Shown here in pieces: positions 1 to 64,000 of a DNA stretch of 64,000 bases. The translations under genes were made by a program, and so were the position numbers. The notes below the pieces were generated by a model that made no database searches, was not told the origin of the DNA, and saw nothing but the letters and a program-made list of their open reading frames with translations. Numbering within the stretch: the first letter of the stretch is position 1; each line of letters starts with the position of its first letter. Origin of the DNA: Aquimarina agarivorans (GTDB lineage Bacteria; Bacteroidota; Bacteroidia; Flavobacteriales; Flavobacteriaceae); NCBI RefSeq assembly GCF_000218485.1, contig NZ_AFPB01000142.1:1-64000 (forward strand), written 5' to 3'.

Positions 1-583
1 ACTAGTAATAGCTAGCATTACAGCAAATGGACACTAAGCGGATATACATTAAAATTTAATCAAAAATTTACTTATTTATTATTTTAAAATAAATTTAACT
101 TATTTGCATTTTAAATAAAATAGCTTTAATTAGCTAGATTATTATTCAAACAAAACACGTTTTTGTAAACTCAATTTTATTTGTAAAGTCTTAATTCATA
201 ATTACACTTATATCCAGAGTTTATAGTAGCACAAAAACTATTAACATTTGCAATACAATCACCATATATTTCTTACAGGTGTTTTTTAACGATTTTTCTT
301 AATATTAAATACTTAACTTCTAAATAATCAACCTTAGTTTTAACTTGCAAATACTACAGTTTCTCGGTCTCTTAATTAAATTTACAAGGTACTCCCTATT
401 TTTAACCTCAATTACCTACATTATATGGTTTTTTATTAACATTTTGAAGGCAAGCATCCTCGTACTTTAAGCTGTGCTTGTATTTTAAATCAGATCCGGC
501 ATTCCCTGTGAATAACTCCACCAAAAAAAATAATTTAAAGCATTATTTTCAACGTTCGTATTTGTAATTTAGCTGCTCAGCTT
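1..583. other. Intergenic region upstream of dnaX
   Basis: This AT-rich stretch holds no convincing gene in either direction and no tRNA-like cloverleaf. The only structure I noticed is a weak 6-bp inverted repeat (CAAGCA at 451-456, TGCTTG at 475-480). It must carry the dnaX promoter, but no good TTG-N19-TAnnTTTG pair is visible close to the start codon. Confidence 0.6.
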
Positions 584-1663
584 ATGAAACAGTTTATAGT
601 ATCAGCACGCAAATACCGACCGCAACAATTTAAGGATGTTGTGGGGCAACAAGCTATTACCAATACATTACTTAATGCTATTGATAATAATCACTTAGCC
701 CAAGCCTTACTATTTACAGGACCGCGAGGTGTAGGGAAAACTAGTTGCGCGCGTATTTTGGCGCGTAAAATTAATGCTGATGATACTACTAACGATAATG
801 AAGATTTTGCCTTCAATATTTTTGAATTGGATGCCGCTTCAAACAACTCAGTAGATGATATTCGTAGTTTAATTGATCAAGTGCGAATACCACCTCAGGT
901 AGGAAAATACAAGGTATATATCATTGACGAGGTGCATATGCTTTCTACCTCGGCGTTTAACGCTTTTTTAAAAACATTAGAGGAGCCGCCTAAACACGCT
1001 ATTTTTATTCTGGCAACGACCGAAAAGCATAAAATTATTCCAACCATTTTATCGCGCTGTCAAATTTTTGATTTTAAACGAATTACCGTTGCTGATGCCA
1101 AAGCACATTTAGTTGAAATTTGTAAAACTGAAGGCATCACTGCCGATGAAGATGCCTTGCAAATAATTGCCCAAAAAGCAGACGGCGCTATGCGCGATGC
1201 ACTATCAATCTTTGATCGCGTAGTAAGTTATTGTGGTACAAATTTAACGCGACAAGCGGTTACTGAAAATTTGAATGTACTGGATTATGAAACTTATTTT
1301 CAAGTAACGGATCAAATTTTAAACAACAGTATTCCTGAATTAATGATTAGTCTTAATGAAATCATTACCAAAGGTTTTGATGCCCACCATTTTATTGCAG
1401 GTTTAGCGTCTCATTTTAGGGATTTATTGGTTTGTCAAAATCCCCAAACTATAAATTTACTCGAGGTAAGCCAACAAATAAAAGCTACTTATCATGAACA
1501 AGCGCAAAAAGCACCTGCTTCATTTTTAGTGGCTGCCATTGAACTTGCCAATACTTGTGACTTAAACTTTAAATCAAGCAAAAATCAACGCTTATTGGTA
1601 GAACTGTGCCTCATGAAATTAGCTTCATTAACGGCTACAAGTGAAAAAAAAAAGTGGATCTAG
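584..1663 (+). CDS. dnaX: DNA polymerase III gamma/tau subunit, N-terminal (gamma-like) part
   Basis: This is the clamp-loader ATPase that opens and loads the beta sliding clamp within the polymerase III holoenzyme. The AAA+ core is complete: Walker A GPRGVGKTS at residues 46-54, Walker B VYIIDEVH at 111-118 and the SRC motif at 157-159. The cysteine-rich zinc module that E. coli DnaX carries between Walker A and Walker B is absent and replaced by an acidic loop (about 64-77). I believe this is usual in flavobacteria. The frame closes after 359 codons at a TAG just beyond a 10-A run (1644-1653), and the rest of tau continues in another frame (1641-2312). As read, the gene gives a short gamma-like protein. 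Full-length tau needs one A fewer or two more. Start ATG at 584 fits the family N-terminus. miaE follows the tau end by 12 bp. Confidence 0.95.
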   Translation: MKQFIVSARKYRPQQFKDVVGQQAITNTLLNAIDNNHLAQALLFTGPRGVGKTSCARILARKINADDTTNDNEDFAFNIFELDAASNNSVDDIRSLIDQVRIPPQVGKYKVYIIDEVHMLSTSAFNAFLKTLEEPPKHAIFILATTEKHKIIPTILSRCQIFDFKRITVADAKAHLVEICKTEGITADEDALQIIAQKADGAMRDALSIFDRVVSYCGTNLTRQAVTENLNVLDYETYFQVTDQILNNSIPELMISLNEIITKGFDAHHFIAGLASHFRDLLVCQNPQTINLLEVSQQIKATYHEQAQKAPASFLVAAIELANTCDLNFKSSKNQRLLVELCLMKLASLTATSEKKKWI

Positions 1664-2312
1664 TATAATTTCATCTTCTTATTTCAGCACATCTTCTAAT
1701 ACTATTGCAGCCTCAAATACACCAAAAAGTAGTACTCCAACCCTTGCTAATCACACTGCTGTAGAAGTTACAAAATCGTCTACTACAGATGTTAATAATG
1801 AAAATACAACAGTAAATACCAAATCAAAACCTGATATTTCAATTGAAAACGCTGTAGGATCTGCATTATCTATAAAAGGAATTCAGCAAAAAAAAGCACT
1901 TAGTAAAAAAAGAAAAGTAATTGTAGAAGATCCTACAAAACTTCCGAAAACTCCTTTTACGGAAGCGCAGGCGTTAAAATTATGGAATACTTACGGTAAA
2001 CGTATGGACAAAAAGGGAGAACGAATTATTGGCTCCATGTTTGCCATGAACAAACCAAAGCTCAATGATAATTTTGAGCTTGTTCTGGAATTGCCTAACG
2101 AAACCATGCGCCTTGATATTGAAAATATTCAGACACCCTTACTTGCTTATATGGGTGAGGAGCTGAACAATTACAGTATTACCTTAAAAATAGTAGTCAA
2201 CGAAGCTGTAGCCGTAAAACATGCATTTACACCTCAGGACAAATACGATAAACTAAAAGAGAAAAATCATTTTATTGATAAATTAAGAGCTAAATTTGAT
2301 TTAGACCTGTAA
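1641..2312 (+). CDS. dnaX: DnaX tau-specific C-terminal part, out of frame with the N-terminal part
   Basis: This frame continues dnaX after the A10 run. Its first codons (GTG plus lysines) lie inside the upstream gene and are not a believable start. The protein begins with a Ser/Thr/Asn/Lys-rich linker (to about residue 95), then a folded C-terminal domain ending in an acidic-aromatic tail (KFDLDL), as expected for flavobacterial tau. Joining the frames requires a net change of -1 nt (A9) or +2 nt (A12). A -1 ribosomal shift would not reach this frame. So tau would come from transcriptional slippage, from +1 ribosomal frameshifting, or the run is miscounted in the assembly. I am sure it belongs to dnaX; the expression route is unresolved. 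Confidence 0.85.
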   Translation: MKKKSGSSIISSSYFSTSSNTIAASNTPKSSTPTLANHTAVEVTKSSTTDVNNENTTVNTKSKPDISIENAVGSALSIKGIQQKKALSKKRKVIVEDPTKLPKTPFTEAQALKLWNTYGKRMDKKGERIIGSMFAMNKPKLNDNFELVLELPNETMRLDIENIQTPLLAYMGEELNNYSITLKIVVNEAVAVKHAFTPQDKYDKLKEKNHFIDKLRAKFDLDL

Positions 2313-2324
2313 TACTAAAAGCTT

Positions 2325-2906
2325 ATGTTAGGATTAAAGCTTCCCACAGACCCACGTTGGGTTAATATTGTTGAAAAAAATATAGACGAGATATTAATTG
2401 ATCATGCTTACTGTGAACTTAAAGCCGCATCAACCGCTATTTCATTAATTAATAGTTTTCCTGAATATACGGAACTTGTTCAAGAAATGATTGCTTTAAC
2501 TAAAGAAGAAATGAGTCATTTTAAACTGGTTCACGATAAATTACTTAAACGTGGTAACGTTTTAGGCCGTGATCGTAAGGATGACTATGTAATTGAGCTT
2601 CTCAAATTTTTCCCTAAAGGGGGAAGTCGCACCACGCAATTGGTACACCGGTTGCTATACGCTGCTTTAATTGAAGCACGTAGTTGTGAGCGCTTTAAAT
2701 TACTATCAGAACAATTGCCTGATGCTGAATTATCTAAATTTTATAGAGATCTTATGGTTAGCGAAGCCAATCATTATACTATGTTTTTAAACTTTGCTCG
2801 CCAATATGGTGAGCGTACGGAGGTGGACAGCAAATGGCAAGAATTATTGGATTACGAATCTAAAATTATGCAATCTCTTAGTAAAAATGCCAGTATACAT
2901 GGTTAA
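2325..2906 (+). CDS. miaE: tRNA-(ms2io6A37)-hydroxylase, MiaE family
   Basis: Family members hydroxylate the isopentenyl side chain of 2-methylthio-N6-isopentenyladenosine at tRNA position 37, using a non-haem diiron centre and O2. The ferritin-like four-helix ligand pattern is visible: E31, E62 with H65 (EEMSH), E117 (IEARS), and E147 with H150 (EANH). Length 193 aa is normal. The ATG at 2325 lies 12 bp after the dnaX tau stop, so the two genes are probably co-transcribed and end at the hairpin at 2929-2961. It is one of four RNA-modification genes in the window. Confidence 0.92.
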   Translation: MLGLKLPTDPRWVNIVEKNIDEILIDHAYCELKAASTAISLINSFPEYTELVQEMIALTKEEMSHFKLVHDKLLKRGNVLGRDRKDDYVIELLKFFPKGGSRTTQLVHRLLYAALIEARSCERFKLLSEQLPDAELSKFYRDLMVSEANHYTMFLNFARQYGERTEVDSKWQELLDYESKIMQSLSKNASIHG

Positions 2907-2928
2907 TCGTACTTTGCTATTCATTTAA

Positions 2929-2961
2929 TAAACACTTTACTAATAATAAGTAAAGTGTTTA
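2929..2961. terminator. Bidirectional intrinsic terminator hairpin
   Basis: A perfect 12-bp inverted repeat (taaacactttac / gtaaagtgttta) surrounds a 9-nt loop. It sits between the convergent miaE and the minus-strand lipoprotein gene, so it probably ends transcription from both sides. Confidence 0.75.
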
Positions 2962-2982
2962 TTCATTATAACTTCAAACAAA

Positions 2983-3879
2983 CTAATTAGCTTTTACAAT
3001 GGTAAACGTCTCTTGTGAAAGATCCCCATTTAATGACTTAGTTAAATAAGCATTCAGAGCAAAAAGTTCACCCGATCCTAATTGAACAGCTGTTGTTGGA
3101 AACTTTTCAGCTTCTATCGGAAAATATGAAATCGTAGATGCCGAATTAAAATTATCAGTAGAACTAATTACATGTACACCAGGTTCACTGCCAAAGCCAT
3201 TCTCCGTAATAGCAATATTACCGTTAGCTAGTAATTCCAATCCATCTAAACCGTTAAACGCTTTAGCTTCGATTTTAGTGACTTCTGATGGTGTATCTAT
3301 TTTAATTTTAAACAAACTTCCATCATTAAGCTTTTCAGTAATTAAATAATCACCAACAACCACAATTCCATTTAGTGCAAATTCCATAGGAGCTGGCATG
3401 AAATTTTCTGAATTGTTTACAAAAATAGAAGCCTCCAAACTTTCACTAGATACCTTATATATTACTGGTGAAAAAGAATCCGTTATATAAATATTCCCTT
3501 CTTTATCAACTGCTACATCGTTAGCAAATGCAGGTGCATTTTCAGGTAACAAGGCTTGTAAATCGATTCCTTTGAATTTTTCTCCTGTAGCTAAATTATA
3601 AATTCCTACATATGCCGATGACGGTGCAGGATCATTATTACTATTTACTGAAAAAGGCAACCTACCAGAAGCTACAATAAGTCGATTTCTTGTTTCGTCC
3701 GTAAATACACCAGCCGGGCTACCCAATTCAGCATCCGATACAAAAGTAGTGTATGCTCCTGTTAATGGATTAACTAAACCTACTTCACTTTTTGCCAATG
3801 CACTAACTACAAATTGCTTTTTAATTTCATCAAAGTCAATCCCTTCAGGGTACAAACCTTGCTCCGCAATAATCAACAC
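2983..3879 (-). CDS. Beta-propeller (SMP-30/NHL-like) lipoprotein, first canonical start
   Basis: The protein has repeated blade-like motifs of the SMP-30/gluconolactonase/NHL type (for example GIDFDEIKKQFVVSA near the N-terminus, then DVAVDKEGNIYITDSFSPVIY about residues 121-141, and GLDGLELLANGNIAITENG about 212-230). Substrate or ligand is unknown. GTG at 3879 is the first usable start codon, but the same frame remains open upstream and encodes a convincing lipoprotein signal (3880-3995). The real protein is therefore most likely an exported, lipid-anchored propeller about 35-40 residues longer. No partner gene is adjacent; it converges on miaE through a shared terminator. Confidence 0.75.
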   Translation of the reverse strand: MLIIAEQGLYPEGIDFDEIKKQFVVSALAKSEVGLVNPLTGAYTTFVSDAELGSPAGVFTDETRNRLIVASGRLPFSVNSNNDPAPSSAYVGIYNLATGEKFKGIDLQALLPENAPAFANDVAVDKEGNIYITDSFSPVIYKVSSESLEASIFVNNSENFMPAPMEFALNGIVVVGDYLITEKLNDGSLFKIKIDTPSEVTKIEAKAFNGLDGLELLANGNIAITENGFGSEPGVHVISSTDNFNSASTISYFPIEAEKFPTTAVQLGSGELFALNAYLTKSLNGDLSQETFTIVKAN

Positions 3880-3995
3880 ATCTGTAATTGGAATAAAAGT
3901 TGGCTCCGGAGTACTGTTATCATCATCCCCACAGGATGTTAATATGAGTAACGATACTATAATACTGCAACTTAATTTAAACTTTAAAGTTTCAA
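3880..3995 (-). other. In-frame lipoprotein signal peptide lacking a start codon
   Basis: Read upstream from the GTG at 3879, the frame encodes lysines, a hydrophobic stretch (SCSIIVSLLILTSCGDDDN), a lipobox LTSC and an acidic stretch after the cysteine, which fits Bacteroidota lipoprotein sorting signals. There is no ATG, GTG or TTG in this frame back to the stop at about 4075. A TTG at 3995 lies in the neighbouring frame; one extra A just after it would give an ideal start (M-K-T-L-K-F-K). Either a non-standard start (ATT) or a one-base deletion is implied. Confidence 0.6.
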
Positions 3996-4242
3996 TTTTT
4001 ATTGATTTTAAGTGAGTGTATTGAGTCGTTTTCCGTGCTGAATTGTTACACTTTATATCATTGTTTCTGATTAATTAGAAAATACTTTAGTCCAATGTGC
4101 GCCCCAAACCTGAATTTAGTTATATCTTATTTTTTACCAAATTTGGATATTTTGTATAATATTTTGACTTCAAAATAGTTAGTAATTAATTACATCTATT
4201 TAATACGCTTCTTTTACATTTAAATTTTGTTTCTTACAAATA

Positions 4243-4767
4243 CTACTTCCCTCCTGTACCTTTAAAATTCTGATTGCTATTTTTAAAGAGCACATTAAAC
4301 GTGGTCAAACTACCATAAATTCGACTAATGTATTGCTGTAAATCAATTTTATCTTGTTCTTCCAGCACTTTTGAACTATTTATTTTTTGTTCCATTACTC
4401 TCACACGGTCACGTACCATCACTATTTTATGAAAAAAAGTATCAATCGGAATTTCTTTAGAAGAAAGACTCATATCTTTTGGTTTTAGATTGATAGTACC
4501 CCCTTTCCACTTATCCGCCATAGGCACTATTTCTGAAATATCACTGTATTTATGTAATAGCTTTTTAAAAATATCCTCCACTTCATAAAAACTAACGGTA
4601 TCCACTTCATCATGCACAGCTTCTACAACTTCAAAATCTGCATCAACCTCAATGGTTTCCAAACCATTTTCAATAAAAGTAACCCAATAGTATTTAGCTG
4701 AAACATTAGTAACCACTCCCATTCCAAATTTTTCATGCTTTATACGCGAACCAATTCCTAAAATCAT
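4243..4767 (-). CDS. Conserved hypothetical protein with UvrD-tail-like N-terminus
   Basis: I do not recognise a named family for the whole 174-aa protein. The first ~45 residues (GSRIKHEKFGMGVVTNV, then alternating hydrophobic residues) resemble the small Tudor/SH3-like barrel found at the C-terminus of UvrD/PcrA helicases, which contacts RNA polymerase. The remainder is predicted mostly helical, including a charged stretch at about 128-145, and ends in a Gly/Lys tail. No signal peptide or membrane segment is seen. It is divergent from uvrA with about 180 bp between them, so a link to repair or transcription is possible but only an inference. Confidence 0.75.
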   Translation of the reverse strand: MILGIGSRIKHEKFGMGVVTNVSAKYYWVTFIENGLETIEVDADFEVVEAVHDEVDTVSFYEVEDIFKKLLHKYSDISEIVPMADKWKGGTINLKPKDMSLSSKEIPIDTFFHKIVMVRDRVRVMEQKINSSKVLEEQDKIDLQQYISRIYGSLTTFNVLFKNSNQNFKGTGGK

Positions 4768-4946
4768 ATGTATTATTTCTGTTAAAATTCTAATTATAAG
4801 ATTACTATATTTTTACAATGCATACAATTTTTTCAGAAAGAAAAATTTACATAAAGTGGACATTGGAAGTTTAAAAAACTTTTTAAGATCTCGTTTGCAA
4901 TAGTTATTGCAAATTACAATTTGAATTGGCTACCTTTAACCCGAAT

Positions 4947-7784
4947 ATGAATACAAGTGAATACACCGAAAATACTATTCATGTGCAAGGCGCACGTGTA
5001 CATAATTTAAAAAATATTGATGTTGTTATCCCTAGAGATAAATTGGTTGTTATTACTGGTTTATCTGGCTCTGGTAAGTCATCATTAGCTTTTGATACTA
5101 TTTATGCCGAGGGTCAACGCCGGTATATTGAAACTTTTTCGGCCTATGCTCGTCAATTTTTAGGTGGACTTGAACGTCCCGATGTTGATAAAATTGATGG
5201 CCTTTCGCCAGTAATAGCCATTGAACAAAAAACAACTAGTAAAAGTCCGCGGAGTACGGTTGGAACTATTACTGAAATTTATGATTTTCTCCGTTTACTT
5301 TATGCGCGTGCCAGCGACGCCTTTAGTTATGAAACTGGTGAAAAAATGGTTAGTTATTCCGATGAGCAAATCCAAGAATTAATTACTGAAAAATTTGAAG
5401 GGAAGCGCATTAATATTGTTGCGCCTGTTGTACGTTCCCGAAAAGGACATTACCGCGAATTGTTTGAACAAATTGCCAAACAAGGTTTTGTAAAAGTACG
5501 TGCCGATGGTGAAATTATTGATATTGTAAAAGGAATGAAGCTGGATCGCTACAAAACTCATGATATTGAAATTGTAGTTGATCGCCTTCTGGTTTCAACC
5601 GAAGAGGATGCACAAAAAAGACTTTCTGAAAGTATTAAAACTGCCATGTATCATGGAAATGATATCCTTATGGTGGTGGAACATAAAAGTCCGCAAGGAC
5701 GCTTTTTTAGTCGTAACTTAATGTGTCCATCCTCGGGTATTTCTTATCCAAATCCTGAACCCAATAACTTTTCATTCAACTCACCCAAGGGTGCTTGTCA
5801 AAAATGTAATGGTATTGGTAGTTTATATGAGGTGAATTTAGAAAAAATTATTCCTGATGATAGCATTTCAATTAAAAACGGTGGATTAGCTCCTCAAGGG
5901 CCACAAAAAAATAATTGGATTTTTAAACAATTGGAGCTTATTGCCATGCGCTACAATTTTGCGTTAATGGATCCTATAGATAAAATTCCTAAAGAGGCAT
6001 TAGCAATCATTTTACACGGTGGTAAAGAAAAATTTACCGTAAATAGTAAAGAACTTGGTGTAAAACGGAACTACTCCATAGATTTTGAAGGTATTGCTAA
6101 TTTTATTCAGAGTACTTATGACAATAGTGACTCCACCTCCCTAAAGCGTTGGGCTAAGGAATATATGGATCATGTAAATTGCAGTGCTTGCCAAGGAACT
6201 CGATTACAAAAGGAAGCTTTAAATTTTAAATTAAATGGAAAAAACATAGCCGAATTGGCACATATGGATATTGTTGAACTAAAAAAATGGTTTGATGAAC
6301 TTCCAAAACATATTAGTAAAAAACAACAACAAATTGCCAGTGAAATTATTAAAGAAATTTCCACTCGTATCCAATTTTTAGTTGATGTTGGACTTACCTA
6401 TTTATCTTTAAACCGAAGCAGTAAATCACTTTCTGGTGGGGAGGCACAGCGGATCCGTTTAGCAACTCAAATAGGATCGCAACTAGTAGGCGTGCTTTAT
6501 ATTTTAGACGAACCAAGCATTGGATTACACCAACGTGATAATGAAAAATTAATTCAATCCTTGGTGCAACTACGCAATATTGGAAACTCAATAATTGTAG
6601 TGGAACACGATAAAGATATGATCGAACAAGCCGATCACGTTATTGATATTGGCCCAAAAGCAGGTCGTTTTGGGGGTGAAATTATTAGTGAAGGTGCTCC
6701 TAAAGATTTAAACAAACACAACACATTAACTGCGGATTACCTGAGCGGAAAAAAAGATATTGCTGTTCCTGCAATCAGGAGAACAGGAAACGGCAACGTG
6801 TTATCCTTAAAAGGCGCTACTGGGAATAATCTAAAAAATGTTTCTATTGATATTCCTTTAGGACAAATGATTGTGGTTACTGGTGTATCTGGTAGCGGAA
6901 AATCAACGTTAATAAATGAAACGTTATATCCCATTTTAAACAATCATTATTTTAATGGAAAAATGGAACCAATGCCTTATAAAAAAGTTGAAGGTTTGGA
7001 TCATTTGGATAAGGTAATTGACATCAATCAATCACCCATTGGACGTACACCTCGCTCAAATCCTGCAACTTACACTGGTGTTTTTTCTGAAATTAGGAGC
7101 TTATTTGCAATGACACCCGAAGCTATGATTCGTGGATACAAGCCCGGACGTTTCAGTTTTAACGTAAAAGGTGGACGCTGCGAAATATGCGGCGGCGGCG
7201 GTTTACGCGTTATTGAAATGAACTTTTTGCCTGATGTTTATGTAGAGTGCGAAACCTGTCAGGGAAAAAGATTCAATAGAGAAACACTTGAAATTAGATA
7301 CAAAGGAAAATCTATTTCTGATGTGCTACAAATGACAATTAACGAAGCTGTTGATTTTTTTGAACCAATTCCTAAAATTTATCGTAAACTAAAAACTATT
7401 AAGGATGTTGGATTAGGTTACATTACCTTAGGACAACAATCTACTACACTTTCTGGTGGCGAGGCGCAGCGTATTAAACTAGCTTCTGAATTATCAAAAC
7501 GAGATACTGGCAATACGTTTTATATTTTGGATGAACCAACCACGGGATTGCATTTTGAAGATGTCCGTGTGTTGATGGAAGTGCTCAATAATTTAGTGGA
7601 TAAAGGAAATACGGTGCTTATCATTGAACATAATATGGATGTTATTAAATTGGCTGATTATATTATTGATGTAGGTCCCGAAGGCGGTAAAGGTGGAGGA
7701 ACTATTGTGGCTAAGGGCACTCCAGAAAAAATATGTAAAAATAAAAAAAGCCATACCGCTAAATTTTTACTTAAAGAATTATAG
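4947..7784 (+). CDS. uvrA: Excinuclease ABC subunit A
   Basis: UvrA is the damage-recognition ATPase of nucleotide excision repair and passes lesions to UvrB. Both ABC modules are intact: Walker [10 protein letters not shown] near the start and [11 protein letters not shown] about residue 645, and two signature motifs LSGGEAQRI. The C-terminal zinc finger (CEIC...CETC) is complete. The insertion-domain zinc site is not: the first pair reads CPSS instead of CPxC, while the second pair CQKC is present. I chose ATG 4947 over the upstream TTG at 4926 because the family starts close to the [13 protein letters not shown] motif. The next gene (LOG family) follows 64 bp later on the same strand. Confidence 0.95.
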
Positions 7785-7848
7785 TAACTAGTCCCCATGT
7801 AACATTATTAATCAAACTGCGTTATTTAAAGCAGTAAAAACAAAAAAA

Positions 7849-8538
7849 TTGAGAAACGAACAACATTACAAGCGTTGGAACGAAATTAAAACAAACGATT
7901 CCTGGGCAATATTTAAAATCATGGGCGAATTTGTAAATGGATTCGAAAAAATGAGCGAAATAGGGCCATGCGTATCCATTTACGGATCAGCACGTACAAA
8001 AAAAGAGCATCCATTTTACCAATTAGCTACTGATATTGCTGCCAACATTGTTAAACACGGTTACGGAGTAATTACTGGTGGTGGTCCTGGTATAATGGAA
8101 GCCGCTAATAAAGGTGCTTTTGAAGCCGGAGGTACCTCAGTAGGTTTAAATATTGACTTGCCATTTGAACAGTTTGACAATCCTTATGTTGATCGTGACA
8201 AAAATTTAAATTTTGATTATTTTTTTGTTAGAAAAGTGATGTTTGTCAAATACTCGCAAGGTTTTGTAGTCATGCCTGGTGGTTTTGGTACGCTCGATGA
8301 ACTTTTTGAAGCAATTACCCTTATACAAACTAATAAAGTAGATAATTTCCCGGTTATTTTGGTGTGTACCGAATTTTGGGGCGGACTTTTTGAGTGGATT
8401 AAAAACACATTACTTGACAGTTTTGGAAATATCAGTCCTGGAGATTTAGATTTGGTACATTTGGTGGATACTCCTGAACAGGTAATTGAAATTTTAGATA
8501 AGTTTTACGACAAAAACAATCTTAAGCCTAATTTCTAG
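7849..8538 (+). CDS. LOG-family (TIGR00730) nucleotide phosphoribohydrolase-like protein
   Basis: Members of this Rossmann-fold family cleave the N-glycosidic bond of nucleoside 5'-monophosphates. The defining motifs are present: GGGPGIMEA at 77-85 and PGGFGTLDE at 143-151. The TTG start at 7849 is preferred over the internal ATG at 7921 because the residues in between (WNEIKTNDSWAIF) are conserved in flavobacterial homologues as I know them. The gene lies between uvrA and the M1-like gene, with only 10 bp to the latter, so these are probably one transcription unit. The exact physiological substrate cannot be read from sequence. Confidence 0.88.
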   Translation: MRNEQHYKRWNEIKTNDSWAIFKIMGEFVNGFEKMSEIGPCVSIYGSARTKKEHPFYQLATDIAANIVKHGYGVITGGGPGIMEAANKGAFEAGGTSVGLNIDLPFEQFDNPYVDRDKNLNFDYFFVRKVMFVKYSQGFVVMPGGFGTLDELFEAITLIQTNKVDNFPVILVCTEFWGGLFEWIKNTLLDSFGNISPGDLDLVHLVDTPEQVIEILDKFYDKNNLKPNF

Positions 8539-8548
8539 TTTCAGTACT

Positions 8549-11344
8549 TTGTTCAAAAAATTGCTTTTATTGGTATTTTTATTTGTTTCGCTAATTTGTA
8601 GCGGACAAAATGAATCTTACCTAAATGCAGTACTTTTTGACGAATTAAAAACCATTGTAGTTATACAGGAACTTCAGTATCAAAATACTTCAAATGATAC
8701 TTTAAATGAAATTTATTTACTGGATTGGGCTAATGCCTTTTCAAGTAAAGAAACCCCTTTAACTGTTCGGTTTAATGAAGATTTTAGACGTGCTTTTCAT
8801 TTTTCCAGTAAAAAGGAACGAGGCTACACTGAAATTGTAAATTTTAGAATAGGCTCTGAAAAAAGTAAGCAATGGTTCAGACTGGATGAACATCCCGATG
8901 TTATTAAAGTCAAATTAACTGATAAGCTTTTACCGGGTGAAAAAGTAAAATTAGAATTTCAGTTTCAAGTAAAAATACCTGATGATCGATTTACCAAATA
9001 TGGCTACGGAAAAAATGAGTATCAACTCCGGTATTGGCACTTAGCCCCTGCCCTTTACAACCATGGCTGGAATTTTTTTAGTCATAAAAATTTGAATGAT
9101 TTTTCAGCCGCTATTTGTAATTATACTCTTAATTTTAAAAGTGATACCGATTTTTATGTTGAAACCAACTTAAATAAAACTTCAGAAGATAAAAATGGTT
9201 TCACTACCTACAAAGAGAATAATGTAACCAACATAGTACTTTATTTATCAAAAAAACAGCGATTTGATACCATTAACTATAAAAATAAGCTGATTACTAC
9301 TGATATTCCTAAAGAATCTTTAAACGACAAAGAACAAAAAGAATCCATTCAGAAAGTATATGATTACGTGGAAGCTTTTTTTGGAGAACTCCCTCAAAAA
9401 AAACTTTTACTTTCTTACACCAATTACAAAAAACAACCTGTATATGGTTTTAATCAATTACCCAATAAATTAAGGCCCTTTAAACCCAATTTTCAATATG
9501 AGATGATTTTATTGAAAGAAATGACAAAGGAATTTAATAAACAATGCATACAAACAGATTTACGAAAGGATCATTGGTTTACCGATGCCATTCAAGTGTA
9601 TGCCATGATTAATTATGTAGATACTTTTTATCCCGATAGTAAATTAACAGGTCGTTTAAGTAAATTTATTGGAGTCAGATGGTTTCATGCTGCAAAATTA
9701 TCTTTTAATGATCAATACTACTTAGGTGCAAAAAACATGGCAGCTCGTTTTTTAGAGCAACCGCTAACGACGCCTAAAGATTCGTTATTAAAATTCAATT
9801 ACAATATTTCAAGCCCTTACAAAGCGGGAATGGGATTAAATTATTTAGACAAAAATTTGAATGGCTCCTTAAAAAAAACCATAGCACATTTTTTTTCTAA
9901 CCAAAAATTAAAAAATACTACCAGTAACGATTTCAATAAGGCATTGGAAAACAGCACTGAGAAAGATATCAGCTGGTTTACTAAAAATTTTGTGAATTCC
10001 GATTCAACATTAGATTTAAAAATAAAGGGAGTTACTAGAAAAAAAGATAGTGTTTATTTACACTTGAAAAATAAAGGAACTTCCATACCTGTAAAAATTA
10101 CTGGACTAAAAAAGAAAAAAATTAGTACTGAAAAATGGGTACCAAATTTTGAAGATTCACTTACTATTGGCTTTCAAAAAAAACGTGCCAATCATTTTGT
10201 ATTAGATTATGATGAATATTTACCTGAAGTTAATCGACGTAATAACTATTGGAAAACTACTGGTGTTTTAAACAAAAAAATACAGTTTAGGTTATTTCAA
10301 GATATCGAAGATCCCAAATATCATCAAACCTTTTTGCTTCCTGTATGGGATTTTAATGTATATGATGGCTTTTTACCTGGTATTAATCTATTTAATAAAT
10401 CCCTTATCAGAAGAAATTTTAATTATAATCTATCACCAGCTTACGGTATTAAATCAAAAAAAATATTAGGCTCTTTTGGAGTTGGACATACGCATCAATT
10501 TAAAAAAACCGGATGGTATTTGATCAATTTCGGAGTTAGTGCTTCAACGTTTAGTTACGCTCCAGACTTACTTTTCAGAACATTTACTCCTACGATAAGT
10601 ATCAACTACCGTCCAAAAGATTTGCGTAAAAACATCAGTCAAAGAATTAGTAATCGACTAGTTTCTATCCAAAGAGAAAAAGATCCTAATATTCCCTTAC
10701 AAACACCCAATTATAACGTTTTTAATACCCGCTACCGATATTCAGATCCCAATTTAACCTACTCATTAGGTATACTAGTTGATTTTCAGCAAGCTAAAAA
10801 TTTTAATAAAATTGCTGCTACTTTTGGATACAGCAAACTATTTTTAAATAATCAACGTATCAATTTTAGATTTTTTGGTGGGACGTTTATAAATAACAAA
10901 ACTCAGGCAGATGGTGATTTTTTTAGCTTTGCATTAGACCGACCAACAGATTATTTATTTGACTTTAACTATTTAGGAAGAGTAGAAAGTTCAGGCATTA
11001 CCAGTCAACAATTTATTTCTGCCGAAGGTAATTTTAAATCGCAACTCACCCCTGCCTTTGCCAATCAATGGCTAGCCACCACTACTGTAGAAAGTAGTAT
11101 ATGGAATTGGATACAAGCTTATGCTGATGCTGGTTTAGTAAAAAACAAGGGATTTGCCCCTGAATTTGTTTACGATTCTGGTATTAAACTTAATTTGCTT
11201 ACCAATTATTTGGAACTATTTTTTCCCTTGCAATCTTCACTTGGGTTTGAACCTAGCTTTTCGGATTACGAAAAACGTATCCGTTTTAAAGTTTCGTTAA
11301 GCATTAATACGTTGGTAGGCTTATTTACTCGTGAGTGGTATTAA
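8549..11344 (+). CDS. M1-peptidase-like exported protein with C-terminal beta-barrel-like region
   Basis: The 931-aa protein starts (TTG 8549) with a classic signal peptide ending near CSGQ-N (residues 1-20). The first half resembles the N-terminal and gluzincin domains of M1 aminopeptidases, but the expected HExxH is not present: the matching helix reads LLKEMTKEF (about 322-330) and the WFxEG-type motif reads WFTDAIQVY. It is thus probably not a zinc peptidase. The second half (about 560-931) is rich in alternating aromatic/polar strands with turns and ends in a terminal aromatic (REWY), suggesting an outer-membrane beta-barrel or barrel-like domain. It follows the LOG gene by 10 bp. Function is unknown; a scaffold or surface role is an inference. 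Confidence 0.75.
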   Translation: MFKKLLLLVFLFVSLICSGQNESYLNAVLFDELKTIVVIQELQYQNTSNDTLNEIYLLDWANAFSSKETPLTVRFNEDFRRAFHFSSKKERGYTEIVNFRIGSEKSKQWFRLDEHPDVIKVKLTDKLLPGEKVKLEFQFQVKIPDDRFTKYGYGKNEYQLRYWHLAPALYNHGWNFFSHKNLNDFSAAICNYTLNFKSDTDFYVETNLNKTSEDKNGFTTYKENNVTNIVLYLSKKQRFDTINYKNKLITTDIPKESLNDKEQKESIQKVYDYVEAFFGELPQKKLLLSYTNYKKQPVYGFNQLPNKLRPFKPNFQYEMILLKEMTKEFNKQCIQTDLRKDHWFTDAIQVYAMINYVDTFYPDSKLTGRLSKFIGVRWFHAAKLSFNDQYYLGAKNMAARFLEQPLTTPKDSLLKFNYNISSPYKAGMGLNYLDKNLNGSLKKTIAHFFSNQKLKNTTSNDFNKALENSTEKDISWFTKNFVNSDSTLDLKIKGVTRKKDSVYLHLKNKGTSIPVKITGLKKKKISTEKWVPNFEDSLTIGFQKKRANHFVLDYDEYLPEVNRRNNYWKTTGVLNKKIQFRLFQDIEDPKYHQTFLLPVWDFNVYDGFLPGINLFNKSLIRRNFNYNLSPAYGIKSKKILGSFGVGHTHQFKKTGWYLINFGVSASTFSYAPDLLFRTFTPTISINYRPKDLRKNISQRISNRLVSIQREKDPNIPLQTPNYNVFNTRYRYSDPNLTYSLGILVDFQQAKNFNKIAATFGYSKLFLNNQRINFRFFGGTFINNKTQADGDFFSFALDRPTDYLFDFNYLGRVESSGITSQQFISAEGNFKSQLTPAFANQWLATTTVESSIWNWIQAYADAGLVKNKGFAPEFVYDSGIKLNLLTNYLELFFPLQSSLGFEPSFSDYEKRIRFKVSLSINTLVGLFTREWY

Positions 11345-11486
11345 TTATAACAAAAAAAATAATACAAACTATATCAACCTAGTCTTTCATTGAGCTTTTT
11401 TTTTGGAATAATTCTCAATAAAAGTACTTTTTAAGGGAAATCCAAGTCCTTTATTTGAATACGTCACAAAGTAGAAACAGGATAAC

Positions 11487-11517
11487 ATTGTAAAAAAGCT
11501 TATTTATACTTATTTTT
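11487..11517 (+). promoter_or_regulatory. Bacteroidota-type promoter for the E1 dehydrogenase gene
   Basis: TTG at 11487-11489, a 20-nt spacer and TATTTTTG at 11510-11517 match the Bacteroidota sigma-70 consensus (TTG / TAnnTTTG). The ATG of the E1 gene is 24 nt downstream, implying a short leader. Confidence 0.55.
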
Positions 11518-11541
11518 GTTTAGTCCAACTTAAACCATTGT

Positions 11542-13956
11542 ATGCACACTAAGTCATCATCCACACTATCATTATCATTTACTGAATTTAAAGAGCAAGT
11601 TTTATCAGATTATAAAATTGCATTTATGAGTAGAGAATGTAGTTTGGCTGGTCGTAGAGAAGTGCTTACAGGGAAGGCTAAATTTGGAATATTTGGTGAT
11701 GGTAAAGAACTGGCACAACTTGCTTGGGCAAGAGTGTTTGAAAAAGGTGATTTTAGGTCAGGATACTACAGGGATCAAACCTTTATGTTTGCTGTTGATT
11801 GTTATAAAATTTCAGAATTTTTTTCAGGACTATATGCTTTTACTGATATTAATGAAGAACCCTTTTCTGCCGGAAGGCAAATGGGAGGACATTTTGCCAC
11901 CCATAGTTTAAACGAAGATGGGAGTTGGAAGGTACTGAGTGACCAAATAAATTCTGCCTCGGACATATCCCCTACCGCAGGGCAAATCCCACGTTTAGTC
12001 GGTTTGGCACAAGCTTCAAAAATATATAAAAATATTACTGAACTTAAAAACCGCACTAATTTTTCAAAAAACGGAAATGAGGTTGCTTGGGGTACTATTG
12101 GAAACGCTAGTACCAGTGAAGGTTTGTTTTTTGAATCCATTAATGCTGCGGGAGTATTACAAGTTCCTATGGTAATTAGCGTTTGGGATGATGATTACGG
12201 AATTTCAGTACATAACAAACATCATACAACAAAAGAAAGTATATCAGAAGTACTTGCTGGATTTCAACGGACGGAAACTGCTAAAGGTTTCGAAATTTTA
12301 AAAGTAAAAGGCTGGGATTACCTTGCATTGATTGAAACTTACGAAAAAGCAAATAAAATTGCACGTAAAGAACATGTGCCTGTAATTATTCATGTCACCG
12401 AATTGACACAACCGCAAGGACACTCTTCCTCTGGATCACATGAACGTTATAAAAATGAGGAACGTTTACTTTGGGAACGTGATTTTGACTGTAATAAAAA
12501 ATTTAAGCAGTTTATTATCGATAGTAATTTAGCTACTGATGACGAAATTAAAACTATTGAAAAAGAAATCAAAAAAGAGGTTAGAACAGTTAAAAATGCG
12601 ACTTGGAAAAGGTTTATTTCAGTTGTAATTAATGAACAATTAGATGCTTTAACCTATTATAAACCTATTATACAAAAGAGCACGCAAAGTGTTTTTATTA
12701 AAACTATAGTGAGTGAGCTTGAAGCTAAAAATGAGCCTTTACGCAAAAATATTTTAGAAACTGGACGCAAAATTTTACGCTACATTGCGCACGAAGATTT
12801 TCCTGAAAAAACTGCTATGATCAATTGGTTAAATGGTTATCAGGAATCATTACGTCCTAAATTTAGTGCGCACCTTACTAATGAGAATGAAGATCGCGCT
12901 ACGTATATTGATGAAGTAATCCCTAGTTATGACAATGATGCCCCTATGGTTGACGGTAGAATTGTACTTAGGGATAATTTTGACAAAATTTTCGAAACCA
13001 TTCCCGAAACATTAATTTTTGGTGAAGATGTGGGCTATATTGGCGATGTAAATCAAGGTTTAGAAGGGTTACAGGAAAAATACGGAGCTATCCGAGTAGC
13101 TGACACAGGTATCAGGGAACCTTCAATTATTGGTCAAGGAATCGGAATGGCACTAAGAGGACTACGGCCAATTGCTGAAATTCAGTACTTAGATTATATT
13201 TTGTACTGCTTACAAACATTGAGTGATGATTTAGCTTGTTTACGTTACCGAACTTTTGGAAAGCAAAAAGCGCCATTAATTATCAGAACTCGCGGACATA
13301 GGTTGGAAGGTATATGGCATTCGGGTTCGCCAATGGGCGGAATTATCCATTTGTTGAGAGGAGTTCATGTTTTAGTTCCTCGTAATATGACAAAAGCTGC
13401 TGGTTTTTACAATACATTACTAGCTAGTGATGAGCCTGCACTTGTTGTTGAATGCCTGAATGGCTACCGATTAAAGGAAAAATTACCAAACAATTTAGGA
13501 GAATTTAAAACTCCTATTGGATATGCCGAAGTTTTAAAGGAAGGCAAAGATATCACGCTTGTTTCTTACGGATCAACACTACGGTTGGTTGAAAAAGCTG
13601 CCAAAGAACTTCTGATTGTTGGTATTAATGCTGAAATTATTGATGTACAATCCCTAGTTCCGTTTGACTTAGATCACGCGATTGCTAAAAGTGTTTCTAA
13701 AACAAGCCGTATACTATTTATTGATGAAGATATGCCCGGTGGTGCTACAGGATACATGTTACAACAAGCACTTGATGTTCAGCAAATTTTTAAATATTTG
13801 GACAGCGCACCGCAAACACTAAGTGCACAGCCACACCGACCTGCTTTTGGTACTGATGGTGATTACTTTAGTAAACCCTCAATTGATGATATTTTTGAGA
13901 AAGCTTATGCCATTATGCATGAAAGTGATCCTGCAAAATTTCCTAAATTAAGGTGA
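11542..13956 (+). CDS. Fused alpha/beta E1 component of a branched-chain 2-oxoacid dehydrogenase
   Basis: The thiamine-diphosphate E1 decarboxylates a 2-oxoacid (most likely branched-chain) and passes the acyl group to lipoyl-E2. Residues 1 to about 400 are the alpha subunit (TPP region GNASTSEGLFFESIN about 187-201) and about 460-804 the beta subunit (GEDVGYIGDVNQGLEGL, later EDMPGGATGYM). In many bacteria these are two genes; a single 804-aa chain is a known Bacteroidota arrangement. It has its own promoter and no E2/E3 genes next to it. Pyruvate or 2-oxoglutarate specificity is less likely but not excluded. The convergent neighbour is an FAD oxidoreductase, 27 bp away, with no obvious terminator between. 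Confidence 0.9.
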   Translation: MHTKSSSTLSLSFTEFKEQVLSDYKIAFMSRECSLAGRREVLTGKAKFGIFGDGKELAQLAWARVFEKGDFRSGYYRDQTFMFAVDCYKISEFFSGLYAFTDINEEPFSAGRQMGGHFATHSLNEDGSWKVLSDQINSASDISPTAGQIPRLVGLAQASKIYKNITELKNRTNFSKNGNEVAWGTIGNASTSEGLFFESINAAGVLQVPMVISVWDDDYGISVHNKHHTTKESISEVLAGFQRTETAKGFEILKVKGWDYLALIETYEKANKIARKEHVPVIIHVTELTQPQGHSSSGSHERYKNEERLLWERDFDCNKKFKQFIIDSNLATDDEIKTIEKEIKKEVRTVKNATWKRFISVVINEQLDALTYYKPIIQKSTQSVFIKTIVSELEAKNEPLRKNILETGRKILRYIAHEDFPEKTAMINWLNGYQESLRPKFSAHLTNENEDRATYIDEVIPSYDNDAPMVDGRIVLRDNFDKIFETIPETLIFGEDVGYIGDVNQGLEGLQEKYGAIRVADTGIREPSIIGQGIGMALRGLRPIAEIQYLDYILYCLQTLSDDLACLRYRTFGKQKAPLIIRTRGHRLEGIWHSGSPMGGIIHLLRGVHVLVPRNMTKAAGFYNTLLASDEPALVVECLNGYRLKEKLPNNLGEFKTPIGYAEVLKEGKDITLVSYGSTLRLVEKAAKELLIVGINAEIIDVQSLVPFDLDHAIAKSVSKTSRILFIDEDMPGGATGYMLQQALDVQQIFKYLDSAPQTLSAQPHRPAFGTDGDYFSKPSIDDIFEKAYAIMHESDPAKFPKLR

Positions 13957-13983
13957 TATTGAATTAGTGTATTCAACTATTTA

Positions 13984-15228
13984 TTAAGAAAACATATTCC
14001 CAGATATTTTTTCATGAATCGCTTGTGCTGCCAATTCACCTGAGTGCATGGCTGCATTTAATGAACCGTTTAATAAAGTATCCCCTGCTAAAAAAATATG
14101 CGTTGTCAATTGCGTTTCCGAAGGATGTACTGTTCTTTTAACATCAGTCAAATCAGGTAAAGCAAGTGGAATGGTATATTTTTTCAAAAATCGTAATGGT
14201 TTGCAATTTGCAACCGTCTTCAAATCTTTTTCTACTTCAATAATTAAATTAGCATCAGAAAATTGATGCGTTTTAGTAATAGAAACAGACAGTAATTTGT
14301 GTTGCGCTTCAGGCAAAACACTTTTAGGAAAACAAATAGAATTAATAATACAATTTTCGTCAAATGCAATTAACCCAATCATATGCCGTTCAAAAGTATT
14401 TTTTTCTACTTCAAAATAAAGGGTTTCGGTACCTTTCCATGTCAATTCCGATGCCGCTAATTGAGGGACTATTTTAGAGGCCTCCGTGGCTACAATAATA
14501 TAATCTGATGTATGAGTTGCACCGTCCGAAAAATGAATAGTATTGCCTACTATTTTTTCCACCTTAGCGGAGAAGTAAATTTTGGTTTCCTTTAACTGAG
14601 CTTGTAACTGATTGGGAATTTCCTGTATACCCTTTCTAGGAATTACTGCGTTTCCTTCGTTAAACATTTTAAAAATAAATTCAAACATTCTGGAGGACGT
14701 TTGCAATTCATTTTCTAAAAATATACCCCCAAAAAAAGGTTGAAAAAAGTCTTTTATAAATGGTGTTGAAAATCCAAAATCTTTCAAATAATCATAGGTG
14801 CTTTTTTCTTCAGCATTAAAAATCTCATCTATTGTTTTACTTTTCAAACTTCGCGAAAGCTTAAAAATTTTCAGTTTATCCGAAAATGATCCAATTGTTG
14901 AAAATAAAGTAGGTAAAACCAGTGAACTATCTCTCAATGGATCACCGATACAAAATTGTTTTCCATTTTTAAATATATAGGAACCTGACTCAAAACTATC
15001 CAAAGCAAGGGTTTCAAAATTCAAGTATTTTTGAGCCATAGGGTAAGCACTTAGCAACACCTGAAAACCATGATCCATAATATAACCTTCATAAACATCA
15101 CTTTGAACTCTACCTCCTACCTTTTTATCAGCCTCAAAAATCACGGGAGTATACCCCAAAGATTCTAATTCAATAGCTGCGGTAAGTCCACTTATTCCTG
15201 CTCCAATAATTGCTATATTTTTACTCAT
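13984..15228 (-). CDS. FAD-dependent amine-oxidase/protoporphyrinogen-oxidase-like flavoprotein
   Basis: An N-terminal Rossmann fold binds FAD (GAGISG at 9-14, acidic E32 at the end of the second strand, GGR at 38-40), and a C-terminal FAD motif near LAGDTLLNGSLNAA completes the amine-oxidase superfamily pattern. Length 414 aa fits the NAD(P)/FAD-dependent oxidoreductase group seen in flavobacteria. The substrate cannot be told: amine, carotenoid or porphyrinogen oxidation all occur in this superfamily. The protein lacks a signal peptide. It stands alone on the minus strand between two plus-strand genes. Confidence 0.8.
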   Translation of the reverse strand: MSKNIAIIGAGISGLTAAIELESLGYTPVIFEADKKVGGRVQSDVYEGYIMDHGFQVLLSAYPMAQKYLNFETLALDSFESGSYIFKNGKQFCIGDPLRDSSLVLPTLFSTIGSFSDKLKIFKLSRSLKSKTIDEIFNAEEKSTYDYLKDFGFSTPFIKDFFQPFFGGIFLENELQTSSRMFEFIFKMFNEGNAVIPRKGIQEIPNQLQAQLKETKIYFSAKVEKIVGNTIHFSDGATHTSDYIIVATEASKIVPQLAASELTWKGTETLYFEVEKNTFERHMIGLIAFDENCIINSICFPKSVLPEAQHKLLSVSITKTHQFSDANLIIEVEKDLKTVANCKPLRFLKKYTIPLALPDLTDVKRTVHPSETQLTTHIFLAGDTLLNGSLNAAMHSGELAAQAIHEKISGNMFS

Positions 15229-15414
15229 AGTTTGCTATTTTACAAAACAAAAATAGCCAATCCTACTATTTATTTGTGCATAAAATGAATAAACAACGCT
15301 TGCACTTTAATATGCTCAACAATGCATTACAACAATGTTTTTTTAGTATCTAAATTTTGACACATCGACTACTCCGATGGCTAAAAAATGTATCTTTGTT
15401 AAAAATTTTATTCA

Positions 15415-16230
15415 ATGCAAGAATTACAACAAATTATAGAAAAAGCTTGGGATAACCGTGAGCTTTTAAAGGAAACTGCTACCCAAGATGCTATCAGAAA
15501 GGTAATAAGTTTACTGGATGCTGGAGAATTGCGTGTTGCCGAACCTACTGCTAACGGATGGCAGGTAAACGAATGGGTAAAAAAGGGCGTGGTACTTTAC
15601 TTCCCAATTCAAAAAATGGAAACATTGGAAGCTGGTATTTTTGAATACCATGATAAAATGCCGTTAAAAACGGACTATAAAGAAAAAGGAGTTCGTGTTG
15701 TTCCTGGTGCTTCGGCTAGGCAAGGTTCATACTTGTCGGCAGGTACTATTTTAATGCCTAGTTACGTAAACATTGGTGCTTACGTGGACGAAGGTACTAT
15801 GGTAGATACTTGGGCAACTGTTGGTAGTTGTGCACAAATTGGCAAAAATGTACACTTAAGTGGTGGTGTTGGTATTGGTGGTGTTTTAGAGCCTTTGCAG
15901 GCGGCACCTGTAATTATTGAAGATGGTGTTTTTGTAGGTTCGCGTTGTATTGTAGTTGAAGGAGTACGTGTTGAAAAAGAAGCCGTTTTAGGCGCTAACG
16001 TTGTACTTACTATGAGTACTAAAATTATTGATGTTACTGGGGATACACCGGTTGAAACTAAAGGTGTTGTACCTGAACGTTCAGTTGTAATTCCTGGTAG
16101 TTACACAAAAAAGTTCCCTGCTGGAGAATACAATGTGCCTTGTGCATTAATTATTGGTAAACGTAAAGAAAGTACGAACAAAAAAACATCATTAAATGAT
16201 GCTTTACGTGAGTATGATGTAGCCGTATAG
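15415..16230 (+). CDS. dapD: 2,3,4,5-Tetrahydropyridine-2,6-dicarboxylate N-succinyltransferase
   Basis: DapD transfers succinyl from succinyl-CoA to tetrahydrodipicolinate in the lysine/meso-diaminopimelate pathway. The C-terminal two thirds is a left-handed beta-helix of hexapeptide repeats (about 95-220, for example VNIGAYVDEGTMVDTWATVG), with the family motif SGGVGIGGVLEPLQA. Length 271 aa is normal. A TATCTTTG -7 element lies at 15391-15398, 17 nt before the ATG, without a clear -33 partner. A terminator hairpin follows. It is monocistronic. Confidence 0.95.
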   Translation: MQELQQIIEKAWDNRELLKETATQDAIRKVISLLDAGELRVAEPTANGWQVNEWVKKGVVLYFPIQKMETLEAGIFEYHDKMPLKTDYKEKGVRVVPGASARQGSYLSAGTILMPSYVNIGAYVDEGTMVDTWATVGSCAQIGKNVHLSGGVGIGGVLEPLQAAPVIIEDGVFVGSRCIVVEGVRVEKEAVLGANVVLTMSTKIIDVTGDTPVETKGVVPERSVVIPGSYTKKFPAGEYNVPCALIIGKRKESTNKKTSLNDALREYDVAV

Positions 16231-16251
16231 ATTACTTGCTAGTATGATATT

Positions 16252-16287
16252 AAAAAGTCTTCTATTTTTAAAAATGAAGACTTTTTT
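16252..16287 (+). terminator. Rho-independent terminator of dapD
   Basis: An 11-bp perfect stem (aaaaagtcttc / gaagacttttt) with a 13-nt loop is followed directly by a T run on the plus strand. Confidence 0.8.
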
Positions 16288-16304
16288 ATTTTAAAGGTAT
16301 TTAC

Positions 16305-16335
16305 ACGATTTACGAATAAAAATTTCGTAAATCGT
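16305..16335 (-). terminator. Hairpin ending the Kdo-kinase-like gene
   Basis: A perfect 12-bp stem (acgatttacgaa / ttcgtaaatcgt) with a 7-nt loop abuts the stop codon of the minus-strand gene at 16337. The U tract after it on the minus strand is poor, so it may act in RNA stability as well as termination. Confidence 0.55.
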
Positions 16336-16336
16336 A

Positions 16337-17119
16337 TTATTTATTTTTCAACTTTCGTTTTAAATGTTCTTTTTTTCTAATTTTTAATTTGAAAGCATTA
16401 CTGCTTTTAAGTAAATTATGGTAAACGCTATCGTAGGAATAAGTACTTATTTCGGCGTATCGCTGTGCCACAATTTGAATCATCTGTTTTGATAGCCATA
16501 AACGTTTTAAATTTTCCATACGTTTTGGTAGCGATAAAGCCTCAAATTTCAACCTGTTTAAATCAATTAAATAAAAGTCATAATTCCCGTTTTTATGATC
16601 AATTATTAAAGTATTCCCAGGTGAGTGATCCAAAAAGTTCACTTTATTTTCATGTAATTTATATGTAAAGTCAGTAAATTTTTTTAAAATTTCAATTCTA
16701 TTTTTAAACAGTGGATTATGAATTAAATGCCTAAAATCAAAATCATAATCAACGTTCAAACTCACATAATAACTCTCCTTTAACCCTAATAACGAAGATG
16801 CTTCAATGTAAGCCACTGGATTTGGAGTCAAAATATCCAAGCTTAATAACTTTTTAGCATAGTCAAAGGAACGTTTTGCCTTGGTCGGTCTAATAAATTT
16901 ATACACAAACGCATTAAATGCCCCTGGCTTTCGAAATGATTTTACATTAAAGGTTTGTCCCTCAACAATAAATTTTTTAATCGTATTTCTTGCTCCTTTA
17001 GTTACATATTCCCCTTGACTGTCAAAATTTTTTATCATTTCTACAAGCTTTTCTTCCAGGTGAATATATTGGGGGTTGAAATGTATTTGATTCATAATTT
17101 CAAAGATATGTGAATTCAA
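16337..17119 (-). CDS. Kdo/LPS-core kinase-like protein (InaA/WaaP-type kinase fold)
   Basis: The protein has the reduced protein-kinase-like fold of lipopolysaccharide kinases: a catalytic-loop equivalent NFLDHSPGNTLI (about 162-173) and a metal-binding LIDLNR (about 185-190). Such enzymes phosphorylate Kdo or heptose in the LPS inner core at the cytoplasmic side of the inner membrane. The lysine-rich C-terminus (about 245-260) suggests contact with acidic phospholipid or nucleic acid. ATG 17095 (MNQIHFNPQY) is an alternative start. It is divergent from a GT9 gene, and the surrounding glycosyltransferases support an LPS-core role. The acceptor is inferred. Confidence 0.82.
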   Translation of the reverse strand: MNSHIFEIMNQIHFNPQYIHLEEKLVEMIKNFDSQGEYVTKGARNTIKKFIVEGQTFNVKSFRKPGAFNAFVYKFIRPTKAKRSFDYAKKLLSLDILTPNPVAYIEASSLLGLKESYYVSLNVDYDFDFRHLIHNPLFKNRIEILKKFTDFTYKLHENKVNFLDHSPGNTLIIDHKNGNYDFYLIDLNRLKFEALSLPKRMENLKRLWLSKQMIQIVAQRYAEISTYSYDSVYHNLLKSSNAFKLKIRKKEHLKRKLKNK

Positions 17120-17175
17120 ATTTTATTTACATCACAAAAAATAATAATTTCGATAATTATTAAAGTACAAGTGCA

Positions 17176-18255
17176 ATGAAAAAGATACTGGTAATTCAAA
17201 ATAAACGCATAGGCGATGTACTTATAGCTTCAGTGATTGCTCAAAATATCAAAAAAGTTCATCCCGATGCTAATGTTGATTTTCTAGTTTATGATTTCAC
17301 TACCGGAGTAATACAAAACAATCCATATATAAATCATATCATTGCTATTAATGAAAAGGAAACAAAACAGCTACCGAATTTAGTCAAACTCGCATTTACA
17401 ATTAGAAAAAAAAATTACGATATCATTTTTGATCCCTATGCAAAATTTCAAAGTAAATTTATTTGCTTGCTTTCGGGAGCAAATCAGCGTATTGGATTAG
17501 TAAAGCCTAATAAAAAATTACCTTTTAAATTTTATACTGATGTGGTACATTTACTTGAAGAAAAAAGTAATGTGTGCGGAAAATCTATTGAAGATAGGGT
17601 AAATATGGTCAGTTCCTTGTTTCCCATTCAAAAAAATAAAATTGATTATACGCCCAAAATATTCCTTACTGAAAAGGAAATAAATTACAATAAACTAGAT
17701 GGCTACAACCAGCCGTTTATTATGTTAGGAGTTTTAGGAAGTACGCCTCAAAAATCAATGCCTTATGACTATGTTACTGCTTTGATTGATTTTGTTACCG
17801 ATACTTTTCAAGTAAACGTACTGTTTAATTATGCACCTCATCAAAAAAAAGAAGCGCTAAAAATTTACGAGACCTGTAAAAATAAATCACAAATTGTTAT
17901 TGACATTTATGAAGATACAATTCGTGGTTTTATTAAGTTAATGAATAAATGCAGCTTGCTGATAGGTAACGAAGGTGGAAGCATTCACATTGCAAAAGCA
18001 TTAAACAAACCTACGTTTACTATTTTTTCACCTTACGTACACAAAGAGCATTGGGCAAGTTTTGAAGATGGCGTGTTGCACACATCCGTACATTTGATTG
18101 AGGAAAAACCACATTTATTTGGAGATGACTTAGGTTTTGAGAGTATGCGAAAAATAGAAAACGATCCAGTAGCTATGTATCGTGAACTTACACCTGAACT
18201 TATGATCCCTAAACTCAACCTTTTTTTACAACGCTATTTAAAACAAATTAAATGA
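17176..18255 (+). CDS. Glycosyltransferase family 9 (heptosyltransferase-like)
   Basis: GT9 enzymes add heptose (or a related sugar) to the LPS inner core. The N-terminus KKILVIQNKRIGDVLIASVI matches the family's RIGDxxxx motif, and the C-terminal nucleotide-sugar site GNEGGSIHIAKALNKP (about 262-277) replaces the more common GNDSGPMHLA. Length 359 aa is typical and it has no signal or membrane segment. The stop overlaps the ATG of the next gene (ATGA at 18252-18255), so the methyltransferase is translationally coupled. Confidence 0.88.
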   Translation: MKKILVIQNKRIGDVLIASVIAQNIKKVHPDANVDFLVYDFTTGVIQNNPYINHIIAINEKETKQLPNLVKLAFTIRKKNYDIIFDPYAKFQSKFICLLSGANQRIGLVKPNKKLPFKFYTDVVHLLEEKSNVCGKSIEDRVNMVSSLFPIQKNKIDYTPKIFLTEKEINYNKLDGYNQPFIMLGVLGSTPQKSMPYDYVTALIDFVTDTFQVNVLFNYAPHQKKEALKIYETCKNKSQIVIDIYEDTIRGFIKLMNKCSLLIGNEGGSIHIAKALNKPTFTIFSPYVHKEHWASFEDGVLHTSVHLIEEKPHLFGDDLGFESMRKIENDPVAMYRELTPELMIPKLNLFLQRYLKQIK

Positions 18256-18836
18256 ATATTATTAATAAATTTCATAATTGGAGAAGAAAAAAACGCTGGA
18301 ATACGCAATACAAAAATGGCCGTTGGGATAATTTAAGAGGCAAAATCGAAATTGAACGCTACAAAACTATTGTTGATATTTGTAAAAATTACGCAAAGCC
18401 AAATCCAAGTATTATAGCTATGGGATGCGGCGAAGGTATTTTACTTGATCACTTACAAAGTATGCCTTACAGTGATTTTTTAGGCATGGATTTTTCAGAA
18501 GTATGCATTGCAACTGCCAAACAAAAGACACACCCAAATTCTGAATTTATATGTGCCGATATCCACACGTTTGTTCCTAAAAAAACTTATGACGTTATTG
18601 TTTACAACGAAGTATTTTACTATGTACAGGCAGCGGAAAGACAGCAAGTGCTTAATACTGCTCTTGATCACCTCTCGGAAAAGGGTATTATTATAGTATC
18701 AATGTTTAGAGACGGTAAAGGAGCCTGGACTTTTTTTGAAAATCCAAAACTACAAGAGGTGCAATCCGTAACGATTGAAAACGATGAAAAAGAAAACATG
18801 TATTGGAAAATAGCTACTTACACTAAAAAAAAGTAA
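18252..18836 (+). CDS. Class I SAM-dependent methyltransferase
   Basis: Motif I reads IIAMGCGEGILLDHL (about 55-69), close to the consensus (LDLGCGxG) but with Met in place of the usual Leu/Val before GCG. LGMDFSEVCIATAK (about 77-90) is motif II and the YNEVFYYV stretch follows motif IV. The substrate is unknown. The 4-bp overlap with the GT9 gene and its position in the glycosyltransferase locus make a sugar or lipid acceptor plausible. The basic N-terminus (NWRRKKRW) could associate with the membrane. Confidence 0.8.
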   Translation: MNIINKFHNWRRKKRWNTQYKNGRWDNLRGKIEIERYKTIVDICKNYAKPNPSIIAMGCGEGILLDHLQSMPYSDFLGMDFSEVCIATAKQKTHPNSEFICADIHTFVPKKTYDVIVYNEVFYYVQAAERQQVLNTALDHLSEKGIIIVSMFRDGKGAWTFFENPKLQEVQSVTIENDEKENMYWKIATYTKKK

Positions 18837-18910
18837 CATCACTTGTGTTATACCCCTAAAAAAAAGTTATAAATCCAGGTGGACACGTAATAATTAAAAT
18901 GATGTACAAA

Positions 18911-19747
18911 TTAATTGCTTTCCTTTTCTAGCTTTTCAATTCCATACCTAGTTTTAATCACTTTATGATCTTTAGTATGTTTTCTGATAGCTAAATTTCT
19001 ATCCAAAGATTCCTTTGTTTTATATCCTCGCGGATGATCCAAATGCAAACAAATTGCTTTGTACCTAATTTGTTTAGTTTTTATGCCATAATTTACCAAC
19101 CGCTCTCCCAACTCGCGGTCAGGTCCACCGTACTGCATACGCTCATCATAACCATTTATTGCAATTAAATCTGCTTTCCATGCCGAAGAATTGCAATTAT
19201 TAAAGGTAGCACCAGTAGGAGTTACCACATCTAAAAAATTAGCTAACGTATCACCTACGCTTAATTTCAATTCTTGTTTTTTGCCTAATTGCCCTTTACT
19301 TTTTAACCACTTTACATTAAAACAATTGCCTTGTTCAATATCGCTTGGGGTAATGGCTTGGCTTGAAGGCATGTCTAACTTGCAGTAACCTCCAGATAAA
19401 AAATAGCCCTTTTCAGCATATTTTGCGTGAGTTGAAACAAAATCAGGTCTAGCAATACAATCCCCATCCGTCATTAAAATGTACTCAAAAGCTGCTTCAG
19501 TAATAGCAATATTTAATATGCGCTGCCTTCGGTAGCCTTGGTCTTCATGCCAAATGTGCCTTAAATTTACAGGGTAATCTACTTTAAAAGCATCAATTAA
19601 TTCCTTGGTACTTTCTTTAGATCCATCATCGGCTACTATTACCTCAAAATTAATATAATCCTGATACTTGTAGCTTTCCAAAACATTACGCAACCATGTT
19701 TCAGAATTATAAGTACTTACTATTACGGATATTGATATTTGACTCAT
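18911..19747 (-). CDS. Glycosyltransferase family 2, catalytically complete
   Basis: The GT-A fold is clear: ISVIVSTYNSETWL at the N-terminus, VADDGSKEST (about 39-48), the metal-binding DxD in MTDGDCIARPDF (about 92-103), and the C-terminal GGPDRELGERL (about 206-216) that carries the catalytic base. It is similar in layout to the Bacteroidota GT2 group that builds galactose/rhamnose-type polymers, but the donor and acceptor are not readable. A diverged paralogue that has lost the DxD lies immediately upstream (19760-20367), 12 bp away on the same strand. Confidence 0.85.
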   Translation of the reverse strand: MSQISISVIVSTYNSETWLRNVLESYKYQDYINFEVIVADDGSKESTKELIDAFKVDYPVNLRHIWHEDQGYRRQRILNIAITEAAFEYILMTDGDCIARPDFVSTHAKYAEKGYFLSGGYCKLDMPSSQAITPSDIEQGNCFNVKWLKSKGQLGKKQELKLSVGDTLANFLDVVTPTGATFNNCNSSAWKADLIAINGYDERMQYGGPDRELGERLVNYGIKTKQIRYKAICLHLDHPRGYKTKESLDRNLAIRKHTKDHKVIKTRYGIEKLEKESN

Positions 19748-19759
19748 TTTTATACTTTT

Positions 19760-20367
19760 TTACGATGCTAATAAATAGATACATATGTAATCGTCCATTA
19801 TTTGTTTCGTCTTTAAATTAAGTGATTTTAAGGTAGTATTTATCGTTTCTTTGGTAAATGGCAATTTTTCATTTGTTTGTATAAAATCAGCTTTCCAAAT
19901 CGAATAGTTTGCGAAATCTATCCCTTCATTTTCTTGCTTATTTTCGTTCAGTTTCAACCATTTTTTATCAAAATAAGTTTCATTATAAATATACTCCAAA
20001 CTATTTGAAGTAGGAATTTTTACTCCCGTAACAGCTTTGCAATTTCCTGTAATTTTATACCCTTCTTCCCTTAACATAATATGCTTTTCAATAAAAAATT
20101 TACTGGGTATAGCGCTTCCGCTAGAAAAGATTAAATAGGATGAAATTGTTTCTTCAAATAAAGCTTTTAATTTTATAACGCGTATTGGAAAAAAAAAGTT
20201 TTCTTATTAGCTTCCACTTCTGAGAGTATCTTATCTGAAAAGTCAGTAACAATAAGTAGCAACTCAAATTGCCTATAATTCTGGTTATTATAACCATGTA
20301 ACACATGATTTAAAATTTCAAAACTTCCTTCATAAAAAAGAACTACCGTGGTGTCTATTTTTGCCAT
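19760..20367 (-). pseudogene. Diverged GT2 paralogue lacking DxD, split by a T9 run
   Basis: Two frames (20173-20367, then the frame of 19760-20077) join into one protein of about 202 aa if a net -1 shift (or +1 base) is allowed at the A9/T9 run at 20189-20197. The joined product aligns with the GT2 next door: MAKIDTTVVLFYEGSFEIL with ISVIVSTYNSETWL, NYRQFELLLIVTD with NFEVIVADD, and SIWKADFI with SAWKADLI. Where the active enzyme has TDGDC, this protein has SSGSA, so the metal-binding acids are gone. It is either a decaying duplicate or a non-catalytic partner. The run gives T TTT TTC at the exact reading phase needed for -1 slippage. Confidence 0.7.
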
Positions 20368-20406
20368 TTCATATACAAAGATAAAGTTTTTTTATAATTT
20401 TACTTT

Positions 20407-20991
20407 ATGAAAAATCTGACTGTAATTATTCCTGCATTTAATGAAGAACACTATATTCAGGGAGCCATACACTCAGTATTATTTGCCACAAAAATAATTG
20501 TAATTGACTCCTTTAGTACGGATGATACTGTGGCTATTGCTGAATCCTTTGGCTGCGAAATTGTACAGCGTAAATTTGATAATTTTTCTAATCAAAAAAA
20601 TTACGCCTTGCAATTTGCTACTACTGAATGGGTATTATTTGTTGATGCTGATGAGCGCATACCCTATAAATTACAGCAGGAAATAAAAACTGCAATACAC
20701 TCAAACACGCATAGCGCATATAAATTAAATTTCCCACACTTTTATATGAATCGCTTTTTATACCATCATAGTGATCATGTTACGCGTTTAGTTAAGCGAA
20801 CGAATGCTCATTTTGAAGGTAGCGTACATGAAAAACTAATTATAAAAGGAACCATAGGAAAACTTAAAAACCCTGTATTACACTACACTTACAAAGGACT
20901 CATTCATTATATTAGTAAAAAGGATAGTTATGCGTGGTTTCAGGCAAAACAGCTTTTAAAAAAGAAAAAAAAGCAACTTACTTCCATTTGA
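20407..20991 (+). CDS. Glycosyltransferase family 2 (WaaE/KdtX-like), 5' part before a frame change
   Basis: This is a GT-A family 2 enzyme of the LPS-core beta-glycosyltransferase type: LTVIIPAFNEEHYIQGAI at the start, VIDSFSTDDTVAIAESFG (about 37-54), and the catalytic acidic motif LFVDADERIP (about 78-87). The reading frame closes after 194 codons in a lysine-rich stretch (A6GA8, 20958-20972). The expected conserved C-terminal region continues in the -1 frame (see 20934-21143), so the intact protein would be about 245 aa. A AAA AAG at 20967-20973 is in the exact zero frame for classical -1 frameshifting; a one-base deletion is the alternative. Confidence 0.85.
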   Translation: MKNLTVIIPAFNEEHYIQGAIHSVLFATKIIVIDSFSTDDTVAIAESFGCEIVQRKFDNFSNQKNYALQFATTEWVLFVDADERIPYKLQQEIKTAIHSNTHSAYKLNFPHFYMNRFLYHHSDHVTRLVKRTNAHFEGSVHEKLIIKGTIGKLKNPVLHYTYKGLIHYISKKDSYAWFQAKQLLKKKKKQLTSI

Positions 20992-21143
20992 TTTTCAAAC
21001 CCTTTTACCGTTTTTTTAGCAGTTACATTTTACGCAAAGGCTTTTTAGATGGTATTCCTGGACTAACAGTGGCTACTATAAATGCTTATGGGGTTTTTTC
21101 CAGATATGTAAAATTAATGCTCATTGAAAAAGACTTAAAATAA
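20934..21143 (+). CDS. C-terminal part of the same GT2, in the -1 frame
   Basis: From about 20974 this frame encodes KATYFHLIFKPFYRFFSSY and, at its end, NAYGVFSRYVKLMLIEKDLK, the usual hydrophobic/aromatic tail of KdtX-like GT2 enzymes. The same tail pattern is seen in the paralogue at 22026-22739 (HLLLKPWFTFYKLYIFKWLF, FGTFKKYIYLW), which confirms that it belongs to the upstream gene. It is not an independent gene. Its last 9 bp overlap tail-to-tail with the deacetylase. Confidence 0.75.
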   Translation: MVSGKTAFKKEKKATYFHLIFKPFYRFFSSYILRKGFLDGIPGLTVATINAYGVFSRYVKLMLIEKDLK

Positions 21144-21848
21144 CTTACTCCCCCATTTTAATTTTCGTTTAAATTTAGTTAATCCATCTTCAGCCTTTAT
21201 GTCCAAACGTTGAATTTCGAAATTGTTTTTAAAAGGAAACGAGTTTATTCTGTTACCAATACGCAAAGCATATTTTATATTATTTTGTCGCAAAATAGCA
21301 TTGAACTCCTTATTTTGATTGCCCTTTCTCGGAAATTTCCCATAAGGATATGCCAAAACGTTGCTCACATTCAAACTATTTTCTTCTATAAAATTCAAAC
21401 TTTTTTCAAAATCCAGCTCCAATTCATTAGTATTTAATAATGGGTATGCTTTATGTGCATAGGAATGTAACCCCAATTCAATTACCGATTCGTCAAATGA
21501 TTTTAATTGAGATATATCCATAATTTCCTGCTTTCCTGTACTCCAGTCGTCCTTACCATTAACATATTTAAATGGCACAAAAAAACTAGCTTTTAAACCA
21601 TATTTTTGTAATAACGGATAGGCTATAACCCATTGACTTTTATACACATCATCAAACGTGATAATTACTGATTTTTTTGGCAATACAAATGATGGCTCTC
21701 CTAAATCTTTAAAGTGAAACGTGGAGTACCCTTTCTCCTTTAAATAATTAAAGTGTGATTCCATAGTATCTTTAAATATAGTTAAACCCTTTGCATCACT
21801 TTTATTAAGTGTTACATTATGATACATTAAAATAGGAAGCTTTGCCAT
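21135..21848 (-). CDS. Polysaccharide deacetylase (NodB/CE4-type)
   Basis: CE4 enzymes remove N- or O-acetyl groups from sugars with a metal ion. The motifs are present: TFDD at 64-67 (catalytic base and metal Asp) and H128-x3-H132 (HSYAH) as metal ligands, then a YPYGK motif (about 166-170). The 237-aa protein has no signal peptide, which suits action on a cytoplasmic or membrane-side lipid-linked glycan in the surrounding LPS-type locus. The acceptor is inferred. It is convergent with the frameshifted GT2, with a 9-bp overlap. Confidence 0.85.
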   Translation of the reverse strand: MAKLPILMYHNVTLNKSDAKGLTIFKDTMESHFNYLKEKGYSTFHFKDLGEPSFVLPKKSVIITFDDVYKSQWVIAYPLLQKYGLKASFFVPFKYVNGKDDWSTGKQEIMDISQLKSFDESVIELGLHSYAHKAYPLLNTNELELDFEKSLNFIEENSLNVSNVLAYPYGKFPRKGNQNKEFNAILRQNNIKYALRIGNRINSFPFKNNFEIQRLDIKAEDGLTKFKRKLKWGSKLF

Positions 21849-22025
21849 ATTAATTAACTGATAAACACTACTACACCTTTAAATAATAACAATAGTTTCA
21901 ATTGCATTAAATATATTTCAATAATAAATTTATTTAAAAATATACTATGGGAATAAAACAAAAGTGAGTATGGAAAAAATCTTAAAATGATTACTTTTGA
22001 CACAAATATATACAACAATATATAA

Positions 22026-22739
22026 ATGGTAAGTGCATTAGTAATTTCAAACAATGAAAGCTTTAAAATTAATGAAATAAGCACTAATCTAACCTTTGCC
22101 GATGAGCTCATAATTGTGGATCATTGTGATTTTGATAATAACCAATCAAAATCGCCAGTATGTACGTTTTTGAAAAGCGAACAGCAACAAGTAGAACTGA
22201 GAATTTTAGAAGCTGTTGAATTAGCAAAACACCCTTGGATTTTTATATACTACACAAACGAACACCTCCCCGATGGTTTAAAAAAAGAAATTTTATCTAT
22301 TTCAAATTCTAATACCTCCAAAACATTTGCCATCAAAACAGACTTCATTTTTATGGGAAGAATGATACGTTTTGGTACATATAACAGGCATACATCCTGT
22401 AGGTTATTTAATAAAAAAACATGCAAAAACATACTACAAGTAAAAAGCAATTCATTTTTAAAGAATAAATTAATTGATGAAAGTTATATTGGAATTGATG
22501 AATTTAATATCCAGATAACCAAAAAAAGTATTGCAGATGCAGATGTGCTGTACAAAAAAAATAAACGTCCCACGATTTATCATTTATTGCTAAAACCATG
22601 GTTTACCTTTTACAAACTCTATATATTTAAATGGCTATTTTTACAAGGTAGAGAAGGCTTTATATTAGCATACTACATATCTTTCGGAACCTTTAAAAAG
22701 TATATCTATTTATGGGGTAAATACCGAAACTTGGATTAA
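22026..22739 (+). CDS. GT2-like protein lacking the catalytic acidic motif
   Basis: The 237-aa chain matches the GT2 at 20407-21143 along its length (LTFADELIIVDHC with VLFATKIIVIDSF; C-terminal HLLLKPWFTFYKLY with HLIFKPFYRFFSSY). Where the active enzyme has VLFVDADER, this one has IFIYYTNEH, so the Asp residues needed for metal/nucleotide binding are missing. The N-terminus (MVSALVISNNESFKINEI) has also lost the usual PxxNE pattern. It could be a decayed duplicate, but the frame is intact over 237 codons, which is more consistent with a retained non-catalytic partner. No nearby co-directional gene precedes it. Confidence 0.7.
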   Translation: MVSALVISNNESFKINEISTNLTFADELIIVDHCDFDNNQSKSPVCTFLKSEQQQVELRILEAVELAKHPWIFIYYTNEHLPDGLKKEILSISNSNTSKTFAIKTDFIFMGRMIRFGTYNRHTSCRLFNKKTCKNILQVKSNSFLKNKLIDESYIGIDEFNIQITKKSIADADVLYKKNKRPTIYHLLLKPWFTFYKLYIFKWLFLQGREGFILAYYISFGTFKKYIYLWGKYRNLD

Positions 22740-22826
22740 TAAAAACCAAGTACCAATATTCCATTGATTGTAAGAAATGATTACTTTTTAGTATTTTCAC
22801 CGTCAAACCCCTGAATTCTAATTATT

Positions 22827-23957
22827 ATGGACTATAATGATCTCGAAAAAGAAAATAAACGTTTAAAAGCTGAACTTAATAATCGCGATACTCGAAAAAA
22901 AGAAAAATGGGCCAAACGTGTTAGGATCACAAAAAAAATTTCAGCAAATTTTTTAGGAAGCAATTTAAAAAATGCTATTACTGATTTTTTTACTGAATTG
23001 GAAGAAAAAAGAAGTGTTTCAAAAAACACAGTTTCTGAATTGCTATCGGCTTTGTTTATGCGAATCACGCGGATTGGTGTTTTTCTTATTCTTACCTCTG
23101 TTTTGCCAACACTTTTTTTACTCATCCAAGTGTATTATTTACGTAATCAAAATCAATTAATTACTGGTCAAAATGAGCGTTTAGGGCAACAAACTAATTT
23201 ACAAGAAGCTGACAGACGGAGTTCCATGCTGTTTGTTTTAGACCAAATGATTAAAGATGTAACTACCGATGGATACAGAAATAATGGTAAAATTTCAAAG
23301 GCAAATAGTACGCGCATCATTGCAATGAGTAAAATACTTAAACCTTATAAATATTTAGATAAGGACACATTAATAACTAAGCCTGTCAGTCCTGAAAGAG
23401 GGTATTTATTAATGTCCTTACTAGAAAGCAACATTGATTTAGGTAAAATGATTGATCAAAACACCAAGCAAACCCTTGCTTCACTTTTAAATTTCGAGTA
23501 TGCGGAATTAACCAAAGCCAGTATCACTGGTATTGACTTAAAAAATTTAAATTTAAGTCATACCAGAATGGAGGAATCTAATTTTATAAAATCTTTTATT
23601 CATAAAACAAAATTTAATGAAGCCAACTTGAAAAACACCAATTTTTCAAGAACCGATATTATTGAATCTAATTTTATGAATGCTAATTTAAAAAATGCAA
23701 CTTTTAAAGGAGCTACGCTTAAAATTGTCAATTTTGAAAATTCTGATCTTACCAACACGAATTTTACAGAAGCCGATTTAATTGAAGTTAATTTTAAAAA
23801 TTCAACAATAAAAGGCGCTAAGTTTGACAACGCTTTAGTAGCTCCGAACTGGATGGATTTACAAGAAGAAAATTTGAATAGTGATAATTTTAACTATTTA
23901 GAAAATCATTATAAAATAAAAGTTCACAATAAAAAAGGAATTTTGATTGCTAAATAA
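22827..23957 (+). CDS. Membrane-anchored pentapeptide-repeat protein
   Basis: Residues 1-60 are highly charged and probably coiled-coil. One membrane segment follows (about 83-108, VFLILTSVLPTLFLLIQVYY), then a helical region (about 115-220). From about 232 to 340 comes a run of pentapeptide repeats of A(D/N)LxN/F type (for example FNEANLKNTNFSRTDIIESN), which fold as a right-handed quadrilateral beta-helix. Such repeats mediate protein binding; the specific partner is unknown. It resembles single-pass pentapeptide proteins of many bacteria. It stands alone at the edge of the glycosyltransferase locus. Confidence 0.85.
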   Translation: MDYNDLEKENKRLKAELNNRDTRKKEKWAKRVRITKKISANFLGSNLKNAITDFFTELEEKRSVSKNTVSELLSALFMRITRIGVFLILTSVLPTLFLLIQVYYLRNQNQLITGQNERLGQQTNLQEADRRSSMLFVLDQMIKDVTTDGYRNNGKISKANSTRIIAMSKILKPYKYLDKDTLITKPVSPERGYLLMSLLESNIDLGKMIDQNTKQTLASLLNFEYAELTKASITGIDLKNLNLSHTRMEESNFIKSFIHKTKFNEANLKNTNFSRTDIIESNFMNANLKNATFKGATLKIVNFENSDLTNTNFTEADLIEVNFKNSTIKGAKFDNALVAPNWMDLQEENLNSDNFNYLENHYKIKVHNKKGILIAK

Positions 23958-24089
23958 AATGTTATTTTTAAGTGGTGTTTTTGAGTTAATAAATACCATT
24001 TACTTCAAATTTCCCACTAAAATATTTTTAATGATCCCTTGAAATTAAACCCCGCTTAAATGTCAATAGAATAGCTATAAAAATGCGTA

Positions 24090-25541
24090 TCATTTTTCAG
24101 TAAACTCCATCTCTGTAGGTTTAAACTCGCTAATAGGAGCATCGCAGACTGAACAGCAATACGAATCTGGTAAATCTTCGAAAAAAGTACTTGGAGCTAT
24201 TCCGTTTTCTACATCACCTACTGATGGATCATATATTGTAAAACAATGATTGCACTGATATACCTCTAATACAATTTTTTCATCTTCTAAATTTAATGAT
24301 CCAGGCTTAATTACTTCCTGTTTTTCACTATCTAGATTTTGAAAATATATTTTAGTCAGTTCCATCAATAAATTTGGCAAATCCATTTTATCAATATCCT
24401 GAGCATAAACTACATAACTACGTGTGTTTGGATTAAAATTTATGGCATATACTACATTAAATGTTGGTCGTACCACAAAATCCGTGTTGTTGATTTCAGG
24501 CAAAGGATTTGATTCAATAACAATAGAAGTAAAATACCTATTCCTATCTTGATTTGAAGTTATGGCAAAAGTTAGTCCGTAGGTACTAATATCATTTTGA
24601 TCAAAATTTAATACTAAATTCTTTTTTAAATCAAGTGCAGCCTTATTATCAACAGGTAAATGCCAGTTCAATTCTAAAGCAGAATGCCTAACATTTATAC
24701 CATACTGACCCAATAATTTTTCAAGTGCAAGCTTATAATCTGCTTGAATACCTTTAACTATAAATGATTTCCATGGCGTTAAACATAATTTACCAATACG
24801 ATATTCAACACAAAAAGCACATAATGCCTTTAAAAAAGACATACTATACCTATTATCTCTCCAATACAAACCTAACCAATATTGATTAGTGTGCATTTTA
24901 TTCATTCCTTCGTAATAAGGAAAGGGAGAAAAATCTACGTTCAGTCTTTTTTTTATTATTTTATTATTTAAGGATGTTGTTTTATTTAGCGTTTCAAACA
25001 ACTCCTGTACAGAATTAACTGTTCTGTAAGTATCTTCGATTAATTCCGTTAAATGAGCAATATCCCAAGTATACACTAAAACAGGATAATATTCCTGATC
25101 CAAACCTGGTAATTTGGTATACAAAAACCAATAATCTTCATGCTCTGAAGCTATAAAATTAAGCTCCCCAGAAAACAATGGCACTATTTGTTGCTTTGGG
25201 TCAACTATATTTATTTTTAAATTAGGAGCATATCTAAATTCTTCTAAAATATACAAATATGTTGTTCCACGTAACCATACGGTTGAAGGAAAAATATCAA
25301 TACATACGTATGAACTCATTATATTTTGCTCCTCAGGCTTTGAAAATAAAGACAAGTCAAAATTTTCATGATCAGCTGTAATTTCCTTTTGATCGTTTTT
25401 TGTGGGAAATAAAATATCTTGTCTTGATCCAAAATGTAATGCATCTAAACCTATAGACTCCGCCATTGAAATTACTTTTTGTAATTCACCTGGCGATATA
25501 ATACCTCCCTTAACCTGTATTCTTTGTAAGTAATTTTCCAT
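24090..25541 (-). CDS. Rubredoxin-tailed protein with nitrite/sulfite-reductase-like half-domains
   Basis: The last 56 residues are a rubredoxin: C430-x2-C433 and C463-x2-C466 for one Fe(Cys)4 site. The N-terminus (QVKGGIISPGELQKV...FGSRQDILFP, 7-46) and a second stretch (YRIGKLCLTPWKSFIVKGI, 247-265) look like the ferredoxin-like half-domains of siroheme nitrite/sulfite reductases. I see no four-cysteine siroheme-[4Fe-4S] motif, so it is unlikely to be a reductase itself. The start codon is 2 bp beyond the stop of the nitrate reductase, so the two are co-expressed. An electron-transfer or assembly partner for that enzyme is the natural inference. Confidence 0.75.
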   Translation of the reverse strand: MENYLQRIQVKGGIISPGELQKVISMAESIGLDALHFGSRQDILFPTKNDQKEITADHENFDLSLFSKPEEQNIMSSYVCIDIFPSTVWLRGTTYLYILEEFRYAPNLKINIVDPKQQIVPLFSGELNFIASEHEDYWFLYTKLPGLDQEYYPVLVYTWDIAHLTELIEDTYRTVNSVQELFETLNKTTSLNNKIIKKRLNVDFSPFPYYEGMNKMHTNQYWLGLYWRDNRYSMSFLKALCAFCVEYRIGKLCLTPWKSFIVKGIQADYKLALEKLLGQYGINVRHSALELNWHLPVDNKAALDLKKNLVLNFDQNDISTYGLTFAITSNQDRNRYFTSIVIESNPLPEINNTDFVVRPTFNVVYAINFNPNTRSYVVYAQDIDKMDLPNLLMELTKIYFQNLDSEKQEVIKPGSLNLEDEKIVLEVYQCNHCFTIYDPSVGDVENGIAPSTFFEDLPDSYCCSVCDAPISEFKPTEMEFTEK

Positions 25542-25543
25542 AA

Positions 25544-28500
25544 TTATGCAGGTTGTAATGTATTTTCCATTATTTGTTTCACTTCACTTTTACAGCTACC
25601 GCAACCTAAACCAGCGCCCGTTTGTTCACAAAGTTTAGCAAAATCAGTACATCCATTTTTAATTGCAGCCTCTAAATTTCCTTCGCCTACCTGACTGCAT
25701 GAGCAAACTAATTTACCCACAATAGGTTCATCTACTTTACTTGAGCGTAATAATTCTTCTCTTTTTTCCGAAAGTTCAATTTTTTCTTCAATTAAACGCT
25801 TGAATTCAGCAAACTCACTTTTATCTCCCATTAAAATGGCTCCAATTAACCAATCGTTGTAAACAATGCATTTTTTATAAAAACGCTTAGACACATCCAT
25901 TAAAACGATCTCCTGATAAGCCGGATCATTTTGAGGATAATCCAAAGTACCAATACTACATAAATCTAAATCTTCGAACTTTAAAATATTCATAAAGACA
26001 GATCCTTTATAAATAGCAGAATAATCACCTAATAAAAATTTAGCAACTATATCTGCTTGCTGTTCAGCTGCTGCAGTAATTCCGTATAAACTACCATTAA
26101 AATCAGCAATTTCTCCAACTGCAAAAATAGACGGATCGGAAGTTTGCAAATAATGATTTACAACGATACCTCGTTTACAAGTTAACCCAACGTTTCGTGC
26201 CAGTTCTATATTAGGAATTGTACCAATAGAATATACTATGGCATTACAATTTAATTCTTTACCAGTTTTTAAAGTGACACTTAATTGATAGTCTGATTCA
26301 TTAAAAACAGTATCTACTTCATTATCAAAATAAATTTGTATTCCTTTATCTTTTACATCTTCAGCCAAAAGCCTACTTGCTACTACATCCAACTGGCGCT
26401 CCATTAAACGGTTACCACGCTGTATAATGGTAATAGCCACATTCTTTTTTCGAAGCGCTGCAGCTAATTCCAAACCTAATAAACCACCTCCAACAATAAC
26501 TACATGCTGATTATCAACAGGTAATCCTGAATCGTCTAAATAATTTTTTAACTTATCAGCATCTTCCCTGTCACGCATGGTAAAGCGTCCTGGTAAATGT
26601 ATAGGAACTTCTTTAGGTACAAAAGCACGACTACCAGTAGCCATAAGCACTACATCATAATTATGCTTTACACCTTTACTATCTAAAATGTATTTTTCTT
26701 CTCTATTAATTTCTTCAGCAGGATTACTCATTTCCAACCGAATATTAAAGCGTTCCAACTCTCCTTCTCTCAATTTTTGCAACTGTTCCCAAGTTAACTC
26801 CTCAGAAACATACTCGGGTAACAATACGCGATTATAAAAAGGATAGGGTTCTTTACAAAATACTACAATTTCATCTTCCTGATTATGTTCCCTGTAGGTT
26901 TGAATAAATCGAAATGCTGCTGTTCCCGCTCCAACGATACATATTTTTTGTTTCTCTTTTTTAAATTTTGTTACCTGTACGGCAGAAAACTTAAAATCTG
27001 GTTCTTTAGAAATTGGATCTAAAATGCTTGTCGTTAAATTATTAACACGAGCATAATCATTTCCAAAAACCTTACCCCAATGGATTGGCATAAATACCAC
27101 GCCTTTCCCAATATTATCCGAAATTTGAACTTTTACTTGAGTTGTACCACGTTTACTTGCCACATTGACGATATCGCCCTCCTTTAAACCTCTAATAAAT
27201 GCATCCACTTGGTTCATTTCCACATATGGGTCTTGTATGTGGGTGAGTAATCGGTTTACCTTGCCCGTTTTCGTTCGGGTATGCCATTGATCCCTGATAC
27301 GTCCCGAAGTAAGGACTAATGGAAAATCTTCAGTTGTTGTTTCAGATGTTGGCATTACAAATTCGGGAAGCTTAAATTTTGCTCGCCCATTATCTGTATA
27401 AAATTTATTATCGGTAAATAAACGCGGTGTTCCTGGATGTCCAACAGTTGGTACTGGCCATTGAAACGTTCCTTCGTCTTTTAGTCTTTCATAACTTAAA
27501 CCTGAAATATCAATTGATGTTCCTTCTGTCATACGGACATACTCAGCATACACATCGGAAGCCGAAGAATAATTGAAGCTTTCATATCCCATTTTTTGAG
27601 CAAATCGCCAGATAATTTCAACATCTGGTAATGCATTACCAGGAGCGTCAACCACTTTACTTAGGTGCGAAATTCTTCGTTCACTATTGGTCATGGTTCC
27701 TTCCTTTTCTGCCCATGCTGCGGCAGGAAGAATTAAATCTGCATACTCTAAAGTTTCAGCATTGCTTGAAATTTCCTGTACAACAACAAATTTTGCATTT
27801 TTTAAGGCGCGTTCCACCTTATTTGAATTTGGTAAGCTTACCAGTGGATTGGTACACGCTATCCAAACGGCTTTTAATTCACCACTTTCAAGAGCATCAA
27901 ACATTTGGGTAGCTGTATATCCTGGTTTTTCTGAAATTTCTTTTCCTCCCCAAAAATTAGCTACTTCATTACGATGTTGTTCATTACCTAAATCCTTATG
28001 AACAGCTAATAAGTTAGCCATTCCACCAACTTCTCTACCTCCCATGGCATTTGGTTGCCCTGTTAATGAAAAAGGACCTGAACCAGGCTTACCAATATGA
28101 CCTGTCATTAGTGACAAGTTTAGTAACGCATTATTTTTATTTACACCTATCGAACTTTGGTTTAATCCCATAGCCCAAAGTGTCATAAAACCATTGGCAT
28201 CCGAAATCATATCGGCTGCTTTTTTAATATCTTCAACAGATACGCCACATATTTTAGAGGCTTCTTTTAAGCTTTTTTGTTTTACAAGTTCTTTTACTGC
28301 CTCAAAATTATCGGTATGATTTTCTATAAAGGATTTATCAATTTTTTTTCTATCAATCAAACGTAATGCAATTGCATTATAAAGTACCACATCCGTACCT
28401 GGCAATAATTGCAAATGCAAATCTGCCAAATCACAAGTTTGTGTTCTTCTAGGGTCAACTACAATAATTTTCACATTTGGATTTTCTTCCTTATGGGCTT

Positions 28501-29065
28501 CAATTCGGCGCCATAAAATTGGATGACACCAAGCTGGATTAGCCCCTGCAACCATAAATAAATCAGCCTCCTCTATATCAGCATATGCTATAGGTACACT
28601 ATCCTCTCCTAAAGCTTGTTTGTATCCAACTACTGCGGAACTCATACATAAGCGAGAATTAGTATCAATATTATTAGTACCAATAAAACCTTTGGTAAGT
28701 TTATTAAATAAATAGTACTCCTCAGTCAAACATTGACCTGAAACATAAAATCCAACACTATTAGATCCGTATTTTTTTATAATTGAACTAAATACGGCCG
28801 CAGCACGTTCCAAAGCAGTATCCCAACTAACATCTTGTAAATCATGATTTTTACTCCAGCGCATTTGTGGTTCAACTAATCGATCTGTTTTATCTTGAAC
28901 AACATGGTGTAAATTCATTCCTTTGGAACAGAGCATACCTTTGTTTACTGGATGATCTTTGTCTCCTTCAACAGTTATTGCCCCATTAGCATCTTTACTG
29001 GCAACTATACCGCACCCGACACCGCAATATGAACATGTAGTTTTATGAGAAGTTGTTAATGACAT
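25544..29065 (-). CDS. Assimilatory nitrate reductase fused to an FAD reductase and BFD [2Fe-2S] domain
   Basis: One 1173-aa chain appears to combine catalytic subunit and electron entry. Residues 1 to about 700 are a molybdopterin oxidoreductase of the Nas/Nap type: [4Fe-4S] ligands C11, C14, C18 and C46, and the Mo-ligand cysteine in RLCMSSAVVGYK (C140). From about 708 to 1070 lies an FAD/NAD(P) pyridine-nucleotide disulfide-type domain like NasB/NirB (ICIVGAGTAAFRF and VVIVGGGLLGLELAAALRKK). About 1115-1165 is a BFD-like [2Fe-2S] domain (CSCS...GCGSC). The role is nitrate to nitrite for nitrogen assimilation in the cytoplasm. No signal peptide is present. The gene is followed by the rubredoxin-tailed partner and preceded by a repeated palindromic element. 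Confidence 0.9.
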   Translation of the reverse strand: MSLTTSHKTTCSYCGVGCGIVASKDANGAITVEGDKDHPVNKGMLCSKGMNLHHVVQDKTDRLVEPQMRWSKNHDLQDVSWDTALERAAAVFSSIIKKYGSNSVGFYVSGQCLTEEYYLFNKLTKGFIGTNNIDTNSRLCMSSAVVGYKQALGEDSVPIAYADIEEADLFMVAGANPAWCHPILWRRIEAHKEENPNVKIIVVDPRRTQTCDLADLHLQLLPGTDVVLYNAIALRLIDRKKIDKSFIENHTDNFEAVKELVKQKSLKEASKICGVSVEDIKKAADMISDANGFMTLWAMGLNQSSIGVNKNNALLNLSLMTGHIGKPGSGPFSLTGQPNAMGGREVGGMANLLAVHKDLGNEQHRNEVANFWGGKEISEKPGYTATQMFDALESGELKAVWIACTNPLVSLPNSNKVERALKNAKFVVVQEISSNAETLEYADLILPAAAWAEKEGTMTNSERRISHLSKVVDAPGNALPDVEIIWRFAQKMGYESFNYSSASDVYAEYVRMTEGTSIDISGLSYERLKDEGTFQWPVPTVGHPGTPRLFTDNKFYTDNGRAKFKLPEFVMPTSETTTEDFPLVLTSGRIRDQWHTRTKTGKVNRLLTHIQDPYVEMNQVDAFIRGLKEGDIVNVASKRGTTQVKVQISDNIGKGVVFMPIHWGKVFGNDYARVNNLTTSILDPISKEPDFKFSAVQVTKFKKEKQKICIVGAGTAAFRFIQTYREHNQEDEIVVFCKEPYPFYNRVLLPEYVSEELTWEQLQKLREGELERFNIRLEMSNPAEEINREEKYILDSKGVKHNYDVVLMATGSRAFVPKEVPIHLPGRFTMRDREDADKLKNYLDDSGLPVDNQHVVIVGGGLLGLELAAALRKKNVAITIIQRGNRLMERQLDVVASRLLAEDVKDKGIQIYFDNEVDTVFNESDYQLSVTLKTGKELNCNAIVYSIGTIPNIELARNVGLTCKRGIVVNHYLQTSDPSIFAVGEIADFNGSLYGITAAAEQQADIVAKFLLGDYSAIYKGSVFMNILKFEDLDLCSIGTLDYPQNDPAYQEIVLMDVSKRFYKKCIVYNDWLIGAILMGDKSEFAEFKRLIEEKIELSEKREELLRSSKVDEPIVGKLVCSCSQVGEGNLEAAIKNGCTDFAKLCEQTGAGLGCGSCKSEVKQIMENTLQPA

Positions 29066-29084
29066 AGGGAATATTTAATTTTTC

Positions 29085-29228
29085 CAAAACTACGTATTAA
29101 TACTTAAATAAGCTTCATTTTCGAATTTCTTTTTTGATAAAAAAAACCCACAAATATTAATAATATTAATACTTTAACAAATATTTGTAATGTTTTTATC
29201 AATTCAACAAACTACGTATTAGTATCCA
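29085..29228 (-). promoter_or_regulatory. Promoter and repeated operator-like elements of the nitrate operon
   Basis: On the minus strand TAGTTTTG (29092-29085) fits the TAnnTTTG -7 element, 20 nt before the ATG, with no -33 TTG at the usual distance, as in activator-dependent promoters. Two near-identical 20-bp elements (AAACTACGTATTA.TACT...) lie at 29087-29106 and 29209-29228; the first contains the perfect palindrome GTATTAATAC. Between them is a perfect 12-bp palindrome ACAAATATTTGT (29177-29188). These are candidate binding sites for a nitrogen- or redox-responsive regulator. Confidence 0.5.
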
Positions 29229-29318
29229 ATTAATTTTCAAAAAAAACATCACTTTTTTTACTTAAAGTACAAAAGAGATGATTTTTTAAGCATAAAACAG
29301 TAAGCAACTTATGCTATT

Positions 29319-30368
29319 TCAGTCTAATGATTCAAACGAAAAAATAGTAGTACTCTCAAATTTTTCCTTCCCTTTTAAAATTGATTTTGGACTATCAATA
29401 TTAGGGCCATTAGGGTAGCGATGGGTTTCAAAACAAAGTCCTTGATATTTTCCGAATTGTTGACCATTTTCGCGCATTAATTCGTCTGATGTATACTTCC
29501 CTGTATAAAATAGCACCCCTGGTTCAGTTGTAGCAATTTCCATTTTTAATTTTCCGACTTTACTAGTAATGGTAGCTACACTTTCTAATTCAAAATTATT
29601 TTTATCAAAAATATAGTAATGTTCAAAACCTTCATTCATCGCTTGATGAACTTCACCAATAGTTTTAGTGACACGTAAATCATCAACCGCTCCTTCTAAA
29701 TTAATAATGTTTCCGTTACATGCCCCGGTAGTGTCCATTTCGAGTTTTTTACTTGCCTTTATAGAAACCGTATGTGATTCAATAGATGTTTCAAAACCCG
29801 ACAAATTAAAATACGTATGATTTGTTATTGTAAACGGAGTATCCTCGTCACTAAAAGCTTCATAAAATATTTTCAATTGATTTTCCGCAGTTAAAATAAA
29901 GGTTACGGAAACGGTAATATTCCCAGGAAAACCTTCTTCCATATCCAAACTATCCAAACGCATTTTAACGGAAGTTCCTTCAGGAGTACTATAGGGTTGC
30001 GCTAGCCACATGCGTTTATCGTACCCAACATTACCACCATGTAAATTATTATCATCGCAATTTTGAGCGATATTAAAGTGTTCACCATTTAAGTAAAAAT
30101 AAGCATCTTTTATTTGAGAGCAATAACGGCCAATTGTTCCTCCAAAATAGGGGGCATTATTTAGGTAAACCTCTGAAAAGTAACTTTGAAAAGTGTCAAA
30201 TCCACAAGTAATTTCTTTGAAACCTTCCTTTAAATCAGGAACTTTTATTGATGTGATCGTAGCTCCAAAATTCATGACATGCACTTCCATTCCGTTAACA
30301 TTGGTAAGTATAAACTTTTCTACAGGGGCACCCTTGTAATTTCCAAAAGTCAATTGCTTAAAATTCAT
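29319..30368 (-). CDS. galM: Aldose 1-epimerase (galactose mutarotase)
   Basis: GalM interconverts alpha- and beta-anomers of aldohexoses. The family residues are visible: H110 (NNLHGG), H184 (NHTYFNLSG) and the catalytic base E314 (CFETHRYPN). Length 349 aa is normal. No signal peptide is present, so it acts in the cytoplasm. It is monocistronic between the nitrate operon promoter and a long intergenic region; no sugar transporter or kinase lies nearby. Confidence 0.93.
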   Translation of the reverse strand: MNFKQLTFGNYKGAPVEKFILTNVNGMEVHVMNFGATITSIKVPDLKEGFKEITCGFDTFQSYFSEVYLNNAPYFGGTIGRYCSQIKDAYFYLNGEHFNIAQNCDDNNLHGGNVGYDKRMWLAQPYSTPEGTSVKMRLDSLDMEEGFPGNITVSVTFILTAENQLKIFYEAFSDEDTPFTITNHTYFNLSGFETSIESHTVSIKASKKLEMDTTGACNGNIINLEGAVDDLRVTKTIGEVHQAMNEGFEHYYIFDKNNFELESVATITSKVGKLKMEIATTEPGVLFYTGKYTSDELMRENGQQFGKYQGLCFETHRYPNGPNIDSPKSILKGKEKFESTTIFSFESLD

Positions 30369-30747
30369 AAGATAAATAGGGTTAAATTATTTTGTAATTA
30401 CTTTAAAATGTATGTGTTATAAATTATTAAAATACTACAAATACAATTGGTTTAGACTGTTTTTTATTTTAATTAAGACACTGTATTTAAATTATGAAAA
30501 CCCTAACAAATGTTTTACTTTAAATATTGTGATAATATTCAAAAATTAACATAAAAACAACTATAATGTTTTAGTTTTTGATAAATGATAAAACTTGCAA
30601 AAGCAAACTTTAGTATACTTATGCAAGTAGTTCTTTGGAGTCCAATTTATTGTTTTTTACAAAAATCTAAAATTTTACAACACTCCACAACTTTTCGGGT
30701 TGATCCACTTTTCGGGTTGATCCTTTTGATCCCATGGCAAACCAAGA
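30369..30747. other. Intergenic region with a tandem 17-bp repeat
   Basis: AT-rich sequence upstream of galM with no convincing gene (a 71-codon plus-strand frame at 30585-30800 runs through the sRNA terminator and is rejected). At 30690-30723 a 17-bp unit (acttttcgggttgatcc) occurs twice, head to tail and without mismatch. Confidence 0.6.
30690..30723. repeat. Perfect tandem duplication of a 17-bp unit
   Basis: The unit acttttcgggttgatcc is repeated twice in direct succession. It is more GC-rich than its surroundings. It lies just downstream of the candidate sRNA terminator on the minus strand. No family is recognised. Confidence 0.8.
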
Positions 30748-30780
30748 TAAAAAAAAACGGAAGGTCTCCACCTTCCGTTT
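30748..30780 (-). terminator. Intrinsic terminator of the candidate sRNA
   Basis: A perfect 10-bp stem (aaacggaagg / ccttccgttt) with a 6-nt loop is followed by about 7-8 U on the minus strand only, so it terminates leftward transcription. Confidence 0.75.
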
Positions 30781-30888
30781 CTCAACACAAATCATTTTAA
30801 TTTCGGGGCTTAATCTAAAATTAAAACATTAACTCTAACTTAAAATCAATCAATTATTGTTTATTGGGAAAACAATAACTCTTATTTA
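30755..30888 (-). ncRNA. Candidate structured small RNA with three hairpins
   Basis: Downstream (minus strand) of a promoter-like TTG-N19-TATATTTG is about 135 nt with no ORF but three perfect stem-loops: 9 bp (30854-30862 with 30870-30878, loop 7), 9 bp (30795-30803 with 30818-30826, loop 14) and a 10-bp GC-rich terminator (30755-30764 with 30771-30780, loop 6) followed by a run of U. The 14-nt loop of the second hairpin contains GCCCC, unusual in such AT-rich DNA. Promoter, ordered hairpins and intrinsic terminator together suggest an independently transcribed RNA. I cannot assign it to a known family. Confidence 0.55.
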
Positions 30889-30893
30889 CATTA

Positions 30894-30923
30894 CAAATAT
30901 ACAACACTTTTGGACTTATGCAA
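30894..30923 (-). promoter_or_regulatory. Promoter of the candidate sRNA
   Basis: On the minus strand TTG (30923-30921) is followed after 19 nt by TATATTTG (30901-30894), a good Bacteroidota sigma-70 promoter. The predicted start near 30888 precedes the first hairpin by about 10 nt. Confidence 0.5.
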
Positions 30924-31175
30924 GAAAAAAAATGCATTTAATCTGAAAAAAAATACTTTTTAACGTTTTTAAGCCGTTTTGTTTGAATAAATCACACAAA
31001 ATAACTATACAATATTTGTCGTAATTATCTGTAAATTAACTGGTTGTGTTAAAGTTTTCAAAAAACATATTCACTTTTTAAAAAATCTTTTTTTTGAAAT
31101 TAAATTATAATCTAAACACAGAAAAATAATATAACGCGAACTAATTAGTACATTTGCATTCCAATTTTTAACACC

Positions 31176-32387
31176 ATGCGTTTACACCGAAACTTAGTAT
31201 TTGCCGTTATTGATACACTTACTGAAATTTTTAATGAACATAAATACGCTGACAAAGTTGTCACAAAAACCTTAAAACGGGATAAACGGTGGGGGGCTCG
31301 TGATCGTGGATTTATTGCTGAGACTACCTATGAAATTGTTCGCTGGAAGCGTTTATACGCTGAAATTGCTGATATAAAAGAACATTACTCGCGTGAAAAT
31401 TTATTTAAAGTATTCTGTGTTTGGGCTGTGTTGCGAGGTATAGAATTACCTGACTGGAAACAATTTACTGGTACTCCTGCTCGTAGAATTAAAGGTAGAT
31501 TTGATGAACTTTCTAAAGATAGAAGGTTCAAAGAATCTATTCCAGATTGGATGGATACCCTAGGTACTAACGAGTTAGGAGAATCCCTTTGGATAAAGGA
31601 AATTAACGCCTTAAACAAACAGGCTCCTGTCATATTAAGAACAAATACCTTAAAGTGCGAAACCAAAAAGCTCAGAAGTATTTTAGCGGAACATGAAATT
31701 GTATGCGAAACTGTTCCTAATTATCCCGAGGCGCTTCAGCTTGTTGAACGTGCCAACGTATTTAGCACGCAAGCTTTTAAGGATGGATTGTTTGAAGTTC
31801 AGGATGCTTCTTCGCAACTTGTTGCTCATTATTTAGAGGTACAACCAGGAATGCGCATTGTAGATACTTGTGCTGGAGCAGGCGGTAAAACTTTACACAT
31901 CGCTGCTTTAACTAAAAATAAAGGACAGATTATTGCTATGGACATTTATGAAAATAAATTGAAAGAGCTAAAACGACGTGCGCGAAGAGCTGGTGCACAT
32001 AATATTGAACCTAGAGTAATAAACAGTACCAAGGATATTAAAAAATTGGCTAATAAAGCAGATCGTGTACTTATTGATGCTCCTTGTAGTGGTTTAGGTA
32101 TTTTACGCAGAAATCCTGATGCCAAATGGAAGTTACAACCTGAATTTATTGCAGCAATCCAACAAACACAACAAGAAATTTTACAAAGTTATTCGAGAAT
32201 GGTAAAACCTGGGGGGAAATTAGTGTATGCTACATGTTCCATTTTACCCTCGGAAAACCAGCATCAAGTTGAAAAATTCTTAAAAAGCGAAGCTGGTAAG
32301 GAATTTTCATTTGTTAAAGATCAAAAAATATTAGCGCATCAATCAGGTTTTGATGGTTTTTATATGGCCCTCATGGAGAAAAAATAG
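31176..32387 (+). CDS. RsmB/NOP-family RNA (cytosine-5-)methyltransferase
   Basis: The enzyme methylates C5 of cytosine in rRNA or tRNA. The catalytic pair of cysteines is visible: C304 in DAPCSGLG (motif IV) and C354 in YATCSILPSEN (motif VI), with the SAM-binding VDTCAGAGGKTLH (229-241). An N-terminal NusB-like helical region (about 1-140) is consistent with the RsmB subgroup, so 16S rRNA C967 is the likely target. A TACATTTG -7 element lies at 31149-31156. The SanA-like gene follows 9 bp downstream. Confidence 0.88.
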   Translation: MRLHRNLVFAVIDTLTEIFNEHKYADKVVTKTLKRDKRWGARDRGFIAETTYEIVRWKRLYAEIADIKEHYSRENLFKVFCVWAVLRGIELPDWKQFTGTPARRIKGRFDELSKDRRFKESIPDWMDTLGTNELGESLWIKEINALNKQAPVILRTNTLKCETKKLRSILAEHEIVCETVPNYPEALQLVERANVFSTQAFKDGLFEVQDASSQLVAHYLEVQPGMRIVDTCAGAGGKTLHIAALTKNKGQIIAMDIYENKLKELKRRARRAGAHNIEPRVINSTKDIKKLANKADRVLIDAPCSGLGILRRNPDAKWKLQPEFIAAIQQTQQEILQSYSRMVKPGGKLVYATCSILPSENQHQVEKFLKSEAGKEFSFVKDQKILAHQSGFDGFYMALMEKK

Positions 32388-32396
32388 TAAAATTAC

Positions 32397-33044
32397 GTGA
32401 AGAAATTCAACTTTAGTAAGATAATTAAATTTAGCGTCATTATTTTGATTGCTATTTTATGCATTATTTTGATTGCTAATAAAACCATTAGTGCTTCAGC
32501 AAAACAAAAGTTGTATGCTTCTACTATTACTATTCCTAAAAATAAAATTGGATTACTTTTAGGTACATCAAAATATGTTTCTAGCGGACAAATAAATCTA
32601 TATTACCAATACAGAATTCAAGCAGCTGCTGAATTATACCATGCTGAAAAGATTGAGTTTGTTTTAGTCAGTGGCGATAATAGTTCCAAGTCATATAATG
32701 AACCAAAAAAAATAAAGGAAGACCTTATTAAACAAGGCATTCCTGCAAATAAGATTGTTTTAGATTATGCTGGTTTTAGAACTTTAGACTCCGTAGTACG
32801 GGCGCAAAAAGTGTTTGGAGAACCAAAATTTACAATTATTTCTCAGCAGTTTCATAATGAACGTGCTTTATTTTTAGCAGATCGTTTTAATTGTGATGCT
32901 ATTGCTTATAATGCTAAAAGTGTGAGTAGTCGTTACGGTTTGAGAGTTAAAATAAGAGAATACTTTGCTCGAGTCAAAGTTTTTATTGATCTGATGTTTA
33001 ATATAAAACCTAAGTTTTTGGGTGATAAAATTACTATTGGTTAG
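32397..33044 (+). CDS. SanA/YdcF-like (DUF218) membrane protein
   Basis: Residues 12-31 form a signal anchor (IIKFSVIILIAILCIILI). The rest is a DUF218 domain with LLLGTSKYVSSGQINLYYQYR (about 45-65), VSGDN (about 91-95) and a late SQQFHNERALFLA (about 144-156), as in SanA of Proteobacteria, which influences envelope permeability to vancomycin. Biochemical activity is not established. GTG at 32397 is the only start that gives the full anchor, 9 bp after the methyltransferase gene, so they probably share a transcript. Confidence 0.82.
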   Translation: MKKFNFSKIIKFSVIILIAILCIILIANKTISASAKQKLYASTITIPKNKIGLLLGTSKYVSSGQINLYYQYRIQAAAELYHAEKIEFVLVSGDNSSKSYNEPKKIKEDLIKQGIPANKIVLDYAGFRTLDSVVRAQKVFGEPKFTIISQQFHNERALFLADRFNCDAIAYNAKSVSSRYGLRVKIREYFARVKVFIDLMFNIKPKFLGDKITIG

Positions 33045-33096
33045 CTTTTAATAGAAAGATATACTGGGTTCGTTGACAAAAAAACTCAGCACAGAT

Positions 33097-33999
33097 CTAT
33101 AACAAATTTTTAAGTGCCTTCTCTATATTTGCATACCCAAACATAAACCCTTGTGATAATATTTTTTCCGCACTAACTCGCTGACTTTCTGTAATCAACA
33201 CATGCATTTCCCCTAACAATAATTGAGCTACAAACTTCGGAATGTTAGGTAAAATCAAAGGTTTATCTAATTGTTGTGCGCTTGCTTTAATTAATTTGTT
33301 TTGTGTAATCGGATTTGGCGCCACTGCATTGTAAACTCCCACCAACTTATGTTTAGCTAAAAATAAAAATAATTCAGCCAAATCATCTACATGTATCCAA
33401 CTCTGCCATTGTTCTCCTGAACCAAAAGCTGCTCCAACATATTTTTTTACTGGAGCTATCATTTTTGGTAATGCACCTCCTTTATTCGAAAGGACTAAAC
33501 CAATTCTTAATTTAGCAACATCAATACCTTCTGATTCCATTTTATCTGCTGATTGTTCCCATACTTCAACCACTTTTCCTAAAAAATTAGAGGCCGATTT
33601 TGTAGTTTCCTCCGTATAAAATTCAGTAAATGAACTTGGGTAAATGCCAATAGCGCTAGCTGATATAAATTGAGTCACCTGATGATCAATTTCACTCAAC
33701 GTATCCCGTAAAAGTGATGCAGTGTTTACTCTACTCTCCAAAATTTCTTTTTTGTAAGCTTCTGTCCAACGTTTCGCTACAGTAGCTCCTGCTAAATGAA
33801 TAATGGTTGACACCCCTTTAAATGCTGCTTTGTCAATTTCACCACGTTCAGGATTCCAATAAAACCCCTTGCAAAACTCATTATCTTTAATTTTACTATT
33901 ACTAGTAGTTAAGTAATGCACATGAATACCGTTTCTTTTACAAAGTTGGACAATTGATGTTCCCACCAAACCAGTAGCACCAGTAATTAAATATATCAT
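33097..33999 (-). CDS. TIGR01777-family NAD(P)-binding epimerase-like protein
   Basis: An extended short-chain dehydrogenase fold: GATGLVG at 7-13 for dinucleotide binding, IHLAGATVAKRW (about 67-78) and the C-terminal DUF1731-like tail with LLGEM (about 263-267). The family (YfcH, SulA-like) is widespread but its substrate is unknown; plastid and cyanobacterial members affect cell division. 300 aa is the normal length. It has no operon partner. Confidence 0.87.
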   Translation of the reverse strand: MIYLITGATGLVGTSIVQLCKRNGIHVHYLTTSNSKIKDNEFCKGFYWNPERGEIDKAAFKGVSTIIHLAGATVAKRWTEAYKKEILESRVNTASLLRDTLSEIDHQVTQFISASAIGIYPSSFTEFYTEETTKSASNFLGKVVEVWEQSADKMESEGIDVAKLRIGLVLSNKGGALPKMIAPVKKYVGAAFGSGEQWQSWIHVDDLAELFLFLAKHKLVGVYNAVAPNPITQNKLIKASAQQLDKPLILPNIPKFVAQLLLGEMHVLITESQRVSAEKILSQGFMFGYANIEKALKNLL

Positions 34000-34096
34000 T
34001 AAAAATCGTTTTACATTATAAAATTAATATTGACTATACAAAAACAAAGAACAATTATAATGTATTTAACAATTTATCGCATTGTATTATTAAAAA

Positions 34097-34771
34097 TTAT
34101 TTTGTTGCGCGTAACATTTCGCGTTTTCCAGGTGGTCCTTCCAATCGCTCTACACTGAAACCAACAGATTGCATTGCTCTACGAACGCTTCCCTTGGCTG
34201 CATAGGTTACTAAAACTCCTTTGGGTTTTAAAGCCATAAACATTTTTTCAAAAATAACCTCTGTCCATAATTCTGGCTGCACTCTTGCTCCAAAGGCATC
34301 AAAATAAATAAGGTTATATTGAGCATTATCATCAATATGCTCAAACTTCTTTTCTTCCTTTTTCAAAGAAAATGAATTAATAATAGCCTCCTCCTTTCCC
34401 CATAATACTTCGTGAATTTTATTAAAAATTAAGGAAGCTTCTTGTTCCTGATCAATTAACTTTCCATAATCCATTGCTTTCCATTCATTTGTAGTTACTG
34501 GATAAGCCTCCACTCCAGTATAATTAATTTTCAAATTCAGGGCTTTTGATTTCATGTAGGTTAACAAACAATTTAAGCCTGTCCCAAACCCAATTTCTAA
34601 AATAGCCACAGCATTAGGTTTACTTATATTATAAAAATGTTCTAATCCCATTTTTATAAAAACATGTTGAGCTTCTTGCAGGGCTCCGTGTTTCGAATGG
34701 TATTGTTCATTAATATCTGGCAAATGTATTGACATTGACCCATCAGCAGTTTTAAATAATTCGCGTTTCAT
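34097..34771 (-). CDS. mnmD: tRNA mnm5s2U34 methyltransferase, stand-alone MnmD
   Basis: It methylates the 5-aminomethyl group of the wobble uridine to give mnm5s2U. The protein corresponds to the methyltransferase half of E. coli MnmC, without the FAD oxidase half. SAM motif I is EIGFGTGLNCLL (about 61-72) and the DUF752 motif is LIYFDAFGARVQPELWT (about 153-169). Length 224 aa fits bacterial MnmD. It starts at ATG 34771 and is monocistronic. Confidence 0.9.
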   Translation of the reverse strand: MKRELFKTADGSMSIHLPDINEQYHSKHGALQEAQHVFIKMGLEHFYNISKPNAVAILEIGFGTGLNCLLTYMKSKALNLKINYTGVEAYPVTTNEWKAMDYGKLIDQEQEASLIFNKIHEVLWGKEEAIINSFSLKKEEKKFEHIDDNAQYNLIYFDAFGARVQPELWTEVIFEKMFMALKPKGVLVTYAAKGSVRRAMQSVGFSVERLEGPPGKREMLRATK

Positions 34772-35049
34772 TAGTATTATAAGCGCTTATTTTGGTAAAA
34801 TTAGCTATCAAATTTCAGTTTTTTTTACAATTACATCAAATCTCCCTGACTGTTTACCAAAAAATAAATAGTGAATCTTTAATTTTGTTACAATAATGCT
34901 AATTTAAAGCTAAAATCTGCGCATCTTTTAGATTATCGATAACATTTCATAATTTAGTAAATATACTTACTTCAATAAGTTTCAATTGTTAATATTTAGG
35001 TATTTTTGTTGTTACCTTTATATTAAAAACAGTACTAAAATTACAAGGG

Positions 35050-36120
35050 ATGAAAGAGACACTTTCTAATCAGGTGAAAATTACAAAGATTGCACAATCT
35101 AAAATCGATCAAGTTGATTTTGAAAACGTTAGTTTCGGTAAAGTCTTTACTGATCATATGTTTGTGTGTCATTACAAAAATGGCACATGGCAACAGCCTG
35201 AAATAGTCCCTTATGGTCCAATCCAATTGGATCCTTCGGCTAGAGTTTTTCATTACGGACAAGCAGTTTTTGAAGGCATGAAAGCCTACAAAGACAATAA
35301 TGGTGATGCCTTTTTATTTAGGCCAGATGAAAATTTTAGAAGAATTAATAAATCAGCGGAGCGTTTGGCTATGCCTGCTTTTCCTGAAGACTATTTTAAT
35401 GAAGGACTGCATGCCTTATTAAAGTTAGACAATAACTGGATCAAATCAGGTTTAGGGAATTCTTTATACATAAGACCATTTATTATAGCTAGCGAAACAA
35501 GCCTAATGGCTTCTGAAGCTAACGCATATACTTTTTATATTATATGCTCACCAGTACAATCGTACTATGGTGGTGAGGTTAATGTCCTTATTTCCGATTA
35601 CTATTCGCGTTCCGCAAGTGGAGGAATAGGTTTTGCTAAAGCTGCTGGCAACTATGCTGCACAATTTTATCCAACTAACTTGGCCAAAGAGAAAGGTTAC
35701 GATCAAATTATTTGGACGGACTCCAGCACACATACTTCCGTAGAAGAGGCCGGAACAATGAATATTTTTTTCAGAATTAATGACACCCTACTTACCGCTC
35801 CCACAAGCGAACGTATTTTAGATGGTATTACCCGCAAAAGTATTATTACCATGGCTGAAAAAGAAGGCTACAATGTAGAAGTTCGCGATATAAGTGTAGA
35901 AGAAATAGTTGAAGCAGCTAAAAACGGCACACTTAAAGAAGCCTTTGGGGCGGGTACCGCTGCAGTAGTAAGCGTAATTAAAGGAATTGGCTATAAAGAT
36001 AGCCATTACGATATTCCTGTTTTAACAGATGGATACGCCCAATTTTTTAAAAAATCATTAACTGATATCCAATATAATTTATCAGATGACGCTTTTGGCT
36101 GGAGGGTAAAAATTGGTTAA
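35050..36120 (+). CDS. ilvE: Branched-chain amino acid aminotransferase
   Basis: This fold-type IV PLP enzyme interconverts Leu/Ile/Val and their 2-oxoacids. The PLP lysine is K197 in GGIGFAKAAGNYAA, and the phosphate-binding GTAAVVSVIKG lies at about 307-317. Length 356 aa matches the larger, mitochondrial-like IlvE/BCAT group. TATTTTTG at 35001-35008 may be its -7 element. Its products are substrates of the branched-chain 2-oxoacid dehydrogenase at 11.5 kb, though the genes are not linked. A terminator follows at 36212. Confidence 0.95.
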   Translation: MKETLSNQVKITKIAQSKIDQVDFENVSFGKVFTDHMFVCHYKNGTWQQPEIVPYGPIQLDPSARVFHYGQAVFEGMKAYKDNNGDAFLFRPDENFRRINKSAERLAMPAFPEDYFNEGLHALLKLDNNWIKSGLGNSLYIRPFIIASETSLMASEANAYTFYIICSPVQSYYGGEVNVLISDYYSRSASGGIGFAKAAGNYAAQFYPTNLAKEKGYDQIIWTDSSTHTSVEEAGTMNIFFRINDTLLTAPTSERILDGITRKSIITMAEKEGYNVEVRDISVEEIVEAAKNGTLKEAFGAGTAAVVSVIKGIGYKDSHYDIPVLTDGYAQFFKKSLTDIQYNLSDDAFGWRVKIG

Positions 36121-36211
36121 CCCTGATACTATTTTCCTTATATTATTAAAAAATAGATATAAAAATAAATCAAATCAATTTCGTGCCAAGCGTAGAAAAT
36201 TAATAAAACTG

Positions 36212-36247
36212 AAAGACCATTTATTTTAAGTAGATGGTCTTTTTTTT
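36212..36247 (+). terminator. Rho-independent terminator of ilvE
   Basis: A 9-bp stem (aaagaccat / atggtcttt) with a 13-nt loop is followed by a T run. It overlaps the stop codon of the convergent MauE-like gene. Confidence 0.75.
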
Positions 36248-36530
36248 AAACTAACATCAAAATTGCCATTAATATCATAATCGCATTTTCAATAAATGTA
36301 GCTTCTGTCATAGGAAGTTTTAGCGCTGTTCCCAGGCAAGCACATTGTATGCTTTTCTTATCCAGTAACACTTTAGTAACGCCCAAAGTAGTAATTCCTA
36401 AAATAAATAAAGTAAATAGTAGCGCTAGCTGAACTTTTGTTTTCGTTAGAAAAAGAATTCCTAAAACGGTTTCTATAAACGGATAAAGCCATGCATACCC
36501 AGTTAGTTTTTTTGCTAAAGGATCATACAT
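36246..36530 (-). CDS. MauE-like membrane domain, C-terminal part of the HMA-MauE protein
   Basis: Three hydrophobic segments (about 12-28, 31-51 and 77-94) and the motif IQCACLGTALKLP (about 60-72) are typical of MauE/DoxX-like redox membrane proteins. The ATG at 36530 is internal: the same frame is open upstream through FLDIKGFVNSFR to about 36568, where it meets the preceding gene at a T6 run. In related flavobacteria, as I know them, the HMA and MauE parts form one protein, so this is the rest of 36560-36967. Confidence 0.75.
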   Translation of the reverse strand: MYDPLAKKLTGYAWLYPFIETVLGILFLTKTKVQLALLFTLFILGITTLGVTKVLLDKKSIQCACLGTALKLPMTEATFIENAIMILMAILMLV

Positions 36531-36559
36531 ACGGAATGAATTTACAAACCCCTTAATAT

Positions 36560-36967
36560 CTAAAAACTTAAAAAACTAAAAACAATATAAAACAACCCCA
36601 TAAAAGTCAGCATCATATCGTTAATAGTACCCCCTTGTTTTGTAGGTATCCAAATACTTGCCACTGTTACATAACCTAATATCAGCAATAAGGGCTTGAG
36701 CTGCTGTATTTTTGTTTTTTCTTTTACAGAAGTTAGTGTACGTTCCTGATCAGGATTATATGCTAAAAATTCAGAAACAGCATATTTATCAGGCAAAATA
36801 CTTTGTAATAGTTTGACGTTTACAGGTGTGGACGTCATTAATTCAGCAGTTTTTTGTTGCAGAAAGACATTACATTTTAATACCTCAGGTAATTCAGCAA
36901 ATTTTTGCTCTACTCCTGTTGCACAAACACTGCAGGTCATTCCTTCTATTTTAAAAACTTGTTTCAT
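36560..36967 (-). CDS. Heavy-metal-associated (HMA) domain protein, N-terminal part of HMA-MauE
   Basis: Residues 3-65 are a metal-binding HMA domain with GMTCSVC (C12, C15), as in copper chaperones and P-type ATPases. Two membrane segments follow (about 92-107 and 117-135). The frame ends at a TAG after T6 (36570-36575 as A6 on the plus strand), while the MauE part continues in the -1 frame; intact, the protein would be about 240 aa. The sequence U UUU UUA is in the correct phase for -1 slippage. It may handle copper or thiol redox in the membrane; this is inferred from domains only. Confidence 0.78.
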   Translation of the reverse strand: MKQVFKIEGMTCSVCATGVEQKFAELPEVLKCNVFLQQKTAELMTSTPVNVKLLQSILPDKYAVSEFLAYNPDQERTLTSVKEKTKIQQLKPLLLILGYVTVASIWIPTKQGGTINDMMLTFMGLFYIVFSFLSF

Positions 36968-37068
36968 TTGTTTTTAATTCTTAGAATTAAATGTCATCGG
37001 GCTCCAAAATAATTAATTGACTTAAGAAAATATATCATGATTATTATGTCGAAAACTACGCTTAATAG

Positions 37069-37839
37069 TTACAATGCTTTAGCTTCTTCCCAATATGTAT
37101 TCATCTCATCCAAATTCATTTCTTTAATAGGTTTTTCTAACTCTTTAGCTCGCTTTTCCAAATGCATAAAGCGTTTAATGAATTTTTTATTGGTTCGCTC
37201 CAACGCGTCTTCGGGGTTTACTTTTAAAAACCGAGCATAATTGATCATTGAAAATAAAACATCGCCAAATTCAGCTTCAATCTCATCCTGATTTTCAGCA
37301 GTAATCTCGGCTTGTAATTCTGCAAGTTCTTCTTGTACTTTTTCAAACACTTGCTGTGGTTGTTCCCAATCAAAACCTACGCCCGCTACTTTATCCTGTA
37401 TCCGGCTTGCTTTAACTAATGCTGGTAAGGATTTTGGAACACCCTGCAATACACTTTGTTTGCCTTCTTTTAATTTTAAAGCTTCCCAATTTCGTTTTAC
37501 CTCCTCTTCATCAGTCACCGTAACATCGCCATAAATATGTGGATGACGATGAATTAATTTTTCGCAAATACCAGTTGTTACACTCTCAATATCAAAACTA
37601 TTGGTTTCACTACCTATTTTAGAATAAAAAACAATGTGCAAAAGCAAATCCCCTAGTTCATTTTTAATTTCATTTAAATCATTATCTAAAATAGCATCGC
37701 CCAATTCATAGGTTTCTTCAATAGTTAGATGCCTTAAACTTTCAAAAGTTTGTTTTTTATCCCAAGGACATTGTTCCCTGAGTTCATCCATAATGGTTAA
37801 TAAACGATCAAAAGCCTGAAGTTGATTTTTTCTACTCAT
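37069..37839 (-). CDS. mazG: Nucleoside triphosphate pyrophosphohydrolase MazG
   Basis: MazG hydrolyses (d)NTPs, including noncanonical ones, to NMP and PPi. Both MazG repeats are seen: CPWDKKQTFESLRHLTIEE with EETYELGDAILD (about 19-50) and a second EExxE-type motif QEELAELQAEI (about 156-166) with EFGDVLFSMINYAR (about 177-190). Length 256 aa is usual. It lies about 50 bp downstream of the AsnB-labelled protein on the same strand, so a shared transcript with dnaB is possible. Confidence 0.93.
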   Translation of the reverse strand: MSRKNQLQAFDRLLTIMDELREQCPWDKKQTFESLRHLTIEETYELGDAILDNDLNEIKNELGDLLLHIVFYSKIGSETNSFDIESVTTGICEKLIHRHPHIYGDVTVTDEEEVKRNWEALKLKEGKQSVLQGVPKSLPALVKASRIQDKVAGVGFDWEQPQQVFEKVQEELAELQAEITAENQDEIEAEFGDVLFSMINYARFLKVNPEDALERTNKKFIKRFMHLEKRAKELEKPIKEMNLDEMNTYWEEAKAL

Positions 37840-37888
37840 TAGTTTGTGTTCCGTATTTAAAAAGATTTTTTGATAGTAAGGATTTTAA

Positions 37889-39202
37889 TCAAGTCTTCTG
37901 TTTCTTCTTTTTGGCTGCAGGAAATAATAAATTATTCAATATTAGTCGGTATCCAGGAGAGTTTGGATGTAACTCTAATTCCGTTTTGGGATCTCCTACC
38001 CTATGCTGATAATCCTCAGGGTCATGACCCCCGTAAAAAGTAAAAAAGCCTTTTCCTTTAATTCCATGTATGTACCTGGCTTCATTATTAATTTTATTTT
38101 GCCCCAATAACAATACATTTGATTTTACTAATTTATGATCAAAAGCCGTGGTTTGACCCATAAATCCTTTTACCAGGCTAGTGTGATTTTGACACAACAT
38201 GGTTGGAATAGGATCCCATTTAGCCGAAAAATCCATTAAAGAAAAATAATCCAATTCCTTACGCACCTCCCTTCGTTTGGTTGTCATATCAATATCCGAA
38301 AATTCGTATTTTAACGTACGCTCTAATGTGAAATTTTTAAAAGCAAAGGTACGTTTGTAGTCTATTTTTGATTGGTAATTTGGGTCGGTAGGATCTCCGT
38401 CAAACATGGATTGACAAATATCTACTCCTTCAGCACTTAATGCAATATCAAAACTATCCGTAGCACTACACATAGCAAACATAAACCCACCACCAATGAC
38501 AAAATCTCTGATTTTTTTTGCTACGGCTAATTTTTCTTGTGATACTTTGCTATACCCTAATTCCGTGGCTAAGGCTTCTTTCCTTAATTTATCTTCAATA
38601 TACCACTTAGATGAACGGTAATTTTTATAGAATTTACCATATTGCCCTGTAAAATCTTCATGATGTAAATGCAACCAGTCATAAGCAATTAATTCATCCC
38701 CTAATACTTCTTTATCGTACACTAACTCATAAGGCACTTCGGCATAAGTGAGTACCATAGTTACTGCATCATCCCAAGGCTGTTTCCCATCGGGCGAATA
38801 AACGGCTACTTTGGGAGCTTTTTCCAAAACAATAGCTTCCATATTTTGCGATGGACTACTAATTTCACGTAAAATTCCTTCTGCTTTAGCATCAGATAAC
38901 ACTTCAAACGATACACCACGAATTTTACATTCATTTTGCAATGCTGGTGTGTCAGCCATTAAAAATGATCCTCCTCTATAATTTAATAACCATTTTACTT
39001 TTTGTTGGCGCTGCAAACTCCAATACGTGATTCCGTATGCCTTTAAATGATTTCTTTGTGAAACCTCATCCATAGGTAACAACACATAATTTGCAAAATT
39101 TGAGCAGGTGTATAGAAGCATAAAAAAAAGCACAATCCCTTTAACGGCAGTATGCTTTTTTGTATTTGAATGGTATTTTGTATTAAAAAGGTACATCATC
39201 AT
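37889..39202 (-). CDS. Conserved Bacteroidota exported protein (often auto-labelled asparagine synthetase B)
   Basis: An N-terminal hydrophobic stretch (about 23-43) precedes a 390-aa conserved region with LPMDEVSQRNHLKAYGITYW (58-77), RGGSFLMAD and DWLHLHHEDFTGQYGKFY. I recall close flavobacterial homologues being deposited as asparagine synthetase B. I see neither the N-terminal Cys glutaminase of AsnB nor its SGGxDS ATP-pyrophosphatase loop, so that label should not be trusted. A C-terminal GQNKINNEARYIHGIKGKG and GGHDPED resemble a surface or carbohydrate-binding fold at best. The start overlaps the dnaB end by 20 bp, so they are co-transcribed. Confidence 0.75.
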   Translation of the reverse strand: MMMYLFNTKYHSNTKKHTAVKGIVLFFMLLYTCSNFANYVLLPMDEVSQRNHLKAYGITYWSLQRQQKVKWLLNYRGGSFLMADTPALQNECKIRGVSFEVLSDAKAEGILREISSPSQNMEAIVLEKAPKVAVYSPDGKQPWDDAVTMVLTYAEVPYELVYDKEVLGDELIAYDWLHLHHEDFTGQYGKFYKNYRSSKWYIEDKLRKEALATELGYSKVSQEKLAVAKKIRDFVIGGGFMFAMCSATDSFDIALSAEGVDICQSMFDGDPTDPNYQSKIDYKRTFAFKNFTLERTLKYEFSDIDMTTKRREVRKELDYFSLMDFSAKWDPIPTMLCQNHTSLVKGFMGQTTAFDHKLVKSNVLLLGQNKINNEARYIHGIKGKGFFTFYGGHDPEDYQHRVGDPKTELELHPNSPGYRLILNNLLFPAAKKKKQKT

Positions 39203-40736
39203 CAGTTGGCGGATTTATACTACTTTCAAAAGCCTGATCGGGTGACGGCGATGGTAAATCACCACCCGTAGCAAATGGATTGTCCCCCGTTTCATTCGCA
39301 TTCATACTTGAATGAAATTCAAAAGGAGTACTAAAGTCCTCTAAGTTATCGAATTTCCCTAAATGTCCAAGGAATTTTAAGCGAATATTCTCCAAACCAC
39401 CGTTACGGTGTTTAGCCACAATGAACTCTCCTTGACCGGCTGTAGGAGCACCTTCATCATCATCCCATTCGTCAATTTTATAATATTCCGGTCGGTAGAT
39501 AAATGAAACAATATCCGCATCCTGTTCAATGGCACCAGATTCACGCAGGTCACTTAACAGCGGTCGTTTTGATCCTCCACGTGTTTCCACCGCACGCGAT
39601 AACTGAGATAAAGCAATTACTGGCACATTTAATTCCTTTGCTAACGCTTTTAAGTTTCGGGATATTGTTGAAATTTCCTGCTCTCTATTTCCATTTTTAC
39701 CTGATCCGCCGGCTGTCATTAATTGCAAATAATCAATCATAATCATCCGAATACCATGCTGCGATGCTAATCGACGTGCTTTTGCCCGTAAATCAAATAT
39801 AGATAATGAGGGCGTATCATCAATGAATAAGGGGGCTTTTTCTAAATCTTTTACTTTCACATTTAGCTGCTCCCACTCATGTTTTTCTAATTTACCCGTA
39901 CGCAGTTTTTCCGATGACAATCCCGTTTCCGAAGAAATTAATCGAGTAATTAACTGTACTGATGCCATTTCTAACGAAAAAAAGGCTACTGGTATGTTTT
40001 GACCCACCGCAATGTTACGTGCCATGGATAGCGTTAGCGCTGTTTTACCCATACCAGGACGCGCGGCTACAATAATTAAATCACTAGGTTGCCACCCTGA
40101 TGTTAGTTCATCTAACTTTGTAAAACCTGAAGGCACACCACTCATACCCTCCTTATTGGAAATTTCCTCAATATTCTTTTTTGCCTGTGTTACTAAACTT
40201 TGAGCTGTTTCCGATGATCTTTTTATATTCCCTTGAGTAACTTCATAAAGTTTAGATTCCGCAGTATCTAATAAATCAAACACATCAATTCCTTCATCGT
40301 ATGCTTCTTCAATAATTTCATTTGAAATTTTAATCAAACTACGTTGAATATATTTTTGAAGAATGATACGTGCATGAAATTCAATATGTGCCGACGATGC
40401 TACTTTTTGAGTCAGTTGAATCAAATAATATTCCCCACCAATTTGTTCTAGATTTCCATCCTTCCGTAATTGATTAGAAACTGTTAATAAGTCAATTGCG
40501 CTTGAATCTTCAAACAATTTCACAATAGCTTCAAATATAAATTGATGCGCTTTTTTGTAAAAAACATCTGCATTTAGGATATCAATTACTTCATCAATCC
40601 CTTTTTTATCAATCATCATTGCTCCAAGCACTACCTCTTCTAAATCAATGGCCTGTGGCGGTATCTTCCCTTTTTCCAAAGAAATGACATTTGATTTTGA
40701 ATGTTTGATATTTTGGATCCCCTGCAAATTTTCCAT
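39183..40736 (-). CDS. dnaB: Replicative DNA helicase DnaB
   Basis: The hexameric helicase unwinds DNA at the fork. An N-terminal DnaB domain (about 25-130) precedes a RecA-like motor: Walker A ARPGMGKTA at 225-233, Walker B MIMIDYLQLM at 331-340, and the arginine-finger region with DLRESGAIEQDAD. No intein is present. The C-terminus is unusual by E. coli standards: a Ser/Pro/Asn-rich linker ends in TDDDVPF (511-517), resembling the acidic tip of SSB. It is preceded by its own region and followed, with overlap, by the gene at 37889. Confidence 0.95.
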   Translation of the reverse strand: MENLQGIQNIKHSKSNVISLEKGKIPPQAIDLEEVVLGAMMIDKKGIDEVIDILNADVFYKKAHQFIFEAIVKLFEDSSAIDLLTVSNQLRKDGNLEQIGGEYYLIQLTQKVASSAHIEFHARIILQKYIQRSLIKISNEIIEEAYDEGIDVFDLLDTAESKLYEVTQGNIKRSSETAQSLVTQAKKNIEEISNKEGMSGVPSGFTKLDELTSGWQPSDLIIVAARPGMGKTALTLSMARNIAVGQNIPVAFFSLEMASVQLITRLISSETGLSSEKLRTGKLEKHEWEQLNVKVKDLEKAPLFIDDTPSLSIFDLRAKARRLASQHGIRMIMIDYLQLMTAGGSGKNGNREQEISTISRNLKALAKELNVPVIALSQLSRAVETRGGSKRPLLSDLRESGAIEQDADIVSFIYRPEYYKIDEWDDDEGAPTAGQGEFIVAKHRNGGLENIRLKFLGHLGKFDNLEDFSTPFEFHSSMNANETGDNPFATGGDLPSPSPDQAFESSINPPTDDDVPF

Positions 40737-40843
40737 GAGTACGAAAGTAACTAAAAAGCCTTCTTTTTTATCTTAAATTTAAGAAGTCGTTATTCACCAA
40801 CAACTAACAAAGTTACTGTTGATAAGTTATTATTTTTGTTAAT

Positions 40844-40879
40844 AAGCAAAAAAATCTGAGATGCATAATCTCAGATTTT
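40844..40879 (-). terminator. Rho-independent terminator of accA
   Basis: An 11-bp perfect stem (40851-40861 with 40869-40879) and a 7-nt loop are followed on the minus strand by a U run (A run 40848-40854 on the plus strand). It lies 24 bp after the accA stop. Confidence 0.8.
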
Positions 40880-40902
40880 GATAATGGTAGGGTATCTGTC
40901 AA

Positions 40903-41856
40903 TTAATCTTTGACTACACCCATTTTTGAATACTTATCAATCCGATTTGAAATTAATTCATCTGGTGATAAGTTTTTTAATTGCTCGTATTCTTTAATTA
41001 TTTTATTTTTTACAATTTCAAAAGTAGCTGTACGATCGCTATGGGCACCTCCTAAAGGTTCGTTTACAATTTCATCAATCAGCTTTTGCTTCATCATATC
41101 ATTAGCGGTCAATTTTAAAGCATCAGCAGCTTGTTCTTTATACTCCCAACTTCGCCATAAAATGGAGGAACAAGATTCAGGTGAAATCACCGAATACCAT
41201 GTATTTTCCAACATCAGTACTTTATCACCGACACCAATACCTAAAGCACCACCACTAGCTCCTTCGCCAATAATAAATACAATAATGGGCACTGATAATT
41301 GTGCCATTTCATAAATATTGCGCGCAATAGCTTCGCCTTGTCCACGTTCTTCAGCTTCTAATCCAGGATAAGCCCCAGGTGTATCTACAAAACAAACAAC
41401 TGGAATATTAAATTTTTCAGCACTTTTCATTAAACGAAGCGCTTTTCGGTAACCTTCAGGATTTGCCATACCAAAGTTACGATACTGACGGGTTTTGGTA
41501 TTGTTCCCTTTTTGTTGACCAATAAACATAAAACTTTGGTCGCCAATTTTACCTAAACCGCCAATCATTGCTTTATCGTCCTTAACATTACGATCCCCAT
41601 GAAGTTCTACAAAAGTATCGCCACAAATGGTTCGGATATAGTCCAACGTATATGGGCGCGAAGGATGACGTGAAAGTTGTACACGCTGCCAAGGTGTTAA
41701 GTTTTTGTATAACTCTTTTTTGGTCTTCTTTAGTTTAGTTTCAATTTGTTTACACGTATCGGTAACATCAACATCACTCTCCTCTCCTATAGAACATGCT
41801 TTTTCAAGCTGCTCTTCAAGTTCCTTTATCGGTAATTCAAAATCTAAATACTCCAT
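40903..41856 (-). CDS. accA: Acetyl-CoA carboxylase carboxyltransferase, alpha subunit
   Basis: AccA with AccD transfers CO2 from carboxybiotin to acetyl-CoA to give malonyl-CoA for fatty-acid synthesis. The crotonase-type core is clear: [20 protein letters not shown] (about 67-86), [23 protein letters not shown] (split here: about 115-137) and the oxyanion-hole [15 protein letters not shown] (about 198-212). Length 317 aa is normal. A TATATTTG -7 element lies at 41898-41891 on the minus strand, about 35 nt before the ATG. Monocistronic with a terminator. Confidence 0.95.
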
Positions 41857-42157
41857 TAAAATATGAATTTGATTATAGACTATAAGCCTACAAATATAAA
41901 AAACTTACTTGTAAGGATTTCTAAAAGATGTATATTTTATTGTCCAGGCACAATTATAAACGGATATTTTCCTATTAGCGAATCTGCATTATAAAAACAC
42001 CTCCAACTTACTTAAAATCAATACGTTTAATTCAACCAATTAAGTGTTTTTATAAACTATTCAAAAATTAGCGCCTCCCTTTTAAACATTAAAGCTTTGA
42101 TTTACATGTTATTGATTTCAACTAAAAGATTAGAAAAGACAACAGCCACTTTCCGTC
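41857..42157. other. Intergenic region between the LptF/G-type gene and accA
   Basis: No gene is seen. It holds the accA -7 element (41891-41898) and a perfect 12-bp inverted repeat ttataaaaacac / gtgtttttataa (41989-42000 and 42044-42055) with a 43-nt spacer, possibly a long-loop terminator for the upstream gene. Confidence 0.55.
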
Positions 42158-43240
42158 CTACCTTCTGGCTCTAGCCAATAAGTACATTGCTAGTATTGCA
42201 AATACTACGTTAGGAAACCATACCGCAATAATTGGCGAAAAATCGGATTGTGCAGCCATAGTTCCAAAAACTTTATCAAAAAACACAAATCCGAAAGCTA
42301 TAATTAACCCAAAAGCTAGGTTTGCTCCCATACCACCACGGCGTTTCATTGATGAAACTGCTACTGCAATTAAAGTAAGTATGTACGCAGATACTGGTAA
42401 GCTCCAACGCTTGTAAGCCACCACCTTATAGGTGCTCAAATTTGGGGATCCACGTTTTTCCTCTTGTTCAATAAAATCCTTTAACTCAAAATAATTTAAA
42501 GTTTCAGCTACATATGATACGGGAGTTAATCTATCTATATCAAAATTAAAAACTGTATCGTATACTTTTTTTGATTCAATAATATCAATGGAATCTGTTA
42601 TAGTGCGCTTTACATATCTAGTCAATCTAAACGTAGAATCCTTTTCGTTATACTTTAGTTTATTGGCCGAAATTTTGTGAATCAATTTATGATTTTCAAA
42701 ATGCTCTAAGGTAAATTTTAAAGCTGTTTTTTCTTTAGGATAAAAAGCATGCGCATAAATAAATTCATTATCATCGATTTGACGGTATAAATTAATAGAA
42801 TTTTGAACCTTTGTCTTTCTACCTTTAAGATAATAATTATTGAATTCATTATAATCTTTACTTGCTTTAGGCACTACAAACATTCCTAACAATAATCCTG
42901 AAATTGATACAATAGTCGCTCCAATAATATAGGGGCGCAAAAATCGATTATAGGACACGCCCGAACTTAAAAAGGCAATAATTTCAGTTTTATTCGCTAA
43001 TTTGGACGTAAACCATATCACTGAAATGAAAAGCAACAACGGAAATAATAGATTAGCAAAATAAATAGTGAAATTTCCGTAAAACTTAAGCACCTCCATT
43101 AAAGGCGCTTCATTTTCAAAAATATTGTCTATTTTTTCGGCCAAATTGGCCATAATTCCAATAGGTATAAATATCAAAAACAGGGTGATAAATGTACCCA
43201 AGTAACGTTTTAATATGTACCAATCTAAAATCCTTATCAT
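42158..43240 (-). CDS. LptF/LptG-family LPS export permease
   Basis: The YjgP/YjgQ family provides the membrane part of the LptB2FG transporter that lifts LPS from the inner membrane. Membrane segments lie near residues 12-30, 55-78, 100-120 and a cluster at about 280-360; the large periplasmic beta-jellyroll domain lies between (about 125-270). The N-terminus LDWYILKRYLGTF is typical. LptF and LptG cannot be told apart here. It starts 12 bp after tgt ends, so both belong to one operon, as in other flavobacteria I know. Confidence 0.88.
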   Translation of the reverse strand: MIRILDWYILKRYLGTFITLFLIFIPIGIMANLAEKIDNIFENEAPLMEVLKFYGNFTIYFANLLFPLLLFISVIWFTSKLANKTEIIAFLSSGVSYNRFLRPYIIGATIVSISGLLLGMFVVPKASKDYNEFNNYYLKGRKTKVQNSINLYRQIDDNEFIYAHAFYPKEKTALKFTLEHFENHKLIHKISANKLKYNEKDSTFRLTRYVKRTITDSIDIIESKKVYDTVFNFDIDRLTPVSYVAETLNYFELKDFIEQEEKRGSPNLSTYKVVAYKRWSLPVSAYILTLIAVAVSSMKRRGGMGANLAFGLIIAFGFVFFDKVFGTMAAQSDFSPIIAVWFPNVVFAILAMYLLARARR

Positions 43241-43252
43241 ATAAAGCCTTGC

Positions 43253-44383
43253 TTACAAACGATTATCCATTTGCTTTACCATTTTTGTTTTCCACTCAGC
43301 AAAATCTCCTGCTAATATATGTTTTCTGGCCTCTCGAACCAACCACAAATAAAAACCTAAATTGTGTATTGTAGCTATTTGTTTTCCTAATAATTCATTT
43401 ACTGAAAATAAATGTTTTAAATAAGCTTTAGAATATTCAGTATCTACCCAGGTAATATTCATTTTATCAATAGCTGAAAAATCATCCTCCCACTTTTTAT
43501 TTTTTATATTGATTGAGCCATGAGCGGTAAACAACATTCCATTTCGGGCATTACGGGTTGGCATTACACAGTCAAACATATCAACGCCAAGGGCTATATT
43601 TTCCAGAATATTTATTGGTGTACCCACCCCCATTAAATACCTAGGTTTATCTTCGGGCAATACCTCGGTTACTATTTCAGTCATTGCATACAATTCTTCC
43701 GCTGGCTCCCCAACCGATAATCCACCAATAGCATTTCCGGGAGCACCTGCATTGGCGATGGTTTCGGCAGACTGCCTCCTTAGATCCCTATAAGTACTTC
43801 CTTGCACAATTGGAAAAAAGGCTTGTGAATAATCATATTTAAATGGTGTTTTTTCCAAATGATCCATACAACGCTTTAACCAACGGTGCGTCATATGCAT
43901 ACTACGCTTTGCATAATTATAATCGCAAGGATACGGAGTACACTCATCAAATGCCATAATGATATCAGCACCTATTGCACGTTGTATTTCCATGACATTT
44001 TCAGGCGTAAACATATGGTAAGAGCCATCAATATGAGATTTAAACTTTACTCCTTCTTCCTTTATTTTTCTTCTCCCCGAAAGGGAGTATACCTGGTAAC
44101 CACCGCTATCAGTTAAAATATTACGATCCCAGTTCATAAATTTATGTAGTCCACCTGCTTTTTCTAAAATTGGTGTTTGCGGACGCAGGTATAAATGATA
44201 GGTGTTTCCTAAAATAATATCTGGGTTAATATCTTGTTTTAATTCGCGTTGATGCACCCCTTTAACGGTTCCCACCGTACCTACTGGCATAAAAATTGGG
44301 GTTTCTATTACTCCATGATCAGTAGTAAGCGTAGCTGCTCTGGCTTTTGTTTGCGAATCTTTAGCAAGTAAATCAAATTTCAT
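43253..44383 (-). CDS. tgt: Queuine tRNA-ribosyltransferase, zinc cysteines replaced
   Basis: Tgt swaps guanine 34 for preQ1 in GUN-anticodon tRNAs. The catalytic residues are present: D92 in TDSGGYQVYSL and the nucleophile D271 in MFDCVMPTRNARNG. The zinc site normally made of CxCxxC plus His is not: the matching positions are N309, T311 and D314 in MNITWVDTEYSKAYL, while H340 (TIHNL) remains. The fold should be intact over 376 aa. The enzyme is probably active without a structural zinc, but that is an inference. The LptF/G-type gene follows in the same operon. Confidence 0.93.
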   Translation of the reverse strand: MKFDLLAKDSQTKARAATLTTDHGVIETPIFMPVGTVGTVKGVHQRELKQDINPDIILGNTYHLYLRPQTPILEKAGGLHKFMNWDRNILTDSGGYQVYSLSGRRKIKEEGVKFKSHIDGSYHMFTPENVMEIQRAIGADIIMAFDECTPYPCDYNYAKRSMHMTHRWLKRCMDHLEKTPFKYDYSQAFFPIVQGSTYRDLRRQSAETIANAGAPGNAIGGLSVGEPAEELYAMTEIVTEVLPEDKPRYLMGVGTPINILENIALGVDMFDCVMPTRNARNGMLFTAHGSINIKNKKWEDDFSAIDKMNITWVDTEYSKAYLKHLFSVNELLGKQIATIHNLGFYLWLVREARKHILAGDFAEWKTKMVKQMDNRL

Positions 44384-44533
44384 AAAACAAGTTTAAGGCT
44401 GCAAAGATAGCTTTTAACTCGCATTTGTACGTTACAAATGTAAATAAGCAAAAAACAACTTTGAAGAATGACACAAAAATTTGACTATTGTGGCAACTTT
44501 TTTGTTTGGATTATATGAAATTTGCTAGTATCA

Positions 44534-44573
44534 CAAAAAAAAAGCGATTTTGTTATCAAACAAAATCGCTTTT
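44534..44573 (-). terminator. Rho-independent terminator of the DUF6503-like gene
   Basis: A perfect 15-bp stem (44540-44554 with 44559-44573) and a 4-nt loop, followed by about 7 U on the minus strand, lies 21 bp after the stop of the gene at 44595. Confidence 0.85.
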
Positions 44574-44594
44574 AGATTGATTCAAATAAGCAAT

Positions 44595-45389
44595 TTACAG
44601 CTTAAAATCTTCAGGCTTAAAACCGTTATTAAATTTAACATCACTGGATGTATACTCACCATTTAAGGTATATTCCCCTTTTTCGTTTGGAGCAAACGAT
44701 TTACGTGTTGTAGCTACGTACACTCCATTAATTTGTTCGTATTCCAAAGACATTTTAATCACTGGTTTTGTGATTCCCATGCCTACGATGTTAAAATAAA
44801 AGAAATCGACTAAGTGAGTTGAAGGATTAAAATATAAAATGTACTCATCATTCTTCTCCTTTTTTGTAACCGCACTTTTATAGGTTAACCTTACTTTATC
44901 ATAAGTTACTCCATCAACTTCTTCGTTTCCTTGATACTCGTAAACAGTTCCTGGATCATTTAATTTATACATCATGGCAAACCAAAAAATGTTCACTTTA
45001 CGTAAAAAATCTGCAGTACCAACTGCTTTTGGATCAGTAACTGCTTCGCCATTCAAGGTCACAGCCACTTTATTATTTACTAAAGATTGCACTACTTTTC
45101 CTTCTTGCTTTGGCAATACATGAATTTGATGTGTTTCATAAGCTCCCCAAGAATGTTCGCCATTAAAAATATATTTTTCAACAGACACATCTTTACCCTT
45201 ATCAAAATTATCATATACATAGGTATACTGTACATCATTTTGAGCTGCTAATTTTTCATACCCTCCGTTGACTTCAGTCATTGCTTTTAATAAAGCTGCT
45301 GACTTTTCATCAGTTTTTTGGGCAAATGCCTGGATTGAAAAAATAGAAGTAATCAGGGTGAATTTTAAAATACGTTGTAGCGTTTTCAT
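44595..45389 (-). CDS. Exported conserved protein (DUF6503-like)
   Basis: A signal peptide ends at AFA-Q (about residue 23). The mature part has a beta-rich pattern (FNGEHSWGAYETHQIHV, YILYFNPSTHLVDFFYF, YVATTRKSFAPNEKG) reminiscent of LolA-like/DUF6503 outer-membrane-associated folds. It may bind a lipid or hydrophobic ligand in the periplasm; this is inferred from fold likeness only. It lies 29 bp downstream of the Old Yellow Enzyme gene on the same strand and ends at a strong terminator, so the two probably form a unit. Confidence 0.7.
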   Translation of the reverse strand: MKTLQRILKFTLITSIFSIQAFAQKTDEKSAALLKAMTEVNGGYEKLAAQNDVQYTYVYDNFDKGKDVSVEKYIFNGEHSWGAYETHQIHVLPKQEGKVVQSLVNNKVAVTLNGEAVTDPKAVGTADFLRKVNIFWFAMMYKLNDPGTVYEYQGNEEVDGVTYDKVRLTYKSAVTKKEKNDEYILYFNPSTHLVDFFYFNIVGMGITKPVIKMSLEYEQINGVYVATTRKSFAPNEKGEYTLNGEYTSSDVKFNNGFKPEDFKL

Positions 45390-45418
45390 TTTTGTTAGGT
45401 TTGTGTATAAATTTTATT

Positions 45419-46486
45419 TTAATAATCTAAATAACCCTTGGCTCCAGGAGTGTAAAATAAATCTGGATTAGGATCTTTTAACGGTTTATCTTCTTTAATT
45501 TTTTCAATAAAGTCTGGATTAGAAATAAAAGGCCTCCCTACGTAAATTAAATCCGCACCTTCTTTGATAATAGCTTCAGCATCTTCAACACTTTGTACAT
45601 TTCCTCCTGAAATTACGGTGCCTTCAAAATGTTGTTTTATTGCTCCTCGGATATTGGTTTTAAATTCAGGTGCATTAAAAGCTACGCGTTGATCAACAAT
45701 ATGAATGTAAGCAATTCCTAATTCTTTTAACTTTTCTGCAAGATAAACAAATTGTATTTCAACTTCATCATGAAACGCCTCCATATCATTGAACTCACCG
45801 TAGGGAGAAAACCTAATCCCCACTTTATCAGCACCTATTCTATCACTAATTTTTTCAATAATTTCTAAAACAATTTTACATCTGTTTTCAACGCTGCCAC
45901 CATAATCATCAGTTCGTTTGTTTGATTTAGGATTTAAAAATTGATTTAACAAATATCCATTAGCTGAATGTACCTCAATCCCATCAACTCCCGCTTTATT
46001 TACCAAATTATCTGCCGCATCTACAAATTCATTAATTGCATTTGCAATGTCCGCTTCACTCATTTCCTTTGGATTGTCATGAGCAACCATTCCGGTTTCG
46101 GTAAAAATTTCACCAGCTGCTGGTACTGGTGATGGTGCAATTGTTTCCGCTCCATCAGGTAAATTTTGTGATGCTGATATACGCCCACAATGCATTAATT
46201 GTACAAAAAAAACGCCATTAGCATCATGAACGGATTCTGCTACTTTTTTCCAACCTTCAATTTGTGCGGGTGAGAATGCTCCTGGAATCCGTGGATATCC
46301 TAATCCATTTGGCGACGGCGAAGTACCTTCCGAAATAATCAACCCAGCGTCAGCTCGCTGCTTATAATATTCTTGCATCAAGTCATTGGGAATATTATCA
46401 ATAGCTCTACAGCGCGTCATAGGCGCCATTACAATTTTATTTTTAAGAGTTTTGTTTCCTAGTTTAACTGTTTCAAATATGTTCAT
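45419..46486 (-). CDS. Alkene reductase, Old Yellow Enzyme family
   Basis: FMN-dependent NAD(P)H oxidoreductase that reduces activated C=C bonds or nitro groups. The TIM barrel starts at KIVMAPMTR (about 15-23); the substrate-binding pair appears in EVHSANGYLLNQFL (His and Asn), and the FMN phosphate site is ISGGNVQ...YVGRPFISNPD. I chose ATG 46486 over 46537 because the 17 extra residues fit no family member. A TATTTTTG -7 element lies at 46508-46501. 355 aa is normal. Physiological substrate unknown. Confidence 0.9.
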   Translation of the reverse strand: MNIFETVKLGNKTLKNKIVMAPMTRCRAIDNIPNDLMQEYYKQRADAGLIISEGTSPSPNGLGYPRIPGAFSPAQIEGWKKVAESVHDANGVFFVQLMHCGRISASQNLPDGAETIAPSPVPAAGEIFTETGMVAHDNPKEMSEADIANAINEFVDAADNLVNKAGVDGIEVHSANGYLLNQFLNPKSNKRTDDYGGSVENRCKIVLEIIEKISDRIGADKVGIRFSPYGEFNDMEAFHDEVEIQFVYLAEKLKELGIAYIHIVDQRVAFNAPEFKTNIRGAIKQHFEGTVISGGNVQSVEDAEAIIKEGADLIYVGRPFISNPDFIEKIKEDKPLKDPNPDLFYTPGAKGYLDY

Positions 46487-46752
46487 ATGTTGTTTTTTTT
46501 CAAAAATATTTGACTCCAACCAATTAGGTTTGCTCAAATAGTATTTTAATAAAACTATAACAAACGTTAATAAAGCGATCCAAAACTACTTGTATAACAA
46601 ATAAAAATAAAATTCGAGAACTAATAAAAAACACGTTTTTTAATAAAAAAATTAACAAATACTTAAGTACTTTGACAGAATGCACTAAGTAGCCCAAAAA
46701 AGAATAACAAAATAACATTATCATTACATATAATACAAAAGCATTTCAGTAT
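46487..46752. other. Intergenic region between the alkene reductase and transketolase genes
   Basis: Divergent promoter region without a gene. On the minus strand a TATTTTTG sits 15 nt before the alkene reductase ATG; the plus-strand promoter for transketolase is given separately. Confidence 0.5.
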
Positions 46753-46783
46753 TTTGCTAAAGTGGCTAAAACCACTATTTTTG
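46753..46783 (+). promoter_or_regulatory. Promoter of the transketolase operon
   Basis: TTTG at 46753-46756, a 19-nt spacer and TATTTTTG at 46776-46783: a near-perfect Bacteroidota sigma-70 promoter. ATG follows 26 nt later. Confidence 0.65.
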
Positions 46784-46809
46784 GAGATTAAATAAATGAA
46801 ACAAATAAA

Positions 46810-47655
46810 ATGTCAAACATCAATAAACTAGAAGATTTTGCTACTCAAGTGCGTAGAGATATCTTACGTCAGGTACATGCTGTTAACTCTGGACACCCTG
46901 GTGGGTCCCTAGGTTGCACCGAATTTTTAGTAGCCCTTTACCAAGAAATCATGAACCGAAAAGAGGGTTTTGATATGGATGGTATTGGAGAAGATGTATT
47001 TTACCTTTCAAATGGTCATATTTCACCAGTAATATATAGTGTTTTAGCACGTAGTGGTTATTTCCCTATTGAGGAGCTAAGTACTTTCCGAAAGTTAGGA
47101 ACACGTTTACAGGGACATCCTTCAACGCATGATGGATTACCTGGAGTACGTATTGCTTCTGGCTCTCTTGGGCAAGGATTATCTGTAGCTTTAGGAACTG
47201 CACAGGCAAAAAAACTAAATAATGATGATAACCTAGTATTTACCTTACATGGTGATGGTGAATTACAAGAAGGTCAAATTTGGGAGGCTGCCATGTATGC
47301 TGCTGCAAACAAAGTAGACAACTTAATTGCTACAGTAGATTATAATGGACAACAAATTGACGGATCTACTGAAGAGGTTTGTTCATTAGGAAATTTAAAA
47401 GCAAAATTTGAAGCTTTTGGCTGGGATGTTTTGGAAGTAAAAGAAGGAAATAATCTTGAAGCAATTATTGCTGGTTTAAATGAAGCTAAATCAAAAACAG
47501 GAAAAGGAAAACCAGTTTGTATTTTACTACACACTATGATGGGTAATGGGGTAGATTTTATGATGCATACGCATGCGTGGCATGGTAAGGCTCCAAGTAA
47601 CGAACAATTAGAATTAGCACTTTCACAAAACCCAGAAACTTTAGGTGATTATTAA
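46810..47655 (+). CDS. Transketolase, N-terminal (TPP pyrophosphate) subunit
   Basis: Transketolase moves two-carbon units in the pentose phosphate pathway. This half carries the TPP-binding motif GDGELQEGQ (148-156) with N179 and the conserved HPGGSLGCTEFL (29-40). The C-terminal half is a separate gene 31 bp downstream (47687). The split form is usual in many Bacteroidota and Archaea. 281 aa is normal for this subunit. Confidence 0.92.
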   Translation: MSNINKLEDFATQVRRDILRQVHAVNSGHPGGSLGCTEFLVALYQEIMNRKEGFDMDGIGEDVFYLSNGHISPVIYSVLARSGYFPIEELSTFRKLGTRLQGHPSTHDGLPGVRIASGSLGQGLSVALGTAQAKKLNNDDNLVFTLHGDGELQEGQIWEAAMYAAANKVDNLIATVDYNGQQIDGSTEEVCSLGNLKAKFEAFGWDVLEVKEGNNLEAIIAGLNEAKSKTGKGKPVCILLHTMMGNGVDFMMHTHAWHGKAPSNEQLELALSQNPETLGDY

Positions 47656-47686
47656 TGAACCGAAAGTTTATTCAAACAAAGACATT

Positions 47687-48640
47687 ATGAAAAAATATAC
47701 AGATACAGGAAAAAAAGATACGCGTTCAGGTTTTGGAGCTGGATTGACTGAATTAGCATCAGCTAATGAAAATGTAGTTGCCCTTTGTGCTGACCTTATT
47801 GGTTCCTTAAAAATGGAAGGGTTTATTGAAAAAGCACCAGAACGCTTTTTCCAAACTGGTATAGCGGAAGCTAATATGATTGGTATGGCTGCAGGTTTAA
47901 CTGTAGGAGGCAAAATTCCTTTTGCAGGAACGTTTGCTAACTTTGCTACTGGTCGTGTTTACGATCAAATCCGTCAGTCGGTAGCTTATTCGGAAAAAAA
48001 CGTGAAAATTTGTGCCTCGCATGCCGGACTTACTTTAGGTGAGGACGGTGCTACGCATCAGATATTAGAAGATATTGGATTAATGAAAATGTTGCCTGGT
48101 ATGGTAGTTATTAATCCTTGTGATTTTAATCAAACAAAAGCCGCTACGCTTGCAATTGCAGAATATGAAGGACCCGTTTACCTACGTTTTGGACGCCCAA
48201 AGGTAGCCAATTTTACTCCTGAAAATGGATCATTTGTTATTGGAAAAGCGGTGATGCTTAACGAAGGAACTGACGTTACTATTGTAGCTACAGGCCACTG
48301 TGTTTGGGAAGCTTTATTGGCTGCTGAAAAATTAGAAGCTAAAGGTATTAGTGCTGAAGTAATTAATATTCACACCATAAAACCATTAGACGAGGAAGCT
48401 ATTTTAAAATCAGTAGCAAAAACGGGATGTATTGTTACTTGCGAGGAACACAACTACCTTGGTGGACTTGGAGAAAGTGTTGCCCGCGTGTTGTCATTAA
48501 ACAATCCTACACCTCAGGAATATGTGGCTACCAAAGATACTTTTGGCGAAAGTGGTACTGCTACAGAATTAATGGCGAAATATGAACTTGATGCTCCTGC
48601 TATTGAAAAAGCGGTTGAAAAAGTAATTACTCGTAAATAA
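47687..48640 (+). CDS. Transketolase, C-terminal (pyrimidine) subunit
   Basis: This subunit contains the pyrimidine-binding domain (FFQTGIAEANMIGMAAGL about 51-68, with the catalytic Glu) and the C-terminal domain ending GESGTATELMAKYEL. I chose ATG 47687 (MKKYTDTGKK) over the track start at 47645, which would overlap the previous gene and add residues absent from homologues. It forms the active heteromer with the preceding subunit. Confidence 0.92.
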   Translation: MKKYTDTGKKDTRSGFGAGLTELASANENVVALCADLIGSLKMEGFIEKAPERFFQTGIAEANMIGMAAGLTVGGKIPFAGTFANFATGRVYDQIRQSVAYSEKNVKICASHAGLTLGEDGATHQILEDIGLMKMLPGMVVINPCDFNQTKAATLAIAEYEGPVYLRFGRPKVANFTPENGSFVIGKAVMLNEGTDVTIVATGHCVWEALLAAEKLEAKGISAEVINIHTIKPLDEEAILKSVAKTGCIVTCEEHNYLGGLGESVARVLSLNNPTPQEYVATKDTFGESGTATELMAKYELDAPAIEKAVEKVITRK

Positions 48641-48680
48641 ATAGTACACAATCTAGTTCGTTAACAGAATATAAATTGCC

Positions 48681-48715
48681 AAAACGCACTTAAAATACAC
48701 TTTTAAGTGCGTTTT
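48681..48715. terminator. Bidirectional terminator after the transketolase operon
   Basis: A perfect 15-bp stem (aaaacgcacttaaaa / ttttaagtgcgtttt) with a 5-nt loop and T/A-rich flanks on both sides. Confidence 0.8.
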
Positions 48716-48762
48716 ATATTATCATAGATACAAAAAATTACCTAGGCACAGTTTACGCTTCA

Positions 48763-48799
48763 TAAAAAAAGATCATTCAAAATTTGAATGACCTTTTTT
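48763..48799 (-). terminator. Terminator of the ferredoxin gene
   Basis: An AT-rich hairpin around gatcattcaaa / tttgaatgacc (one mismatch) flanked by A and T runs. It lies about 35 bp after the ferredoxin stop and probably ends that minus-strand transcript. Confidence 0.55.
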
Positions 48800-48831
48800 A
48801 TTATGCTTTAGTGATGAATAGTAATACAATA

Positions 48832-49237
<406 letters not shown>

Positions 49238-49243
49238 TTGCGC

Positions 49244-50305
49244 ATGACTTTAAATGACAGAATTATTACTTTTTCAGAATTAGGTAAATTTTTAAGCCAA
49301 TTTAATGAAGGTGATGCTTCTCCTAAAAATGAGGTCCGCTACAATGACCAATTTTTCGATTCGTTTCAATCATTATGTAATGCTGCACAACATAAAAATG
49401 GATGGTTTTTACCTGAACAAGTTTATTTTGCTACGCAACAGTGGGCTAAAGCTTTAAACAGAAACAACCTTGAAAATTGGGTAAGTACCTACCCTATTTC
49501 TGACCTAAGTCAAACTAAAACAGTTGGAATTATCATGGCAGGCAACATCCCCTTAGTGGGGTTTCACGATTTGCTTTGTATATTGATTTGCGGACATAAG
49601 GTGTTAATAAAACCCTCCTCAAATGACACCAATTTAATTAAAATGGTATGCGACTATTTGGTGGCTATAAATGCAGATTTTAAAAATTTGATCCATTTTA
49701 CTGAAGGAAAACTTGAAAATTATGATGCTATTATTGCTACCGGTAGTAATAATACAGCACGTTATTTTGAATACTATTTTAAGGACAAACCACATATTAT
49801 TCGAAAAAACAGAAATTCAGTCGCCGTTTTGACCGGACAAGAATCCAAAGAAGACTTAATTGCACTTGGCGAGGATATATTTAGGTACTATGGACTAGGT
49901 TGCCGTAGTGTATCCAAACTATTTATCCCTAAAGGGTACGATTTTGACTTGTTTTTTAATGCAATGTACACTTATCAGGACCTTATAAAACAAAACAAAT
50001 ACACAAACAATTACGATTATAACAAAGCGGTATATTTAATGAGCGAATTTAAATTACTTGATAATGGGTTTTTGATTTTAAAGGAAGACGAAAGTTATAG
50101 CTCACCAATTTCGAGCCTATTTTATGAATACTATGAAGATTACAGTGATTTAGCAGCCAAATTCAATTCCGATGCTGAACAAATTCAATGTATTGTCAAT
50201 TTTCCAGAAAGTGATAAACATGTAGCTTTTGGAAAAACACAAACACCACAACTTAGTGACTATGCTGATGGTATAGACAGTATCGCATTTTTGTTAAAAA
50301 TTTAA
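49244..50305 (+). CDS. Acyl-CoA reductase (LuxC-like)
   Basis: LuxC-type enzymes reduce acyl-CoA to aldehyde via a thioester on cysteine. The aldehyde-dehydrogenase-like layout is seen: GIIMAGNIPLVGFHDLLCIL (about 86-105), VLIKPSSNDT (about 112-121), IIATGSNNTARYFEYYF (about 163-179) and YYGLGCRSVSKLFIP (about 213-227) with the probable catalytic Cys. I start at ATG 49244; the TTG six bases earlier is less likely. serC follows about 130 bp downstream. No luciferase genes are near. Confidence 0.85.
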   Translation: MTLNDRIITFSELGKFLSQFNEGDASPKNEVRYNDQFFDSFQSLCNAAQHKNGWFLPEQVYFATQQWAKALNRNNLENWVSTYPISDLSQTKTVGIIMAGNIPLVGFHDLLCILICGHKVLIKPSSNDTNLIKMVCDYLVAINADFKNLIHFTEGKLENYDAIIATGSNNTARYFEYYFKDKPHIIRKNRNSVAVLTGQESKEDLIALGEDIFRYYGLGCRSVSKLFIPKGYDFDLFFNAMYTYQDLIKQNKYTNNYDYNKAVYLMSEFKLLDNGFLILKEDESYSSPISSLFYEYYEDYSDLAAKFNSDAEQIQCIVNFPESDKHVAFGKTQTPQLSDYADGIDSIAFLLKI

Positions 50306-50435
50306 AATATAATTTCACATAAATTCATTGTAAAAACAAAGATTATTAAGACATTTGTAGCTTGATAGAATTTAAAATAATTGTTTCCCCTATTTAATAC
50401 GGAAAACACAAAATATTGTTACTAAGTTTACATTT

Positions 50436-51500
50436 ATGAAAAAACATAATTTTAGTGCCGGACCTTGTATTTTACCACAAGAAGTATTTCAAAAAGCATC
50501 GCAAGCTGTTTTAGATTTTAATAACTCTGGTCTTTCTATTTTAGAAATTTCTCACCGTAGTAAAGACTTTGTAGATGTTATGGAAAAAGCAAGAGAATTG
50601 GCTCTTGAATTACTTGGTTTGCAAGGAAAAGGTTACAAAGCTTTATTTTTACAAGGAGGTGCTAGCACACAGTTTTTAATGGCTGCTTACAATTTACTAA
50701 AAGGAAAAGCAGGTTATGTAAATACAGGTTCATGGAGTGACAAAGCTATCAAAGAGGCTAAGTTGTTTGGTGATGTGGTTGAATTAGCTTCTTCAAAGGA
50801 TGCTAATTTCAAATACATTCCAAAAGGGTATACAATTCCTGATGGATTGGATTACATTCACATGACTAGTAACAACACTATTTTTGGAACACAAATTCAT
50901 GATTTCCCAACTACTGATGCTCCTTTAATTTGCGATATGAGTAGCGACATTTTTTCGCGTGTGTTGGATTTTTCAAAATTTGGATTAATATACGCTGGAG
51001 CTCAAAAAAATATGGGTCCTGCAGGGACTACGTTGGTTGTTGTACGCGAAGATATTTTACAAGAGATTGGTAGAAAAATTCCATCAATGTTAGACTATAA
51101 GGTGCACATTAGCAAGGGATCAATGTTTAATACACCTCCTGTATTTTCAGTTTACGTATCCATGTTAACTATGGATTGGCTGAAACAAAAAGGAGGAATT
51201 GCTGCAATTGAAGAGGAAAATGAAAAGAAAGCAAACTTAATTTATTCGGAAATTGATTTGAATCCTTTATTTGAAGGTTTTGCTGCCAAAGAAGACCGTT
51301 CAAAAATGAACGCTACTTTTAATTTAACCAATGATGACCTTAAAGAAACATTTGAAACTATGTTAAAAGAAGGTGGTATCAATGGTGCTAATGGACACCG
51401 AAGCGTAGGCGGGTACCGTGCAAGCATGTATAATGCTATGACAATGGAAAGCGTTGGTGCACTTGTAGATATTATGAGCGACTTAGAAAGAAAAGCTTAA
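50436..51500 (+). CDS. serC: 3-Phosphoserine/phosphohydroxythreonine transaminase
   Basis: SerC converts 3-phosphohydroxypyruvate and glutamate to phosphoserine. The PLP lysine is K191 (YAGAQKNMGPAG), and the N-terminus HNFSAGPCILPQEV and C-terminal GANGHRSVGGYRAS are diagnostic. Length 354 aa is normal. It lies 111 bp upstream of serA, with the same orientation, so the first two steps of serine synthesis are encoded together. Confidence 0.96.
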   Translation: MKKHNFSAGPCILPQEVFQKASQAVLDFNNSGLSILEISHRSKDFVDVMEKARELALELLGLQGKGYKALFLQGGASTQFLMAAYNLLKGKAGYVNTGSWSDKAIKEAKLFGDVVELASSKDANFKYIPKGYTIPDGLDYIHMTSNNTIFGTQIHDFPTTDAPLICDMSSDIFSRVLDFSKFGLIYAGAQKNMGPAGTTLVVVREDILQEIGRKIPSMLDYKVHISKGSMFNTPPVFSVYVSMLTMDWLKQKGGIAAIEEENEKKANLIYSEIDLNPLFEGFAAKEDRSKMNATFNLTNDDLKETFETMLKEGGINGANGHRSVGGYRASMYNAMTMESVGALVDIMSDLERKA

Positions 51501-51611
51501 CTTATAGGATCTATTCCCACTAATGTGGAAATTCATTTTTATATACTGAGATAAGAAAAACAATAAATATATTCCTGCTTTAAGCAGAACAAATTAAAAT
51601 CACATTCCTAA

Positions 51612-52562
51612 ATGAAAATCTTAGCAAACGACGGAATCTCGCAAAGCGGAATAGACGCTTTAGAAAAAGCTGGCTTTGAAGTATCAACAACAACTGTTGC
51701 TCAAGAACAACTGGTAAATTACATTAATGAAAACAATATTGTGGCGTTACTAGTTCGTAGTGCTACAAAAGTACGTACTGATATTATTGACAACTGCCCA
51801 GGTTTAAAAATAATTGGACGTGGAGGTGTTGGTATGGATAATATTGATGTTGAATATGCACGTGAAAAGGGATTATCGGTAATTAATACTCCTGCTGCTT
51901 CATCGGAATCTGTAGCTGAACTGGTTTTTGCTCATTTATATGGTAGTGTTCGATTTTTATATGACGCGAACAGAAATATGCCATTAGATGGTGAAACTAA
52001 ATTCGGGAAACTTAAAAAAGCGTACGCTAAAGGTGTTGAGCTTAAAGGAAAAACGTTAGGAGTTATTGGTTTTGGACGCATAGGACAAGCCACTGCACGT
52101 ATTGCTTTGGGTGTAGGTATGAAAGTCATCTACTTTGATCCTTTTACAACCGAGGCTACTATTGAAGTTGGTTTTTATGATGGACAATCCGTAAGCTTCA
52201 ACTTAAAAAGCGTAAGTAAAAAGGAAGTTTTAAAGCAAGCTGATTTTGTTACATTGCACGTACCTGCTCAAAAGGAGTATGTAATTGGTAAAGCAGAGTT
52301 CAATTTAATGAAGGATGGTTCAGGAATTGTAAATGCTGCCCGCGGGGGTGTTATAGATGAAGTAGCCTTAGTTGAGGCTTTAGAAAGTGGTAAATTAGCA
52401 TTTGCTGGCTTAGATACTTTTGAAAACGAACCCACTCCTGCTATTAAATTGTTAATGCACGATAAAATTTCATTAACTCCACATATTGGTGCTGCCACTA
52501 ACGAAGCACAAGACCGTATTGGCGTTGAATTGGCTACTCAAATTTCTGAAATTTTGAAATAA
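51612..52562 (+). CDS. serA: D-3-phosphoglycerate dehydrogenase, short form
   Basis: SerA oxidises 3-phosphoglycerate with NAD. The 2-hydroxyacid dehydrogenase motifs are complete: GVIGFGRIGQ (150-159), catalytic R244 (NAARGG), E273 and H291 (TPHIG). At 316 aa it has no ACT/regulatory domain, so serine feedback by that route is absent. Context with serC supports 3-phosphoglycerate as substrate rather than another 2-hydroxyacid. A strong terminator follows. Confidence 0.9.
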   Translation: MKILANDGISQSGIDALEKAGFEVSTTTVAQEQLVNYINENNIVALLVRSATKVRTDIIDNCPGLKIIGRGGVGMDNIDVEYAREKGLSVINTPAASSESVAELVFAHLYGSVRFLYDANRNMPLDGETKFGKLKKAYAKGVELKGKTLGVIGFGRIGQATARIALGVGMKVIYFDPFTTEATIEVGFYDGQSVSFNLKSVSKKEVLKQADFVTLHVPAQKEYVIGKAEFNLMKDGSGIVNAARGGVIDEVALVEALESGKLAFAGLDTFENEPTPAIKLLMHDKISLTPHIGAATNEAQDRIGVELATQISEILK

Positions 52563-52582
52563 TAGTTTATTTAAAAATTAAA

Positions 52583-52622
52583 AAAAAGCGATCGAAATTT
52601 AATTATTTCGATCGCTTTTTTT
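52583..52622. terminator. Bidirectional terminator after serA
   Basis: A perfect 16-bp stem (52583-52598 with 52605-52620) with a 6-nt loop and T run on the plus strand, A run on the other side; it can also serve the convergent gene at 52653. Confidence 0.85.
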
Positions 52623-52652
52623 GCAAACTGATAATTTTATGTTGTTTCACCA

Positions 52653-53111
52653 CTAAGCAACTACCATATTATGAGGCACTTTTAGTTTTCTAATACTTTT
52701 AGAAACAACACCTTTTTTTAATAAATTTAATTGAAGACGACATAGCGTGTCTAAACGCATAAAGATAGATTTGAACTCCGTACTTGCTGTTAAATTATTT
52801 TTTATAAAATCTAATTGACTGCAAATAAGTAGCAATAAGTTGTAATGCTTTATGAGCACATTATCATTTATTACATCGGTAAATTCCCTTTGAATTTGAT
52901 TTTCTTCTTTAAAAAGATCCAAGCCACAATACCAAGGAAACCTTTTAGCCAACTCATTCCTTAAAAAGTTAATTTCATCTTGCGATTTTTCAAACTTTTC
53001 AATGTCTACCATTTGTTGTGATTTGTGGTTTACTTTGGCATAACTTTCATTAATCAAAACCAGCATTTTGCTCAATTTCACAATACTACGAATAATATTA
53101 TTTTGCCCCAT
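52653..53111 (-). CDS. Hypothetical protein, helical, basic C-terminus
   Basis: I do not recognise this 152-aa protein. It is predicted mainly helical, with a heptad-like N-terminal part (IVKLSKMLVLINESYAKV), a charged middle (about 35-60) and a basic C-terminus (about 126-146). There is no signal peptide or membrane segment. It stands alone, convergent with serA and sharing its terminator, and the gene start at ATG 53111 is the only plausible one. Confidence 0.6.
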   Translation of the reverse strand: MGQNNIIRSIVKLSKMLVLINESYAKVNHKSQQMVDIEKFEKSQDEINFLRNELAKRFPWYCGLDLFKEENQIQREFTDVINDNVLIKHYNLLLLICSQLDFIKNNLTASTEFKSIFMRLDTLCRLQLNLLKKGVVSKSIRKLKVPHNMVVA

Positions 53112-53485
53112 TATAATTTAGTTTATTGTTGATGTTATGTGATAATTGTTGAATGAATTATTTGTTAAAATAAAGTGTAAAAACAAATTCTAAATTAATC
53201 AACAATTGTTAAATTACGCCAAAATATTCCGAATTCAAAATTTAAATAATTGTAAGTTAGGTTTTTAACTTATACTAAACATTTCATTAGAACTTTGTTA
53301 ACTTATATCTCATTAAATGATTACCTATAAAAATCAGAAACAGTATAAATCATAGTACCAAAAAATTAATTGTATGTGCAATAAAATCATAAAAACTATG
53401 TGGTATTCAAAATAAATAATGAAAAAGTCTCTAAATATCATTAAATATTATTGTAATTTTATTTAATAATCAAAACTTTAATCAA
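53112..53485. other. Intergenic region, no gene seen
   Basis: Very AT-rich divergent promoter region between the hypothetical gene at 52653 and the DUF937 gene. I find no ORF of note, hairpin or clear TAnnTTTG pair. Confidence 0.5.
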
Positions 53486-54124
53486 ATGTCTGGTATTTTA
53501 GATTTATTACAAGGACCAATGGGTCAACAAATTATAAGTGGAGTTGCAGGTCAAACTGGTCAATCAGCAGATAAAACTAGTGGATTGTTAAGTATGGCTT
53601 TACCAGTTCTTATGGGTGCTATGAAAAAAAATGCTTCCACCCCTGAAGGCGCACAAGGTTTATTAGGTGCTTTAAATAATCATCAAGGTGGTATTTTAGA
53701 CAATTTAGGAGGTCTATTTGAAGGTGGTGTTGATGACAATGTGAAACAAGATGGAGCTGGAATTTTAGGACATTTATTAGGATCAAAACAGCCCGCTGTA
53801 GAAAGTGCACTGAGCCAACAATCAGGTATGGATATAAGTTCTGTGGGTAATATTCTTAAAGTAGCTGCGCCCCTACTGATGGGTATGGTAGGTAAAAAAA
53901 CACAATCTGCTGGAGTATCTGATGCTAACGGATTAGGTAGTTTATTAGGTGGATTAATGGGGAATTCTGCAAGTTCAAATAGTGGTTCTTCATCCATACT
54001 CACTTCAATTTTAGATGCCGATGGTGATGGTAGCATTATTGACGATATTGCAGGAATGGCTATGGGTGGAAATAAAAAGAAAGGTGGAATAGGTGGTTTA
54101 CTAGGAGGCTTATTTGGGAAATAA
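53486..54124 (+). CDS. DUF937 (YidB-like) protein
   Basis: The chain is rich in Gly, Leu, Ala and Ser with repeated G-L-L-G patterns (for example LPVLMGAMKKNAS, HLLGSKQPAVESALSQQSG, LLMGMVGKKTQSA). These match DUF937, a helical, homeodomain-like family of unknown function seen in YidB. An EF-hand-like DADGDGSIIDD motif occurs at about 178-188, possibly a calcium-binding loop. The C-terminus is a glycine-rich GGLLGGLFGK. No signal peptide. It precedes the DUF6146 gene. Confidence 0.85.
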   Translation: MSGILDLLQGPMGQQIISGVAGQTGQSADKTSGLLSMALPVLMGAMKKNASTPEGAQGLLGALNNHQGGILDNLGGLFEGGVDDNVKQDGAGILGHLLGSKQPAVESALSQQSGMDISSVGNILKVAAPLLMGMVGKKTQSAGVSDANGLGSLLGGLMGNSASSNSGSSSILTSILDADGDGSIIDDIAGMAMGGNKKKGGIGGLLGGLFGK

Positions 54125-54286
54125 TACTATTCGCTTCAATTAATTTATTTTAATTGAACTTGTAATGTTTTTGCATTGCATTCTCATATATCGTTTCCAA
54201 CATTAAATTACCCATTCAAATTCAGAACCGATATAATCGCATAAAAATATCTTTGCCGAATCCATAGTGTTTCGGCATTTTTGATT

Positions 54287-54682
54287 ATGAAGAAAACTTT
54301 AATATTACTTTTATTACTTGGATTTACAATAGCCTGTGCTACTAAAAAAGAACACCCTTTTAAGGAGAATGAACTTGAAAAAAAAGTACGTATTGCGAAT
54401 GATAGTTTGGAATATGAACTTATTGTTTTCGATATAGGTTTCAATCGCTTTTTAAATACCCAAGCTAGGCCACGCGGTTATTTTGGCATTAATTTTTTAG
54501 AAACAAAAAACTATTTTTTTGTTACACAGTATAATATTAGAGCCAATAATCCCGTGCAATTCGGAGATATTTACGGTCCTGTTATTGATTACCAAAATCA
54601 AATTCACTACGGATATGAAGTCAATTACTTATTATACAACTACTTCCTGTTTTTTCAACGCAAGTACCGCCAGCGTTTGTAA
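54287..54682 (+). CDS. DUF6146-like lipoprotein
   Basis: The N-terminus is a lipoprotein signal: ILLLLLGFTIACATKK with the lipobox cysteine at about 17. The mature domain is short and conserved (YELIVFDIGFNRFLN, RPRGYFGINFLETKNYFFVTQ). I recall this as a family of unknown function in flavobacteria. ATG 54287 (MKKTLILL) fits the signal better than 54281. Its 3' end is intact. Confidence 0.75.
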   Translation: MKKTLILLLLLGFTIACATKKEHPFKENELEKKVRIANDSLEYELIVFDIGFNRFLNTQARPRGYFGINFLETKNYFFVTQYNIRANNPVQFGDIYGPVIDYQNQIHYGYEVNYLLYNYFLFFQRKYRQRL

Positions 54683-55071
54683 TTTAAGCTTTGTTTATGT
54701 TTAGAATTGAAGATGAAAGGTTGGCGTAAAAAACTTAAGCCTCAAGTCATTCTAAATTTAAAACAAAAGGATCTATTTACTAAATCTAATGAGCATAGCG
54801 GAATATTCTCTATTAAAGCACCAATGCGCTTCGGCTTTCATTTTAAACTATTACCTATATAAATTTACCGAATTAAAATGAGCATTTAGAAATTCTACAT
54901 TAAGATAAAAAAGAACCGTAACTCATGCTATGATTATTTTTTCTGATTTGTATAATTTCTAAAGACGCATTTTTCTTTAAGGTAAATTCAAACAGAAAAT
55001 AGTATCACAGCAAATATTATTTAACTTTTGCATAATTTTCAAATGAGAAATTTAATTGTAAATTTGCCGCT
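54683..55071. other. Intergenic region with a weak 49-codon ORF
   Basis: The longest frame here is 54713-54862 (ATG...TAA, 49 aa, lysine-rich); no ribosome-binding site or family likeness is visible, so I do not call it. TAAATTTG at 55059-55066, just before the DUF6787-like start, could be a -7 element giving a very short leader. Confidence 0.4.
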
Positions 55072-55416
55072 ATGGAAAATTCAAAACAAAGATGGAAAAT
55101 TTTAGATTATGCAGCAAAACTCAAACAAAAATGGGGAGTTGAGCATAATTGGGAGTTTGCGATCATTTTTATTGTTTTTGCCATCACCGGTACTACGGCA
55201 TCAAAATTAGCAGCTCCTTTAACTGAGTTTATTGGTCTTAGTAAAGAAGCTACTTCAGGCTATATATTTTGGCCAGTACGCATCTTATTGATCTTCCCAA
55301 TTTACCAAGTCCTACTAGTATTTTTTGGCTGGGTATTTGGTCAATTTAACTTTTTTTGGAACATGGAAAAGAAAATGCTTACCAGATTAGGCTTAGGCCG
55401 CTTTTTAAAGGACTAA
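55072..55416 (+). CDS. Small conserved membrane protein (DUF6787-like)
   Basis: The 114-aa protein has two membrane segments (about 27-45 FAIIFIVFAITGTTASKL and 66-90 FWPVRILLIFPIYQVLLVFFGWVF) with a charged N-terminus and C-terminus in the cytoplasm. I recall a conserved flavobacterial family with this W-G-V-E-H-N-W-E pattern; function is unknown. It overlaps the convergent gene at 55413 by 4 bp. Confidence 0.75.
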   Translation: MENSKQRWKILDYAAKLKQKWGVEHNWEFAIIFIVFAITGTTASKLAAPLTEFIGLSKEATSGYIFWPVRILLIFPIYQVLLVFFGWVFGQFNFFWNMEKKMLTRLGLGRFLKD

Positions 55417-55688
55417 GCTTTATTAACTTTTTTACCAGTAATAATATATGTATATATCCACATTAATGTAAATGTTGGTATTACATCGATACCGGGTATA
55501 CCTTCTTCTATAAAAGTAATTATTCCTGCTATCTTCCCCTCTTTGCCTTTGTATAATTTTGTCATCAACCAACCTGAAACTGGTGCCCAAATGACATCCG
55601 AAGCTTCACCAATTCCTGGAAAAAGATACGATAGCATTCCGACACCATCCAATAATAAACTAATAAAAAGTACCGTGTATTTATTCAT
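55413..55688 (-). CDS. Small hydrophobic membrane protein
   Basis: Three hydrophobic stretches (about 4-24, 28-44 and 66-84) lie in only 91 aa, with the motif LLLDGVGMLSYLFPGIGEASD that I associate with small Bacteroidota membrane proteins. No function is assigned. Start ATG 55688 is well placed. It is convergent with the DUF6787-like gene and overlaps it by 4 bp at the stop codons. Confidence 0.65.
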   Translation of the reverse strand: MNKYTVLFISLLLDGVGMLSYLFPGIGEASDVIWAPVSGWLMTKLYKGKEGKIAGIITFIEEGIPGIDVIPTFTLMWIYTYIITGKKVNKA

Positions 55689-55729
55689 AAAGTTTTATTG
55701 AATATAATTGCAAAGGTTGTTCCAAATTT

Positions 55730-56263
55730 TTATTCTTTCACAAATTCTTTAAAATAAGTATTCAATTTGTTTACTTTAGGGTTTATCACAGCTTGACAAA
55801 AAGCTTGCTCACCGTTTAAATTAAAGTAATTAATGTGGTAATCTTCTGCTGGATAAAAATTTTCAAACTTTGTAACTTCCGTTACTATTGGATCATCAAA
55901 AACTTTTTGTTTCGTCAGTACGTTTATAAAATTTTCAGCCAATTCTTTTTGCTTGTCTGAGGTATAAAAAATAGCACTTCGGTAATGAGTGCCTTTATCT
56001 GCCCCCTGTCTGTTTAAAGTAGTAGGATCATGTGTGGCAAAAAATACTTCTAACAAATTTTGAAATGTGATCACCTCTGAGTCAAAAGTAACTTCCACAG
56101 TTTCAGCATGACCAGTGCGTTGAGTGATCACCTCTTTATAGGCTGGATTTTTAACTTCTCCTCCTGAAAATCCAGAACGCACTTTTGATACTCCTTTTAC
56201 ACGTTGAAATACAGCTTCGGTACACCAAAAACAACCTCCAGCAAATATTGCTTTTTCACTCAT
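55730..56263 (-). CDS. msrA: Peptide-methionine (S)-S-oxide reductase
   Basis: MsrA reduces Met-S-sulfoxide in proteins. The catalytic motif GGCFWCTEAVF (C11) is at the N-terminus, followed by GHAETVEVTFD and YHINYFNLN. I chose ATG 56263 (MSEKAIFAGG): the frame is open further upstream but homologues start here, and the upstream part would overlap the ABC transporter gene divergently. 177 aa is normal. It lies back-to-back with lolD. Confidence 0.92.
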   Translation of the reverse strand: MSEKAIFAGGCFWCTEAVFQRVKGVSKVRSGFSGGEVKNPAYKEVITQRTGHAETVEVTFDSEVITFQNLLEVFFATHDPTTLNRQGADKGTHYRSAIFYTSDKQKELAENFINVLTKQKVFDDPIVTEVTKFENFYPAEDYHINYFNLNGEQAFCQAVINPKVNKLNTYFKEFVKE

Positions 56264-56365
56264 AATAACTAATAATTTCGATTTTACCCATAAAGTTAAT
56301 GGTATTCTGTACAAAAGTGGGTATTTACATCCTATAAATATTCTATAAAATTGTATTTTCACTCC

Positions 56366-57025
56366 ATGATTGAAGCGGCGAATATTCATAAACATTACGG
56401 GGAATTAGAAGTCCTTAAAGGAGTAGACTTACATATTAAAAAAGGAGAAATTATATCAATAGTTGGCGCTTCGGGTGCTGGCAAAACAACGTTATTACAA
56501 ATTTTAGGCTCGTTAGATACTATGGATAAAAATTCGTTGAGTAAACTTACTATAAACGGCGTAGAAATAAACACTTTAAAAGATAAAGCCTTGGCTAAAT
56601 TTAGAAATGAACAACTAGGTTTTATATTTCAATTTCATCAGCTACTACCAGAATTTACAGCACTAGAAAATGTGTGCATCCCTGCTTTTATAAAAGGAGT
56701 TCCTAAAAAGAAAGCTGAAACCAAAGCCAAAAAATTACTTGACTTTTTAGGATTATCACATCGTTACCACCATAAACCTGATGCCCTTTCTGGCGGAGAA
56801 CAACAACGCGTTGCCGTTGCACGCGCTTTAATTAATGATCCCAAAGTAATTTATGCCGATGAACCCTCTGGTAATTTGGATAGCGAATCTGCAGAAAACT
56901 TACATCAATTATTTTTTTCACTTCGCGATACTTTTGGTCAAACTTTTGTTATTGTAACGCATAACAATAAGTTTGCTGACATGGCAGACAGAAAACTAGT
57001 CATGCGCGACGGTAATTTAATTTAA
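56366..57025 (+). CDS. lolD: Lipoprotein-releasing ABC transporter ATP-binding protein LolD
   Basis: This ABC ATPase drives LolCE to extract lipoproteins from the inner membrane. Walker A is [10 protein letters not shown] (about 35-44), signature [15 protein letters not shown], Walker [16 protein letters not shown] 56366 is better than the upstream TTG at 56351. Permease genes lolC/E are not adjacent, so assignment to Lol rather than MacB/FtsE rests on overall likeness ([11 protein letters not shown] segment). The next gene is 53 bp downstream. Confidence 0.82.
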
Positions 57026-57078
57026 GTTACCTAATAGCTAATAATGAACTAAATTCTTAAATTAAAATAGAATACATC

Positions 57079-57855
57079 TTGCAAAAACTTTCCAAACGAG
57101 CGCTTAAAGATTTTTTGGATGAAAAAGCTGCTTTATACGAAACGCCTACTTTTTTAGATACCGATCCTATTCAAGTTCCGGCTTTATTTACAACTAAACA
57201 AGATATTGAAATTGCTGGTTTTTTAACGGCTACCATTGCCTGGGGAAATAGAAAAAGTATTTTGACCAATGCTCATAAATTAATGGAAATTATGGGACAC
57301 ACTCCGCATGATTTTGTTATGAATTATAAACCCGAAAAACACTCAGAACTTTTTGATGGGTTTGTTCACCGAACATTTAATAGCATTGATTTAGCTTATT
57401 TTATAGAAGCATTACAATTTTTATATGGTGCACACCAAACCATGGAGAATTATTTTAACCAATTTGCAGATCTTTCAAGATTGAATGATGCTATCCCTCA
57501 ATTCAAACGTGATTTTTTTAGTTTGCCTCACCCTAAAAGAACAACAAAACATGTGAGCGATCCTTCTAAAAATTCTGCTGCTAAACGCATAAATATGTTT
57601 TTCAGATGGATGGTGCGTCCCAACAAAAATGGAGTTGATTTAGGCATATGGAATAAAATTAACACCAATCAACTTTCCTGCCCTTTGGACGTTCATTCGG
57701 GTAATGTTGCACGAAAATTAGGAATACTTCTGCGCAAGCAAAATGATGCTAAAGCTTTGTTAGAATTGGACACTGCCTTACGTGAAATGAATGTAAATGA
57801 TCCGGTCAAATACGATTACGCGCTCTTTGGATTAGGTGTTTTTGAAAAGTTTTAA
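57079..57855 (+). CDS. TIGR02757 (DUF2400) family protein
   Basis: A Bacteroidota-frequent family of about 260 aa, unrelated to a characterised enzyme as far as I know. Its conserved motifs are visible: ATIAWGNRKSIL (about 48-59), RINMFFRWMVRPNKNGVDLG (about 171-190) and CPLDVHSGNVARKLG (about 204-218). The distribution of W, R, H and D resembles DNA-glycosylase-like helical folds, but that is a guess. Start is TTG 57079 (MQKLSKRALK). It follows lolD in the same direction. Confidence 0.82.
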   Translation: MQKLSKRALKDFLDEKAALYETPTFLDTDPIQVPALFTTKQDIEIAGFLTATIAWGNRKSILTNAHKLMEIMGHTPHDFVMNYKPEKHSELFDGFVHRTFNSIDLAYFIEALQFLYGAHQTMENYFNQFADLSRLNDAIPQFKRDFFSLPHPKRTTKHVSDPSKNSAAKRINMFFRWMVRPNKNGVDLGIWNKINTNQLSCPLDVHSGNVARKLGILLRKQNDAKALLELDTALREMNVNDPVKYDYALFGLGVFEKF

Positions 57856-58177
57856 TTCTTTTTGGTAATGGTTTATTGAAAATAAGCCATTATGGACTAA
57901 AAATACCATAGTGTCGGTTATGACTAAAAGTCATTACTTTTTAAACATCCGTTTTTGCAATTAGCTATTAGCCTTTGGCAATTAGCAGTATTTAAGCCAA
58001 CAGCTAATTACTAATTACCAATAGCTCTTGTAATATTTTTAGAAGCTAAAAGCGAAATGCATTAAAAATGCATAGTTTTAAATAAACCTGAGACAAATAA
58101 GCCATCAATTTTTAAAGCGAATAATTAAAAATTCTAAGAAGGGGTAAAATACACTTTCAATTTTAAACAATAATCAA
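57856..58177. repeat. Intergenic region with short direct and inverted repeats
   Basis: gcaattagc occurs at 57957-57965 and 57978-57986, and its near-inverse gctaattac at 58003-58011, within a 75-bp block of related AAT-TAG words (57956-58030). A small perfect palindrome atgact-aaa-agtcat lies at 57920-57934. No ORF. The block looks like a decayed repetitive intergenic element, but I cannot show other copies in this window. Confidence 0.4.
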
Positions 58178-58570
58178 TTACATAGCATCCAAATAATTGG
58201 TATGTGCTTTTATTTTATTAATAGTTAAAGGTTTATTTTCATAAGCCGAAATTACATCGGCATATTTCATTTCTTCCGCTTCTGTAACATTTAATGCTGT
58301 AGAAAGCATGACTATTTTTATGGTTTCAAACTGATAAATTGTTTTTAATTGATCCAAAAATTGCCATCCGTTCATGACTGGCATGTTAATATCTAAAAAA
58401 ATAAGATCTGGAAAATCCGTGACGCTTGAAAAGGAGCGTAAATGAGCTATAGCTTCCTTACTACTTTTATAAAACTTAATATCTTTAAAACAATTGGAAC
58501 GCATTGCTAAGCGTTTATTAACGATATTGGTAGGGATATCATCGTCAATGAAAATTACATTTTGTAACAT
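58178..58570 (-). CDS. Single-domain response regulator
   Basis: A stand-alone receiver domain: acidic pocket IDDDIP (about 8-13), phosphoacceptor Asp in LIFLDINMPVMNGW (D at about 60), Thr/Ser switch MLSTALNV and Lys in YENKPLT (about 110-116). There is no output domain, so it signals through protein contact, like CheY or phosphorelay proteins. No histidine kinase is adjacent. 130 aa is normal. Confidence 0.92.
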   Translation of the reverse strand: MLQNVIFIDDDIPTNIVNKRLAMRSNCFKDIKFYKSSKEAIAHLRSFSSVTDFPDLIFLDINMPVMNGWQFLDQLKTIYQFETIKIVMLSTALNVTEAEEMKYADVISAYENKPLTINKIKAHTNYLDAM

Positions 58571-58714
58571 TTGAGACTCTATGGCGTTTTTGATTTAAAA
58601 TAAAACTAATATACACCTTTTTCCTACAACTTATAAATTATGTTAAATTTTGAGATTTTTTTTCGACTGTTAATGGTATAAATTTTGATTATTTTTAATT
58701 TATAAAAATTTTGC

Positions 58715-59425
58715 ATGACTCCTAAATATTTCTTCTTTCTTTTAATAACACTATTTGCTGTGTGTAAAATTACTGCTCAGGAATCACCAGAGAAAAAAAC
58801 GTATACTATTGACTTTAGTGGCTTAAACAATAAGCCAAAACCCGAGGAACCATCACAACCTGAACTTCCTGAAGATGCTCAGTTACTTTCCATCGATTTT
58901 TTACGGCAGCCTGCAAATTTATCTCAAAATGCTATAAGTGCTTTTAATATTAAATCAATAATTGATACAGAGAATTTTGGAAAGGAAAAAAATGACGATT
59001 TACAATTTGGAAAACCTAGTGATACCAAAACATATTTAGATGTAGTATATGAACCTTTGGCTTTAAAAACTGATAGTGTCGATTTTTTTTATGGAGATAT
59101 TGATTTGGGAAGTTTTACAACTAAAGCGAAATATTTATATATTATTTTAAGAGACTCTCAAGCCATTGATAGGGACGAAGTAAAAGTGGTTAAAAATGAC
59201 AAAACAATTTTTAGCAGAATTATGCTGACTGGCACTTTTGTAGATTACAGAGTTGCTTTAGATGAAGGTATTAATAAAATTGAAATTGAAGCTATTAGCA
59301 GTGGTTTGAGTGAACCAGTTACTTGTCATATAGTTATTGTTGATGAATTAGACCAGAAGATGTTAGACCAAAATTTTGATGTTGCCGTTGGATTTAAAGC
59401 CAAATTGGTGGTTATAAGAGAGTGA
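58715..59425 (+). CDS. Exported hypothetical protein
   Basis: A signal peptide ends at ITA-Q (about residues 1-22). The mature part begins with a Pro/Glu-rich linker (KPKPEEPSQPELPED, about 41-55), then an immunoglobulin-like/beta-sandwich pattern (VDFFYGDIDLGSFTTKAKYLY, NKIEIEAISSGLSEPVTCHIVIVDE). I do not recognise the family. It is most likely periplasmic or surface-bound. It is convergent with the LysE gene, only 5 bp from its end. Confidence 0.7.
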   Translation: MTPKYFFFLLITLFAVCKITAQESPEKKTYTIDFSGLNNKPKPEEPSQPELPEDAQLLSIDFLRQPANLSQNAISAFNIKSIIDTENFGKEKNDDLQFGKPSDTKTYLDVVYEPLALKTDSVDFFYGDIDLGSFTTKAKYLYIILRDSQAIDRDEVKVVKNDKTIFSRIMLTGTFVDYRVALDEGINKIEIEAISSGLSEPVTCHIVIVDELDQKMLDQNFDVAVGFKAKLVVIRE

Positions 59426-59430
59426 TCTTA

Positions 59431-60042
59431 CTAAGTCAAATCATGCATTACAAACCACAGGACTCTTACTGAAAACAAAATTAATATGAGTCCTGTTATT
59501 TTTGAAATGTAATACAAACGCCTTATAGAAATAAACTTTTCAAGCTTTTGTGATAAAATTACCTTTAGAATATCAGTAATTAAAATTCCAAATAGCGTTG
59601 CTGATAAAAATACGGTTAATAGAAATGACGAAGCATAGCTAGTTTTTCCATAATTATAAACGCCAATCCAAACCAAAAACACAAAAGGGTTAAAAAAATT
59701 TACGCTAAACCCTTTAATAAACAAAGCTGTTATGGATTTTGATTTTATCGCATTATTTGATAATAACGATGTATCCTTTAACAAATAAAAGAAACCTAAT
59801 ACTAATAATATGATAGCACTCAACAAGCCTAGCCAAAATTGATTATCAATTGTTAGCACTACAGTAGAAAAGCCCAAAACACACATAAGCACGCAAAGAA
59901 TATCGCTAATAATAATGCCTAAAGCTACTGCAATACCTGCTTTTAATCCGTATTGTAAACTACTATTTAATAATAATAAAAATACTGGACCAATAAATAT
60001 AACCATACTTAAACCAATAAGTAATCCTTCAAATAAAGCCAT
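59431..60042 (-). CDS. LysE-family translocator
   Basis: A 203-aa membrane protein with six hydrophobic segments (about 5-25, 34-58, 65-85, 111-131, 138-160, 175-198) and the N-terminal signature GLSMVIFIGPVFLLLL and FFNPFVFLVWIGVY typical of RhtB/LysE amino-acid exporters. The transported amino acid is not evident. It is monocistronic, convergent with the exported hypothetical. Confidence 0.88.
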   Translation of the reverse strand: MALFEGLLIGLSMVIFIGPVFLLLLNSSLQYGLKAGIAVALGIIISDILCVLMCVLGFSTVVLTIDNQFWLGLLSAIILLVLGFFYLLKDTSLLSNNAIKSKSITALFIKGFSVNFFNPFVFLVWIGVYNYGKTSYASSFLLTVFLSATLFGILITDILKVILSQKLEKFISIRRLYYISKITGLILILFSVRVLWFVMHDLT

Positions 60043-60120
60043 TCTTTTTCAATGAATTCGACACCTGCATTCCCATAAACCATTTTCTAATTCTTAAATT
60101 TGATAAAATAATACGTAATA

Positions 60121-60921
60121 ATGTATAAACAAATTGTATTTCTTTCTTTTCTATTTATGTCATGTAATCCTTCTAAACTAAACATAGTGACTTCTTTACC
60201 AAAAAAACTTAAAGAAGTATCTGCCATTGAAGTGACCAGTGCTTCAAATATTTTGTGGATGATTGAAGATTCCAACACTAAAAATAAGCTATACGGAATG
60301 AATACCAGAGGTGATATACTTAAAGAAATTAAGCTTTCAGACACAAAAAACAAAGATTGGGAAGACTTAACCTCTGATGAAAACGGGAATATTTACGTTG
60401 GTGACTTTGGTAACAATAGCGGAAAACGTGATTCCTTTTTTATATATAAAATTACAACTCCTGATCAGCTTATTTCTGAGGTAACTCCCAATATTATTGA
60501 ATTTGAAGTTCCCAAAAAGTATACTAATAAAGACTTTGAAGCTTTCTTTTTATGGAATAGTAATTTTTATCTTTTTAGTAAAGAAGATAAAGTAACGGCT
60601 ATTTTTAAAATTAAGAATCAAACTGGCAAACAAAAAGCTACTTTTATTGGCGAGTTAAATTTAAAAGGAAAGAAAAACCCCATCACCTCAGCAGCTATAA
60701 GCGATAATAAAAAAACAATAGCCTTACTTAATCACGATAAAATTTGGATACTTACTGATTTTAATGAAGGTGATTTTTCAAATTGTTACGTAAAAGAAAT
60801 CGCTTTAAATCACAAATCACAAAAAGAAGGGATTTGTTTTAAAAACAATAACACCATTTACATTACTGATGAAAAAACAGTTAAAAACACGGGTAATTTG
60901 TATGAATTTGAGGGCTTATAA
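60121..60921 (+). CDS. Beta-propeller-like lipoprotein
   Basis: A short lipoprotein signal (IVFLSFLFMSCNPSK, Cys at about 15) precedes 250 residues of blade-like repeats: TSASNILWMIEDSNTKNKLYG, DWEDLTSDENGNIYVGDFGNN and ISDNKKTIALLNHDKIWILTD. It resembles SdiA-regulated/YjiK-like or other secreted propeller proteins, without a known activity. Residues DWEDLT and GDFGNN suggest a metal- or ligand-binding loop, which is inferred. It sits alone, divergent from LysE. Confidence 0.7.
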   Translation: MYKQIVFLSFLFMSCNPSKLNIVTSLPKKLKEVSAIEVTSASNILWMIEDSNTKNKLYGMNTRGDILKEIKLSDTKNKDWEDLTSDENGNIYVGDFGNNSGKRDSFFIYKITTPDQLISEVTPNIIEFEVPKKYTNKDFEAFFLWNSNFYLFSKEDKVTAIFKIKNQTGKQKATFIGELNLKGKKNPITSAAISDNKKTIALLNHDKIWILTDFNEGDFSNCYVKEIALNHKSQKEGICFKNNNTIYITDEKTVKNTGNLYEFEGL

Positions 60922-61223
60922 AATCCGATAATGACCAATTATGTCAAATTTAAACAAGCAATCTTCTAACACCTGACCAGTTAATTATGGAATAGTACCA
61001 TTTTTTCCGACATTAAATTCCCCTTTCAAAATGGTTTTTTGCTTAATACTTACACTTTAATTGGGGCTATATTTATGTTTTATTGTTCTTCAAATTTAAA
61101 ATTTCTGATAAAATAAATATAATAACCCTATAAAAATCAAACGTTTTACACATAAAAAAACATTCAACTAAACTAACGACTCTTTTTTTGAATGATGTGT
61201 CAAATTAAGCTAGTAACATAATA
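60922..61223. other. Intergenic region, no gene seen
   Basis: AT-rich sequence between the lipoprotein gene and the RidA gene on the opposite strand; I see no gene, clear hairpin or promoter pair. Confidence 0.5.
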
Positions 61224-61604
61224 TTACACTTTTAATGCAGTTACTTGAATTTCTATTTTCATTCTTTCATCAGCTAAACCTGCTGAAAACATAGTAGCTG
61301 CAGGTTTTACAATTCCAAAATATTTTTTTAGTACTGGCCAACACAATTTAAAATCAGCTGCATTTGGTAAAATATAAGTTACTCTGACAACATTTTCCAA
61401 TGATGCATCTGCTTCTTTTAAAGCAATAATAATATTTTTAAAACATTGTTCTGCTTGATCCTGAATGTTATTAGATATAGTCATTGTGTCGTAATCAAAT
61501 CCAGTGGTTCCAGATACAAACACCCATTTTCCTTGCACTACAGCTCTGGAATAACCAATTTCATTTTCAAATGAAGATCCTGAAGTAATTAATTTTCTTT
61601 TCAT
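61224..61604 (-). CDS. RidA-family protein lacking the catalytic arginine
   Basis: RidA (YjgF/YER057c) proteins deaminate reactive enamines/imines. The 126-aa chain has the family fold (FVSGTTGFDYDTMTISNNIQ, VRVTYILPNAADFKL) but at the C-terminal motif, where classical RidA has P-A-R, it reads PAATMFSAGLADERMKIEIQV. The usual substrate-binding arginine is thus missing, which puts it with the other Rid subgroups of unknown activity. It lies 41 bp downstream of the YdeP gene on the same strand. Confidence 0.85.
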   Translation of the reverse strand: MKRKLITSGSSFENEIGYSRAVVQGKWVFVSGTTGFDYDTMTISNNIQDQAEQCFKNIIIALKEADASLENVVRVTYILPNAADFKLCWPVLKKYFGIVKPAATMFSAGLADERMKIEIQVTALKV

Positions 61605-61645
61605 TAATCAACTTAATTTAAATACATCCTTTTTTTTAATGCTCG

Positions 61646-62242
61646 CTATGCAGGTGAAATGCTTACCTCGACAAATTTGGATGCTGGACATTTACTTTCA
61701 TTTGTCCTATTATCCAATGCTATTAACACATTACCTTCAGGGAAATATACAGCTACACAACCTTTAGTTATTGGATAAGGAACTATTTTAAAACCATTTA
61801 AATAGCGTTCTTTTCCATCAAAATAACTGGTAATATTTACTTTTTGCTCACTTATAAATCCATTTTTTAAAATATCTTCCTGATGCATAAGTATCACCTC
61901 TCGATCCCCTGAAATTCCGCGATAGCGATCATCAAAACCATAAATTGTGGTATTAAACTGGTCGTGACTTCGCATAGTCATTAAAATAAAACGACCTTCT
62001 TTTACTTGTTTATTGGCTGGTAATGTTACTGAAAATTTAGCTCTTTCGGAATTGTCCACAAAGCGACCATCTCGGGCAGGATTTGGTAAAAAGAACCCTC
62101 CTGCTCTTTGCACTCTTTCATTAAAATTTTCAAAACCTGGAATAACCTCGCTAATCTTTGATCGCACCAAGCTATAATCTACTGAAAAATGATTCCAAGG
62201 CACTTTTGTTTTTCTTTTAAAGTAGCTGCGGCAATACCGCAA
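61646..62242 (-). CDS. C-terminal part of the YdeP-type molybdoenzyme, out of frame
   Basis: From about 62210 this frame continues the upstream gene (KTKVPWNHFSVDYSLVRSKI) and ends in the molybdopterin dinucleotide-binding domain (FILMTMRSHDQFNTTIYGFD, YRGISGDREVILMHQEDI). The apparent start at 62242 lies inside the neighbouring frame and is not a real N-terminus. One extra A in the A5 run (62210-62214, as T on the plus strand) restores the intact enzyme of about 765 aa. Confidence 0.78.
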   Translation of the reverse strand: MRYCRSYFKRKTKVPWNHFSVDYSLVRSKISEVIPGFENFNERVQRAGGFFLPNPARDGRFVDNSERAKFSVTLPANKQVKEGRFILMTMRSHDQFNTTIYGFDDRYRGISGDREVILMHQEDILKNGFISEQKVNITSYFDGKERYLNGFKIVPYPITKGCVAVYFPEGNVLIALDNRTNESKCPASKFVEVSISPA

Positions 62243-63915
62243 ACTATGGCTACTTCGCTCTTTAAATTTGGAGCAACAGGAGTTAAATCGCCCATGGACA
62301 TACGCACCCTTCCTGCGGTATCTTCAGTAGTAATAAATTGTTTGCCTTTACTGGTTTCATCAATTTCTGTTCTTCCCAAACATGGTAAAATTAAGGCAGA
62401 TTTTCCATGTACCACATGGCTTCTATTTAGTTTAGTAGCAATATGCATTGTAAAATCAGCATCATTCATAGCTTGTTCTACTAATGAAGTGTCGGGAGCT
62501 GCGTGTACAAAATTACCTCCCAAACCAACAAACACTTTTGATTTTTTAGCCACTAAATGTTCAACAGCTTCTACCGCAGTAACCCCATGCTCACGTGGTG
62601 CTTTAAAGTCAAATGCTTTTTCGAGACTGGACAAAAATGATTCAGGTGATTTTTCCCAAATTCCCATGGTACGATCCCCTTGAACGTTACTGTGGCCTCG
62701 AACAGGTAAAGTACCAGCTCCTGGTTTAGCTATTGATCCTTTTACTAGTAATAAATTCACAAATTCACGAATAGTATCTTCGCCATTAGTATGTTGAGTA
62801 ATGCCCATGGCCCAGGCAATAATAATTTTTTTGGCATCAATGATATACGCTGCTGCTTTCTCAATTTCTGCGACAGCGATACCACTTTGTTGTACTAAAT
62901 CATCATAATCCGCATTTGCTAATTGCGCTAAAAATTCAGAATAGCCTGTACTGTGTTTAGAAATAAATGCTTCATCAAATATTGAAGCATCTATTTTTTG
63001 CTTTCGGTACAACAATACCAATATTGCTTTTACTAAAGCTAAGTCTCCATTTATTTTAACTTGTAAATACAAATCCTGTAATGGTGTTCCGTCTCCTACC
63101 CATTCCCATGGTTTTTGCGGATGCTTAAATCCCATAAAACCAGTTTCGGGCATTGGATTAACAGCAATTATTTTACCTCCATTTTGTTTTAGTTTTTGAA
63201 GCTCAGTAAGCATTCGTGGGGCATTGGTACCTGGGTTTTGACCAAAAATGAGTAGCAAATCAGTTTGCGAAATATCATCGAGCTTTACCGATGCTTTTCC
63301 TATTCCTGTAGTTTCTGATAGCGCTACTCCTGTAGCCTCATGACACATATTAGAACAGTCTGGCAAATTATTTGTCCCAAACTGCCTAACAAATAATTGA
63401 TAACAAAATGCAGCTTCATTACTTGCTCTTCCTGAAGTATAAAAAATAGCCTCATCTGGGTCATTCAATTTATTTAATTCATGAGCTGCTATTTCAAATG
63501 CTTTCTCCCAAGTAACTGTTTGGTAATGGGTGCCTCCTTGCGGCAAATACATAGGCGAATTCAGCCGTCCTTGTTTTTCTAACCAGTAATTTGATTTTGT
63601 TAATAATTCTTTTATAGAATTTTCGGCAAAAAACTCAGCACCTATAGTCTCTTTTGAAGCTTCCCAAGCAACTGCTTTAGCTCCATTTTCGCAATATTCA
63701 GCAATTAACGATCGTTCGCTTGGATCAGGATCTGGCCAGGCACAACTAGGGCAGTCATATCCTTTTACCTGATTTAGTTTAAACATTGTTTTGACTCCTC
63801 GACCAACATATGTTTCCTCCCAAATACGATAACCCACAGAAGCTATAGCAGGAAAACCTACTGCTACTTTTTTTGGTTCAGTTATTTTTAATTCATCTGA
63901 TTTTTTAAAGGACAT
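62179..63915 (-). CDS. FdhF/YdeP-family molybdopterin oxidoreductase, N-terminal part
   Basis: This large family (TIGR01701) contains E. coli YdeP, linked to acid resistance; the substrate is not established. The N-terminus has C55-x2-C58 and C75 as probable Fe-S or Mo-region ligands (GYDCPSCAWPDPDPSER), followed by the molybdopterin motifs LLIFGQNPGTNAPRM and VRGHSNVQGDRTMG. The frame closes at 578 codons after an A5 run; the remainder is in the +1-base frame (61646-62242). It is the second molybdoenzyme in the window, suggesting active molybdenum cofactor synthesis. RidA follows. Confidence 0.85.
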   Translation of the reverse strand: MSFKKSDELKITEPKKVAVGFPAIASVGYRIWEETYVGRGVKTMFKLNQVKGYDCPSCAWPDPDPSERSLIAEYCENGAKAVAWEASKETIGAEFFAENSIKELLTKSNYWLEKQGRLNSPMYLPQGGTHYQTVTWEKAFEIAAHELNKLNDPDEAIFYTSGRASNEAAFCYQLFVRQFGTNNLPDCSNMCHEATGVALSETTGIGKASVKLDDISQTDLLLIFGQNPGTNAPRMLTELQKLKQNGGKIIAVNPMPETGFMGFKHPQKPWEWVGDGTPLQDLYLQVKINGDLALVKAILVLLYRKQKIDASIFDEAFISKHSTGYSEFLAQLANADYDDLVQQSGIAVAEIEKAAAYIIDAKKIIIAWAMGITQHTNGEDTIREFVNLLLVKGSIAKPGAGTLPVRGHSNVQGDRTMGIWEKSPESFLSSLEKAFDFKAPREHGVTAVEAVEHLVAKKSKVFVGLGGNFVHAAPDTSLVEQAMNDADFTMHIATKLNRSHVVHGKSALILPCLGRTEIDETSKGKQFITTEDTAGRVRMSMGDLTPVAPNLKSEVAIVCGIAAATLKEKQKCLGIIFQ

Positions 63916-64000
63916 ATGTTTAATTTATTCCACATTGTGGTATTTACTTTTAACTAATAGCTAGTATAGCCTTAAATTGAGAAATTTAAAATCACTAGCG

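Follow-up and report, generated by a model that had tools for sequence, protein, structure and literature searches.

Two products, gamma and tau, are made from the dnaX gene of Thermus thermophilus by transcriptional slippage on a run of nine adenines (A9), as described in PMC1088944 and PMC5009743. In E. coli the mechanism described for this gene is programmed -1 ribosomal frameshifting from tau to gamma, assisted by a Shine-Dalgarno-like element and a downstream stem-loop (PMC5009743, PMC3711429). A third arrangement, with gamma and tau in two ORFs, was reported by Antonov et al. (2013) for 17 dnaX genes from 12 genera, nine of them with A10, and transcriptional realignment was suggested (PMC3711429). 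According to the same paper, mixed direction of the shift among orthologues is a mark of transcriptional realignment, whereas a ribosomal mechanism keeps the direction. Finally, slippage in an IS transposase of Roseiflexus is stimulated by a nascent-RNA stem-loop located directly upstream of the slip site (Penno 2015, as cited in PMC5009743).

Thus slippage in Thermus and two-ORF dnaX genes with A10 are already known from these sources. A literature search did not find the near-universality of the run in the family Flavobacteriaceae, the drift of the frame within a genus, or the hairpin abutting the run that are described below; the supplement of PMC3711429, which holds the species list, lay outside this search.

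The dnaX locus

The window is the whole analysed stretch of DNA, 64,000 nt from Aquimarina agarivorans, and it starts with dnaX. The features of the locus are as follows.

584..1663, plus strand: gamma form of DnaX, the AAA+ clamp-loader part, 359 aa, ending three codons past the run (ORF; Pfam, NCBIfam and PDB matches)
1614..1643, plus strand: site of the hairpin that abuts the run in most of the family, the window having no appreciable one (its 30-mer ranks at percentile 0.287 within the gene)
1641..2312, plus strand: tau-specific frame, offset by +1 from gamma and continuous with it in transcripts with 9 or 12 A (PRK14971 positions 407-613; dN/dS)
1644..1653, plus strand: A10 run at the gamma/tau junction, where RNA polymerase is proposed to slip (sequence; run at the same place in relatives)
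1648..1654, plus strand: zero-frame heptamer A_AAA_AAG, identical to the E. coli dnaX shift site; a -1 shift here leads to TAA 1666, not to tau (sequence)
1661..1663, plus strand: TAG closing gamma on the unslipped (A10) transcript (sequence)
1666..1668, plus strand: TAA at the end of the third frame, which is entered with an A11 transcript or by a -1 ribosomal shift and gives a 361-aa product (sequence)

The short form is encoded by the zero-frame ORF, which starts at ATG 584 and ends with GAA AAA AAA AAG TGG ATC TAG across the run; the run itself stands in the context ..ACAAGTG-A10-GTGGATCTAG... The first-pass annotation had described a dnaX gene split at A10, with gamma in the zero frame, its AAA+ part ending three codons past the run, and tau intact in another frame. 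The locus has exactly this structure, and a recount gives the same ten adenines. Conceptual translation of transcripts with 9, 10 and 11 A yields 575, 359 and 361 aa, respectively. Tau can be reached from a transcript with 9 or 12 A, or by a +1 or -2 ribosomal shift. The claims that a -1 ribosomal slip cannot reach tau, and that only A9 or A12 would join the frames, are therefore correct as well; with a true A11, tau would remain in a different frame from gamma.

Both parts match the same NCBIfam model, PRK14971 (614 positions), gamma at profile positions 1-369 and the tau part at 407-613. Each scores below the whole-protein cut-off of this model, since each is only a piece of the protein. The gamma part is above the cut-off of TIGR02397 (389.8 vs 250 bits), and its best sequence matches in PDB are E. 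coli-type gamma/tau chains (2.3e-57). The tau part has no match in a PDB sequence search up to E 1, and no Pfam family was found in it. An Rfam scan of positions 1400-1900 produced a single match, taken as chance. The split gene does not look like a broken one, since a single DnaX model matches both halves and purifying selection appears to act on the tau part (see below). Judged by its sequence, the window dnaX is a pair of overlapping ORFs, gamma and tau, joined only by recoding. The downstream neighbour at 2325-2906 resembles the tRNA hydroxylase MiaE (E 1.5e-28, 100 bits, below the model cut-off of 320).

The locus shares several properties with Thermus dnaX as described in the sources above: an A homopolymer at the gamma/tau junction (at least nine A/T) and stops soon after it in both non-tau frames. 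In Thermus slippage gives messages in all frames and two products from one gene, and the same would hold for the window. However, tau is in the zero frame in Thermus and gamma in the window, although tau is in frame 0 in 40 of 62 Aquimarina genomes; the run is A9 in Thermus and A10 in the window; and slippage was measured in Thermus and is proposed here on comparative grounds. The two-ORF genes in the paper of Antonov et al. are similar in that gamma and tau occupy ORFs in different frames, the junction carries poly-A, and recoding is needed for tau. However, all 17 are given there as -1 frameshifts, whereas the window, in the convention as read, needs the other direction: loss of one nucleotide or gain of two. 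Seventeen of the 62 Aquimarina genomes again need the direction opposite to that of the window. With E. coli dnaX the window shares the gene, the two products and the zero-frame A_AAA_AAG, but neither a Shine-Dalgarno-like element nor a downstream stem-loop was found in the window, and -1 misses tau.

Conserved run and drifting frame in Aquimarina

Among named records the closest to the window dnaX is that of Aquimarina agarilytica ZC1, with 94% over gamma. The genus set consisted of 66 genomes. Two of them (G037 and G038) have no dnaX match (best 1e-13 or weaker), and in one (G029) the sequence ends inside the gene. The remaining 63 loci were read, and one of these (L071) was left out as it contains N at the junction, so that 62 genomes including the window were compared. 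The first-pass annotation had proposed a comparison of run lengths in close relatives. In this comparison a run of 9-14 A is located at the same place, the gamma/tau junction, in all 62 genomes. It is A10 in 58 of them, the window included, A11 in two, A12 in one and A14 in one.

The frame of tau, on the other hand, takes all three values: 0 in 40 genomes, +1 in five (including the window) and +2 in 17. The first-pass annotation considered it a reversed order that the direct product is the short protein. This holds for the window but is not a peculiarity of it, as gamma is the zero-frame product in 22 of the 62 genomes, and two-ORF dnaX genes were described in 2013 (PMC3711429). In all 62 genomes exactly one of the three phases of the run leads to a tau-length product, and the other two lead to gamma.

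A tree was constructed by a quick search from the first 348 codons of dnaX of the 62 genomes and six outgroups. Many of its branches are weak. It implies at least ten changes of frame against three changes of run length; the starred branches alone force four, five and two changes for frames 0, 2 and 1, respectively. The window, with tau in frame +1, groups in a starred clade with three other genomes, all of which have tau in frame +2. All four have A10, and the window lacks one base just after the run.

Flavobacteriaceae and other Bacteroidota

The family was sampled by one genome per genus, in total 149 genomes, 148 of them with dnaX. A run of 9-13 A occurs at the junction in 147 of the 148 (A10 in 127, A11 in 15, A9 in four, A13 in one); the exception, L326, has only A6. 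Tau was called in frame 0 in 123 genomes, in frame +2 in 19 and in frame +1 in five, one of the +1 calls (L332) being unreliable due to stops in the called frame; in one genome (L169) tau was not found at the contig end. One phase of the run gives tau and two give gamma in 145 of 148 genomes, the three rows off this pattern being L169 (contig cut), L326 (A6 only) and L332 (stops in the called tau frame). Only five of the 143 branches of the family tree are starred.

Outside the family the loci were hand-picked, mostly one or few per family. Runs are present in 40 of 44 loci of the order (9-12 A), in 47 of 57 from other orders of the class, and in 9 of 26 from other classes of the phylum, although some of those in distant or very AT-rich genomes may be due to chance. 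Both the order and the class samples contain tau in all three frames.

Several loci deviate. In L326, L360 and L365 the dnaX frame ends near the gamma length and tau is called in another frame, and there is no run of at least nine A (A6, A8 and A6 nearby, respectively). Other recoding, loss, or assembly error are possible readings. Two genomes of about 0.6 Mb from the same order (L371 and L372) have short dnaX frames, and A11 runs are located downstream of these; the runs may be rescue sites, or chance given how AT-rich the DNA is.

Constraint on junction codons, stops and tau

Of the two lysine codons at the junction, one is AAA in all 145 family rows counted and the other in all 146, whereas AAA accounts for 54-87% in the 11 other conserved lysine columns of gamma. 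L326 and L332, which have no usable run, were left out of this count, and thus the 100% is partly due to the choice of rows.

Stops after the run are also in excess. Within 24 nt of the end of the run, each of the two non-tau frames meets a stop in 62 of 62 Aquimarina genomes, with 15.2 expected (range 8-24), and in 139 of 145 family genomes (L169, L326 and L332 not counted), with 32.3 expected (range 20-43). The expectation was obtained by synonymous resampling of the tau codons. One frame deserves separate mention: the frame that is one A short, never entered by a -1 ribosomal shift, is closed in 119 of the 123 family genomes with in-frame tau, with 43.4 expected (range 32-59). The resampling takes genomes as independent and hence all these ranges are too narrow, yet the effect is large.

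The tau part has dN/dS of 0.05-0.15 in seven of eight pairs and an undefined ratio in one; dS is saturated in most pairs, and the ratios are rough. The tau part of the window itself has dN/dS of 0.08-0.11 against three relatives, also with saturated dS. These values point to purifying selection on the tau part.

Candidate mechanism

It is highly likely that the window dnaX produces gamma and tau by programmed transcriptional slippage, as Thermus dnaX does. RNA polymerase would lose or gain A as it transcribes the ten template-strand T, and the mRNA would be a mixture with A9, A10, A11 and so on. Messages with A10 or A11 would encode gamma (359 or 361 aa) and those with A9 or A12 would encode tau (575 aa for A9), both proteins resulting from ordinary translation of messages in all phases. 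The frame written in DNA would matter little, because the message mixture would hold all three phases. What selection would then maintain is a run length near ten A together with stops in the two non-tau frames, and the frame in the DNA would be left to drift. The slipping of the polymerase, its frequency and the making of both proteins are what we infer here.

Slippage had already been named in the first-pass annotation as a route to tau. Among the mechanisms considered it seems to be the best supported, because the run has been retained in relatives whose tau lies in any of the three frames. The RNA-DNA hybrid has 9-10 bp (PMC5009743). A run of ten adenines would fill it, and this may be why the run length is kept. 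Some observations weigh against slippage: the counts of frame changes rest on trees with many weak branches, three of the 148 family rows do not fit, two other genes of the assembly look split at A10 or A11 runs, and the window has no counterpart of the family hairpin that might help slippage.

An alternative mechanism would be ribosomal: a +1 (or -2) shift at the A run in the window, and a -1 shift in relatives with tau in frame +2. It would be consistent with the E. coli heptamer A_AAA_AAG in the zero frame of the window, and -1 would indeed yield tau in the +2 relatives. However, sister species would then need different shifts, -1 in some, +1 or -2 in others, and -1 or +1 for producing gamma from the in-frame genes, and in the window -1 gives only the 361-aa gamma. 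The frame never entered by -1 is closed far above chance. The 60 nt downstream of the run show no structure in the 62 Aquimarina genomes (mean z -0.62, z below -2 in 16%; fold of -1.7 kcal/mol in the window). In the E. coli system, as described in PMC4363877, ribosome sliding is slight on A9 and A10 but robust on A11. Moreover, ribosomal shifting at prfB is reported to be inefficient in Flavobacterium johnsoniae (PMC12421855). Ribosomal shifting is thus improbable. Its specific version, a -1 frameshift with a downstream stem-loop, is unsupported, as it reaches the wrong frame and the stem-loop was not found.

It is slightly less probable still that the run was miscounted in sequencing or assembly, the true run being A9 (or A12) and dnaX of this strain having an uninterrupted frame. 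The assembly is a draft, in 182 contigs, and two more of its genes look split at A10 or A11 runs. However, A10 is found in 58 of 62 genomes of the genus, and tau is also out of frame in Aquimarina assemblies of one or two contigs (G011, G024 and G033). The three nearest relatives all have tau out of frame too, and the single base by which the window differs from them is beside the run, not in it. The first-pass annotation had allowed for a miscount as an alternative; it is not needed for explaining the locus, and the conserved run and the closed frames would stand even if the window were miscounted.

A chance run or low-complexity artefact was rejected, as long A/T runs are scarce and the dnaX run is exactly where tau and gamma part. 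The genome of the window (4.07 Mb) contains 24 distinct A/T runs of at least ten (34 overlapping matches merged), and in the window itself A9 matches are depleted, 7 vs 32.8 in dinucleotide shuffles. One A9 run of the window lies inside an ORF at 17406-17414, and the frame is intact.

Two other loci of the same genome were noted. In L460:1154-2433 (contig C24) a group-1 glycosyltransferase is seemingly split, with frames of 119 and 311 aa meeting at A10; slippage, sequencing error and real mutation are the possible readings. On the minus strand of L473:1-3001 (contig C147) an aminotransferase class-III frame and a condensation-domain frame, of 500 and at least 515 aa, meet at A11, and they perhaps form one large biosynthetic protein. 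With these two genes, indels in homopolymers, real or due to sequencing, look not rare in this assembly.

Phase variation or decay, in which replication slippage alters the genomic run length and tau is either turned off or on its way to loss, is extremely improbable: long homopolymers are hypermutable, and A11, A12 and A14 do occur in the genus, but the length is nearly constant, frame changes exceed length changes ten to three, the tau part is constrained as judged by dN/dS, and tau is essential in E. coli.

Candidate hairpin upstream of the run

In most of the family the proposed slippage site is preceded by a candidate hairpin. The 30 nt before the run fold remarkably well, with a median percentile of 0.018 among 30-mers of the same gene, and in 105 of 147 family genomes they are at or below 0.05. 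A stem of at least 7 bp ending at most 2 nt from the run is present in 99 of 147 (7.0% at control positions; 18.4 expected by synonymous resampling), and one of at least 8 bp in 82 of 147 (2.5% and 6.5, respectively). A common form is CTCTATCA-loop-TGATGGAG directly 5' of A10, and its arms occur in 68 of 147 family genomes.

Covariation is clear in the 120 of 147 family rows that carry no indels (79 distinct). In these, 78% of cells are paired, compared to 34-53% for slid pairings. Cells with double changes number 37, against 15.5 (largest 25) in shuffled and 10-16 in slid versions; the number of pairs with a double change is four, no higher than in slid versions (4-6). In Aquimarina, 27 rows with one extra loop codon keep the stem, also with clear covariation (89% paired vs about 59-61% at most for slid pairings), and 23 rows with a short loop show no distinct covariation signal (66% vs 65%).

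No such hairpin abuts the run in the window, where the longest stem at the run has 4 bp. Outside the family, stems of at least 7 bp are not enriched in the order (5 of 40, control 8.1%), are at best weakly enriched in the class set (5 of 31, control 7.6%), and are absent from the phylum set (0 of 25, control 6.5%). Within the genus such stems occur in 35 of 40 genomes with tau in frame 0 and in 4 of 22 others (raw counts). On the tree, however, this link comes down to only four independent pairs with support (2.5 in agreement with the raw counts, 0.0 opposed), and in the family no link between hairpin and frame is visible.

The geometry is that of the Roseiflexus IS element as described in PMC5009743, with a hairpin immediately 5' of the slippery run in most of the family. 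However, the slip sequence there is T5C5, the gene is a different one, and the window gene has no hairpin.

The GGAG before the run was also considered as a Shine-Dalgarno element. This was dropped as the main reading, since GGAG is the 3' arm of the family hairpin; the rare use of Shine-Dalgarno sequences in F. johnsoniae, reported in PMC8710568, was also counted against it.

One possibility, to which we give about an even chance, is that the gamma/tau switch of Flavobacteriaceae is a terminator-like device inside a coding sequence. The hairpin ends where A10 begins. At the moment the polymerase finishes the run, the hybrid would consist entirely of weak rA-dT pairs and the hairpin would be leaving the exit channel. 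The A10-filled hybrid and the exiting hairpin together would cause slipping in both directions and set the tau:gamma ratio. The DNA frame of an essential gene would then be free to drift, because the message pool would hold all three phases. Lineages of the window type would have moved the frame and lost the hairpin, keeping both proteins, and the run without hairpin would be older, across much of Bacteroidota.

Implications

The natural variants in frame, run length and hairpin are many, and they offer material for measuring the control of slippage. If transcriptional slippage is the correct reading, it is a mistake for annotation pipelines to label dnaX genes of this kind as truncated or frameshifted. 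Over evolution, the frame in which an essential gene is written could then be nearly neutral, and a large group of bacteria would make both forms of an essential replication protein by deliberate error of RNA polymerase.
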